From: Bacteroidales bacterium | GTDB taxonomy: Bacteria > Bacteroidota > Bacteroidia > Bacteroidales > JAFGHD01 | Assembly: GCA_016939365.1 (NCBI GenBank) | Contig: JAFGHD010000152.1 | Span: forward strand, 1-47,084 | Reading direction: 5' to 3' | Length of the DNA: 47,084 nucleotides | In this document: in pieces, positions 1-47,084 of the stretch | Numbering within the stretch: position 1 is the first letter of the stretch | How the letters are laid out: each line of letters begins with the position of its first letter | Translations under genes and position numbers: made by a program | Notes under the pieces: model-generated | What the model was told of the DNA's origin: nothing | The model's database searches: none | The model's input: only the letters and a program-made list of their open reading frames with translations

Positions 1-89
1 AAAAACCTTATTGATAATCAATTTCTTACATCTTTTGTTACTGGAAATTGAGTGGGTTCTGAGGAAAAAAGTTGCAAGTTGGGTTAAGT

Positions 90-1190
90 ATGCGAAAACG
101 CCCCTGGCCTGACAATTTTTTCAATTTAATGGGGAAATCATTCCTTTGGATATCACTCCTGCTGATAACCATAACCATTACTGAATTATTATCCCGACTG
201 TTTCTTGATTTCGAAGGGGGATTTGATGCGAGATACAAAAGAAACGAGACGAGGCATCCTTTTCCCTTTGTCATGTACAAGGGAAAACCTGATGCTGTTA
301 TGAACGACTCCGTATGGCATAATTCTCTTGGGTACCGAGGGGCATTGCCTGAATTTGACAAGGATAGCGGGGAGTACCGTATTTTTATGGCAGGCGGTTC
401 AACAGTCTGGAATGGGAATCCCCCCATACCTGAACTTGTTGAAAAAGAACTGAATCAGATGGGATACACGAATGTGAAGGTATTCAACTGGGGCGCTGTG
501 GCTTCCAACTCCGGTATGGAGCTGTCACGGCTGACTCATGAGATCGGCAGGTATGAACCGGACCTGGTTGTCTTTTATAATGGAGGCAATGATATGACTC
601 ATCCCTTCTACGGTGACCCCAGACCTGGTTACCCGTACAATTTCATGATTTTCGAGAACAACCCCCTGATGCTCAGCCCCCAGGATTATCCCGTTTTACC
701 GCTGACCCTGTTTAAATATGGAATTATCCGGTTCCTTTTCAAGGGATCATTCAGCCAAAAATTCACAAATTTATCCGACCTGCGGAAGGAGACGGGATTT
801 GACACCGATCCCTGGAGGGATTCCATTGCCAAGTGTTATCTCGAAAACCTTGAGCTTGCCAGGGTAGTCTCGAATGCATTCGGCGCGGAATTTGTCGCCA
901 TCCTGCAGCCATTGATCTTTTTCAAGAAGAATCTGAGTGATGAAGAAAAAGAAATTGGTTTCCTGGAAAGTAAAAGCCATCTCTTGTATCTTCAGCGTAA
1001 GATCAGGAATGCTTTATCATCCGGAGGATATAGCTTCAACTTCATCGACCTTTCCGATTTCTTTAATGATTATGACGGTACAATTTTCGTTGACCCGGTT
1101 CATCTGACGCAAAGAGGAAGGGAGATGATCTCACATGATATCTGCAACAGGCTGACCAGATTGGGAGTGCTTCCACCAAATGAGCGCTGA
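90..1190 (+). CDS. Membrane-anchored SGNH/GDSL-type hydrolase domain protein
   Basis: Predicted 366-aa protein with a short basic N-terminus and one membrane segment at about residues 15-37, so the rest probably lies in the periplasm. The SGNH fold shows as a GGS block with Ser104, a GGND block with Asn167, and a C-terminal Asp335-x-x-His338 pair; these match the nucleophile, oxyanion and Asp/His positions of the family. Such enzymes remove acyl groups from sugars, lipids or polysaccharides, and the substrate here cannot be read. I chose the ATG at 90 over the in-frame TTG at 72 because it gives a clean basic signal anchor. No partner gene lies within the window on the upstream side. The hydrolase fold is fairly sure; the substrate is unknown. 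Confidence 0.8.
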   Translation: MRKRPWPDNFFNLMGKSFLWISLLLITITITELLSRLFLDFEGGFDARYKRNETRHPFPFVMYKGKPDAVMNDSVWHNSLGYRGALPEFDKDSGEYRIFMAGGSTVWNGNPPIPELVEKELNQMGYTNVKVFNWGAVASNSGMELSRLTHEIGRYEPDLVVFYNGGNDMTHPFYGDPRPGYPYNFMIFENNPLMLSPQDYPVLPLTLFKYGIIRFLFKGSFSQKFTNLSDLRKETGFDTDPWRDSIAKCYLENLELARVVSNAFGAEFVAILQPLIFFKKNLSDEEKEIGFLESKSHLLYLQRKIRNALSSGGYSFNFIDLSDFFNDYDGTIFVDPVHLTQRGREMISHDICNRLTRLGVLPPNER

Positions 1191-1342
1191 TGGCATGCCG
1201 CTATTGTTGTTCAATACCTGCATGTCCGGACATGGGCCAGCGAGCGGCAGGCAGGCCTCCGGGATTGTTTTGCCCACGAAGAACCAAAAAGTCCGACCCG
1301 GAAGGTCGAACATCAATAGTCGGGTAAGGGATGCTTTTTTTA

Positions 1343-1400
1343 TTTAGCCATAAATACACGAATTGAAGACGAATTTATTCGTTCTGCATTCGTGGCATAA
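1343..1400. repeat. Imperfect palindromic intergenic element
   Basis: The 266-base gap between the SGNH gene and mnmE holds nested inverted repeats: an outer pair (CACGAAT and ATTCGTG) and an inner pair (ACGAAT and ATTCGT), flanked by tttagcca on the left and gcataaa on the right. The layout resembles short dispersed palindromes common between genes of environmental Bacteroidota; that resemblance is from memory. It is preceded by a run of seven T (1334-1341 region) that could end the upstream transcript. I see no gene in the rest of the gap. Confidence 0.5.
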
Positions 1401-1456
1401 ACACAACCGGAAGAGTATGAAATATGTGGAAAATTGTCATGAATGCGCGTGGCAGG

Positions 1457-2881
1457 TCATTTTCCGATACAAAACTTTGAAAATATGTTATCGAGTATCT
1501 CTTCCGTGGTGATCTCACCGATGATGGTGCCGATATGATGCAGGGCATCCCGAAGTTCAGAGGCCAGCAGGTCGGTGGGCAGTTTTTCATCAAGGCCATT
1601 GATCACCCGCCGGACGGCCTGCCTGGATTTCCCGAAGGCCTCAGCATGACGGGCGTTGGACACGATGGTCTGCTCGGACACCTTGTCGTGGCGGACAAAC
1701 CCGGCAAGCCTCTCGATGATCAGGTTGATATTCTCTTTCCGTTTGGCCGAGACGAACAGGCATTCCATCTCTACCATGTCCGAAAATCCTCTGGGCGACT
1801 CCACCAGGAGGTCGGTCTTGTTGGCCACAGGGATAAGCACCTTATCGGGATGATCCCCTCCGTTTTCACCGACAGCTGTTTTGATGTCATCCAGCGCTTC
1901 ACGCACCTCATCGTATTCTGTCTCCGTCACATCGAAGACATAGAGGATGATGCGGGCTTCCCGGATCATTTGGTAGGTCCGCTCAATCCCCATGGCCTCC
2001 ACCTGGTCTCCGGAATCCCTCAATCCGGCCGTGTCGATAAACCTGAAAGAGATACCGTCGATCGTGATCAGGTCCTCAACGGAATCGCGCGTGGTACCTG
2101 GGATCTCAGACACCAGGGCACGGTCTTCGTTCAGGATGGCATTCAGCAACGAACTTTTGCCCACATTGGGTTTCCCGATGATGGCCACGGGGATGCCCTT
2201 TTTCAGGACATTCCCCAGCGAGAACGACTCCACCAGTCCTCCCAGCTCCTCCTCCAGTTCCATGCATAGCTGGCGCAGCTCGGAGCGGTCGGCAAACTCC
2301 AGCTCCTCTTCTGAAAAATCGAGCTCCAGTTCGATCAGGGAGGTCAGCTCCAGCAGATTTTTCCGCAGTTCTGATATCTTCCGTGAGTACCCCCCTCTCA
2401 TTTGCTGCATGGCCATGGCGTGCGATGCCCTGGAGCCGGAGGCGATCAGATCAGCCACTGCTTCGGCCTGGGAAAGGTCGAGCTTGCCGTTCAGGAAGGC
2501 CCTCAGGGTGAACTCCCCCGGACCGGCCAGGCGCATCCCCCGGCGGGTCAGCATCTCGAGTATCCTCTGCTGGATGAACAGTGATCCGTGACATGATATC
2601 TCCACCACATCCTCTCCGGTATACGAGTTCGGTGCTCTAAAAATACCCACAACCACCTGGTCGATGTCCAGATCCTGGTCCTGGAGCTCCCCAAGATGTA
2701 AGGTATGGGTGGGTGCCTGACGCAGATCCAGCCCGGATGAGGCAGGCCGGAACATACCATGAATGATCCCGACGGCATTCCTTCCGGAGGCCCGGACCAC
2801 CGCTATGGCTCCCATACCGTGCGGTGTGGAAAGGGCGCAGATGGTGTCATCCCTTCCTGAAAAAGCGGCTGTTTTTTTCAT
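1457..2881 (-). CDS. mnmE: tRNA uridine-5-carboxymethylaminomethyl modification GTPase MnmE
   Basis: MnmE (TrmE) works with MnmG to place the carboxymethylaminomethyl group on U34 of certain tRNAs, using GTP and a folate-derived one-carbon unit. The 474-aa protein has the usual order: an N-terminal folate-binding domain (about 1-125), a helical domain, and an inserted G domain. The G domain carries a GKPNVGKSS P-loop near residue 235, a GTTRDS switch, DTAG and NKTD. It ends with the diagnostic F-C-I-G-K tail whose Cys471 is catalytic in the family. The length is normal. It is divergent from sucD across a 104-base gap. Identification is firm. Confidence 0.97.
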   Translation of the reverse strand: MKKTAAFSGRDDTICALSTPHGMGAIAVVRASGRNAVGIIHGMFRPASSGLDLRQAPTHTLHLGELQDQDLDIDQVVVGIFRAPNSYTGEDVVEISCHGSLFIQQRILEMLTRRGMRLAGPGEFTLRAFLNGKLDLSQAEAVADLIASGSRASHAMAMQQMRGGYSRKISELRKNLLELTSLIELELDFSEEELEFADRSELRQLCMELEEELGGLVESFSLGNVLKKGIPVAIIGKPNVGKSSLLNAILNEDRALVSEIPGTTRDSVEDLITIDGISFRFIDTAGLRDSGDQVEAMGIERTYQMIREARIILYVFDVTETEYDEVREALDDIKTAVGENGGDHPDKVLIPVANKTDLLVESPRGFSDMVEMECLFVSAKRKENINLIIERLAGFVRHDKVSEQTIVSNARHAEAFGKSRQAVRRVINGLDEKLPTDLLASELRDALHHIGTIIGEITTEEILDNIFSKFCIGK

Positions 2882-2950
2882 GACCTGATCCTTTCATGGA
2901 TGAAACAGGGACCGTTATTCATAAAATACGTTATTAACCCTCAAAGGTTG

Positions 2951-2958
2951 TATATTTG
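2951..2958 (+). promoter_or_regulatory. Bacteroidota -7 box of sucD
   Basis: TATATTTG is an exact TAnnTTTG match, 27 bases before the sucD ATG. The -33 region is weak. It overlaps an apparent in-frame TTG codon at 2956, which argues against starting the protein there. Confidence 0.55.
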
Positions 2959-2985
2959 CGCATTTTAATACACATATCATATCTG

Positions 2986-3858
2986 ATGAGCGTTCTCGTG
3001 AACAAGGATTCGAGGGTTCTGATCCAGGGTTTCACCGGCAGGGAAGGGACATTTCATGCCAGGCAGATGATCGACTACGGGACCAGTGTTGTGGGGGGTG
3101 TCACCCCCGGGAAGGGAGGGCAGATGCACCTGTACCGCCCTGTTTTCAATACCGTTTCCGAGGCTGTATCGGCGACCGGCGCCGATGTGTCGCTGATCTT
3201 TGTCCCTCCCGTTTTTGCTGCGGACGCCATTGTGGAGGCGGCCGATGCCGGCATCGGTGTGATCGTATGCATCACCGAGGGGATACCTGTTCAGGATATG
3301 CTGAAGGTGAGGGAGTACCTGAAGAAAGTACCTTCACGTCTGGTCGGGCCCAATTGCCCCGGGGTGATCACGCCGGGCGAATGCAAGGTGGGCATCATGC
3401 CGGCCAATATCCATACGCCGGGAACCATTGGGATTGTCTCCCGTTCGGGCACCCTCACCTACGAGGCTGTGGATCAGTTGACCAAGCTGGGTCTGGGCCA
3501 GTCGACCGCCATCGGAATCGGGGGCGACCCGATCATCGGCACCACTACGCGCGATGCGCTGGAGCTGTTCATGAACGATCCGGGAACGGAAGCCATCGTG
3601 ATGATCGGAGAGATCGGCGGAGGGATGGAAGCAGAAGCAGCCCGATGGATCAAAGATCACGGAACAAAGCCGGTGGTCAGCTTCATTGCAGGTGCCACAG
3701 CACCCAAGGGCAGGACTATGGGACATGCAGGCGCCATCATCGGAGGCAAGGACGATACCGCACAGGCTAAAAAGGAGATACTCCGGAAGAACGGCATCCA
3801 CGTGGTCGATTCACCCGCCGATATCGGTAAGACCATGCTAGGGGTGCTTTCATTCTGA
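2986..3858 (+). CDS. sucD: Succinyl-CoA synthetase (ADP-forming) alpha subunit
   Basis: SucD binds CoA and carries the phosphohistidine in the reversible conversion of succinyl-CoA, ADP and phosphate to succinate, CoA and ATP in the citric acid cycle. From the ATG at 2986 the protein is 290 aa, close to the usual length. It has the CoA-binding GFTGREG motif near the N-terminus and the active-site GHAGA motif with His247, equivalent to the phosphohistidine of the E. coli enzyme. An in-frame TTG at 2956 lies inside the promoter box and is rejected as a start. No sucC is adjacent, so the beta subunit must be encoded elsewhere. The gene ends 19 bases from the convergent CAP-domain gene. Confidence 0.95.
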
Positions 3859-3877
3859 CTTCCGACTTCTGAATACC

Positions 3878-4759
3878 TCAAAACGCCATGATCCATGCCT
3901 CGCGGTAATCTTCAGGCAATGAGGCCTTTGCTTCCCGTGCTTTTCCCATGGTATGGTAATCGGCAATGGAGACCTTATATTTACCATCCTTCAGGATGAC
4001 CTTCGCCTGAGGATAACCGTTGGACCGGAGTTCCAGAGCTTGTTTGCGGGCATCTTCAGGACTTGAAAGACTTGCAATGATCAGGTAGAACCGGCCCGTT
4101 TGTTCTGATAATACCGTATCCCTTGCAGCCTGCGAACGATTATTGGTGATGATCCTCCCGGTTCCGCACACCTCCACCCCTTCGGCCGGATCATCGGCTT
4201 CGCCCAGCCAGATAACCGCCAACCCACCGCTGACGGCTACACCGGCGGCTTTCCATTTAAATTTCTCCCATTCCTTCATGTTTGTGAGGAAGGCCTTTGC
4301 GGGGGGCAGGGTTCGCCAGTACTCAAATACCGTTGATGCCACCACATCGCTGTTCTCCATGTAGATCAGTTCATATCCCTTGCCAGGGTAGCTGCTGATC
4401 TCAAAAGGCTTTTCCATCATGCAATCCCTGTCCGGTTTGCGATGATCGTAGCAACAGGGCGTCCAGGAACCCTTGCCCGACCAGCTGTGTTCATTACAGA
4501 TACCGGTATCCGGCCGGTGGAGCTGCAAATCCCGGATATGGGCTTGCGCCACTGCGGTCAGCCCCGCCGACAGTGACAGGGAAGGCAGCTGGAGCACTTT
4601 CCTGTACTCATTCACCAGGTTGAAAAGTGTCAGGGACTCTTCATCAATACACACATTCACCAGGCTGCTGTCAGCACCTTGCTGAGCAACAGATTCCCGT
4701 GAAAATGCAAGGATCAGCACCAACAGACCTGAAATAATAGAAGTCCGAAAACTCATCAT
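3878..4759 (-). CDS. Secreted CAP (SCP/PR-1) domain protein with C-terminal SPOR domain
   Basis: A 293-aa secreted protein with a signal peptide (about 1-25). A CAP/SCP domain follows (about 45-190), recognisable by the L-x-x-V-N-E-Y-R start, the A-x-A-H-x-R-D-L helix, an E-H-S-W region and the A-G-V-A-V-S-G-G strand. Residues about 220-293 form a SPOR-like repeat (A-R-x-x-A-L-E-L-R-x-x-G-Y-P-x-A-K-V). SPOR domains bind peptidoglycan strands lacking stem peptides. The pairing therefore suggests a periplasmic or cell-wall protein, but the activity of bacterial CAP domains is mostly unsettled. Several Cys in the middle could form disulfides. Both domains are called from sequence pattern only. 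Confidence 0.78.
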   Translation of the reverse strand: MMSFRTSIISGLLVLILAFSRESVAQQGADSSLVNVCIDEESLTLFNLVNEYRKVLQLPSLSLSAGLTAVAQAHIRDLQLHRPDTGICNEHSWSGKGSWTPCCYDHRKPDRDCMMEKPFEISSYPGKGYELIYMENSDVVASTVFEYWRTLPPAKAFLTNMKEWEKFKWKAAGVAVSGGLAVIWLGEADDPAEGVEVCGTGRIITNNRSQAARDTVLSEQTGRFYLIIASLSSPEDARKQALELRSNGYPQAKVILKDGKYKVSIADYHTMGKAREAKASLPEDYREAWIMAF

Positions 4760-4788
4760 CAGGATGGCTGTTATTAATTTGTAAAACT

Positions 4789-4796
4789 CAAAATTA
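4789..4796 (-). promoter_or_regulatory. Bacteroidota -7 box of the CAP-SPOR gene
   Basis: On the minus strand the bases read TAATTTTG, an exact TAnnTTTG match ending 29 bases before the start codon at 4759. I see no good -33 partner. Confidence 0.5.
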
Positions 4797-4993
4797 ACAA
4801 AACAAAAGGATCATGAAAATTACTAATATTGCCCGAAACTACCAATAGGCATCGTTATGCGAGATCATTCCACTTAATTACTAACAATAAAACATGTATC
4901 GCAAACTTAAAGCCATTTATTGTGTGTCATGCAACCCAAATTCATGCTGGATTGTCTCCACTTAAACAAACTTAACAACCAAAAAATCGTCTG

Positions 4994-7930
4994 ATGAAAA
5001 AGCTGATATCCGTTATTCTGGTTCTGTTCACCGGTGCCCATCTTCTTTCACAGATTCCGCCTGTGTTTGACCTGAGGAATTACAATGGTAACAATTATGT
5101 GACTGCAATCAAGAATCAGCAGGGCGGTACATGCTGGACACACGGTACGATGGCCTCCATTGAAGGCAACCTTATGATGACGGGCAACTGGGCGGCTGCA
5201 GGTGAGATCGGCGAGCCCGACCTTGCGGAGTACCATCTGGACTGGTGGAACGGCTTTAACAAATACTACAACAAGGATCTGAACCCGCCGTTCAACAACG
5301 GACAGGGGCTCGAGGTGCATAACGGCGGGGACTACCGTGTATCAACCGCTTACCTTTCCCGTTGCGATGGTGCAGTCCGTGACATTGACGGTCAATCCTA
5401 TTCGGATCCCCCAGAGTATACCGACACAAGCTATCATTATTACTACCCCATGCACGTGGAGTGGTATACGGCCGGCCCCAGCCTCGAAAATATCGACCTG
5501 ATCAAGGCGAAGGTCATGGAGTATGGCGTCATGGCCACCTGCATGTGTTACGACGGGCAGTTCATCAACGGGGAGTACGAACATTACCAGCCTCCCACGA
5601 GTACGCTGGATCCCAACCACTCGGTGGCCATCATCGGGTGGGACGACAGCCGGGTGACCCAGGCCCCTCTTCCCGGAGCATGGCTCTGCAAAAACAGTTG
5701 GGGAACCTGGTGGGGCAACCAGGGTTATTTCTGGATCTCTTATTACGACAAACATGCCTGCCAGAACCCCGAGATGGGAGCTGTCTCATTCCAGGATGCC
5801 GTATACCTTCCCTTCGAAAAGGCATATTACCATGACTACCATGGATGGAGGGACACCCTGAAATTTGCATCGGAGGCATTCAATGCCTTTACGGCTGAAG
5901 CCAATGAAATCATCACCGCGGTGAATTTTTTCACCGCTGCTGAGAATGTGGATTACGCTGTCAAGATATATGACCGTTATGAGAGTGGCGATCTGCTCGA
6001 TCTGCTGGGTGAAAAAACGGGCTCATTTGAGTATTCCGGTCTGCATACGGTGCTCCTTGATATGGGGATTAACATCACTCAGGGCGACGATTTCTTTGTG
6101 TATCTGTACTTGTCCGACGGGGGTATCCCCTATGACAGGACCTCTGAAGTGCCTGTATTACTGGGTGCCAGTTACCGGACCGTGGTACCGTCCACGGCCG
6201 GTCCGGGAGAGAGTTATTACAGTGACGGTAGGGGTTGGGTCGATTTCTATGACTACAACGACCCATCCGGTTACCAGCATACCGGCAACTTCTGCATCAA
6301 GGCGCTGACAGGTACCCCGGCCGGTCTCCCTTCCAGCTTCGACCTGAGGGATTATAACGGGGAGAACTTCGTACCATCCGTCAAGAACCAGACGGGAGGT
6401 ACATGCTGGACTCATGGGGTCATGGCCGCCATCGAGGGCAACCTGATGATGACCGGCTCCTTCATTGACACCCTGTATGATGATGAGCCCAACCTTGCGG
6501 AATACCATCTTGATTGGTGGAACGGTTTCAACGAGTATTTCAATGATGATCTAGAGCCGCCGTTCAACAACGGTCAGGGACTGGAAGTTCATATGGGCGG
6601 GGACTACCGTGTGGCCTCGGCATACATCGTTCGTGGAGAGGGCGCGGTTTACAGCCCGGATGCCAATGATGAGACTGAGTATGACGACAACTGGTACGAT
6701 GATACTCCCGACCGGTTCAATGAAGATTTCAGCCTGTACTATCCACGGCAGATCGAATGGATGGTGGTCGGAGAGAACCTGGAAAACATCGATCTGATCA
6801 AGACAAAGATCATGACGAAGGGAGTGATGGGCACATGCATGTGCTACAGCAACTCCTTCATCAATGGGGAGTATGAACACTACCAACCTCCAACGAGCAC
6901 CCAGGATCCCAATCATGCCATCGCCATCATCGGATGGGACGACGACCGCGTGACACAGGCACCCCAACCGGGCGCATGGCTATGCAAGAACAGCTGGGGA
7001 TCCGGCTGGGGAATCGGCGGCTTTTTCTGGATCTCTTACTACGACAAACACTGCGGCCACCACCCGGAAATGGGTGCGATCTCCTTCCAGGATGTGGAAC
7101 CTTTACAATACAACCGGTTCTTCTATCACGATTACCATGGATGGCGGGATACAAAAGCAGATATCACGGAAGCGCTCAATGCCTTCATGGCGAATGCAGG
7201 CGACACGATCCTCGCTGTCAGCTTCTTCACAGCGGTTGACGGAGCAGATTTCACAGTGAAGATCTATGATGATTTCGACGGCACAACACTTTCCGGAGAG
7301 TTGTCCTCCATGACCGGGCAGGCCGACCATTACGGATTCCATACGGTCGACCTGAACAGTCAGGTTATTTTCGGTCAGGCAGATGATTTCTTTATCTATC
7401 TGGAACTCTCAGACGGAGGGCATCCCTACGACCGGACCTCAGAGGTACCGGTGCTTCTGGGAGGCGATTCCCGCGTCGTGGTCCCGTCTGCGGCGAGCCC
7501 GGGAGAGAGCTATTACCACGACGGCAAGGGCTGGAACGACTTCTACTACTACAACGACCCTTCAGGGTACCAGAATACAGGCAACTTCTGCATCAAGGCG
7601 CTGGGGAACGGCGACCCGGTGACTGGAACACCTGAAGATGAATCGAAAAACCCGTTCCGTATCGGTCAGAATTACCCGAATCCGTTCAGGGAATCAACGA
7701 CTATTGCCTTCTCGCTGGACGAACCGGCAAAGGTGCGTATCACCGTCACCGATCTGGCCGGTCGTTTAGTAGCAGTACCAGTGGACGGATTTTACCAGAC
7801 CGGCGATTACCGGATCGAATGGGATGGCCGCACAGCCGGCAGTCAGGAGCTGAATCCGGGTATTTACCTTTACAGCATCGGGATCAACGGCAGGACGATG
7901 CAAAGCAGACAGATGCTTAAAGTCGATTAA
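4994..7930 (+). CDS. Secreted T9SS cargo protease with two tandem papain-like (C1) units
   Basis: A 978-aa protein with a signal peptide (1-19), two tandem units of about 420 aa (residues about 25-438 and 449-870), and a type A T9SS sorting domain (886-978, with NYPNPF at its start). Each unit has a C1 cysteine-peptidase domain followed by a lectin-like beta domain of the sort found after bacterial C1 peptidases. Both units keep the full catalytic set: Cys47, His209, Asn234 in the first and Cys471, His641, Asn666 in the second, each with the C-K-N-S-W-G motif and Gln before the Cys. The two are very alike, pointing to an internal duplication. The product should cross the outer membrane by T9SS and be surface-bound or released. 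The substrate is unknown. A strong terminator follows. Confidence 0.88.
5066..6309 (+). repeat. First unit of the internal protease duplication
   Basis: Codes for residues about 25-438: C1 peptidase plus lectin-like domain. It starts at V-F-D-L-R-N-Y-N-G and ends at G-N-F-C-I-K-A-L, matching the second unit at both ends. Confidence 0.8.
6338..7602 (+). repeat. Second unit of the internal protease duplication
   Basis: Codes for residues about 449-870. It is longer than the first unit mainly by an acidic insert rich in Asp, Glu and Tyr between the catalytic Cys and His (near 6655-6730). The ends match the first unit. Confidence 0.8.
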
Positions 7931-7973
7931 TTCAGCTTTGTTCAGTTAAGACTTCAGGCAAATCTGTTTCATC

Positions 7974-8010
7974 AGAGACTGTCTCAGAAACGAGACAGTC
8001 TCTTTTTTTT
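7974..8010 (+). terminator. Rho-independent terminator of the double protease gene
   Basis: A perfect 12-bp stem (arms 7974-7985 and 7992-8003) with a 6-base loop runs directly into eight T. It lies 43 bases after the stop codon. It also sits between convergent genes, but the T run fits only the plus strand. Confidence 0.9.
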
Positions 8011-8053
8011 CTGCTTCCGAACAAACAGACCGGTCGGTTATAAATGACGGAGG

Positions 8054-9889
8054 TCAGTGTGCCCCGCTGGTGGCCCTGACAGTGATCCTGTAAGGGCTGC
8101 TGTTCGCACTGCTTGAGATGGTGAATTGTGTATAAATACTGTTAATTGTAGCCGGTGTGATGGCCGTGACCGAACCCTGGTAATAGGATGCGATGGTTGT
8201 GTACCCCCCCGCACCTGCGCCGCGCTCCTTCCACCCCATTCCGCTCAGATATCCCGTGCCCCGCAGGCTGTGGGGAAATGTGCTGGTATAGTCCACACTC
8301 ACCCATACCTCGTAGTGGAAAGGCAGGTTGTCACCACCAATGTACAACGGATTGGGTACCATGACGGTGATATCCCCTGCGGCGTCCAGAGTGCCCGATT
8401 CACTGCAGACGTACTCGATCACACCGTTCTGCATCCGCTGTGTTCCCGACTGGTAAAGATTTCCGTCCAGTTCAAGCACATTCGAGACATAGATATCCCC
8501 GTCACCGGTCGCGAATCCCACTGCGGCCGAACTTCCTATCCGGACCTCATCGCCTACCACCTGGAGTTTACCGGCAGGTGCTGATGTTCCGATACCCACA
8601 TTGCCATCATTGGTAACCCTGATCCTTTCAGCGAGTGACATCGATGCATCACTCACCGTGCCGATGGCCAGATAGTTACTGAATCCCAGCACACCTCCGT
8701 CAGTTCCTCCGGGAAGCAGGCCCAGCATGGCACGCCCGGAAGTTCCGGACTCAATGGCGATGGCTGCATCAGCATTGGATTTGTAGATGTGCAGTTTTTG
8801 GGCAGGATTTGTAATGTCAAATCCCACATCGCCGTCATCAATAATGCTCACCAACGTATCATTGCCAACGATCCTGTAAAGATTGTCCGCATCTTCCGTC
8901 CAGTCGTTATCGGCCACTGCAGAAGGATCGGTCCATGTAGCTTTTCCGGTTTCATCGGAGATCATCACCCGTCCTGCCGCCTGGTTGCCGTCCGCCATAA
9001 TGATGGAACCTGCCACGTGAAGTTTCTGGGCGGGATCCGTTACCCCGATACCCAGATTACCGTTTCCGGAAAAGTGAAATTGATGCACCAGACCTGAACC
9101 TGGATTGGTAAAAATGCCCAAGCCATAAGCAGAAGTGGAGCCGGATTCTGAAACACCGGCTATCCTGGCAACATTGACCAGACCGTCAAGCCTGGAGAAC
9201 CTGATGCCGATATAATCCCCAACGGTTTGGTTGTCATTGTCAAGCCTGAGCACATCCTCCGACTCAGTGGCTGAGCTGTGAACATAAAGCCGTTCTCCGG
9301 AAGTTGTGGACCCGATAGACATATTGCCATTGGCCGTAAGCCTCATTTTTTCAGTGAAATTCAAGGCAGCTCCGTCTATTGTCCCCAGGGCGAGCCAGTT
9401 CCGGAAACCAATTTCACCTCCATAATAAATATTTGTGAGCAGACCCAGCTTAGCCTTATTGATGGCACCGCATTCTATTACGATACCGGCATCTCCCGAT
9501 GGATTGGCAACATGCAGGAGTTGCTGCGGGGTGGTCGTACCGATGCCCACATTACCTGATACCCCTGAATACATATTGGATCCCGAAACGACCCAGTCGC
9601 CGTCGCTGCCTCCGCTGAAGAGTATCCAGGAGCTGCCGTTCCAATAATAAAAGTTGTTGTCATCAGTGACGTATACCAGCAATCCCGTTGCAGGAGATGG
9701 AATGTTGTTCCTTTCTAAAGTTGTCATCCGGGGGATCAAAAGTCCTTTATTCAAGGATTTCACATCCAGCATGGCGGAGGGATCCGGATCCGAATCATCA
9801 CTGTTCACGGCCACCTGGGACCGCAAAGACGAAGTCCACAGGGTATGCATCATCAGGACGATAAGACATGGTATAGCAATCTTTTTCAT
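8054..9889 (-). CDS. Secreted repeat-rich surface protein, tail-fibre-like
   Basis: A 611-aa protein with a signal peptide (about 1-24). Residues about 37-95 form an N-terminal module (S-A-M-L-D-V-K-S then G-L-L-I-P-R-M, ending in T-G-L-L-V-Y-V-T-D-D). The rest carries several repeats of the G-N-V-G-I-G-T-x-x-P-x-x-K-L-H-V kind, typical of tail-fibre-like bacterial surface proteins. A block with G-L-L and G-F-x-N-x-L-A-I-G-T occurs twice, near 135-200 and 375-440. The N-terminal module recurs in the protein at 14562-15890. No T9SS tail, chaperone domain or anchor is visible, so its route to the surface is unclear. Adhesion or an extracellular structure is a guess. Confidence 0.72.
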   Translation of the reverse strand: MKKIAIPCLIVLMMHTLWTSSLRSQVAVNSDDSDPDPSAMLDVKSLNKGLLIPRMTTLERNNIPSPATGLLVYVTDDNNFYYWNGSSWILFSGGSDGDWVVSGSNMYSGVSGNVGIGTTTPQQLLHVANPSGDAGIVIECGAINKAKLGLLTNIYYGGEIGFRNWLALGTIDGAALNFTEKMRLTANGNMSIGSTTSGERLYVHSSATESEDVLRLDNDNQTVGDYIGIRFSRLDGLVNVARIAGVSESGSTSAYGLGIFTNPGSGLVHQFHFSGNGNLGIGVTDPAQKLHVAGSIIMADGNQAAGRVMISDETGKATWTDPSAVADNDWTEDADNLYRIVGNDTLVSIIDDGDVGFDITNPAQKLHIYKSNADAAIAIESGTSGRAMLGLLPGGTDGGVLGFSNYLAIGTVSDASMSLAERIRVTNDGNVGIGTSAPAGKLQVVGDEVRIGSSAAVGFATGDGDIYVSNVLELDGNLYQSGTQRMQNGVIEYVCSESGTLDAAGDITVMVPNPLYIGGDNLPFHYEVWVSVDYTSTFPHSLRGTGYLSGMGWKERGAGAGGYTTIASYYQGSVTAITPATINSIYTQFTISSSANSSPYRITVRATSGAH

Positions 9890-9916
9890 GGCGGTAACAA
9901 TTTGGAATCAGGCAGG

Positions 9917-9947
9917 TAAATTTACCATTTTTCGCACTCAATGTCAA
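9917..9947 (-). promoter_or_regulatory. Candidate promoter of the tail-fibre-like gene
   Basis: Read on the minus strand, TTG (9947-9945) is followed after 20 bases by TAAATTTA, one mismatch from TAnnTTTG, ending 27 bases before the start codon. The same TTG-N20-TAnnTTTA layout precedes the related gene at 14562. Confidence 0.45.
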
Positions 9948-10053
9948 GCAATTATCTGAAAGATCATCCCTTTTCCGAAGCTTATGCCGAAAATACCCAT
10001 CCAAGTCAAGGACCTGTTATGGAATAATATTTCTGCACCACACCTGCACCGGA

Positions 10054-10088
10054 CTTTATGAAAACATTATTATCTTTATTTCATAAAG
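10054..10088. promoter_or_regulatory. Perfect 10-bp inverted repeat, candidate operator
   Basis: CTTTATGAAA (10054-10063) and TTTCATAAAG (10079-10088) form a perfect inverted repeat with a 15-base spacer in the gap between the divergent tail-fibre-like gene and the HTH regulator gene. The right arm can also pair with ATCTTTA at 10072-10078, giving a second, exclusive hairpin (10072-10090). It may be an operator, perhaps of the adjacent regulator, or a leader structure. Confidence 0.45.
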
Positions 10089-10123
10089 ATTTCCCGGCAC
10101 ACCAAAACGGAATATCCTGATAT

Positions 10124-11134
10124 ATGGGTACACTGACAGACCTTCAAAAAGCCATTTTTGAAGAGGTGAAGCAGAAGCTCCCTCAAAATGTGTCGCTGGT
10201 GCATGAAATATCGGAGCTCCTGGGAGTAAGTTACGACAGTGCATACCGCCGGATCCGGGGTGTGAAGTCACTCAGCCTGGATGAACTCTTCACGATCTGC
10301 AGCCATTTCGGGATTCCCCTGGACCCCCATTTCGGAGTGAAAGGAAACAAAGTGCTGTTCGAAAGCATGTTCGTGGAGCCTGAAAAGATCGGTATAAAGG
10401 AATGGCTGCAAAAGATCCATTCCGATATCCTCAGGATGGCGGAAGTGAAGGAGGCAAGGATCATCTATGCCGCCAGGGACATTCCATTCTATCACTTCTT
10501 CCAGATACCGGAGATCGCGGCATTCAAGGTGTTCTTCTGGCAGAAGACCCTGTTCCGCTTTCCGGAATACATTGATCGGAAGTTTTCTATAGGAGGGTAT
10601 GACTCTGGGATACAGGAGCTGGGGACAAAGATTTTGCTCACATCCATCAAGATTCCAACACGGGAGATATGGAACGAGGATACTTTCTCGATATTTCTGA
10701 GGCAGATCGAGTATTACTGGATCTCAGGGTTGTTCGAAAAAGTTGAGGAGGTTTTAATATTGTGTGACAAGCTTGAACAATGGCTCAGGCATCTGGAAAG
10801 CCAGGCAGAGCGTGGTTATAAATTCCTGTATGGCATGGAGCCTTCAGGGGTCGAGGATTCGTTCAGGCTTTATGAGAATGAGGTGGTGCTGAATGACAAC
10901 ACGATCCTTGCCCGGCTGGACGGCAGAAAGATCACCTATCTGACCTACAATGTCATTTCCCTGCTGGTCACCACCGACCAGACATTCAATGATAGTATCG
11001 AGAAATACCTGACGGGGCTCATGAGGGAATCGATCCTGATCAGCGCCTCCGCAGCCAGGGAGAGAAGCCGCTTCTTCAACCGGCTGATCCATCAGGTACA
11101 TCTCTTCAGGGAGAAGATAAGGTCGCAGCCGTAA
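10124..11134 (+). CDS. XRE-like helix-turn-helix regulator with a large uncharacterised C-terminal region
   Basis: A 336-aa cytoplasmic protein with no signal peptide. Residues about 23-67 read as an XRE-type helix-turn-helix: I-S-E-L-L-G-V-S-Y-D-S-A-Y-R-R-I-R-G followed by L-S-L-D-E-L and a helix ending H-F-G-I. The remaining 265 residues look alpha-helical with many aromatics and match no domain I recognise; they may be a sensor or oligomerisation region. The gene is divergent from the tail-fibre-like gene, and a perfect inverted repeat lies 35 bases upstream, so self-control or control of the neighbour is plausible. The family is common in Bacteroidota, often near surface-protein genes (from memory). 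Confidence 0.72.
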   Translation: MGTLTDLQKAIFEEVKQKLPQNVSLVHEISELLGVSYDSAYRRIRGVKSLSLDELFTICSHFGIPLDPHFGVKGNKVLFESMFVEPEKIGIKEWLQKIHSDILRMAEVKEARIIYAARDIPFYHFFQIPEIAAFKVFFWQKTLFRFPEYIDRKFSIGGYDSGIQELGTKILLTSIKIPTREIWNEDTFSIFLRQIEYYWISGLFEKVEEVLILCDKLEQWLRHLESQAERGYKFLYGMEPSGVEDSFRLYENEVVLNDNTILARLDGRKITYLTYNVISLLVTTDQTFNDSIEKYLTGLMRESILISASAARERSRFFNRLIHQVHLFREKIRSQP

Positions 11135-11139
11135 AAACA

Positions 11140-11173
11140 GTGAAGGCCTGAACATTCCCGTTCAAGCCTTCAC
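11140..11173. terminator. Hairpin between convergent genes, probably a terminator
   Basis: Arms 11140-11153 and 11160-11173 pair over 14 positions with one mismatch and a 6-base loop, starting six bases after the regulator's stop codon. No T run follows on the plus strand. On the minus strand the stem is followed by C-T-G-T-T-T-T-T, so it may end the minus-strand cluster at 11265-14078. Confidence 0.55.
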
Positions 11174-11264
11174 CCGGTTTCCCGGCTCAGATTTCTGATC
11201 CATGTTTCAACCTACTTGCTGATTAGACCGGGAAACAGCAATTTCATGTTCATGCTTCAAAGAA

Positions 11265-11651
11265 CTATGCGGCTGGTGTGGCATCCTTTCCGTTTGGTCC
11301 GTACAAAATCCAGAACCACAAATAGAACAGACCAACCAAAAATGCCGGGACTGCGAAAAAGGGAGGACCATCAATACCAACGATAACGACATAAAGAACG
11401 GAATCAGCAATAATTATTATTGAGCCCCATAGAGGTTTCCACCATAATACTGCATAACCCGTCATGTAAGTGATAAAGAATGGCATCGGATTACTCCAGT
11501 CAGCAAATGACCTGATACTCTCGGTCAGGAAATTAAATCCGTCTTCTTTAATTTCTTCAATGATTTTCGGAACAAAAACAAGTAAGAACAGGAAGGTGAT
11601 CATCCAGCCGTAGATCACTGCAAGAAATCTGATGATTTTTTTGCCTCTCAT
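11265..11651 (-). CDS. Small integral membrane protein of unknown function
   Basis: A 128-aa hydrophobic protein with a basic N-terminus and about four membrane segments (near 8-28, 55-72, 76-92 and 97-116), joined by short loops and followed by a short polar tail. I recognise no motif. It is the last gene of a closely spaced minus-strand row (14078 to 11265), 35 bases after the outer-membrane protein gene, so it is probably co-transcribed. Its even codon use and clear membrane pattern support a real gene. Confidence 0.65.
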   Translation of the reverse strand: MRGKKIIRFLAVIYGWMITFLFLLVFVPKIIEEIKEDGFNFLTESIRSFADWSNPMPFFITYMTGYAVLWWKPLWGSIIIIADSVLYVVIVGIDGPPFFAVPAFLVGLFYLWFWILYGPNGKDATPAA

Positions 11652-11686
11652 AACAGGATATTTTCCGGATCAGGCCAAATGTAAGG

Positions 11687-12310
11687 CTACCATAGTGCAA
11701 AATTGATGCCCGCCTCCAGGTACAAACCCTGGAGGATGTCGAAATTCGTGATGGGATATACATAACCGCCCTGAATGTTGATGAACAGATTCCGCTTTGA
11801 AACAACATGCAATCCCAGGGTGGGTGTGAACTGTCCGGTGGTGCCCCACTGGCTTTGCGACAATCCTCCGAATTCGAGACCGAAAAAGGGAACGAGATAT
11901 GCTCTCTTCGGGTTCTTTTCAAAAGAGAAGCTCAGACCTACTGAGTAACAAAAAAGGTCCCTGATTGGCTTTTCGTCGCTTTTCATGATGCTCAGCTTGG
12001 TGTAAAACCTGACGATGCTGGGGCCCGGCTCATTATTCTGATACATTTTGCTGTATATCAGATAATTTACAGCAATGCCGTTGAACAAGCCGGTGGAGTC
12101 AGCCTCTTTTGGCACAAAGAGCGAATAGCCCAGGCCAGGCATAAAATAAGCCTCGAAATTCAACCTGTCGTATTGTAATTTAATCTGTTCATAATCCGGA
12201 TCGGTCGAATAGTAGAACCGTTCTTTGTAAAATACGCTGTCCTTTCTGACTTCCTGTCCAACAGCCGCACAGGATAATATTACCAGGAGCATGATAATGG
12301 ACTTTTTCAT
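11687..12310 (-). CDS. Putative outer-membrane beta-barrel protein
   Basis: A 207-aa protein with a signal peptide (about 1-18, cut after A-V-G-Q). The mature part alternates polar and aromatic/hydrophobic residues in strand-like stretches and ends in a strand finishing N-F-A-L-W. A C-terminal aromatic residue is typical of outer-membrane barrels. I recognise no specific family. It lies 21 bases downstream of the FISUMP gene on the same strand, suggesting shared transcription. Function unknown. Confidence 0.6.
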   Translation of the reverse strand: MKKSIIMLLVILSCAAVGQEVRKDSVFYKERFYYSTDPDYEQIKLQYDRLNFEAYFMPGLGYSLFVPKEADSTGLFNGIAVNYLIYSKMYQNNEPGPSIVRFYTKLSIMKSDEKPIRDLFCYSVGLSFSFEKNPKRAYLVPFFGLEFGGLSQSQWGTTGQFTPTLGLHVVSKRNLFINIQGGYVYPITNFDILQGLYLEAGINFALW

Positions 12311-12331
12311 AGCTTGACTCCTTTGGGAAAA

Positions 12332-13651
12332 TTAATTGTTCTTGATACAACGAACTGAAATAGCAATTTCAGGCCCCCCTTCTCCCTTTTTAATCATCAT
12401 CTGGTTCCAGTCCATATTCCGGAAATACATACCGGTCACCTCGGAACTCCAGAAATAGGCTTTCCAACCGGCGCCCCAGAATCCTCCCTGGACGAAGTAA
12501 CCTCCGGGCAGTGCAGTGAATCCGAAAGCATCTGTCGCCCCCGTGTTGGGTGGCTCCCAGAGGGAGGTGCCCGTTTGTTTCAGGTTGCCTCCGGCATCCG
12601 TGCCCCGCCAGCCTGATATGTTCCAGGCAGTATCTCCAATTTTATACTGACTGTCCACAGCCCCCTCAAGTATCTTCCAGTCCAGATCACAGGGGATGTG
12701 CCAGCCTTCCGGACAGATGCCCCGGCCACCTGTGGTGTAACTGTAATTCATCATTTCAGCCCAGAAATATAATCCACCGAGCATATTACAAAGATATGGG
12801 TCGTTCAGCTGGCAATACTTTTCAATTGCACCGTTGTTTGTTGGAGCTTGTGAAGAGGGCAGCATGGTCCCGGCGTTGAGGTTCTCCTTAAACCAGCACT
12901 GACCGAATACCTGGATGGTATTATAGATCTGGCCCTCGTAGGTAACGGTTTCATTACCCGGACAGGGCACATTAGTAGCGAACTGGACCGTGTATTCCCT
13001 GCTTTCCTCCGGATCATCTTGCAGACCCGACTGACCCAGGGAATTGTATCCGATGTACAGGAGGTGGTCACCGGGTTCGTATTGTTCCAGGAACCCATAC
13101 TGGCCGGATTTACTGGCCGGAATTACTTCCGTACTTCCCAGGTAATCGATCCGGCATGGTCCGTCGTCCGGACCTGGATTAAGCATCTTGATTGTTTGGG
13201 TGTGTCCGGACCAGGACAAGGTAAGCAGGTATAATTGTTCCCTGCCTGGAACAATGCACAGGCTGTGACTCCCAGGTTCCAGACATTCATTGTATCTGGC
13301 CATGCACCTGCCCATAGCATCATGCATACCAACCGTTACCTCCCCCTTTTCCGGGATAATGAAATCAATGTGCGACTCTCCATCCATGGGATTGGGATGG
13401 TTCTGAAATACCCGGAATCCATTGTCAGGCATAGCCTGATCATTTGTCCCGGTAAGGATCAGGTACAATGCATTATCAGGATAGAAAAGCATGGTATCCA
13501 CTCCTTTGGAGAGGTTCCTGATCCTGATGCTGTCCATGGCAACAGGTAGCCCGTTGTTGTCGCCGTTGAAGGTCAGGATGATGTTCTGGCCGCTGACAGG
13601 GAACATTCCTGCCATCACCAGTGCTGCTAATGAAAGGGTAATCTTTTTCAT
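12332..13651 (-). CDS. FISUMP-domain surface protein with an internal T9SS-like module
   Basis: A 439-aa secreted protein. The ATG at 13651 gives a clear signal peptide (M-K-K-I-T-L-S-L, cut after S-G-Q near residue 22); the longer reading from 13741 is rejected. Residues about 79-158 look like a T9SS type A sorting domain (F-R-V-F-Q-N-H-P-N-P, then V-x-V-G-M-H-D-A-M-G-R), but it sits inside the protein and not at the end. Residues about 250-439 are a FISUMP domain: T-V-T-Y-E-G-Q-x-Y-N-T-I, W-F-K-E-N-L-N, C-P-E-G-W-H-I-P, F-W-S-S-E, S-V-R-C-I-K-N. This is a Fibrobacter/Bacteroidota paralogous surface domain of unknown function. It has 19- and 21-base spacing to its neighbours. Confidence 0.8.
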   Translation of the reverse strand: MKKITLSLAALVMAGMFPVSGQNIILTFNGDNNGLPVAMDSIRIRNLSKGVDTMLFYPDNALYLILTGTNDQAMPDNGFRVFQNHPNPMDGESHIDFIIPEKGEVTVGMHDAMGRCMARYNECLEPGSHSLCIVPGREQLYLLTLSWSGHTQTIKMLNPGPDDGPCRIDYLGSTEVIPASKSGQYGFLEQYEPGDHLLYIGYNSLGQSGLQDDPEESREYTVQFATNVPCPGNETVTYEGQIYNTIQVFGQCWFKENLNAGTMLPSSQAPTNNGAIEKYCQLNDPYLCNMLGGLYFWAEMMNYSYTTGGRGICPEGWHIPCDLDWKILEGAVDSQYKIGDTAWNISGWRGTDAGGNLKQTGTSLWEPPNTGATDAFGFTALPGGYFVQGGFWGAGWKAYFWSSEVTGMYFRNMDWNQMMIKKGEGGPEIAISVRCIKNN

Positions 13652-13670
13652 GACAAATGGTTTTATAAGG

Positions 13671-14078
13671 TTATTGTGATTCGGATTCGATCCTGCCCAG
13701 CCTGCGCATCCACCGCCAGTGGGTGATGAAGAGCACCACACAGATCACTATCAATATACTGTTCGCATAGGTTGTCCTGATAGTCCTGTGTTTCACCGAC
13801 AGGATCTTTTCATCCCTGGCTGCCTCATACATAGCTCTGAGGGTTTCATCATCCGGAATAAATGATGCTTCCTTGTCGGGTGATTTCAGAATATCCATCT
13901 TGTAATTTTCAAATGACGCAAGACTGGGAGCATTGCCATACTCCCTCTCCGCATGAAGGGGATCGCCCAGGTCGATCAGGGCGTTTACGAGCGCAGCGAT
14001 GGATATGATAAACGTGATCACCGCTACCAGGCAGACGGCATAACCGTATACCGTTGCCACTTTCGATTTCTTTTCCAT
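13671..14078 (-). CDS. Small protein with two membrane segments, function unknown
   Basis: A 135-aa protein from the ATG at 14078 (M-E-K-K-S-K). It has a membrane segment near residues 9-31, a polar region of about 70 residues rich in Asp, Glu and Lys, a second membrane segment near 105-123, and a basic tail with W-R-W-M-R-R. The polar middle probably faces the periplasm. I recognise no family. It leads the minus-strand row that continues with the FISUMP gene 19 bases downstream. A longer reading from 14237 starts in non-coding-like sequence and is not used. Confidence 0.6.
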   Translation of the reverse strand: MEKKSKVATVYGYAVCLVAVITFIISIAALVNALIDLGDPLHAEREYGNAPSLASFENYKMDILKSPDKEASFIPDDETLRAMYEAARDEKILSVKHRTIRTTYANSILIVICVVLFITHWRWMRRLGRIESESQ

Positions 14079-14493
14079 GATTTGCAAGTTTTTATGGTGA
14101 ATACTTGAATGAATTGAAGAACGGTGGTTCGAAATTGTGAACAGGTTTTTCCTTTTCCTTTTGAACATGACCAAAATTACCCCGGTAAACGGCAGCAACA
14201 AAACGGGAAAATGCAAGGGGATCAAGGGAAGTTGCAAAAAATGCGGATCAACACGAATAAATCCTATAAGGAGAATTCAGGATTGCAAAATACAAGGCTT
14301 TAAACTCGGAATCTGTTATTAATCAATAAATAAAAATATCGAATCCTTCGGTTTTGAAAAAACGGGTATGGAATAACAGCGATATTTTATCATCCCGAAT
14401 CGATTATTCCCAGTGCCAAACATGACCTCACTGCCCTTCCATAAATCAAACTGACCTTTTCAGAGATTGCTTCTGCCATTTGCTCATTTTACG
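14079..14493. other. Divergent intergenic region without a recognisable gene
   Basis: A 483-base gap separates the minus-strand cluster from the PbH1 protein gene; this entry covers the part before the candidate promoter. It is A/T-rich. I find no tRNA, terminator, riboswitch or exact -7 box in it. A Cys/Lys-rich frame of 61 codons (14137-14322, GTG start) is judged chance. Confidence 0.5.
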
Positions 14494-14524
14494 TTGATAA
14501 AGACTTTTCTGAAACTTAACTTTA
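14494..14524 (+). promoter_or_regulatory. Candidate promoter of the PbH1 surface protein gene
   Basis: TTG (14494-14496), a 20-base spacer and TAACTTTA (14517-14524), one mismatch from TAnnTTTG, lie 37 bases before the ATG. The layout matches the one before the related gene at 9889. Confidence 0.45.
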
Positions 14525-14561
14525 TTCAAAATCAACCTATTACTTTAGAAAACATACAGCC

Positions 14562-15890
14562 ATGAAAACACTCGCTCTCTTCTCAGTAACCGTAATGATG
14601 ATGATGATCACATTCACGGGGTATTCCCAGACTGTTGGGATTACTGATGATGCCAGCTACACGGCCCATAATTCGGCCATGCTTGATGTCAGGTCGACAT
14701 CGAAAGGATTCCTGATGCCCAGGATGACCATGAGCCAGAGGAATGCCATCGCAAGTCCTGCTACAGGACTGATGGTATATGTCACTGACGACAACACGGT
14801 ATATTATGATGATGGTTCTGGGTGGGTGTCCCTGTTAAACTCGAACCTGCCAGCCACCCCTTTTGCCCAGGTATTTACGGTGGCCCAGGCAGGAGGCGAT
14901 TTCACCACCATCACTGCAGCCCTGAATGCATGTGTGTCTCCTTCCACAGGTAACAGGTACCTCATCCGGGTCATGCCAGGCACCTATCCGGAGAATATAC
15001 TCTGCAAACAATATGTGACCCTTCAGGGCGCCGGGAAGTATTCCTGCCATATCAACGGGACCGTCACTGCAGCGGACAGTTGCACCATCACGGGATTTTA
15101 TATTGACGGTGGTATCCTTTGCCAGAACACTTCTCCGACCATCACCGAAAACATCATCACCAACATGATGGGCAATGGTATTAATGTGTTGCCTCCTGCC
15201 AATCCATGGATACGGAATAATGAGATCGTGGATTGCGAAGGTTGGGGCATCCATTGCAACGGATGGGATGCGTATGCCTGGATCATCGGCAACAGGATTG
15301 AAAGGAATTGGATGGGCGGTATCCTTTGCAGCAATTCATCCCCGGTCATCAGCAACAATACGATCCTTAAAAACCATCAATTTGGCATTTACCTTATTGG
15401 AGCCTTGGGCATGCCTGCGGAGCCCACCATCGATGACAACCAGATCTGGCACACTCAGGACTACTTCAATGGCATAGGCATCTACATGACAGGTTACTGC
15501 GAACCCCGCGTCATGGGAAATGATATCTCCTGCAATTTCACCGGGATCGAGATACACCCAGACACCCAGCCATCTGTTCTGGCGAACGAGATAGGATACA
15601 ACCACGGTTTCGGCATCCGGTGCTGGTCGAGCGGAGCATCCCGCCCGGTCACCATCAAGGGGAATCACATCACCAGCAATACTCAGGTTGGCGTGGAGGT
15701 TAATTTCGCTCAACCGATCATCACCCACAACAATCTCAATGCCAACGTGGGGGGGATCGATCTGCAATACGCCGGTCCACCTGTTCCAATGGTCAGCTAT
15801 AATGTGTTTGACAACAGGACTATGGTCGGAGGGATTCCTGCAACAGGTCTTTATAATGTAACCGGTGCGGGTGCTGCCATTGTCCCATAG
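14562..15890 (+). CDS. Secreted parallel beta-helix (PbH1) surface protein
   Basis: A 442-aa protein with a signal peptide (about 1-22). Residues about 36-95 repeat the module of the 8054-9889 protein (S-A-M-L-D-V-R-S, G-F-L-M-P-R-M, A-T-G-L-M-V-Y-V-T-D-D). The rest is a right-handed parallel beta-helix of the pectate-lyase type, opening with F-T-T-I-T-A-A-L-N-A and V-M-P-G-T-Y-x-E-N and continuing as rungs of the I-x-x-N-x-I type. This fold is common in polysaccharide-degrading or -binding proteins. I see no acidic catalytic set that would identify a lyase, and no T9SS tail. A terminator hairpin follows. Confidence 0.78.
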   Translation: MKTLALFSVTVMMMMITFTGYSQTVGITDDASYTAHNSAMLDVRSTSKGFLMPRMTMSQRNAIASPATGLMVYVTDDNTVYYDDGSGWVSLLNSNLPATPFAQVFTVAQAGGDFTTITAALNACVSPSTGNRYLIRVMPGTYPENILCKQYVTLQGAGKYSCHINGTVTAADSCTITGFYIDGGILCQNTSPTITENIITNMMGNGINVLPPANPWIRNNEIVDCEGWGIHCNGWDAYAWIIGNRIERNWMGGILCSNSSPVISNNTILKNHQFGIYLIGALGMPAEPTIDDNQIWHTQDYFNGIGIYMTGYCEPRVMGNDISCNFTGIEIHPDTQPSVLANEIGYNHGFGIRCWSSGASRPVTIKGNHITSNTQVGVEVNFAQPIITHNNLNANVGGIDLQYAGPPVPMVSYNVFDNRTMVGGIPATGLYNVTGAGAAIVP

Positions 15891-15938
15891 AAACCAAAAC
15901 CCAATCCCTCATCATATCTCCCGTTTTTTGCAAATGCG

Positions 15939-15980
15939 CAGACGGGCGGGTCAAACACCCGCCCGTCTGTATTTCTTTCT
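15939..15980 (+). terminator. Terminator hairpin after the PbH1 gene
   Basis: A perfect 13-bp GC-rich stem (15939-15951 with 15957-15969) has a 5-base loop and is followed by a T-rich stretch (tatttcttt). It lies between this gene and the convergent porU-like gene and could serve both. Confidence 0.8.
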
Positions 15981-15999
15981 CACATCCTTTGATAAAGTG

Positions 16000-18900
16000 T
16001 CACCGGCAGATGATCAGTTTTTGAGTCCTCTCGGATACCAGGCCATTAAAATCCGTCACACGCAACCGGTAGATGTAGGAGCCGTTCCCGAGCCTGGCAC
16101 CATTCATTCCCGTTCCGTCCCATTCCAGGAATTCGGTTTCGATGTTCCCGGCAATGACGGAATTGGTAAAGGAAGCCACTTCCCTGCCGGCAAGGTTGAA
16201 AATATGAAGATTCACCTTCAACTGGTCGCCGGGGCGGTTGTGACGAAATGAAAACCGGGTCGAGGAGCTGAACGGGTTTGGGTAATTTCTGACGCCTGAA
16301 AGGGTTATCTCAGCCCCGGTATCGATCAGGAAAGAGACCGTGACTTCCGAAGGATTGCCATACAGATCGTATGCTTTCAGGGTGAGTTCATGCCAGCCGT
16401 CAGCAATGCCGGTCATGGGGAACACTATCCAGCCCCCCTGGTAAGAGTCCAGGTCAGGATCAAAGTATTCATTAAGCACCCATTTGTTACCGGCATCTTT
16501 ATCCAGAACGGCCGTGATGTCGCGCCCGATCTCAAGTCCCTGCCATTGGATCCCGTGATCATCCCAAAGGTACGCCATCAGGAGAGGGTCAGGATGTACC
16601 TGGTCACCGGATTGAAATTGTTTATCGTTGAGATAGAGAGTGATATCCGGGCCGGAAAGGTCTGCTTCGGGATCTGTGAGGGTGCCTCCAACAATGAATC
16701 CGTCAAAAAAGCCTCCTGCCGAGGTCATATAAAGTGAGTCATCCGCATAATAACTGACCTTTCCGGTATCAATCCCCGGCAGCAGTCCGCGGGGAATGAT
16801 GAACGAACATTCAAAATGTCCGTTGGTAACCGTTGCCTTACCCTGATGGAGCACCCGGTCGAGGGCATCAAATTCCGTGACCAGGCTGCCCATATCGTTG
16901 GCGTGGGTGATATATTCCGACGCTTTGTCAAACACCTTGATATGAAGCATGCCACAGAAATCATGTGCCGGTTGTCCCGCCTGATCCTCAATTATACCGG
17001 TCAATGTCACCTTTTGAAGCCCACTGAGGGTTTGAGTACCCTCAGAGACCTCCGAGCCATTGATTGTCAGGGTTTGAATGTTGTAGTCCGGATAATAGAG
17101 CCGGAGGGCGGGATCGCCAAGCAGCATGAAATTCCTTGTCGTCAGGCTCGAAGCCGGTTTTGAGAGCATGATCAGGTCACCGAAACGGGGCATTTCACCC
17201 CCGGTATCGTCAAAGAGATTCTCATAAAAGAGCCGGTTCAGTGAAAAGTTGGAGGAGGCATAGGCCAGCCGGGTTGTGGTAAACAAGGCAATACCTCCAC
17301 CCAGGGGATTGTGGAATACATGTTCGCCTGCCGAGGTGATCGCCGGGTTGTCAAAACGGGTGAACTCACACGTAGCCGTGATAAAGACAGGCAGCTTACC
17401 CTCATTGTCCCAGCCTGTGATATCCTGGATCTCAAGCACTTTCTCTGCAGCCCATCCCCTCTCACCGCCATGACCGATATAGTTCATCACCATGACCCCT
17501 TTTTCAACCTCCCTGTTGATATCCCTGTTTACATCTGGGTATCTGTAACCGGAGTTGGTCGAGATCTGGGTATAGGTATCGAAATATATCTTCCTGATAT
17601 CATAGGTCCGTTGATGGCGTTCCAGGTGGCGTGCAATGCTGTCGGCCTGGTCAAGATGAAGATTTCCATCCTCATCATCCGCAATGATGCAGATGTTCTT
17701 CCGCCAGTTGCCGGAATTGCTCCTGCCGGTCTCGGCATACCTGATGATCTTGTCCACAGCGGTCTGTGCCTCTTCAGCATTACGTACAGTAAGCCGGCCG
17801 ATGCCGACATCAAGCACTCCGGTACAGTCATTCCCTTCGTTTTCATCAAGGATGCCGAAGTAATCGTCGATCACATAGGATTTGGCCATGTCCAGCGACT
17901 CCCTGTTCTGAAAGGCAGGGATGAAATTCTGGTTTTGCGGCAGCCGGTCTTTCGGATCATAGGAACCGTCACCGATCAGCACCAGATACCTGGGCTCCTG
18001 TCCTGGGTAACGGACATAGAGCATCCGCATGAAATCCCTGATGGCTGTGACATCCTGTACTCCTGAGGAAAACTCGTTGTATATCTGTTCAGGTGTTATG
18101 ACAATGACATTCATTCCATCCCGTTGCCGGTGGAAATCTGCGAGCTGGAGAGCCTGGCCCATGAAGAGCGGGTGTGTCACCACCACCATTTCCGCAGGAG
18201 CGGTATGATGCAGGTTTTGATTGGGAACAGCACCCATGAATTCGGCCTTTAAAAAAGAGGAACCGTTGAAAGCCATAAATTCTCGCAGGGAATCCGTTGC
18301 CACGTTGAAGGCAAGATGGTCATTCTGAACTGTTGCTATTACCTCCGCCGGTTCGGCAGGGTTTGTGACATCCCAGACACATGCGGATGGGCCTGTATCC
18401 GCCACATGGAACCGTGTGACGTTTCCCACGCCGATGCTTCCGCTATACCTGAAGAGGGTCATTCCATCCCAGAGTTTCAGCTCACGCTCTGCATTCAAAA
18501 CAATATAATTCAGCCAACCCTCTGAAGCCTCACCTGACGGTACATATTCAAGGGTAATTTTGACATCGTCCGGTCCGGGGTAAAAAAGCACGGATTTCTT
18601 CTTGGTACGTGCATAGATTATGGAACCGGGATTAATGGGGGTGATGGTTGCCGAATCCCGAAGGACATCATCAATGCTGATATAGAAACGGCTGCTCTCA
18701 GACGATTTGCCTGCAAAATCCATTCTGGCGGTAGCCTGGGAGCCCATGACCAATCCGGGCAGATCGAAGTAAATATCATAGACAAGCTGGTCCCTGAAAT
18801 ACTCTCCGTACCATTCCTTGCCGGATTTGATGAGATTGAAATCCTCCCTGGCATGCACCGCCCAGGCGTCATATGTGCTGATCTCGTGTGTAGGTGTCAG

Positions 18901-19869
18901 GTTGGACTGGGGTATTGGCTGGATCCGTTTCCCGGCACCCAGGGAGCAGGTCAGGAAATAACAGTTTGTATCGGAATAGAGATGGCGCGTGAACTCGTAG
19001 TATCCCAGAGGGATATACCGCCACTGGTGCGGACTTTCTCCATAAAACAGGAGATAGTCTTCGGGATTGAGGACGCCGTCCAGCTCTCCATGGACCATAA
19101 TGGCCACCTCAGTAAGGTCATCCGGACGGGGCATGTTGTTGGGCTCCGGCAACATTCCGCCACCGTTCCCATATAACCTGATATTTCGCGGATCAATACC
19201 GGATGGGTCCCATCCAAAAGATATCAACTCATCGTATCCGATACGGTATATTCCGGATTTCGTGATCCCGATCCTGATCCAATTGCCTGAGGCAAGAACC
19301 GAATGGTTTGCATACTGATGGTTTTGGGCAGGCATGTGGGGTTTGGTCCGCTTGCCGGTTTTGTAGTCGAGGGTAAAGGAGATCAGCTTCTCATAGATGC
19401 CCGACCGGGGATTCAGCCTGAGCGGGATGAAAGTTACCACATCCATAGGCACCTTCCTGCGAAAATGCGTTGAGATACCGGGAACAATCAGAGTGTCGGC
19501 ATACCCTGTTTCATCAATCAGGGTGGATTCCGCGGGTGTACAGGGGAGATACACAGGATTGCGGATGTTTGCAGAGGAAAGTTGCTCATGACTGCCTGAA
19601 ACCACAGTTCTGTTAAACACGGGCAGGCCCGATCCAGGGTCGGCTACCGATCCGTCAAAAAAGAGACTGCCAGGCCATTTGCCTTCCGTTAAGTCTTCAT
19701 GAACCCAATACCAGTTCAGGTTGACGTGAACCGAGCGGGAAGTAAGCTCATCCCCTGCCGGAATGCGGAATGAGAGCAATCCCGCCAGGGCGCCGGTAAC
19801 CGTTATAAAAAAAAACCACCTGTAGCTTTTTATCATCATTGATGGATTCAATATTTGCCTGACAGGCAT
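16000..19869 (-). CDS. PorU-like type IX secretion C25 peptidase (sortase), copy 1
   Basis: PorU is the outer-membrane C25 (gingipain-like) peptidase that cuts off the C-terminal signal of T9SS cargo and joins the cargo to A-LPS. This 1289-aa protein has an N-terminal membrane/signal segment, a long beta-rich N-terminal region with Y-G-N-G-G, and the C25 domain with catalytic G-H800-G-G and T-A-T-C834. That 34-residue spacing is close to the His/Cys spacing of RgpB. It ends in a sorting-type domain from about 1190 (N-Y-P-N-P-F to the end). The start could also be the Met pair at 19839/19836. It lies 55 bases downstream of a paralogue on the same strand. Both dyad residues are kept, so it may be active. 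Which copy is the true PorU cannot be told here. Confidence 0.85.
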   Translation of the reverse strand: MPVRQILNPSMMIKSYRWFFFITVTGALAGLLSFRIPAGDELTSRSVHVNLNWYWVHEDLTEGKWPGSLFFDGSVADPGSGLPVFNRTVVSGSHEQLSSANIRNPVYLPCTPAESTLIDETGYADTLIVPGISTHFRRKVPMDVVTFIPLRLNPRSGIYEKLISFTLDYKTGKRTKPHMPAQNHQYANHSVLASGNWIRIGITKSGIYRIGYDELISFGWDPSGIDPRNIRLYGNGGGMLPEPNNMPRPDDLTEVAIMVHGELDGVLNPEDYLLFYGESPHQWRYIPLGYYEFTRHLYSDTNCYFLTCSLGAGKRIQPIPQSNLTPTHEISTYDAWAVHAREDFNLIKSGKEWYGEYFRDQLVYDIYFDLPGLVMGSQATARMDFAGKSSESSRFYISIDDVLRDSATITPINPGSIIYARTKKKSVLFYPGPDDVKITLEYVPSGEASEGWLNYIVLNAERELKLWDGMTLFRYSGSIGVGNVTRFHVADTGPSACVWDVTNPAEPAEVIATVQNDHLAFNVATDSLREFMAFNGSSFLKAEFMGAVPNQNLHHTAPAEMVVVTHPLFMGQALQLADFHRQRDGMNVIVITPEQIYNEFSSGVQDVTAIRDFMRMLYVRYPGQEPRYLVLIGDGSYDPKDRLPQNQNFIPAFQNRESLDMAKSYVIDDYFGILDENEGNDCTGVLDVGIGRLTVRNAEEAQTAVDKIIRYAETGRSNSGNWRKNICIIADDEDGNLHLDQADSIARHLERHQRTYDIRKIYFDTYTQISTNSGYRYPDVNRDINREVEKGVMVMNYIGHGGERGWAAEKVLEIQDITGWDNEGKLPVFITATCEFTRFDNPAITSAGEHVFHNPLGGGIALFTTTRLAYASSNFSLNRLFYENLFDDTGGEMPRFGDLIMLSKPASSLTTRNFMLLGDPALRLYYPDYNIQTLTINGSEVSEGTQTLSGLQKVTLTGIIEDQAGQPAHDFCGMLHIKVFDKASEYITHANDMGSLVTEFDALDRVLHQGKATVTNGHFECSFIIPRGLLPGIDTGKVSYYADDSLYMTSAGGFFDGFIVGGTLTDPEADLSGPDITLYLNDKQFQSGDQVHPDPLLMAYLWDDHGIQWQGLEIGRDITAVLDKDAGNKWVLNEYFDPDLDSYQGGWIVFPMTGIADGWHELTLKAYDLYGNPSEVTVSFLIDTGAEITLSGVRNYPNPFSSSTRFSFRHNRPGDQLKVNLHIFNLAGREVASFTNSVIAGNIETEFLEWDGTGMNGARLGNGSYIYRLRVTDFNGLVSERTQKLIICR

Positions 19870-19924
19870 CTTTCTTAAGACGTACCGTGCAGGTAAAACG
19901 TTGCGTCGCCGGTTGGGCGCAATC

Positions 19925-22900
19925 TCAACGGAGCATGATCAGTTTGCTGCGCTTTTCCGTGACGGTTCCATCCTCCATGAATGCCCTGATCCTGTAAACA
20001 TACAACCCGGATTGCAGGCGGTTACCTCCCTCATCGGTACCATCCCATGATGACGAGACAAAGCGGTACCCTCCGGTTTGACTGACCTCCCGGATGGTTC
20101 GCACCTTTCTGCCATCAATCGAATAGATCTCGATGTCCACGTCAGCTAATTGTTCGGGTTGGTTGTGCTCGAATGAAAAGACAGTGCTTTCGCTAAAAGG
20201 ATTGGGGAAATTCAGGAGTTCCTCCAGGGCGGTCTCGTCCGATCCGGCCACCACAAACTCCAGTACACCTGTGGAGGAGTTATTGTGAATGTCCCAAACC
20301 TTCAGGGTCAGGGTGTGTCTCCCGGCATCCAGGCCGAAGAACGGATACCTGATCACCCCTCCGGTATAATCATCAATGTCGGATTCATAGTAATCATTCA
20401 ACACGTAATTCCTTTGTCCGTCCACGATGGCGATAATATCATGGCCGATCCCCGTACCCGCAGTATTGATCCCGCTTTCATCCGTCAGGTATGCCAGAAG
20501 GACCGGATTTTCATCCGTGATCCCCCCATTTCTGAAGTGTTCATCATTCATGTAAAGCCGCATACCTGGCCCCTGTGAATCCGGCGAATAATTTCCGTCA
20601 TATCCCCCCATGACCACATCGAAATTGCTTCCTGCCGCATCCAGACCATCTCCTGCGGCGTAATAGCTCAGCTTCCCAAAATCGTACTGGTAAGCGATGT
20701 CACGGGGCGCGATGAAGGTAAACGACCATTTTCCGTTTGCAATAGTGGCCTTCCCTTTGAACAGGATGTTTTTCTGAATCTCGAAGGGCTTGGGAATGCT
20801 GTTGTTGGGGTCATTCCCCAGGGTGGAATAGGAAGAGGGTTTGTCGAACACGGCTGGATAAAGTATCCCGGAAAAGTCCGGCACCAGGTTGCCGTCCAGA
20901 TCATGTATCTCACCGCTGATCTTCACTGTTGACAGTGCCCTGATGGTGTCTGATGCCTGGTATAACGGCTGATCATTGATGGCAGTGGTGATGATCTGGA
21001 GTTCGGGAAGTGCGATTTTCAGTGCCGGGTCACCCAGAAGTACGAATTTCCTTCCGTTCTCGTTTGAGCCGCTGTCCATTTTAGCCAGCCGGATGATGTC
21101 GCCCATTCTGAGGTATTCATTGTTGACGCGGGTCAGGGCATAATTATAGAAACTTTTGTTCAGTCCGGCGTTGGATCCGGCATAGGTTGCCCTGGAGGTG
21201 GTGAACATGGCCACGGCTCCTCCATTCGGATTGAGGAAGACAAACTCCCCGGCGGAGATCCTGCCGGGGTCATCATACCTGGAAAATTCGCAGGTAGCGG
21301 TGACATAGACAGGCAAATGATTCCAGTTGTCCCAGGATGTTATATCGGCGATTTCCAGGACCCTTTCATGGGCCCAGCCGACCTCGCCGCCATGACCCAC
21401 ATAGTTGACGATCAGGGCTCCCCGTTCCATCCTCTTGTTGATATCTTCATTGGCTCCGGGATATTTCTCCCCTCCGGGGGTTGAAGCCTGCTGGTAGGCA
21501 TCAAGGTATATCTTATCCAAATTGAGGGAGGAATTCATAGAACTGATGAGTTGTGCAAGATCCTCGGCATCGTCGAAATGCAGGTTACTGTCCTCATCGT
21601 CGGCCACAAGGCATATGGTGTTCCTCCAGTCACCGAGAACCGGGGGCTCTTCCGAAGCATAGTGGATCACTTTGTCCACTGCATTCTTCGCTTCGGGCAG
21701 GTTTGCCACCACAAACCTGCCGATGCCAATGTCCAGGACATCATCATTGGCGGTATGGTCCAGGCAGCCATAAAAGTCATCTGTAACGTATGAGGTGACT
21801 GTATGAAGCGACTCGCTGGACTGCCAGACGGGGATAAAGTTGGTATTGTTTTTCAAACGGTTCTTCGGATCGTAGGATGCATCTCCGAAGAGAAGCAGAT
21901 AGCGAAGTTCCATTCCCGGAGTGGAATTCTCATAGAGCATTTTCATGAAATCCCGTATGGCGGTTACGTCCTGTGCTCCCGAGGAGAATTCATTATATAC
22001 CTGATCAGGCTCAACCACGGCAACATCGAGGAGGTCGATCGTTCTGTGGTAATCGGCAAGTCTTTCGGCTTCCTGCCGGAACAGGGGGTGCGTCAGGATC
22101 ACCATATCCACATCCTTCATGGCGTGCAGGTTCTGATTGGGGACGGCGCCCAGCAAAACGGGGGTGTAATAGGATGTGCCGTCGAAAGCGATGTATTCCC
22201 TGATACTGTCAGCCCCCATCCTGAATATGAATTGTCCGGATGAGTAGTAGCCCTCCACCCGCCCTGCATTGCCGGGATCGGTAACCTCCCAGACCTGCAA
22301 TGATGTTGAGGATACTCCCAGTAAAAACTCAGCGATATTTCCCGGTCCGGCAGAAACCGCATCCCTGAAGGCCATCTGCCCCCCGGGGAATGAAAGGTTT
22401 CTTCTATAGCTGATTTCCATGAAGTTGAGCCATCCCACAGATCCCGACTGGGGTTGATTATAATCGACCCTGATATTCAGCGATCCACCTGCAGGTACGA
22501 AAGTGCTACTGCCTGATGCGTTTCGGGCATAGTATGAGTTGGGTGAATTGGCAACATAATCCACAGGGATGACCATCAGGGCAGTGCTTCCGTTGTAGAA
22601 TTCAAACCGGCTTGGAATAAACGATCTGGCTGCCACTCCGGCAGTAATAACGGCCTCCTCTCCGGATGCGAGACCGGCCAGGGAGAGCGGGATATTCATA
22701 GATGTGAAGAGATCGAATTTTTCACCGTACCACTCCTTCCCCGATTTGATCAGGTTCACGCTATCGATCTCATGCGCCACAAAATCATCGAAACGGGAAA
22801 CCGTATGAGTGGCCAAACCCGTGGTCTGGGGTAACACAGTCACTCTTTTACCCGGTCCCAGGTCTGAGGTGATGAAATAGAAGGCCTGATCGGAATAGAG

Positions 22901-23725
22901 GTTCTTTTTATGCCTGAAAACTCCGTTCAACCCATCAAAATACCAGGAGACAGTGGATTCACCAAAGAATAGGACATAATCACCCGGATCAAAACGGCCA
23001 TCCTCCTCACCATACACCCAAACGGCCAGTTCCCTCAGGTCATCGTGCCGGAATGAAGTGGCAGGTTCGGGCAGCATGGCACCACCGTTCCCGTACACCC
23101 GGATATTATGCGGATCCAGTGATCCGGGGGACATGCCGAGGTTCTCAATGTCCTGATAGGTAATCCGGTGAACACCCCGGTTCCCGACAGATATCCTGTA
23201 CCACTTGCCTCCGGAGAGCACTGATGAGCCCGTATAATTACCTGATTTTACCATGGAAGCTTGCCGCCCTGTATAGGTCACCCGGATATCAAACTGCACC
23301 AGCTTTTCCATAAAACCCGTGAGGGAATTCATTCTGAACGGAAGGAACTTTACTGAAATAAGGGGCAGCTTGCGGTTATAAACGATCTGATGATCCACCC
23401 GTACTTCATCTGTGGGAATTTGCGAAGGTGAAAGGGTATAATTCCCTGCCTGCACAATGGTTTCGAAAATCATGCCTGCCAACTCCACCTGGATTGCCTG
23501 TTCAGGATAGTCATATGGAAGGAATTCACTGAACCAGGGAAGGAAAGCATGATCCCGTTCATGGACCGCTCCGGCAAATGACGGCAGATAAAAATAACGG
23601 CCGTCGGCATCCATCGAATATGTATCGTTCCAAGAAAGGGTCCGGTAATGACTCACCTCCTGCGGGAAGGCGCAGAACGTCCAGAAAATAACAAATATGG
23701 ACAGGATGGCACGTTTCATCATCAT
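19925..23725 (-). CDS. porU: PorU-like type IX secretion C25 peptidase (sortase), copy 2
   Basis: A 1266-aa paralogue of the next gene, with the same domain order: a signal peptide (about 1-22, cut after C-A-F-P-Q), a beta-rich N-terminal region containing Y-G-N-G-G, the C25 peptidase domain with G-H778-G-G and T-A-T-C812, and a C-terminal sorting-type domain that starts L-N-F-P-N-P-F. The catalytic residues sit 34 apart, as in copy 1. It is the first gene of the pair and faces porP/sprF and gldJ across a 200-base divergent gap. In several Bacteroidota porU, porV and gldJ are neighbours (from memory), so one of these two is very probably the genuine sortase. The symbol is given to this copy only because it lies nearer gldJ. 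Confidence 0.85.
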   Translation of the reverse strand: MMMKRAILSIFVIFWTFCAFPQEVSHYRTLSWNDTYSMDADGRYFYLPSFAGAVHERDHAFLPWFSEFLPYDYPEQAIQVELAGMIFETIVQAGNYTLSPSQIPTDEVRVDHQIVYNRKLPLISVKFLPFRMNSLTGFMEKLVQFDIRVTYTGRQASMVKSGNYTGSSVLSGGKWYRISVGNRGVHRITYQDIENLGMSPGSLDPHNIRVYGNGGAMLPEPATSFRHDDLRELAVWVYGEEDGRFDPGDYVLFFGESTVSWYFDGLNGVFRHKKNLYSDQAFYFITSDLGPGKRVTVLPQTTGLATHTVSRFDDFVAHEIDSVNLIKSGKEWYGEKFDLFTSMNIPLSLAGLASGEEAVITAGVAARSFIPSRFEFYNGSTALMVIPVDYVANSPNSYYARNASGSSTFVPAGGSLNIRVDYNQPQSGSVGWLNFMEISYRRNLSFPGGQMAFRDAVSAGPGNIAEFLLGVSSTSLQVWEVTDPGNAGRVEGYYSSGQFIFRMGADSIREYIAFDGTSYYTPVLLGAVPNQNLHAMKDVDMVILTHPLFRQEAERLADYHRTIDLLDVAVVEPDQVYNEFSSGAQDVTAIRDFMKMLYENSTPGMELRYLLLFGDASYDPKNRLKNNTNFIPVWQSSESLHTVTSYVTDDFYGCLDHTANDDVLDIGIGRFVVANLPEAKNAVDKVIHYASEEPPVLGDWRNTICLVADDEDSNLHFDDAEDLAQLISSMNSSLNLDKIYLDAYQQASTPGGEKYPGANEDINKRMERGALIVNYVGHGGEVGWAHERVLEIADITSWDNWNHLPVYVTATCEFSRYDDPGRISAGEFVFLNPNGGAVAMFTTSRATYAGSNAGLNKSFYNYALTRVNNEYLRMGDIIRLAKMDSGSNENGRKFVLLGDPALKIALPELQIITTAINDQPLYQASDTIRALSTVKISGEIHDLDGNLVPDFSGILYPAVFDKPSSYSTLGNDPNNSIPKPFEIQKNILFKGKATIANGKWSFTFIAPRDIAYQYDFGKLSYYAAGDGLDAAGSNFDVVMGGYDGNYSPDSQGPGMRLYMNDEHFRNGGITDENPVLLAYLTDESGINTAGTGIGHDIIAIVDGQRNYVLNDYYESDIDDYTGGVIRYPFFGLDAGRHTLTLKVWDIHNNSSTGVLEFVVAGSDETALEELLNFPNPFSESTVFSFEHNQPEQLADVDIEIYSIDGRKVRTIREVSQTGGYRFVSSSWDGTDEGGNRLQSGLYVYRIRAFMEDGTVTEKRSKLIMLR

Positions 23726-23925
23726 TTCCCTTTTTGTTGCAACATTAGGTTTTTTCCTGATCCCTTAGGAGGTTTGGCATGTAAATCATGCCCGGTTTTT
23801 TGACCGGGAAGATCCCTGCTCCGTTTTATTTACAGTCTCCTGGAAGGTTGATGCTCCTCTTATCTCCCTGGCGAAACTATTTTAATCTGAAAAACGTTAC
23901 ACTACATAACATATTGTCTTATTTG

Positions 23926-24987
23926 ATGCATCATACCCACAGGACAGGCTCTACAATCCGCCATCAAATTCAGGATCATACGCCAATCATTTACAAAAAA
24001 ACCTGCTGGTGGTGCATTTTGTTCATTTTCATGCTTTCCGCAGGTGTCCTGAGGTCACAGGATCCCATTTACAGCCAGTTTTATGCAAACCCGTTGTATT
24101 TGAATCCGGCGCTGGCCGGCACCGGTGACTGTGCCCGTTTCATTGCGAATGCGCGTCAGCAATGGCCATCCCTGCCCGGCAGCTGGCTTCAGTTTTCAGG
24201 GTCATTCGATCATTTCGTGAAACCTATAAAGGGAGGGGTGGGTTTGCTCATACACAATGACCAGATGGGTGTTGCGGCAATCAATACACTCAGGATCAGC
24301 GGCATATACTCTTACCACCTGGATATCTCACGAACAACCAGTCTGCGTGCGGGTTTTGAAGTGGGCATGCATCAACAGCGCCTGAAATGGGAAGAGATGG
24401 TTTTCCCGGATATGATCGATTCCAACACAGGATCGGTCAATCCTTCCTCTGAAGCCTTACCTGATCATACCAGTGTTACTGTACCAGATTTTTCCATTGG
24501 GTTCCTTGGCGGATACAGGAAGATACTGTTCGCAGGAATAGCAGCCCATCACCTGGCGCAGCCAGATCTCTCCTGGTATGAGAACTCAGACGCCAGCCCC
24601 CTGTATATGAAGCTCACAGCACATGCGGGAGCAGAGATCCTTCTGGCCGAGAGAAGCTACGGCCATGACAGTTACACATTTACGCTTTCACCCAACGTAC
24701 TTTATCAGTACCAAAGGAATGCAAGGCAGCTGAATGTGGGTTTTTACCTGACCCGCCAGCCCCTTACAGGAGGAGTCTTTTACAGATACAGCAGGTCGAA
24801 TCCAGACGCTGTGGTGTTCATGCTGGGCTGGAGTCAGAAAAAAATCCAGGTGGGATACAGTTATGATGTAACCTTATCCCGATTACAGAGTACAACAGGG
24901 GGTGCACACGAAATATCACTCAAGCTGTTGGTATTTTGTGATAAAAAATGGGGAAAGCCAGGAGCAATAAAATGTCCGGAATTTTAG
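23926..24987 (+). CDS. Type IX secretion system PorP/SprF-family outer-membrane protein
   Basis: A 353-aa protein from the ATG at 23926. Signal-like hydrophobic residues (about 27-44) end in L-R-S-Q, followed by the family hallmark D-P-I-Y-S-Q-F-Y-x-N-P-L-Y-L-N-P-A-L-A-G. Strand-rich sequence to the C-terminus includes the R-Q-Q-W-P block. PorP/SprF proteins are outer-membrane barrels; members such as SprF help secrete type B cargo such as SprB, and PorP belongs to the core machine. The frame stays open upstream to 23788, but that part does not look like a secreted N-terminus. gldJ follows with its own promoter. Here it occupies the place where porV often lies. Confidence 0.87.
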   Translation: MHHTHRTGSTIRHQIQDHTPIIYKKTCWWCILFIFMLSAGVLRSQDPIYSQFYANPLYLNPALAGTGDCARFIANARQQWPSLPGSWLQFSGSFDHFVKPIKGGVGLLIHNDQMGVAAINTLRISGIYSYHLDISRTTSLRAGFEVGMHQQRLKWEEMVFPDMIDSNTGSVNPSSEALPDHTSVTVPDFSIGFLGGYRKILFAGIAAHHLAQPDLSWYENSDASPLYMKLTAHAGAEILLAERSYGHDSYTFTLSPNVLYQYQRNARQLNVGFYLTRQPLTGGVFYRYSRSNPDAVVFMLGWSQKKIQVGYSYDVTLSRLQSTTGGAHEISLKLLVFCDKKWGKPGAIKCPEF

Positions 24988-24988
24988 T

Positions 24989-24996
24989 TACTTTTG
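24989..24996 (+). promoter_or_regulatory. Bacteroidota -7 box of gldJ
   Basis: TACTTTTG, an exact TAnnTTTG match, begins two bases after the stop of the PorP/SprF gene and ends 19 bases before the gldJ ATG. This suggests that gldJ can be transcribed on its own. Confidence 0.55.
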
Positions 24997-25015
24997 CAAT
25001 CAAATTTCCCAGAAG

Positions 25016-26482
25016 ATGAAATACTACGGCATCATCCCGGCGATATTACTGCTTATGGCGGTATTTCTTGGATCATGTGCCAAGCAAAAATCGGCCACAA
25101 CAGGTTGGGAGTACAATAATCCCAAGAATGGCGGATTCCAGGTAACCAGCTACATGGGGCAGGCTGCCGGACCGGGTCTTGTCTTTATTGAGGGAGGCAC
25201 CTTCACGATGGGTGCTACTTACGATGATTACCAGTATGACTGGCACAATTACCCGCGGCGGGTTACGGTCAGGTCGTTTTACATGGATGAGACCGAGGTG
25301 GCCAACGTCGATTATCTGGAATATCTTTACTGGTTGAACAGGGTTTTTGGCACGGATTATCCGCAGGTTTACCGCAGAGCACTCCCGGATACGCTGGTTT
25401 GGAGGGATCGTCTGGCCTACAACGAACCCCTGGTGGAGCTTTACCTCCGGCATCCAGCTTATAAAGATTATCCGGTGGTGGGGGTGAGCTGGATACAGGC
25501 CACCGACTATTGTGCATGGAGGACCGACCGGGTAAATGAAAATATCCTGGTGGAACGCGGCATCCTGGATTTGGATCCGGCGCAGCTTAACGAGAATAAC
25601 TTCAACACAGAAGCATACCTGGCAGGACAGTATGAAGGCCTGGTCAACAGGAACCTGACCGACCTGAATCCCAACAGCACCGGCGAAAGACGCGTCAAGC
25701 TGGAGGATGGCATCCTGCTGCCCCGGTACCGGCTGCCTACTGAAGCCGAATGGGAATTTGCCGCACTTGGACTTGTGGGGAACACGGCTTATGAAAGGGT
25801 GATGGATCGTCGGATGTTCCCTTGGAATGGTCATTACCTCAGAACTGAAGACAAGGAATATTACGGAAGTTTCGTCGCCAATTTCAAGAGGGGCAGCGGG
25901 GACTATATGGGAGTGGCCGGCAATCTCAATGACGGAGCCGTCGGGCCTTATATGGTCGGATCATACTGGGCCAATGACTATGGCCTGTTCAACATGGGTG
26001 GTAATGTGGCCGAATGGGTAGCCGACGTCTACCGGCCTCTTAGCTACGAAGACGTCTCGGACCTCAATCCATACAGGGGCAACTTGTTCATGAGAAAAGT
26101 CAGGGACTCGGAAGGCCTGATCGCTGAAAAAAATGAATTCGGTAAACTGAACTACGAAACTGAACCGGTGGACGAACTCGTCAACCGTAGAAATTACAGA
26201 AAGCCTGACAATATCAACTATCTCGATGGGGACTTCCAGTCTGCCATTGACGAGGATAAATGGTTGAAGAGCGACACGGCAGAAACACGGAGCATGTACG
26301 ACTACTCGGTCACATCCATGATCAACGACAAGGCCCGCGTCTACAAGGGTGGTTCATGGAAGGATGAAGCCTACTGGATGATCCCGGGGACTCGGAGATT
26401 CCTGGATGAGAACCTCTCCACGGATTATATCGGATTCCGTTGCGCCATGGACCGGGTGGGAGATCAGCAGTTTGGCTATTGA
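25016..26482 (+). CDS. gldJ: GldJ-like T9SS/gliding lipoprotein, formylglycine-generating-enzyme fold
   Basis: A 488-aa lipoprotein with a signal peptide and lipobox L-G-S-C21. The body is an FGE-sulfatase (sulfatase-modifying factor) fold: F-I-E-G-G-T-F-T-M-G near residue 60, M-D-E-T-E-V-A-N-x-D-Y, V-G-V-S-W-I-Q-A-T-D-Y-C-A-W, R-L-P-T-E-A-E-W-E-F-A, N-M-G-G-N-V-A-E-W-V, Y-K-G-G-S-W, and I-G-F-R-C-A. In Bacteroidota GldJ and GldK share this fold as non-enzymatic parts of the T9SS/gliding apparatus. The N-terminal G-W-x-Y-N-x-P-x-N-G-G-F motif and the murF neighbourhood favour GldJ over GldK (from memory). In Flavobacterium GldJ is needed for motility and for stability of GldK. Whether this organism glides cannot be told. 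Confidence 0.85.
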   Translation: MKYYGIIPAILLLMAVFLGSCAKQKSATTGWEYNNPKNGGFQVTSYMGQAAGPGLVFIEGGTFTMGATYDDYQYDWHNYPRRVTVRSFYMDETEVANVDYLEYLYWLNRVFGTDYPQVYRRALPDTLVWRDRLAYNEPLVELYLRHPAYKDYPVVGVSWIQATDYCAWRTDRVNENILVERGILDLDPAQLNENNFNTEAYLAGQYEGLVNRNLTDLNPNSTGERRVKLEDGILLPRYRLPTEAEWEFAALGLVGNTAYERVMDRRMFPWNGHYLRTEDKEYYGSFVANFKRGSGDYMGVAGNLNDGAVGPYMVGSYWANDYGLFNMGGNVAEWVADVYRPLSYEDVSDLNPYRGNLFMRKVRDSEGLIAEKNEFGKLNYETEPVDELVNRRNYRKPDNINYLDGDFQSAIDEDKWLKSDTAETRSMYDYSVTSMINDKARVYKGGSWKDEAYWMIPGTRRFLDENLSTDYIGFRCAMDRVGDQQFGY

Positions 26483-26625
26483 TTAATTCCCGTCTGCTTT
26501 ACATATCTGCAATTTTCTGAGTACTTTTCCAGGCAGTTTTGACCTATGGTCTGATGTACCGAAAATAATATCCCTCCCACGGAGGGCGGATAGGATTTTC
26601 CCATAGATCACAAAACATCTCCTGC

Positions 26626-27915
26626 ATGGATATCGATGCGCTTTACAGATGGTTCCTAAGCTATCCACGGATATCCACAGATACCCGTAAACCACTGGAA
26701 AACAGCATTTTTTTCGGGATCAGGGGCGAGCATTATAACGGAAACACATTTGCTGCAGAGGCCCTTCAAAAGGGAGCCGTCCTGGCAGTCGTGGATGAGC
26801 CAGGTCATGCTTCCACTGACAGGACATTTCTTGTCAGGGATTCTACAGATACCTTACGTCAACTGGCCAGACATCACAGGTCAGGTATCCGTTCGGTGGT
26901 CATAGCCATCACCGGCACCAACGGCAAAACCACCACCAAAGAATTGACGGCCAGAGTGCTTTCACGGAGATACGCCACAGTCGCCACCCAAGGAAACTTC
27001 AACAACCATATCGGGGTACCGCTGACCCTGCTGTCACTGAAAGAGGATACCGAGATGGCAGTGATCGAGATGGGGGCCAATCATCCCGGAGAGATCGCCT
27101 CGCTTTGTGAAATGGCGCAGCCCGACTTCGGACTGATCACCAACATCGGGAAAGCACACCTGGAAGGATTCGGAGGCTTTGAAGGAGTCGTCCGGGCAAA
27201 AGCGGAGCTATATCATCACCTGAATGATCATAAAAGGAAGATCTTCATCAACACGGACCATGAGGTATTAAACCGGATCGCCGGTCAGGCGGACCGGATT
27301 ACTTACGGTACCGGCAGCGGGGTTTTCTGCAGGGGAACCCTTGAAGATATCCATCCCCATCTCAAAGTCAGGGTGGAGACGGGGCACGAAACAGCCCTGA
27401 TACAAACCCGGATCACCGGGGCATATAATCTTGAGAACATCACCGCTGCCGCATGCATCGGAAGCTATTTCGGCATACCCCCCGGGCAGATCGCCGATGC
27501 CATTGAAGGATATATCCCTGAAAACAACCGTTCGCAGGAGATCCGGACCGGTAAAAACCACATCATAATGGATGCATACAATGCCAATCCTTCCAGCATG
27601 TCAGCGGCCATCGGGAACTTTATCCGTTATCCCACCGGTTCCCGGATGGTCATCCTTGGGGAGATGCTGGAGCTGGGTGAGGCAAGCCGTGCGGAGCATA
27701 CGTCACTTGTCGGCGAACTGGAAAGGCTTGGATTCCGTGAAGTCATCCTGGTTGGCCAGGCTTTCAGGGAGTCTGCAGCCTGCAAGGGTTACCAGTGGTT
27801 CCCGGACACTGACACTTTACTTGGATGGATCCGGGAACATCCTGTCACAGATCACACCATCCTGATCAAGGGGTCACGAAATAACAGGCTGGAGCGGCTC
27901 ATCGGGTTTCTATAA
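26626..27915 (+). CDS. murF: UDP-N-acetylmuramoyl-tripeptide--D-alanyl-D-alanine ligase
   Basis: MurF uses ATP to add D-Ala-D-Ala to the UDP-MurNAc-tripeptide, the last cytoplasmic step of the peptidoglycan precursor. The 429-aa protein has a short N-terminal UMP-binding domain with I-S-T-D-T-R-K, the central ATPase domain with G97-T-N-G-K101-T-T-T-K-E and N-F-N-N-H-I-G-V-P-L, E-M-G-A-N-H-P-G-E-I, and the C-terminal domain with D-A-Y-N-A-N-P and L-G-x-M-L-E-L-G. Length and motif order are normal. anmK follows after nine bases, making a cell-wall pair. The 143-base gap from gldJ shows no terminator. Confidence 0.96.
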   Translation: MDIDALYRWFLSYPRISTDTRKPLENSIFFGIRGEHYNGNTFAAEALQKGAVLAVVDEPGHASTDRTFLVRDSTDTLRQLARHHRSGIRSVVIAITGTNGKTTTKELTARVLSRRYATVATQGNFNNHIGVPLTLLSLKEDTEMAVIEMGANHPGEIASLCEMAQPDFGLITNIGKAHLEGFGGFEGVVRAKAELYHHLNDHKRKIFINTDHEVLNRIAGQADRITYGTGSGVFCRGTLEDIHPHLKVRVETGHETALIQTRITGAYNLENITAAACIGSYFGIPPGQIADAIEGYIPENNRSQEIRTGKNHIIMDAYNANPSSMSAAIGNFIRYPTGSRMVILGEMLELGEASRAEHTSLVGELERLGFREVILVGQAFRESAACKGYQWFPDTDTLLGWIREHPVTDHTILIKGSRNNRLERLIGFL

Positions 27916-27924
27916 TGATATATC

Positions 27925-28983
27925 ATGGAGGATTACCATGTCATCGGATTGATGTCAGGTACTTCCCTGGACGGATTGGATGTGGCATATTGCCGTTTTG
28001 CACTGCGGTCAGGACAATGGGAATATGAGATCATCAAGGCAGAGACCATTCCTTACCCTGATGAGTGGAAGGCACGCTTGTCCGGGCTGGTCTCAGCGGG
28101 AGGAGCGGATCTGGCCAGGGCGCATGCCGATCTGGGCAGGTATTTCGGAACCTGTGCCAGGGATTTCATCCTGAAGCATAACCTGACACCCAGTTTCATC
28201 GCCTCACATGGGCATACCGTCTTTCACCAGCCCCGGGCCGGGTTCACCTTCCAGGCGGGAGACGGCGCTGCACTGGCTGCTCATTCGGATTTACCGGTAA
28301 TATGTGATTTCAGGGCTTCGGATGTGGCCCTGGGAGGAGAGGGAGCTCCCCTCGTTCCCGCCGGAGACCGCTGGCTCTTCGGACAATACGACTATTGTCT
28401 GAACCTGGGGGGATTTGCAAATATTTCATATGAATGGGAATGGAAACGTATTGCCTTCGATATCTGCCCCATGAACAACATCCTGAATGATCTGGCGCGG
28501 CGGACCGGACATGACTTCGATGCTGACGGGAGTCTTGCGAGGAAGGGGAAGACCAGCCCTTTTCTGCTTGAGAAACTGGAGAGGCTCCCCTACTACCTCC
28601 AGGCAGCACCCAAATCACTGGGGATTGAGTGGTATCATGCTCAGTTCAAACCGCTTTTCGAGCAGACCGCCCTGTTGCCTGAGGATGCCCTCCGCACAGC
28701 GGTAGAGCATATCTGCAGGAGGATTGCGGTTTCCATGACTGCCGGACTTGAAGGCCGGGTGCTTGCCACCGGAGGGGGCGCCCGGAATGGCTTCTTTATG
28801 GAACGTTTACAGTCCATGGTCTCCTGCGAGATCGTCAGGCCGGATGACTTGCTGGTGGACTTCAAGGAAGCTTTGGTATTCGCATTTCTGGGGGTCATGC
28901 GATGGAGGAGTGAGATCAATATCCTTGCATCCGCCACAGGGGCCGGCAGAGATCATTGCAGCGGGTGTATCCACCTTCCCTGA
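27925..28983 (+). CDS. anmK: Anhydro-N-acetylmuramic acid kinase
   Basis: AnmK hydrolyses and phosphorylates 1,6-anhydro-MurNAc, released by lytic transglycosylases, to MurNAc-6-phosphate during wall recycling. The 352-aa protein begins with the family signature G-L-M-S-G-T-S-L-D-G-L-D (residues 8-19). It also has G-H-T-V-F-H, the D-F-R-x-x-D-V-A-x-G-G-x-G-A-P-L-V-P block, N-L-G-G-F-A-N-I-S, and the ATP-site G-G-G-A-x-N near the C-terminus. The length is a little under that of the E. coli enzyme (369 aa). It lies nine bases after murF and is probably co-transcribed. The gene ends 39 bases from the convergent antiporter gene. Confidence 0.95.
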   Translation: MEDYHVIGLMSGTSLDGLDVAYCRFALRSGQWEYEIIKAETIPYPDEWKARLSGLVSAGGADLARAHADLGRYFGTCARDFILKHNLTPSFIASHGHTVFHQPRAGFTFQAGDGAALAAHSDLPVICDFRASDVALGGEGAPLVPAGDRWLFGQYDYCLNLGGFANISYEWEWKRIAFDICPMNNILNDLARRTGHDFDADGSLARKGKTSPFLLEKLERLPYYLQAAPKSLGIEWYHAQFKPLFEQTALLPEDALRTAVEHICRRIAVSMTAGLEGRVLATGGGARNGFFMERLQSMVSCEIVRPDDLLVDFKEALVFAFLGVMRWRSEINILASATGAGRDHCSGCIHLP

Positions 28984-29022
28984 TGGTTACAATCTTTCAG
29001 GCATTACAATGTTAGAAACGGG

Positions 29023-30792
29023 TCATTCCCCTTCAGAAACGAGTCTCTTCCATTTCACCATACTGGTGATAAGACCCGTTTCATCCGTCTGCTCCTCAAA
29101 AAGAGAACCATCACTTCTGACCAGGAATGAACGGTCGTGTACCTGAAAAACAGCCTCATGATCGGAAACGGGAGTCAGTTCGAAGATACTTTGGAGCAGC
29201 CGGCCATCCCATATCTCATCACCATGGTCAATCGATTTCACCGAATACCCTACATAGGATTCGCCTGTCTTTTCATCGACATACCGCATGAAACGAAGGT
29301 AACTTCCGTCCGATTCGCCGTGTGTCTGGGGTTTTGCTTCATTTTCAGATGTTTCCAGCACGAACTCGTTGATGGTCAGGTATTCCATTACCGATTGGGG
29401 ATTGGATACATCAATCATCTGCGCATGTGTGTCTTTTTTTCCATGGAGCACATGGGTCTCCTCCTGAAGGATGTATACGGCGCCGCCGGCCAGATAACCA
29501 ATGGCAGCCAGCAGGCTGATGCGACGCAGGTACCAGATGAAGTCGATCTTTTCCATACCCATGACGGCGACACCGGCAGCCGACCCGATAATGAGGATGC
29601 TTCCTCCCGTACCCGCGCAGTAAGCCAGGAACTCCCAGAAAAAGAAATCGGGCGGGAAATTATACATGCCCATGGCACCCGCCACCAGCGGCACATTGTC
29701 CACGATGGCAGAAAGAAACCCAATAATGATGTTGATCGCATAGTAGTTACCCACATGTTCCCTGAGCACTTCCGATAAAAGATGCAGGTGGCCCACCGTG
29801 TCGAGTGCGGCGACAGCGGTGAGGATGCCCAGGAAAAACAGCACGCTGGGGACATCTACTTTCTGCAGCACACCGACAATCGTCAGTCGTTTGCCGAGTT
29901 TTCTGCTTTCCTTATCCCGGTTTCTCTGAAGCACCTCGGTCAATGTCCATAACACACCCAAACTGAATAACATCCCGAGGTAAGGCGGCAGATGGGTCAG
30001 GTTCTTGAAGACCGGGACAAAAAGCAACCCGCCGACACCCATAAAGAAAATCAACCGGCTTTCCCAGTTTTTCAGAAATACATCGTCCTTGCTGGTTTCA
30101 CGCAGAACAGGCCGCTGGACCACACCCTTCATGGTAAAGGAGAGAATGGCGAGTGGCACCACCATTGAAATCAGGCTGGGAAGAAAAGTCATCAACATGA
30201 TATTCACGGTGGTGACTTTCCCGGCGATCCACAACATGATCGTAGTGATATCACCGATGGGTGACCAGGCTCCTCCCGAATTGGCAGCTACGATGACCAT
30301 CCCGGCAAAAAACCACCTATCCTTTTTATCGGCAATGAGCTTGCGCAGCAAAGCCACCATGACGATGGATGTGGTCAGGTTATCCAGGACTGCCGACATG
30401 AAAAAGGTAATCGTACTGGTGATCCAGAGCAGCTTTACACGATGTCTCGTTTTGATCCTATCCGTAATGATCCTGAACCCCTCATAGGAGTCCACCAGTT
30501 CCACGATGGTCATGGCACCCAGCAGGAAAAACAATATCTCACTTATGACACCCAGATGATGCAACAGTTCATGCCCTGTGACCCAGTGCGCGAAACTGCC
30601 TCCCAGTTCCTGTTCCATGTAGTGTTTGAAGTGGGAAGTATTCACCAGTATCTCCGGGCCGCCAATCACAAAAAGCACCCAGAGAATGACCCCCAGCAGG
30701 AGGGCTGTGGCTGATTTGTTGATATGCAGGGGATGCTCAAGAGCAATAATTGTGTAACCGAGAATAAACACAATAACCATCAAAATAAACAT
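29023..30792 (-). CDS. nhaD: NhaD-type Na+/H+ antiporter with a C-terminal soluble extension
   Basis: NhaD exchanges Na+ (or Li+) for protons across the inner membrane. From the ATG at 30792 the protein is 589 aa with about 12 membrane segments in the first 443 residues. The ion-transporter family is shown by S-A-V-L-D-N-L-T-T-S, A-N-S-G-G-A-W-S-P-I-G-D and S-A-I-V-D-N-V-P-L-V, the paired D-N motifs of the two half-repeats. The last 146 residues (about 444-589) are polar, without membrane segments, and look like a separate folded domain; I recognise no family there. An in-frame TTG at 30828 lies inside the -7 box and is rejected as a start. Confidence 0.9.
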   Translation of the reverse strand: MFILMVIVFILGYTIIALEHPLHINKSATALLLGVILWVLFVIGGPEILVNTSHFKHYMEQELGGSFAHWVTGHELLHHLGVISEILFFLLGAMTIVELVDSYEGFRIITDRIKTRHRVKLLWITSTITFFMSAVLDNLTTSIVMVALLRKLIADKKDRWFFAGMVIVAANSGGAWSPIGDITTIMLWIAGKVTTVNIMLMTFLPSLISMVVPLAILSFTMKGVVQRPVLRETSKDDVFLKNWESRLIFFMGVGGLLFVPVFKNLTHLPPYLGMLFSLGVLWTLTEVLQRNRDKESRKLGKRLTIVGVLQKVDVPSVLFFLGILTAVAALDTVGHLHLLSEVLREHVGNYYAINIIIGFLSAIVDNVPLVAGAMGMYNFPPDFFFWEFLAYCAGTGGSILIIGSAAGVAVMGMEKIDFIWYLRRISLLAAIGYLAGGAVYILQEETHVLHGKKDTHAQMIDVSNPQSVMEYLTINEFVLETSENEAKPQTHGESDGSYLRFMRYVDEKTGESYVGYSVKSIDHGDEIWDGRLLQSIFELTPVSDHEAVFQVHDRSFLVRSDGSLFEEQTDETGLITSMVKWKRLVSEGE

Positions 30793-30825
30793 AGCAAGAT
30801 CTCGTTTGGGGTTGAAAATTGGGTG

Positions 30826-30833
30826 CAAATGTA
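30826..30833 (-). promoter_or_regulatory. Bacteroidota -7 box of nhaD
   Basis: The minus strand reads TACATTTG, an exact TAnnTTTG match ending 33 bases before the ATG at 30792. It fixes the start downstream of the TTG that overlaps the box. Confidence 0.55.
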
Positions 30834-30974
30834 AATGATTTTGCCAGGGAACCTGAAAGCATATATATAGATTCTTAAATAATAGTTTTTCACATCTGCC
30901 AAATCCGGAACCATATTAACACGCAGATGTTAACAAAAAGGTGATTCTCAGGCATGCAGGCTGGGTAATCGAAG

Positions 30975-30982
30975 TAATTTTG
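30975..30982 (+). promoter_or_regulatory. Bacteroidota -7 box of the exbB-exbD-tonB-folC row
   Basis: TAATTTTG, an exact TAnnTTTG match, ends 26 bases before the exbB ATG. The -33 element is not clear. Confidence 0.55.
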
Positions 30983-31008
30983 AATCTGGCTCAATAAAAC
31001 AATTTCAG

Positions 31009-31740
31009 ATGTTTCAACTGTTTCTGTTACAGATCAGGCAGACGGGGTCTGCTGTCGCCGATTCGGTCAATATGATGCTGGCTGAACGGATGGAGGGGGA
31101 ATCGGGCGAGATGACCATGTCATTATGGGAACTGACAATGAAAGGAGGGTGGATCCTGGCGATTCTGGCCATTCTGTCAATCATTGCCATCTATATCTTC
31201 ATTGAGCGTTTTCTCGTCATCAACAGAAATTCGAGGGATGACAAAGGTTTCATGAATAACATCCGGGATTTCATCATCAACGGTCAGATTTCCCCTGCCA
31301 TCACCCTTTGCAGGAACAATCCGTCTCCTATTGCGCGAATGATCGAGAAAGGGCTCTCCAGGCTGGGCAAACCTCTGAACGATATCAACACCGCCATTGA
31401 GAATGTCGGAAAACTGGAAGTGTCACGGCTGGAAAAAAACATTGCCACCCTTGCTTCCATTTCGGGAGTTGCACCCATGCTGGGCTTTCTGGGCACGGTG
31501 ATCGGTATGATCAGGGCCTTTTATGACATGTCGATGGCAGGAAACAACATCGATATCGCACTCCTCAGCACGGGCATTTACCAGGCAATGGTCACCACTG
31601 TAGCGGGGCTGATCGTTGGGATTATCGCCTATATGTGCTACAACGTTCTGGTGGCACGCATTGAGAAGCTGGTATTCATTCTGGAAGCCAGGGCCACGGA
31701 ATTCATGGATGTGCTTCATGAGCCTGCAAATAAAATATAA
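31009..31740 (+). CDS. exbB: MotA/TolQ/ExbB proton channel family protein
   Basis: ExbB forms the pentameric inner-membrane core of the TonB energy system, using the proton gradient to drive TonB. The 243-aa protein has a first membrane segment near residues 48-68, a cytoplasmic region with R-N-N-P-S-P-I-A-R-M-I-E-K-G, and two further segments near 145-170 and 190-215. The family signature is A-P-M-L-G-F-L-G-T-V-x-G-M-I, then A-L-L-S-T-G-I-Y-Q-A-M-V-T-T-V-A-G-L. It heads a row with exbD (23-base gap), tonB and folC, all on one strand and tightly spaced. Confidence 0.92.
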   Translation: MFQLFLLQIRQTGSAVADSVNMMLAERMEGESGEMTMSLWELTMKGGWILAILAILSIIAIYIFIERFLVINRNSRDDKGFMNNIRDFIINGQISPAITLCRNNPSPIARMIEKGLSRLGKPLNDINTAIENVGKLEVSRLEKNIATLASISGVAPMLGFLGTVIGMIRAFYDMSMAGNNIDIALLSTGIYQAMVTTVAGLIVGIIAYMCYNVLVARIEKLVFILEARATEFMDVLHEPANKI

Positions 31741-31763
31741 CACCGCTCCAATCTTCTACGATC

Positions 31764-32180
31764 ATGGGCATACCCACAAGAAATAAAAGAAAAACGGATT
31801 TCAGCATGGCATCCATGTCGGATCTGGTTTTTCTTCTTCTGATATTCTTTATGCTTACATCAACGCTCGTAGCGCCCAATGCCATCAAGCTTCTTCTTCC
31901 TCAGAGCAACAGCCGGACAATCGAGACCCCTCCCAAAATTGTCATATCCATCAACGAGGCGATGGATTTTTTCCTGCAGGGGGTTCAGGTCGATGAATCC
32001 GGCCTGGCTGCCGGCCTGAAGGATTTGCTGTCAGGTCAGGACAATGCCTCCATCCGTCTCGCCTCCGATAAAAATGTACCGGTCCAGTATATTGTGACCG
32101 TCATTGATATCGTTAATGAAATAAACAAGGAGAACCATACGCGGCACAAGGTGATCCTGGCCACCAGCCCCAAAAAATAA
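31764..32180 (+). CDS. exbD: ExbD/TolR family biopolymer transport protein
   Basis: The 138-aa protein has a short cytoplasmic N-terminus, a single membrane segment (about 20-40) that begins with the conserved proton-path Asp20 in the S-D-L-V-F-L-L-L-I-F-F motif, and a periplasmic domain to the C-terminus. ExbD sits inside the ExbB ring and couples proton flow to TonB. It lies 23 bases after exbB and two bases before tonB, so the three are almost surely one operon. The length is typical. Confidence 0.93.
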   Translation: MGIPTRNKRKTDFSMASMSDLVFLLLIFFMLTSTLVAPNAIKLLLPQSNSRTIETPPKIVISINEAMDFFLQGVQVDESGLAAGLKDLLSGQDNASIRLASDKNVPVQYIVTVIDIVNEINKENHTRHKVILATSPKK

Positions 32181-32182
32181 CC

Positions 32183-32956
32183 ATGGCCCTGACAAAAGAT
32201 CAAAAGAAGGGACTCGCTGTCACAGTGCTGTTTCATCTGATGATAGCTGCCTTGTTGATTTTACTGGGTTTTTCCACTCCTTTGCCCCTGCCGGGAGAGG
32301 AGGGCGTGGAGATCAGCCTGGGCACGGATATATCCGGTTCGGGTGCGGAAGAACCTTCAGGAAGGCAGATGCCTCCTCCTGCCGTTACAGAAAGGGAAAC
32401 GGGCACTGAGCAGGAATTGGTCACCCAGGATACCGAACCTGCTGTTTCGCTGCAGGAGAAACAGGCAAAGGACGAAAAACCGCAGGAAGCGGATAGTGAA
32501 AAGGAGCAACCTGTTGAACAGCCGGTGAAGGAGGAGCCTGTGGTCAATCCGGATGCACTCTATAAAGGGAAAAGCCAGAGTACGGGGATTCAGGCCAATC
32601 AGGGTGTTGATTCCGGACCGGGTGACCAGGGGGATCCTTCCGGATCGGGTAATCTGAATGGGCCCGGAGGAGATGGCGAAGGACTCTCCTACAGCCTTAA
32701 GGGCAGAAAGCCAGCCTATCTTCCCAAGCCCGCAAGCAACTTCACGGAGAACGGTACGGTCGTGGTACAGATCACCGTCGACAAGTATGGAAAGGTAGTC
32801 CGGGCTGTGGCCATTGATAAAGGCTCCAACACCACCAGTACTGCGTTGAGGAAACTGGCCGTGGAAGCCGCACGGAAGGCCATTTTCAATGCCAGCTCCG
32901 ATGCCCCGGAAGAGCAGCAGGGGACCATCACCTACCACTTTATCGTCAGGGACTGA
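32183..32956 (+). CDS. tonB: TonB-type energy transducer
   Basis: A 257-aa protein with an N-terminal membrane anchor (about 11-32) and a long flexible linker rich in Glu, Pro, Gln and Lys (about 50-125). A Gly/Pro-rich stretch follows (about 140-165), and the C-terminal domain (about 180-257) has V-V-V-Q-I-T-V-D-K-Y-G-K-V and R-K-A-I-F-N. TonB spans the periplasm and pulls on TonB-dependent outer-membrane receptors. The linker is unusually acidic and less Pro-Lys-rich than the E. coli TonB linker. No TonB-dependent receptor lies in the window. The stop overlaps the folC start (ATGA). Confidence 0.87.
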   Translation: MALTKDQKKGLAVTVLFHLMIAALLILLGFSTPLPLPGEEGVEISLGTDISGSGAEEPSGRQMPPPAVTERETGTEQELVTQDTEPAVSLQEKQAKDEKPQEADSEKEQPVEQPVKEEPVVNPDALYKGKSQSTGIQANQGVDSGPGDQGDPSGSGNLNGPGGDGEGLSYSLKGRKPAYLPKPASNFTENGTVVVQITVDKYGKVVRAVAIDKGSNTTSTALRKLAVEAARKAIFNASSDAPEEQQGTITYHFIVRD

Positions 32957-34251
32957 TGAACTACCCCCAGGCCCTGGAATTCCTGTACCATCAGCTTCCC
33001 ATGTTCCAGCGTGCGGGCCCTCCGGCATACAAGTCAGGGCTGGACAATACTATCGCCATCTGCAGCAGACTCCGGAACCCGGAAAAACGTTTCAGATCCG
33101 TGCATGTGGCCGGAACCAACGGAAAAGGATCCGTTTCACATTTTATCGCCTCGATCCTGCAGGCCCGGGGATACAAAACGGGATTGTTTACATCCCCCCA
33201 CCTGAAGGATTTCAGGGAACGGATCAGGGTCAACGGTATCATGATCCCTGAAAAAGCCGTCACAGATTTCGTTAACCGTTACCGTGAGTCGTTTTCGGAT
33301 TTGAATCCTTCTTTTTTTGAATATACTTTCGGAATGGCCATGGATTTTTTTGCGGGGGAACAGGTTGATGTTGCAGTGGTCGAGACGGGCATGGGCGGAC
33401 GACTTGATTCCACGAACGTGGTGGATTCTGTAATATCGGTGATCACCAATATCGGTTTCGATCACATGATGTTTCTCGGCAATTCTCTGGAACAGATCGG
33501 CAGGGAGAAAGCCGGTATCATCAAGCCCGGGGTGCCGGTCGTTATCGGAGAGACCCAGACTGAAGTATCAGATGTCTTTGTCCGGACAGCCTCACAGCAC
33601 AATGCGCCCCTGTTTTTCGCCGACCGGTATTTCAGGGTGGCACATCCCCGGCTGACAGGCAAGTCCAGGCCTTTTTTGCGCCTGGACATACTGGATGGAG
33701 CAAAAACTTTTCTTGAACAAGTCATATCCCCGCTGACGGGATGGTATCAGATCAAAAACCTGGTGACGGTTGCCCAGACCATCAAGCTACTTGAAAGTCA
33801 GGGCTATCCGGTCGGACGGGAAGCGATGCGCGCGGGTATCAGGCAGGTGATCCGCCGTACCGGTATCAAAGGCAGGTGGCAGCGGCTGGGCAACCGGCCG
33901 AAAGTCATATGTGATACCGCCCACAACAAGGAAGGATTTCTGATGATAACGGAACAGATCAGGAACACCCCCTTCCGTGCGCTGCACATGGTGGTCGGAA
34001 TGGTGAACGACAAGGATCACGAATCAATGCTGAGGCTACTTCCCTCAAAAGCCAGGTACTATTTCTGCCGTCCGGATGTACCGCGCGGCCTGGCTGACGG
34101 TGCACTGAAGCAGATGGCCTCCCGTTTCGGTCTTGAAGGAGAATGTTATGGCAGTGTGCGGCTGGCCTTTGATGACGCACTGAAAAACGCCCGGCCCGAT
34201 GACCTGATCTTCATCGGCGGAAGCACCTTTGTAGTGGCTGAAGTTGTGTAA
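32956..34251 (+). CDS. folC: Bifunctional folylpolyglutamate/dihydrofolate synthase
   Basis: FolC adds glutamate to folates and, in many bacteria, to dihydropteroate. The 431-aa protein has the Mur-ligase-like ATP site G53-T-N-G-K57-G-S, the T-S-P-H-L motif, E-T-G-M-G-G-R-L-D-S-T-N, and I-G-x-D-H, with the C-terminal domain starting near residue 295 (G-R-W-Q) and containing D-T-A-H-N. The length is normal. It overlaps tonB by the four bases ATGA, which suggests translational coupling. FolC next to exbBD-tonB is a common order in Bacteroidota (from memory). It converges on thiS with 33 bases between. Confidence 0.95.
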   Translation: MNYPQALEFLYHQLPMFQRAGPPAYKSGLDNTIAICSRLRNPEKRFRSVHVAGTNGKGSVSHFIASILQARGYKTGLFTSPHLKDFRERIRVNGIMIPEKAVTDFVNRYRESFSDLNPSFFEYTFGMAMDFFAGEQVDVAVVETGMGGRLDSTNVVDSVISVITNIGFDHMMFLGNSLEQIGREKAGIIKPGVPVVIGETQTEVSDVFVRTASQHNAPLFFADRYFRVAHPRLTGKSRPFLRLDILDGAKTFLEQVISPLTGWYQIKNLVTVAQTIKLLESQGYPVGREAMRAGIRQVIRRTGIKGRWQRLGNRPKVICDTAHNKEGFLMITEQIRNTPFRALHMVVGMVNDKDHESMLRLLPSKARYYFCRPDVPRGLADGALKQMASRFGLEGECYGSVRLAFDDALKNARPDDLIFIGGSTFVVAEVV

Positions 34252-34284
34252 AGGTTGGGTATATCCTGTTGCACCGATCCCAGG

Positions 34285-34488
34285 TCAGCCCCCGCTGATC
34301 AGATGAAGTACCATCACCCGGTCTCCCTCCCCTATCATAGCAGTGGAACGGTCTTCCTTGCGTATCAACTTCCCGTTTATCTTCGTTACCAGCAACTTGA
34401 AGGAATAATTCCGGCTGTCTAACAGTTGCTGAAGGGTCATTTCATTCCCGGTGACCTCCTCTTCCCTGTTGTTCAGTATAATCTTCAT
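34285..34488 (-). CDS. ThiS/MoaD-type sulfur carrier protein
   Basis: A 67-aa ubiquitin-fold protein ending in the required Gly-Gly. The pattern V-T-K-I-N-G-K-L-I, then G-E-G-D-R-V-M-V-L-H, resembles ThiS more than MoaD. The C-terminal Gly is adenylated by a ThiF/MoeB enzyme and then carries sulfur as a thiocarboxylate, for the thiazole of thiamine (ThiS) or the dithiolene of molybdo/tungstopterin (MoaD). The start overlaps the thiF stop by ATGA. No other thiamine gene is nearby, while an aldehyde:ferredoxin oxidoreductase gene lies 1.8 kb away. A role in tungsten cofactor assembly is therefore possible. The fold is sure; the pathway is not. Confidence 0.85.
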   Translation of the reverse strand: MKIILNNREEEVTGNEMTLQQLLDSRNYSFKLLVTKINGKLIRKEDRSTAMIGEGDRVMVLHLISGG

Positions 34489-35078
34489 CTGCCCACTGTT
34501 TGGCGCAATAATATTTCCAGCACCGTATTGGCCTGAATATGGGCCACGATTCCTACCCGAGGAGCCAGCGGCGGGTTTTCCCGTGATACTTCAGAAGCCT
34601 GGTCTCCGCATACATAGAGATCCTCATGCCGGTGCATCCTGAGGCGATTGCTGTCACCCCAGCCTGCCATTCCAATCCCAGTGACAACGGGCTTTCCCGG
34701 GAATCCCTCCAGGGCGGATTCGATGATCATTCGCTTCATAGCGGCATCGTCAAAAGCTTCGACCAACACATCACATTCCCCGAAAATCTCCAGAATTTTT
34801 CCGCGATCCAGCCGCAGCGGATGGATTTCAACCCGGACTGAAGGGTTGATGGCCCTGATATTGTCTTTAAGGGCATCCACTTTCCGCTGGCCGATCTGGT
34901 TCCTGAAATAATACTGCCGGTTCAGATTATCCTTGCTGACAATGTCAAAGTCGGCAACGACAAGCTTTCCGACACCTACCCTGGCAAGTGCTGCCGCACA
35001 ATTGGAACCCAGCCCCCCCGCACCGGCAATACCAACGGTCTTTTGCCCCAGAATCCGCTCAATCTCGTCAAATGTCAT
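34485..35078 (-). CDS. ThiF/MoeB-family sulfur carrier adenylyltransferase, short form
   Basis: A 197-aa E1-like enzyme that would adenylate the C-terminal Gly of the sulfur carrier encoded directly downstream. It shows the ATP-site G19-A-G-G-L-G-S-N, the D-x-D strand end A-D-F-D, and the D-N-L-N-R54-Q Arg motif. It is shorter than ThiF or MoeB of E. coli (about 250 aa) and lacks the paired C-x-x-C zinc motifs; only Cys157 remains near the usual catalytic region. Short forms of this kind are known as ThiF family 2 (from memory). It lies downstream of the DUF364 gene on the same strand, after a 251-base gap. Thiamine or pterin-cofactor roles are both open. Confidence 0.85.
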   Translation of the reverse strand: MTFDEIERILGQKTVGIAGAGGLGSNCAAALARVGVGKLVVADFDIVSKDNLNRQYYFRNQIGQRKVDALKDNIRAINPSVRVEIHPLRLDRGKILEIFGECDVLVEAFDDAAMKRMIIESALEGFPGKPVVTGIGMAGWGDSNRLRMHRHEDLYVCGDQASEVSRENPPLAPRVGIVAHIQANTVLEILLRQTVGR

Positions 35079-35243
35079 GGATTGTATTCTTCAAACCGCT
35101 GCCAGGCCTTGCCTGACTGATCCTTTGCAGTGCCAATCAGCAATACCGGCATTGAAATCCACAAGCAAAGATAAGGACAATAAAACGCAGCAGATATTCA
35201 CCTGCAGAGTGCACCTCCTGTTGAAGAATTTCGAAGTTATCCT

Positions 35244-35333
35244 TTAATCAAAAAGGCGGACAGCGAAACGGAGTGCAACCAGCCAAACGGCCACCCCGGC
35301 AGTTTGTGACCTACCGGTCCATTCATTGATCAT
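35244..35333 (-). CDS. Candidate 29-codon micro-ORF coupled to the DUF364 gene
   Basis: Its ATG overlaps the DUF364 stop as ATGA, and it encodes 29 residues with a hydrophobic middle (A-G-V-A-V-W-L-V-A-L-R-F-A-V) before a TAA stop. The overlap hints at coupled translation, but a frame this short can arise by chance. There is no homology evidence. Confidence 0.2.
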   Translation of the reverse strand: MINEWTGRSQTAGVAVWLVALRFAVRLFD

Positions 35334-36025
35334 GAAACCACTTTCATGCCGTATGGCATGAAAACCCTGGTTCCATGGCCCTGTCCGATCACATCCAGCA
35401 CCCGGTGATCAAACGGTTGAAAAGCGGTACCAAAAACACGGATGATCCTCTCTCTGCCCGGAAATTCTTTGAACAGTGGGGATGAAGGTCCCAGAAGGAA
35501 GATATCGGCCCTGGTGTTGCTGAGTTCCATCACCCTGGCAAAGGTATCGTGGGCGATACAGGTGGCGGTCAGTATGATTGCATCCGATCTGGAAAGATAC
35601 CCGGGCATAAGTGCAGGGTCCGTCACCTCCCCTGGTTCCGCATGATGATCAAAGACCGGAAAAGAAATGCCCATATCCCGGAATCTCGCGACCACAGGCC
35701 GGAAATAGCCGATCATCACGGGAAAACCATACCGGCCGGGATCGACTATTGCGGTGATATCACCCCGGGCGGGCTGTTTCATTCCATAGTTTAACAGCGC
35801 ATTGAGAAATGCCTGGTATATGATTCTGAAACCCCTTTTCTGCAGGCAGGGTTGTGAAACCGCCATCTCCATGCCGACATTCTCCCCCAGCGTGGCACAG
35901 ACCCCGATATTCCCGTTTTTCAGCATAACCCCCACATACTTGCTCCCGCAGGCCACCCTTTCGATGAGGCTATGGTCATAACCGTGCCTGCCGAACAATA
36001 CCTCCAATGGATCAGGGTAAATCAT
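35330..36025 (-). CDS. DUF364-family protein (putative heavy-metal chelation domain)
   Basis: A 231-aa cytoplasmic protein from the ATG at 36025. The N-terminal half fits the DUF4213-type partner domain (A-C-G-S-K-Y-V-G-V-M-L-K-N-G-N-I-G-V). The C-terminal half has the DUF364 pattern A-D-x-x-L-L-G-P-S-S-P-L preceded by T-A-T-C-I-A-H-D-T-F. Members are proposed to bind metal or a metal cofactor and often lie near genes for metal uptake or metal enzymes (from memory). Here the gene is divergent from the tungsten-type oxidoreductase gene across about 230 bases and upstream of thiF-thiS. Handling of tungsten or the pterin cofactor is an inference. An upstream GTG at 36031 lies in the -7 box and is not used. 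Confidence 0.75.
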   Translation of the reverse strand: MIYPDPLEVLFGRHGYDHSLIERVACGSKYVGVMLKNGNIGVCATLGENVGMEMAVSQPCLQKRGFRIIYQAFLNALLNYGMKQPARGDITAIVDPGRYGFPVMIGYFRPVVARFRDMGISFPVFDHHAEPGEVTDPALMPGYLSRSDAIILTATCIAHDTFARVMELSNTRADIFLLGPSSPLFKEFPGRERIIRVFGTAFQPFDHRVLDVIGQGHGTRVFMPYGMKVVS

Positions 36026-36030
36026 ATTCA

Positions 36031-36038
36031 CAAATTTA
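36031..36038 (-). promoter_or_regulatory. Bacteroidota -7 box of the DUF364 gene
   Basis: The minus strand reads TAAATTTG, an exact TAnnTTTG match, ending only five bases before the ATG at 36025. If used, the mRNA would have almost no leader. Confidence 0.45.
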
Positions 36039-36184
36039 TTTCCTTTCTAAATATGGTTCAGTTTCCGGGTCTTCGTTTGCGGCATCCCATTCAATCCCCT
36101 AAAGGCGAACTCATTATGAACGTAAATGTCTTAAGATCAATCGTTTTGCAAGTTTTTGCATCTCGGTATAATCGGATTTCAGGG

Positions 36185-36215
36185 TTTGTTTTTCTTTTGA
36201 TTCCATATACTTTTG
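36185..36215 (+). promoter_or_regulatory. Promoter of the aldehyde:ferredoxin oxidoreductase gene
   Basis: TTTG (36185-36188), a 19-base spacer and TACTTTTG (36208-36215) match the Bacteroidota consensus TTTG-N19-TAnnTTTG exactly, 41 bases before the ATG. Three copies of TTTTGCA (36144, 36154 and 36211) lie in and upstream of it, the first two one helical turn apart. Confidence 0.7.
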
Positions 36216-36256
36216 CAGATGGATAACGGGAGTTCAATCTGATAAATTTAAATGAT

Positions 36257-38419
36257 ATGGAACAGGTTCAGAAGATGCAGGAAGCCCATAAAACATTAAA
36301 GAAATGGAAATATGAGTGGAAGGAGCTTCAACAGGGTTATACAGATCAAATCCTGTACATCAATCTTTCGGACGACACGATTCTGAACAAGGATGTCCCA
36401 CCCCTGATGAAGGAGAAGTTTATCGGAGGCCGGGGATACGGACTCAGGCTGTTGTGGGATGCAACGAATCCCGGCACCCGTTGGGATGACCCGGAAAACG
36501 AGGTGAATATTTCATCCGGTCCGATCGGAGGCATTACGCAATACTCCGGGACCGGCAAGGCGATCTGTGTCTCCATCTCACCCCAGACAGACATACCCAT
36601 CGACAGCAATGTCGGGGGGCATTTCGGCCCTTTCCTGAAGTTTGCGGGTTTCGACGCAATCGAGATACAGGGGAAGGCGGAACGGGATGTGATCGTTTTC
36701 ATAGATGGCATAAACCATGAAGTGGAGATATATGAAGCCCCTTTGGAGCCGGTCGACAGCCACCTGCTTACGGAAGTGCTGCATGAGATGTATGCTGAGG
36801 ATGAAAAGGACAAAAGAAACATATCGGTCGTTTCGACGGGAGTGGCAGCTGACCACTCTCTGATCGGCATGCTGAATTTCAGTTTTTACGACCCCAAGCG
36901 AAAAAAGGTAAGGCTGAAGCAGGCCGGCCGGGGGGGAATAGGCACCGTTTTCAGGAACAAGAGGATCAAGGCACTGGTGTGCAAGATACCCGGTGTGAAG
37001 GGGAACCTGAACAATGTGGTGGATCTCGGCGCGATCATTGAAAGGGGGAAGCGATTCAACAAGGAGATGAGGGATCTGGACGACAAGCAATGTGAAATGC
37101 GCTCCAAGGGAACCGCTCACCTCACCAATATCATGAATGATTACGATCTGCTTCCGGTGCACAACTTCAAGTACGGAAGCCATCCGGATGCCGTAAATAT
37201 ACACGGGAATGTCTACAAGGAGCGCTTCACCCAGGGAGTACCCGACGGATGCTGGATCGGCTGCAACATGTCGTGTGCCAAGGGTGTCGACAATTATGAA
37301 CTTCGTACCGGCCCGTACAAGGGTCAGAAAGTGATCGTCGACGGTCCTGAATACGAGACCACCTCATCGCTTGGAAGCATTGTGGGCATTTTCAATCCCG
37401 ACTTCACCATTGAGATGAACTTCTATTGCGACACCTACGGCATTTGCACCATAACCTGGGGCACCATCATGGGTTTTGTCATGGAGTGTTACGAAAACGG
37501 TTTCCTTAATGAAGAGCGTACGGGAGGGCTCAGGCTTAACTTCGGGAATGCGGATGCCGCCATGGAATTGCTGCATCAGCTGGCCCGGGGTGAGGGATTT
37601 GGAAAAACGGCCGGTATGGGTGTGAGGAAGCTTAAGGAGATGTTCATCCGCAAAGGATGGGGCGACCCCGGATTCATCAATGACATAGGAATGGAAAACA
37701 AGGGACTGGAATACTCCCAGTATGTCTCCAAGGAATCCCTGGCCCAGCAGGGCGGATATGCCCTGACCAACAAGGGTCCCCAGCATGATGAAGCCTGGCT
37801 GATCTTCATGGACATGGTCAACAATCAAATCCCCACCTTCGAGGACAAGGCCGAGGCGTTGCACTACTTCCCCATGTTCCGCACCTGGTTCGGTCTGGTG
37901 GGTCTCTGCAAGCTTCCCTGGAACGATGTAGAGCCCGAAAACAATGCTGAAACGGATGAACCGGCCAAAGTGCCCGAGCATGTCGACAACTATGTAACCA
38001 TATTCAAGGCCGTGACCGGCAAGCCTTTCGACAAGGAAGAACTGATCCGGCAGTCGGAACGGGTATATAATTTCCAAAGGATATTCAACATCCGCAGGGG
38101 TTATGGACTGCGAAAGCATGACCGCCAGCCCTACCGTGCCGCAGGACCGGTCACAGCCGAAGAATATGAGTCCAGGGCTGAGCGGTATGACAAACAACTG
38201 AAGGAGATCATCGGGGTGGACCCTGCCGGGAAATCCACAGAGGAAAAAATGAAAATATTACGTCAATACAGGGAAGACCGGTATGAAAAACTGATCGATG
38301 CAGTATACCTGCGCAGGGGCTGGACAAAAAACGGTGTGCCCCGGCTGGAGCACCTCAGGAAGATCGGGATGGACCTGCCTGAGCTGATCGAAGTGGTCGC
38401 TCCGCTTCAGGAAACCTAA
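36257..38419 (+). CDS. Tungsten-type aldehyde:ferredoxin oxidoreductase family enzyme
   Basis: A 720-aa cytoplasmic protein of the AOR family, which oxidises aldehydes to acids (or reduces acids) with a bis-pterin tungsten cofactor and one [4Fe-4S] cluster, passing electrons to ferredoxin. The N-terminal AOR domain is clear: F-I-G-G-R-G-Y-G-L, S-G-P-I-G-G, V-G-G-H-F-G-P-F-L-K and G-R-G-G-I-G-T-V-F-R-N-K. Cluster ligands would be Cys332, Cys336, Cys340 and Cys551. The first spacing is C-x3-C-x3-C, where classic AOR has C-x2-C-x3-C. Of the two pterin-site D-x-x-G-x-C/D motifs, the first is present (D-T-Y-G-I-C), but the second has Gly for Asp at 546. It is about 115 aa longer than Pyrococcus AOR, mostly at the C-terminus. 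Substrate unknown. Confidence 0.9.
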   Translation: MEQVQKMQEAHKTLKKWKYEWKELQQGYTDQILYINLSDDTILNKDVPPLMKEKFIGGRGYGLRLLWDATNPGTRWDDPENEVNISSGPIGGITQYSGTGKAICVSISPQTDIPIDSNVGGHFGPFLKFAGFDAIEIQGKAERDVIVFIDGINHEVEIYEAPLEPVDSHLLTEVLHEMYAEDEKDKRNISVVSTGVAADHSLIGMLNFSFYDPKRKKVRLKQAGRGGIGTVFRNKRIKALVCKIPGVKGNLNNVVDLGAIIERGKRFNKEMRDLDDKQCEMRSKGTAHLTNIMNDYDLLPVHNFKYGSHPDAVNIHGNVYKERFTQGVPDGCWIGCNMSCAKGVDNYELRTGPYKGQKVIVDGPEYETTSSLGSIVGIFNPDFTIEMNFYCDTYGICTITWGTIMGFVMECYENGFLNEERTGGLRLNFGNADAAMELLHQLARGEGFGKTAGMGVRKLKEMFIRKGWGDPGFINDIGMENKGLEYSQYVSKESLAQQGGYALTNKGPQHDEAWLIFMDMVNNQIPTFEDKAEALHYFPMFRTWFGLVGLCKLPWNDVEPENNAETDEPAKVPEHVDNYVTIFKAVTGKPFDKEELIRQSERVYNFQRIFNIRRGYGLRKHDRQPYRAAGPVTAEEYESRAERYDKQLKEIIGVDPAGKSTEEKMKILRQYREDRYEKLIDAVYLRRGWTKNGVPRLEHLRKIGMDLPELIEVVAPLQET

Positions 38420-38467
38420 TGCCTGTTCTGAAAAATCTGCCAAGCCACTTGATCATTCATGTCCGGC

Positions 38468-39322
38468 TCAGAAAGGGAATTTTTGTGCCCCATGATACAT
38501 GGCCATGCCGTTGACCGGTGATTTCAACACCTTCCCCATCCTGACACCCATTTCAAGTGACAGCTCCCGGAGTATCTCCTCGAAATGAAATGCCACAGCC
38601 CCTGTGAAGCCGGCTTCATGATCCCTGTGCTCAGGATAATCCAGGATGAACAGTACAAAAAACTCCCTGAAACATTCTGTCACCATTTTCCTGATGTATT
38701 GATGACCGTTATGTTCGGCGAGAAAGGAGCTGAAGCTTGCCAGGTAACGATTTGGATAGGGTTGCCGGTAAACGGCATCCAGGACAGAATCCCGGGTCAG
38801 GGCATGCTGCTGTCCGAACAGTTCCCTGACCTCATCCGGCACTTTCCCCATCAAATACATCTTGAGGAAAGTTTTGCCCAGATGGGCAGCGCTTCCTTCA
38901 TCCCCGAAAAAGTAACCGAGCGAAGGGATCCGGTGGGCGATTTGCTTCCCATCGTAGTATCCGGAATTGGATCCTGTGCCCAGGATACATGCAATCCCGC
39001 AGGAATCACCGAATAATGCGCGTGCAGAGCCCAGCAGATCGGTATGTACCGTGATTTCAGCCTCCCGGAAAAACAATTCCAGGGCATCTTCCACAACCAT
39101 GGCTTTCTCAAAGGAAGAGCAACCGGCTCCATAAAATACCAGTTCACGGATCCATTCGGCATTCACAAAAGGCAACAGCTCTTTCTGAAGCACCTGTTCA
39201 ATTCCCTTGCTGTCGGTGTAATAGGGATTGAGGCCGGCTGTCTGGAATGATCTGGCCAAACCACTGTCTTCGATCAGTACCCAATCGGTTTTGGTAGCCC
39301 CGCTGTCGGCTATGAGTTTCAT
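38468..39322 (-). CDS. BadF/BadG-type ATPase, probable N-acetylglucosamine-type sugar kinase
   Basis: A 284-aa protein of the ASKHA fold. It opens with the phosphate-1 motif D-S-G-A-T-K-T-D-W, has G-A-G-C-S and the phosphate-2 motif C-I-L-G-T-G-S-N-S, then G-Y-F-F-G-D-E-G-S-A, which is characteristic of eukaryote-type GlcNAc kinases and their bacterial relatives, and a late G-A-V-A segment. Related enzymes phosphorylate GlcNAc, and MurK of Clostridium also phosphorylates MurNAc. With murF and anmK in the same region, a role in amino-sugar or wall recycling is plausible but not shown. It is divergent from the HAD phosphatase gene. Confidence 0.82.
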   Translation of the reverse strand: MKLIADSGATKTDWVLIEDSGLARSFQTAGLNPYYTDSKGIEQVLQKELLPFVNAEWIRELVFYGAGCSSFEKAMVVEDALELFFREAEITVHTDLLGSARALFGDSCGIACILGTGSNSGYYDGKQIAHRIPSLGYFFGDEGSAAHLGKTFLKMYLMGKVPDEVRELFGQQHALTRDSVLDAVYRQPYPNRYLASFSSFLAEHNGHQYIRKMVTECFREFFVLFILDYPEHRDHEAGFTGAVAFHFEEILRELSLEMGVRMGKVLKSPVNGMAMYHGAQKFPF

Positions 39323-39390
39323 AGAAGGTCTCCTTCTTTCTGGGATCAGGATGCCTCGTCTGATGCGAGGCTATTGCCGGTAAAAATAGA

Positions 39391-39398
39391 TATTTTTG
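39391..39398 (+). promoter_or_regulatory. Bacteroidota -7 box of the HAD phosphatase gene
   Basis: TATTTTTG, an exact TAnnTTTG match, ends 20 bases before the ATG at 39419. A 6-bp hairpin (39353-39371) lies just upstream in the divergent gap. Confidence 0.5.
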
Positions 39399-39418
39399 TC
39401 CTCTGCGACTTTCAGGGC

Positions 39419-40072
39419 ATGGGAGCACGGATCAACAGCATTATCTGGGACTGGAACGGCACATTGCTCAATGATGTGGACATCTGCCTTCACTCGATCA
39501 ATATTCTTTTGAAAAAGCGCGGTCTGGAAGAACTCCGGAAGGAGAGGTACCGGGATATCTTTACCTTCCCGGTGAGGGATTATTATTTCCGTGCCGGTTT
39601 TGATCTTGACCGGGAACCTTTCGATGCGATCGCAGTCGAATTCATCACACTCTATTTTGACAGTCTTCCGGCAGCGCCTCTTTTCGAAGGGGCTGAGGCA
39701 GTGCTCGGCCATTTCAGGCAGCGGGGCGTTCAGCAGTATATGGTTTCTGCAATGGAACGTGAGTCTCTGTTATCTTCTGTGGATCAGCGGGGTATCCTTC
39801 AGAAATTCAGACGGATTGAAGGGTCGACCGATCACTTCGCCGACGGGAAATTGCATGCAGGCAGGAAGCTTTTTACTGAGGAGCGACTGGATCCGTTGTC
39901 AACCATCCTCATCGGAGACACGCTTCACGATATGGAGGTAGCCCGGTCGCTGGGATGCCAATGCATTCTCCTTCCCCACGGACATCAATCTTCTTCACGG
40001 CTGGAAACGGCCGGATGCACCATTGCCGGCAATTTGGCAGAACTGCCAGAAATTCTCAACCCATCCAAATAG
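39419..40072 (+). CDS. HAD-superfamily hydrolase, phosphoglycolate-phosphatase-like
   Basis: A 217-aa cytoplasmic phosphatase-like protein from the ATG at 39419. Motif I is W-D-W-N-G-T-L-L near residue 10, carrying the nucleophilic Asp but Asn where most HAD phosphatases have the second Asp (D-x-D). Motif II lies in M-V-S-A-M-E, a Lys near K-L-H-A-G-R-K fits motif III, and motif IV is I-G-D-T-L-H-D-M-E-V-A-R. A helical cap lies between motifs I and II. Related proteins act on small phosphorylated metabolites. The substrate is unknown. The extra 15 codons upstream (TTG at 39374) cover the promoter box and are rejected. Confidence 0.83.
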   Translation: MGARINSIIWDWNGTLLNDVDICLHSINILLKKRGLEELRKERYRDIFTFPVRDYYFRAGFDLDREPFDAIAVEFITLYFDSLPAAPLFEGAEAVLGHFRQRGVQQYMVSAMERESLLSSVDQRGILQKFRRIEGSTDHFADGKLHAGRKLFTEERLDPLSTILIGDTLHDMEVARSLGCQCILLPHGHQSSSRLETAGCTIAGNLAELPEILNPSK

Positions 40073-40113
40073 TTCCCGGTTCCAATGGCCGGAACAGTCC
40101 TCATGGGCAAATA

Positions 40114-41475
40114 CTAATTCGCCCGGATGATCATTACCGAGCCTTTATAGACGTCATCGCGGTATTTCCCGGTGCATTTCAGGATGTAGAAATAGGTCCC
40201 GTCGGCAAGGTTTTCTCCGGTCCAGTCATTCTGGTAGTTGTCCACTTCGTACATTTTCTGGCCCCAGCGGTTGAATATGACCAGTGTATTGCCAAGGTAG
40301 TAGTCCTCAAGTTTGGGAATATCTCCTGAAGCGGCTTTCAGATACCCCTCACCACCCGTTCCCCCGTTACCGGATTCTCCTTCATCAATGTCGATCACGA
40401 AGGCATCATTCACCTGGTCGCCGTTGGGTGTGAATACGTTCGGGACCTTCAGCTTCACGGGTTTCACCTCAACGATCATGGAATCGGCGGCCATGCAATT
40501 ATAAAAGGTGGTAAAATCAAAGGCCACGTCGAAGGTGCCGACATCGGAATAGGAATGGGTAGGCGTGGTAAGTATGGATGAGGTCTCATCCCCGAAATTC
40601 CATGTCCAGTTGATCAGCTGAAAGGTATCCACAGCAAGCGAGTCATACAGGGGATTCTCAAAATAGAAGGTCAATGTCGGATTTTGAAGGTACACGACAT
40701 TCTTACCCTCATCATCTGTTTTATCCGTGTAGAGTTCAATATCCGGGATGCGATGGGCCTTAACCTGGAAATCATGTTTCCGGGTACAACCCAGGGTGTC
40801 GGTGACGGAAACGGAGTAATCCCCGTTTTGCAGGCCGCCCACACGAGTGGGATCATAAATATCCTGCAGTCCGGCAGACCATTCATATTCCAGGGGCTCA
40901 TAAGATCCGGAGGCAACCACCTGCATCTGCGCCACTTTTTCATCGGGGCATCCCATGGAGAGCTGGATCACGGTATCCACTGTGATCATGGCCTCCACCT
41001 CCACCCTGATGCTGTCGGTACAGTAGTTCACCGGGGTGGCAGGTTCGGTGATTGTGGCGAAAAAAGTCGTGCTCTCACGCGGACTCGTCACCAGTGTATC
41101 TGATGCGACTCCATCAGGTTCCCAGAAGGTGGCAAAACCTGTGGTATCCACATGGAACAATACCGTATCGCCGCAGTTCAGCGTAGTATCGGACTGGTAG
41201 ATCCGTACCTGTATGATGGCAACATATACACTGCCTGTCACATCTATCGTATCCCCGCTCTTCGCCTGAACTGAATATGACCCGGTTTCGTACACCCAGA
41301 TGCCTTCTGTCGCAGCCCCCGTGCTCCACAGGTAGAAATCAAATCCTGTCCCCGCCTGCAGAAGCAGTGAATCCACCTTGCAGGAGCGCACGGTATCGGG
41401 CAATATCAGTTCCTGGGTGAACAATGCACCCGGCAGGAAATAGAGACACATAAAAATGACCCGTAACCTCCCCAT
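40114..41475 (-). CDS. T9SS type B cargo: PKD-containing protein with CHU_C C-terminal domain
   Basis: A 453-aa secreted protein from the ATG at 41475, which gives a signal peptide (M-G-R-L-R-V-I-F-M, cut after A-L-F-T-Q). The middle is beta-rich with Ig/PKD-like units, including W-N-F-G-D-E-x-S and H-S-Y-S-D-V-G-T-F-D-V. The last 110 residues or so are the gliding-motility-associated C-terminal (CHU_C, type B) sorting domain: V-P-N-V-F-T-P-N-G-D, then I-F-N-R-W-G-Q-K-M-Y, W-x-G, and D-G-T-Y-F-Y-I-L. Type B cargo is usually handled with an SprF-type partner, and a PorP/SprF gene lies at 23926. Adhesin or structural surface role is likely. Confidence 0.85.
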   Translation of the reverse strand: MGRLRVIFMCLYFLPGALFTQELILPDTVRSCKVDSLLLQAGTGFDFYLWSTGAATEGIWVYETGSYSVQAKSGDTIDVTGSVYVAIIQVRIYQSDTTLNCGDTVLFHVDTTGFATFWEPDGVASDTLVTSPRESTTFFATITEPATPVNYCTDSIRVEVEAMITVDTVIQLSMGCPDEKVAQMQVVASGSYEPLEYEWSAGLQDIYDPTRVGGLQNGDYSVSVTDTLGCTRKHDFQVKAHRIPDIELYTDKTDDEGKNVVYLQNPTLTFYFENPLYDSLAVDTFQLINWTWNFGDETSSILTTPTHSYSDVGTFDVAFDFTTFYNCMAADSMIVEVKPVKLKVPNVFTPNGDQVNDAFVIDIDEGESGNGGTGGEGYLKAASGDIPKLEDYYLGNTLVIFNRWGQKMYEVDNYQNDWTGENLADGTYFYILKCTGKYRDDVYKGSVMIIRAN

Positions 41476-41484
41476 AAGTGGCTT

Positions 41485-41492
41485 CAAAAATA
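41485..41492 (-). promoter_or_regulatory. Bacteroidota -7 box of the CHU_C gene
   Basis: The minus strand reads TATTTTTG, an exact TAnnTTTG match, ending nine bases before the ATG at 41475. It supports that start over an in-frame upstream Met at 41565, and implies a very short leader. Confidence 0.45.
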
Positions 41493-41755
41493 CACCTTTT
41501 CGGTTTTCTATGAGAGTTCTGTATCCGTATCCCTCTTTTTCACCCATCATTTCATCAACCCACACATAACGTCAAAGAATCCTTTTAATTTTCCGTCCTC
41601 CTTCGCAACTGCCAAAATTGCAGAAAATGATTGCTACATGATTCACTATCAGGCCATTTTGTCATTTCATTCCTGTTGTCCAATGTCACTGTTGCCGTTT
41701 CCGGACATCCCGGGGAGAATGGCAGCCTGTTTGCCGGTAACATCGAAAAACGGAT

Positions 41756-44356
41756 ATGAACTTCAACCAGTTCACCATTAAAAGCCAGGAAGCCGTCAGC
41801 AAGGGGCAGGAAATTGCAGCGGGTCACCAGCACCAGCAGATCACCAACACGCATATTCTGAAAGGGATACTGATGGTTGACGGACATGTGGTACCCTACA
41901 TCCTCCGGAAGGCTGCCGTCAATATCGAAATATTGCAGCGGACGCTGGACAAGATGCTGGAGTCCCTGCCCAGGGTTGCCGGTGGTGAGCAATATCTTTC
42001 GCACGAGGCGGATTCAACGATAAAGCGTGCACCTGAATTCCTGAAGGATTTCAATGATCAGTTTGTTTCAGTCGAGCACTTGCTATTGGCCGTTTTCATG
42101 GAGGGTGACACTGTATCAAAGTTACTGAAGGACAGTGGACTGACAGAAAAAGGTATTCGTGAGAGCATACGTGAGCTCAGGAAAGGTGCATCTGTAACTT
42201 CCCAGACTGCGGAGGAGACATTCGACGCATTGAACCGTTATGCCCGCAATCTGAACGAAATGGCCCGTTCCGGAAGGCTTGACCCGGTAATAGGCCGAGA
42301 TGAGGAGATCCGCAGGATATTGCAGATTCTTTCCCGGAGGACCAAAAACAATCCTATACTCATAGGGGAACCGGGGGTCGGTAAGACAGCCATTGCAGAA
42401 GGTCTGGCGCACCGGATCGTGAACGGGGATGTGCCCGAAATCCTGAAAAGCAAGCAGATCTATTCGCTGGATATGGGTGCCCTCATTGCCGGGGCGAAGT
42501 ACAAGGGGGAATTTGAGGAAAGGCTGAAAGGCGTCGTCAGGGAAGTCACCGGTTCTGACGGAGAGGTGATCCTCTTCATTGATGAGATCCACACCCTGGT
42601 CGGCGCCGGGGCAAGCGAGGGTGCCATGGATGCCGCCAACATCCTGAAACCTGCTCTTTCCCGGGGGGAGCTGAGGGCCATAGGCGCCACCACACTGAAA
42701 GAATACCAGAAATATTTCGAGAAGGACAAAGCCCTTGAAAGAAGATTCCAGATCGTTCTGGTCTCTGAGCCGGATACCCTTTCAGCCATCTCCATACTCA
42801 GGGGTATCAAGGAACGGTATGAGAGCCATCACCAGGTGCGGATCCGGGACGAGGCCATCATCGCCGCAGTAGAGCTCTCCCACAGGTACATCACCGACAG
42901 ATTCCTGCCGGATAAGGCGATTGACCTGATGGATGAAGCCGCTTCGAAACTCAGGCTCGAGATCAATTCCCTGCCAGAGGAGCTCGAAATACTCGAAAGA
43001 CGCATCCGGCAGATGGAGATCGAGCGAGAAGCCATCCGCAGGGAAAAGGATCAGGAAAAGCTCAAAAAACTGAACCAGGAGATAGGCCAGATATCCTCCA
43101 GAAGGGATGAGCTCCGTGCGAGATGGCTTGCGGAGAAGGAAGTTGTGGAAGCCATCCATGCGAAAAACAGGGAGATCGAGCAGTTCCGCATGGAAGCGGA
43201 CCGGGCAGAAAGGGAGGGTGAATATGGAAAGGTGGCTGAACTTCGTTACGGAAGGATCCGTGAGGCTGAAGAAGAGATCGCCCGCCTCAGGCAGCAGCTC
43301 ACCACGATTCAGGCAGATTCGCCTATGATCAATGAGGAGATCGGGACCGAGGAGATCGCGGCCATCATTGCACGGTGGACCGGCATTCCCGTCAGCAAGA
43401 TGCTTCAGAGCGAGCGTGAAAAACTGCTCCACCTGGAGCAGGAACTCCACAAGCGCGTAGTGGCGCAGGATGAAGCCATCACCGCAGTGGCGGATGCCAT
43501 TCGAAGGAGCCGTGCAGGATTGCAGGACAGCTCCCGGCCTGTAGGATCATTCATATTCCTCGGCACCACAGGTGTGGGCAAGACAGAGCTGGCCAAGGCA
43601 CTGGCAGAGTTCCTTTTTGATGACGAAAATGCCATAATCCGGATCGATATGTCGGAATACCAGGAGCGACATTCGGTCTCCCGTCTGATCGGAGCCCCCC
43701 CGGGGTATGTCGGATATGACGAAAGCGGGCAGCTCACTGAAGCCGTCCGGAGAAAACCCTATTCGGTGATCCTCCTGGATGAAATCGAAAAGGCCCATCC
43801 GGATGTATTCAATATCCTGCTGCAGGTACTGGATGACGGAAGACTGACGGATAATAAAGGGAGAAGGGTAGACTTCAGAAACACCATCGTCATCATGACT
43901 TCAAACCTGGGATCCCATATCATCCAGCAAAACATGGAAGCATTAGAAAAAAAGGATGAAGAAACGGCATTCCAGAGTACAAGAACCGAAATACTCAGCC
44001 TGCTCCGGAAAACGATCCGGCCCGAGTTCCTGAACAGGATCGATGAAGTGATCATGTTCAGACCCCTGACAGAAAAAGATATAGAAAGCATTGTCCGGCT
44101 TCAGCTGGATCAGGTAGTCAAAAGACTGGCATCCAGTGGCATCACTTTGAGCTATACGGACAACTGCACCCGGTACGTGACGGCCGGAGGATTTGACCCC
44201 CAGTATGGCGCCCGGCCGGTCAAACGGTTCATTCAGAAAAACATCCTCAATGAGCTGTCCAAAATGATATTGGGCGGGCAACTGGATGCAAAAACACCTC
44301 TCATCCTCGACGCAGACAGGAACGGGATCGTTTGCAGGAATGAATCCGGAAAATGA
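41756..44356 (+). CDS. clpB: ATP-dependent chaperone ClpB
   Basis: ClpB is the Hsp100 disaggregase that, with DnaK, pulls proteins out of aggregates. The 866-aa protein has the Clp N-domain (about 1-145), the first AAA+ ring (G204-E-P-G-V-G-K210-T, with F-I-D-E-I-H), and the long coiled-coil M domain (about 405-525) that sets ClpB apart from ClpA and ClpC. The second AAA+ ring follows (G-T-T-G-V-G-K609-T, with [10 protein letters not shown]) with the C-terminal D2-small domain. Length and order are typical. No exact -7 box or known heat-shock element is visible in the 280 bases upstream. Confidence 0.97.
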
Positions 44357-44398
44357 ATCTGTAAAAGTAACGGTAATATTTTCCATCCCAGCGCGATG

Positions 44399-44428
44399 AT
44401 CCGGAACACCATTATGATGTTGCCGGAT
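44399..44428 (+). terminator. Weak hairpin after clpB
   Basis: A stem of about ten pairs with one bulge (44399-44408 with 44418-44428) lies 42 bases after the clpB stop. No T run follows, so termination is uncertain. Confidence 0.3.
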
Positions 44429-44493
44429 GTTGAAGTGATGCTAAAAAAACATTAAAACTTCTGAAAATTTGAGCGTGGAAATGAAAATATGCC

Positions 44494-44501
44494 TATCTTT
44501 G
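44494..44501 (+). promoter_or_regulatory. Bacteroidota -7 box of the beta-barrel protein gene
   Basis: TATCTTTG, an exact TAnnTTTG match, ends 27 bases before the ATG at 44529. A TTTG at 44468-44471 lies 22 bases upstream of it, slightly far for a -33 element. The in-frame TTG at 44469 is therefore promoter, not start. Confidence 0.6.
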
Positions 44502-44528
44502 GCATGCCAAACCAAAATTTTAAAACCA

Positions 44529-45245
44529 ATGATCATTCGAACCCTACATCAAAAAGCCATCATCCTTGGGATGATGATCCTCATGGCCGGATCAATGGTA
44601 CACGGCCAATACACAGTTGGTGTAAAGGCTGGTGCCAACCTTGCCAACCTGAGCGGATCTTCGGTCAAGAACAACAGCATGCTTATTGGATATAATCTGG
44701 GAGGTCTCTTCAATTATTCCATGGAGGATGCGATTTCAGGCAGTTTCGGAAAGATTTTCTCCCTTCAGGCCGAATTGCTTATCGAAACCAAAGGAGCCAA
44801 CGCGGATTTCGAATTTCAGGATACCACCCTGGCTGAAGTGGATCAGGAATTCACCTACGTTACCATACCCATATTGGCAAAATTCTCCTTTGGGGCTGAA
44901 GACCACGTCAGGGTGTTTGGAGCCTTCGGAGTTTACGGATCATCCCTCTTTGGGTTGAAGATTGACGGAGAGGTAGCCCGAGACCATGACAACAAGCCTG
45001 GAACGGATGACCGGAAGTACCGCGAGGAATATACAGGATTTGATTTCGGGGCAATGGTTGCTGCCGGAACCCAGATACCGCTTAGTGACAAATGGGGCAT
45101 TATAGTACAGGGCAGATACGCACTCGGGCTGAACAGTATCGGTGAGTTCAAAAACACCAGTACCGATATTCCCGAGAGCCAGCTCGAAGAGATCAAGACC
45201 AACACCATCGGTGTTTCGGCAGGTGTGGTTTACAAGATCAAATAA
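44529..45245 (+). CDS. Outer-membrane beta-barrel protein (PorT/OmpW-like porin family)
   Basis: A 238-aa protein from the ATG at 44529 with a signal peptide cut after M-V-H-G-Q (near residue 27). The mature part starts Y-T-V-G-V-K-A-G-A-N-L-A-N-L, the usual first strand of the Bacteroidota outer-membrane beta-barrel (PorT-like) family. It continues in alternating strands with acidic loops and ends in the strand V-G-V-S-A-G-V-V-Y-K-I-K. Such proteins are common and mostly uncharacterised; one member, PorT, belongs to T9SS, but nothing here ties this one to that role. A terminator follows. Confidence 0.78.
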   Translation: MIIRTLHQKAIILGMMILMAGSMVHGQYTVGVKAGANLANLSGSSVKNNSMLIGYNLGGLFNYSMEDAISGSFGKIFSLQAELLIETKGANADFEFQDTTLAEVDQEFTYVTIPILAKFSFGAEDHVRVFGAFGVYGSSLFGLKIDGEVARDHDNKPGTDDRKYREEYTGFDFGAMVAAGTQIPLSDKWGIIVQGRYALGLNSIGEFKNTSTDIPESQLEEIKTNTIGVSAGVVYKIK

Positions 45246-45279
45246 TATCCGGAATGTAACCCGGATACTGATGATCCAT

Positions 45280-45312
45280 AAGACTGTTCCGGAGATGGGG
45301 CAGTCTTTTTTT
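45280..45312 (+). terminator. Rho-independent terminator after the beta-barrel gene
   Basis: An 11-bp stem with two G-T pairs (45280-45290 with 45297-45307) and a 6-base loop is followed by seven T (45306-45312). Confidence 0.85.
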
Positions 45313-45349
45313 ATTCCGCAATGGGTTCATGCTGAAAGCAGCGGAGTAC

Positions 45350-45357
45350 TATTTTTG
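45350..45357 (+). promoter_or_regulatory. Bacteroidota -7 box of the transketolase genes
   Basis: TATTTTTG, an exact TAnnTTTG match, ends eight bases before the ATG at 45366. It suggests a very short or absent leader. Confidence 0.45.
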
Positions 45358-45365
45358 TAGCCTGT

Positions 45366-46223
45366 ATGAAAGAGGCCCGGTTTAAAGGTATCAGTGATCC
45401 CGGCACACTGTCAAGGATGGCCCGTGATATCCGGGTCAGTGTGATCCGGAGTCTGGCGGCTGCCGGTTCCGGCCATCTGGGTGGGTCGCTTGGATTGGCT
45501 GATGTCTTTACCGTGCTGTATTTCAACGTACTGAATCACAATCCCGGAGAACCCCGGTACCCGGAAAGGGACCGTGTGGTGCTTTCCATCGGGCATGTCG
45601 CGCCGGTGATGTATGCCACCCTGGCCCATGCCGGATATTTCCCGGTGGAGGAGCTGATAACCCTGCGGAAGCTGGGCAGCCGCCTGCAGGGCCACCCGGG
45701 CAGGGAGCACGGCCTGCCCGGGATCGAGCTTTCCGCAGGATCACTGGGACAAGGATTGTCGGTGGCCACCGGCATGGCACTGGCAGCCCGGCTGGACCGT
45801 AAGGACTGGCAGGTATATTCCATCCATGGCGACGGTGAGCTCCAGGAGGGCTCGGTCTGGGAAGCAGCCATGAGCGCTGCATTCTACCGCCTGGATCACC
45901 TCACCGCCATTGTCGACCGTAACAGGGTACAGATTGACGGTCTCACATCCCGGGTGATGGAGATCGAACCACTGGAGGATAAATGGAAGGCCTTCGGGTG
46001 GCATGTCATTACCTGCAACGGACATGACATCCCGGATATCATGAGGGCATTCAAAGAGGCAAAGAGATGGGAGGGCTCTCCTTCGGTGATCCTGGCCCAG
46101 ACTACTATGGGAAGGGGGGTGGCTGAGATCGAAGGTGACTGGCGATGGCATGGCAGGGCGCCCTCCGCTGAACAGGCGGAACGGTTTATCAGTCATATCA
46201 TGTCCAAACATCCGGCGAAATGA
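45366..46223 (+). CDS. Transketolase, N-terminal (thiamine-diphosphate-binding) subunit
   Basis: Transketolase moves two-carbon units between sugar phosphates in the non-oxidative pentose phosphate pathway. Here the enzyme is split, as in many anaerobes and archaea. This 285-aa subunit has the A-G-S-G-H-L-G-G-S-L-G motif near residue 34, V-L-S-I-G-H, G-S-L-G-Q-G-L-S-V, and the thiamine diphosphate motif G-D-G-E-L-Q-E-G with the closing V-D-R-N. The ATG lies just after a -7 box; a later Met (residue 18) would cut into the domain. Its stop overlaps the start of the partner gene (ATGA). Related two-subunit enzymes for other sugars exist, so the exact substrate is inferred. Confidence 0.9.
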   Translation: MKEARFKGISDPGTLSRMARDIRVSVIRSLAAAGSGHLGGSLGLADVFTVLYFNVLNHNPGEPRYPERDRVVLSIGHVAPVMYATLAHAGYFPVEELITLRKLGSRLQGHPGREHGLPGIELSAGSLGQGLSVATGMALAARLDRKDWQVYSIHGDGELQEGSVWEAAMSAAFYRLDHLTAIVDRNRVQIDGLTSRVMEIEPLEDKWKAFGWHVITCNGHDIPDIMRAFKEAKRWEGSPSVILAQTTMGRGVAEIEGDWRWHGRAPSAEQAERFISHIMSKHPAK

Positions 46224-47084
46224 AGGATCATTTCTACACCGACCGGGGTTCCCGTCCGACACGCGCCGGTTTCGGGGCCGGGGTTGCCTGTGCCGGAGAA
46301 AAAAATCCGCATCTGATCGTCCTTGGAGCCGATATCACGGCCTCGGTAAGTTTGGATCATTTCAGGGACCGCTTTCCGGAGCGGTTTCTCTCGCTTGGCA
46401 TTGCCGAACAGAACTGCACCGGGGTAGCAGCCGGCCTGGCGCTGGCCGGGAAAGTGCCCGTCTTCGCCACATACGGTGTCTTCGCCGCCCATCGGGCAGC
46501 CGACCAGATCAGGATATCCGTCTGCTACAACAATGTCCACGTCATCATCGGAGGCGCTCATGCCGGTATCTCGGTCGGGCCCGACGGCGCCACCCACCAG
46601 GCACTCGAAGACATCGCAGCCATGCGGGTGATGCCCCACATGATGCTCATCTCACCCTGCGACGCCACCCAGGCTGAACTGCTTACCTTCAAAGCCATTG
46701 AGGAACTGACTGGCCCGGTTTACATCCGGTACGGCCGGGAAGCGGTCCCTGATTTCACTCAACCAGACCAGAACCTGGCCATCGGAAAGGGACAGACCCT
46801 AAAAGAGGGTAATGACATCACCATCATAGCCACCGGGCACATGGTCTGGGAAGCACTGCAGGCCGCATACCAGCTCGAAAAAGACGGGATCAGCGCCAGA
46901 GTCGTCAATATCCATACCATCAAACCCATTGATGAGGATATCATCATCAGGGCCGCCACTGAAACAAAAGCCATCATCACCGCCGAAGAGCATCAGGTGA
47001 TGGGCGGGTTCGGATCCGCTGTTGCAGAGGTAGTGGTGAAAAACCATCCATTACCCATGGCTTTTGTCGGCATGAATGATTCCT
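46220..47084 (+). CDS. Transketolase, C-terminal (pyrimidine-binding) subunit, partial at window end
   Basis: The start overlaps the stop of the N-terminal subunit by ATGA, and the frame stays open to the end of the window, giving 288 codons so far. It has the pyrimidine-binding domain with L-G-A-D-I, the conserved G-I-A-E-Q-N with the catalytic Glu, A-T-Y-G-V-F, G-A-H-A-G-I-S-V-G-P-D-G-A-T-H-Q, and the start of the C-terminal domain (V-V-N-I-H-T-I-K-P-I-D, then T-A-E-E-H-Q-V-M-G-G-F-G). It pairs with the upstream subunit to form one transketolase active site. Only the last few dozen residues should be missing, judging from the usual length near 310. Confidence 0.92.
   Translation, partial: MKDHFYTDRGSRPTRAGFGAGVACAGEKNPHLIVLGADITASVSLDHFRDRFPERFLSLGIAEQNCTGVAAGLALAGKVPVFATYGVFAAHRAADQIRISVCYNNVHVIIGGAHAGISVGPDGATHQALEDIAAMRVMPHMMLISPCDATQAELLTFKAIEELTGPVYIRYGREAVPDFTQPDQNLAIGKGQTLKEGNDITIIATGHMVWEALQAAYQLEKDGISARVVNIHTIKPIDEDIIIRAATETKAIITAEEHQVMGGFGSAVAEVVVKNHPLPMAFVGMNDS

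Follow-up and report, generated by a model that had tools for sequence, protein, structure and literature searches.

The window analysed here, 47,084 nucleotides of contig JAFGHD010000152.1 from a Bacteroidales bacterium (GCA_016939365.1), carries two adjacent genes for PorU-family sortases. The pair originates from one old tandem duplication in the ancestor of a Bacteroidales sub-group, followed by joint inheritance, and both copies are intact and under purifying selection. To our knowledge, PorU is the sole described sortase of the T9SS. The reading favoured here, with a probability of about 60% on the sequence evidence, is that the pair represents two active sortases between which the work of processing or anchoring type A cargo is divided, U1 being the core enzyme and U2 an accessory one. 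Throughout, U1 denotes the gene transcribed first and U2 the second gene.

The two copies share 43% identity. The short gap between them contains no minus-strand terminator-like site, which is consistent with co-transcription of U1 and U2. An alternative start of U2, at the ATG of M11/M12, would fit a signal peptide better. Coordinates of the genes, their active-site residues and domains, and the flanking genes are collected in Table 1.

Table 1. Position of the two porU genes, their predicted functional sites and their neighbours in the window
Feature	Position	Strand	Remarks
porU2 (U2)	16000..19869	-	PorU sortase of 1289 aa encoded in second position; belongs to U2 clade; R867-L868-A869 and N913
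U2 C-terminal domain	16003..16305	-	TIGR04183 19.5 bits, below cut-off of 23
U2 block equivalent to latency hairpin	16813..16935	-	approximate, residues 979-1019; alignment
U2 residues 868-869 (Leu-Ala)	17263..17268	-	
U2 Arg867	17269..17271	-	equals P. gingivalis Arg722
U2 catalytic Cys834	17368..17370	-	equals P. gingivalis C690; alignment
U2 catalytic His800	17470..17472	-	equals P. gingivalis H657; alignment
U1-U2 intergenic gap	19870..19924	-	55 bp, from the U1 stop to the U2 start
porU1 (U1)	19925..23725	-	1266-aa PorU sortase adjoining porP; member of U1 (first-position) clade; R845-A846-T847 and K893
U1 C-terminal domain	19928..20230	-	type A sorting/PorV-docking; TIGR04183 27.4 bits, cut-off 23
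U1 block equivalent to latency beta-hairpin	20726..20848	-	approximate, residues 960-1000; alignment
U1 residues 846-847 (Ala-Thr)	21185..21190	-	directly after sortase Arg; among the best sites discriminating U1 from U2
U1 Arg845	21191..21193	-	equals P. gingivalis Arg722, proposed sortase-type Arg (PMC4560394)
U1 catalytic Cys812	21290..21292	-	equals P. gingivalis C690; alignment
U1 catalytic His778	21392..21394	-	equals P. gingivalis H657; alignment
porP/sprF homologue	23788..24987	+	divergent from porU1; TIGR03519 221.8 bits
gldJ	25016..26482	+	TIGR03524 467 bits, cut-off 458
murF	26626..27915	+	TIGR01143; conserved flank of the porU cluster

Profile and structure searches were in agreement on the family identity of both proteins. 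The PorU equivalog model NF033707 was matched over its whole length with 1314.9 bits by U1 and 1238.6 bits by U2 (cut-off 420), and about 1100 residues could be aligned to P. gingivalis PorU (PDB 6za2) with E values of 8.6e-140 and 1.2e-140, respectively. The long-form N-terminal module of PorU (NF052318, cut-off 40) scored 45.1 bits in U1 and 27.9 bits in U2. AlphaFold models of the two cores reached a mean pLDDT of 88-89 and found 6za2 as their best PDB match (E 1e-76 and 3e-82); the global TM towards 6za2 was only about 0.5, with an rmsd of 18, which probably reflects differing domain orientations in the models. As judged from these matches, U1 and U2 are complete C-terminal signal peptidases/sortases of the PorU family, and cleavage of the C-terminal domains of cargo with transfer to an amine acceptor may be expected of both. 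Two other identities were considered and rejected. For the separate NCBI family 'PorU2' (NF052324), the scores were 198.6 and 176.7 bits against a cut-off of 450. For a C25 cargo protease, the grouping of either copy with such proteases, named in the preliminary description as the result that would leave a single sortase, was not found: both copies fall among PorU sequences in trees, and the next C25 proteins of the same genome reach at most 64 bits with the PorU model. The two adjacent full-length PorU-like sortases of that description were thus borne out.

So was the C25 His/Cys pair that it had placed at the same spacing of 34 residues in both copies; these residues align with the catalytic pair of P. 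gingivalis PorU. The Cys/His dyad is intact in 57 out of 57 proteins of the U1 clade and in all 43 complete linked U2 proteins. A sortase-type Arg (P. gingivalis Arg722) has been proposed for PorU, while gingipains are without it (PMC4560394), and both window copies carry the equivalent residue. The two positions that follow it distinguish the copies. All 46 U1 proteins having a partner show R[A/P/L]T at this site and 38 of 44 U2 proteins show RLA, while PorUs of the outgroup have mostly RLV, RLA or RVV. With thresholds of 80%, a two-column scan for divergence yielded no more than two sites, and because of this a graded measure of U1/U2 divergence was used. When 1230 sites were ranked in this way, the three most divergent were the two positions after the sortase Arg and the position of K893 in U1 and N913 in U2, which is Lys in 43 of 46 U1 and N or H in U2. 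By this comparison, the RLA of U2 is close to the ancestral Arg-Leu-Val/Ala, and the U1 signature is a fixed, U1-specific change beside the sortase Arg. The sequence alignment with gingipain R ends at the catalytic Cys; the sites are therefore numbered after P. gingivalis Arg722 and not after the gingipain specificity pocket, on which no claim is made.

The distribution of tandem porU, a check proposed in the preliminary description, was followed at two scales. A profile search of named genomes returned 77 loci, many of them with murF-gldJ-porP facing away from porU1-porU2-porV, and the order murF-gldJ-porP, divergent from porU1-porU2-(porV), is kept at about 42 loci. This recurrence places the tandem arrangement far beyond chance. 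At 40 of the 42 tandem loci the two genes overlap or are separated by at most 131 bp. Across the order, murF-gldJ-porP recurs divergent from porU, and in most cases porV follows the last porU gene. In the genome of the window porV lies away from the pair, on another contig, and in the closest relatives of this genome (L106 and L180) no porV was found within 10 kb downstream of the pair. The named tandem loci all belong to MAGs, labelled Bacteroidales, Bacteroidetes, Bacteroidota or similar, with one Lentimicrobiaceae and one Marinilabiliales; no cultured carrier of the tandem was present among them. Of 149 genomes sampled evenly across the order, 125 have PorU, and 25 of these, from about 20 families, were scored as tandem from match coordinates, including one (G047) in which the pair is split at contig ends.

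Phylogenetic analysis of 182 PorU proteins recovered the U2 proteins, among them every adjacent second-position gene of the main group, as one clade of 45 rows with a support of 99. Apart from one contig-split gene, one divergent third copy (G001) and the last member of a gene triple, it holds second-position genes only. The companion clade of first-position U1 genes has 57 members and shows the same subgroups as the U2 clade. In two site-heterogeneous (PMSF) trees the U2 group was again recovered, with support of 97/96 and 86/93, and the window copies fell in separate groups. Constraining the two window copies to be sisters worsened the likelihood by a delta lnL of 204 (AU test, p 1.4e-109). 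Distances among U1 proteins correlated with those among U2 proteins (Mantel r 0.75, 0 of 2000 permutations). The clade structure, the AU test and the Mantel correlation together lead to the single old tandem duplication with joint inheritance, and the tree asked for earlier to separate recent duplication from old paralogy is thereby decided for the latter. Purifying selection on both copies is seen in omega values of approximately 0.06-0.12, obtained in pairs with estimable dS, where dS is near saturation. Independent extra PorU copies occur elsewhere in the tree, e.g. in G003, G022 and G036. The placement of the second copies of G004 and G046 and of the third copy of G001 is unsure owing to long branches.

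The two genes differ in how they have been retained. Four single copies (L118, L155, L160 and L169) carry the U1 signature and are located directly before porV, which indicates that U2 was lost in two or more lineages. For U1, the PorU loci and trees compared gave no clear instance of loss.

Divergence is also distributed unequally over the domains. Of the strongly diverged sites in the C25 catalytic domain, eight are U1-derived and two U2-derived, while outside the catalytic domain 18 are U2-derived and three U1-derived (Fisher p 0.0007, an optimistic value as sites and sequences share ancestry). At 16 of 17 loci U2 has the longer branch, and no other domain of U2 has diverged from outgroup and single-copy PorUs as much as its C-terminal domain (JS 0.210, against 0.159 for U1). 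The sorting-type tails described earlier for both proteins could be confirmed in full for the 1266-aa copy, which passes the generic tail cut-offs (FlgD_ig 31.3 bits, cut-off 27; TIGR04183 in Table 1). The tail of the 1289-aa copy is recognisable but lies below them (FlgD_ig 20.5 bits), though it is covered to its last residues by NF033707 and the fold model. The blocks equivalent to the latency hairpin were delimited approximately, by alignment with the hairpin region of P. gingivalis PorU. This block is kept in both copies, with a length of 39 aa in 42 of 45 U2 proteins and 37-40 aa in U1.

The attachment module was identified in the genome of the window as PorV, PorQ and PorZ (C83, C141 and C124). 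Each of the seven tandem genomes tested has a single PorZ and a single PorQ above the cut-off, as do single-PorU genomes, and a second strong PorV (>350 bits) is absent from all tandem genomes scored. A PorV, PorQ or PorZ dedicated to U2 was searched for and rejected, as none was found and extra PorV-like barrels also occur in single-PorU genomes. One PorV, PorQ and PorZ would then be common to U1 and U2. In the proposed mechanism, both sortases would be secreted, keep their own C-terminal domains and dock on this single PorV-PorQ-PorZ attachment module. Each would cut type A C-terminal domains off cargo and pass the resulting acyl-enzyme to an amine acceptor. U1, never seen lost, could be the core enzyme with a changed active-site loop. 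U2, which some lineages have lost, would combine ancestral active-site residues with a different docking, and may take over part of the type A cargo or use another acceptor, leading to another glycolipid anchor or to release.

Such a division of labour is favoured by the copy-specific signatures, i.e. R[A/P/L]T versus RLA, K893 versus N/H and the domain-wise divergence; the dispensability of U2 in the lineages that lost it is a counterpoint. To this extent the earlier suggestion that the copies handle separate cargo classes is favoured. Of the two forms it had been given, different anchors may apply, and a split between type A and type B cargo is very improbable. Both tail types are present in the window genome (at least 133 type A and six type B matches), but type B tails are fewer in tandem genomes (median 7 against 13 in single-PorU genomes, Mann-Whitney p 0.006), and complex formation, secretion and anchoring of type B proteins have been reported to be independent of PorU (PMC9143113); both points argue against this split. 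A more tentative variant is that U1 and U2 lead to different acceptors or outcomes on the shared module, for example glycolipid anchoring by one and release or a second anchor by the other, and that the residue pair following the sortase Arg would set whether cargo is attached or released. Two equivalent sortases could also be useful as a matter of dosage where type A cargo proteins are many, and tandem genomes do carry numerous type A tails (88-215 in first-look counts). Single-PorU genomes, however, reach 289-364 candidates and the two distributions are alike (p 0.50), so that cargo load is not the explanation of the pair; 43% identity and fixed copy-specific active-site signatures are likewise unlike interchangeable copies, and this explanation is considered distinctly unlikely.

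The mode of inhibition of P. gingivalis PorU, which on dimerisation is blocked by a beta-hairpin (PMC10202324) and is named as dimeric and latent in the title of 6za2, would allow for a regulatory pair instead. U1 could pair with U2 in a latent heterodimer, one partner's hairpin obstructing the catalytic domain of its counterpart, and the second copy would mainly time the activation of the first. The retention of the hairpin block in both copies and the strict genomic pairing with co-inheritance are in line with this. A full Cys/His/Arg site in all complete linked U2 proteins would be superfluous for a pure regulator, though, and U1 survives alone after the loss of U2 at the four loci named above, which makes a regulatory pair unlikely. 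It is highly doubtful that U2 is a surface maturation protease, e.g. for removal of N-terminal prodomains from cargo, and not a sortase for C-terminal domains. PorU of P. gingivalis has been linked to the removal of prodomains (PMC10202324) and the C-terminal domain is the part of U2 that has diverged most; against this, U2 has been more faithful than U1 in keeping its sortase-type Arg and the ancestral residues of the active site, and scores 1239 bits with NF033707. The chance that the pair is a recent duplication or an assembly artefact is next to negligible. The window does come from a draft genome of 197 contigs, but the 43% identity of the copies, the rejection of their sister pairing by the AU test and the recurrence of the arrangement at so many loci, and also in a sampled genome of approximately 50 contigs (G104), all speak against it.

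With P. gingivalis PorU (PG0026; 6za2) both window copies share whole-length homology, domain order, the Cys/His dyad and the Arg722 equivalent, and most tandem loci resemble P. gingivalis in having porV as a neighbour of porU. The window copies differ from 6za2 by an N-terminal extension of approximately 160-190 aa before the aligned part. Unlike P. gingivalis, T. forsythia and F. johnsoniae, which have one porU each (PMC5445135), the pair consists of paralogues that differ in their active-site signatures. The NF052324 proteins are similar to the pair in that they add a second PorU-related protein to a T9SS genome, but they form a family of their own of about 1650 aa, found in 29 of the 149 genomes sampled, with no occurrence among the 25 tandem-scored ones. 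C25 cargo proteases (gingipain-like, type A cargo) share the C25 catalytic fold and the dyad with the window copies, and differ from them in their low PorU score and, for gingipains, in the missing sortase Arg.

One PorU per system has been described (PMC5445135, PMC10202324, PMC9143113), and no report of tandem, multiple or paralogous PorU was found among the openly available journal papers searched. The enzyme family is known, and the conserved two-sortase arrangement appears to be undescribed. Surveys that assume one PorU per T9SS undercount this common Bacteroidales arrangement, present in about 25 of the 125 PorU-bearing genomes in the sample. How PorU sorts released from anchored cargo is stated to be unresolved (PMC10202324), and two PorUs that would naturally share a single module offer a built-in comparison for what sets the choice of substrate or acceptor.

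The NCBI 'PorU2' family (NF052324, about 1650 aa and distinct from the second-position sortase U2) and the tandem porU1-porU2 pair were never found together in the sample of 149 Bacteroidales genomes (G000-G148). NF052324 was present in 0 of the 25 tandem genomes, compared with 24 of the 100 genomes that carry PorU without the tandem pair (p 0.004 by Fisher test, uncorrected for relatedness of the genomes), and in several genomes of this sample it adjoins a PorV-like gene. The number of type B tails was lower in tandem-PorU than in single-PorU genomes, with medians of 7 and 13, respectively (30 sampled genomes, relatedness uncorrected).

At four loci (L118, L155, L160 and L169), a lone porU carrying the signature of the first-position sortase U1 (RAT, K) is situated immediately ahead of porV; these are probable losses of U2. 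Additional copies were also observed. The triple at L161 includes two U2 copies that are closely related to each other. The divergent third PorU-like protein of G001, a genome from the same genus as the window, has Ser at the catalytic Cys position while the His and the RAT motif are kept, and its C-terminal end is apparently shorter. It is possibly an inactive sortase-like protein. Broken or partial PorU reading frames, several of them within one genome, occur in G031 (contigs C113, C60 and C135) and G048 (C9); these could be pseudogenes or assembly effects.

Additional PorU copies and candidate T9SS proteins
Location	Strand	Feature	Score
L102:9736-12687 (G001:C170)		third PorU-like protein, 983 aa	
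L161:5751-17500		one U1 and two U2 in series, then porV	
window 4994-7930	+	978 aa, PorU/type A-like tail at end	34 bits to NF033707 residues 1000-1083
window 40114-41565	-	483 aa, type B tail below threshold	TIGR04131 31.6 bits (cut-off 35)

The 978-aa protein is likely a T9SS cargo encoded near the sortase pair.
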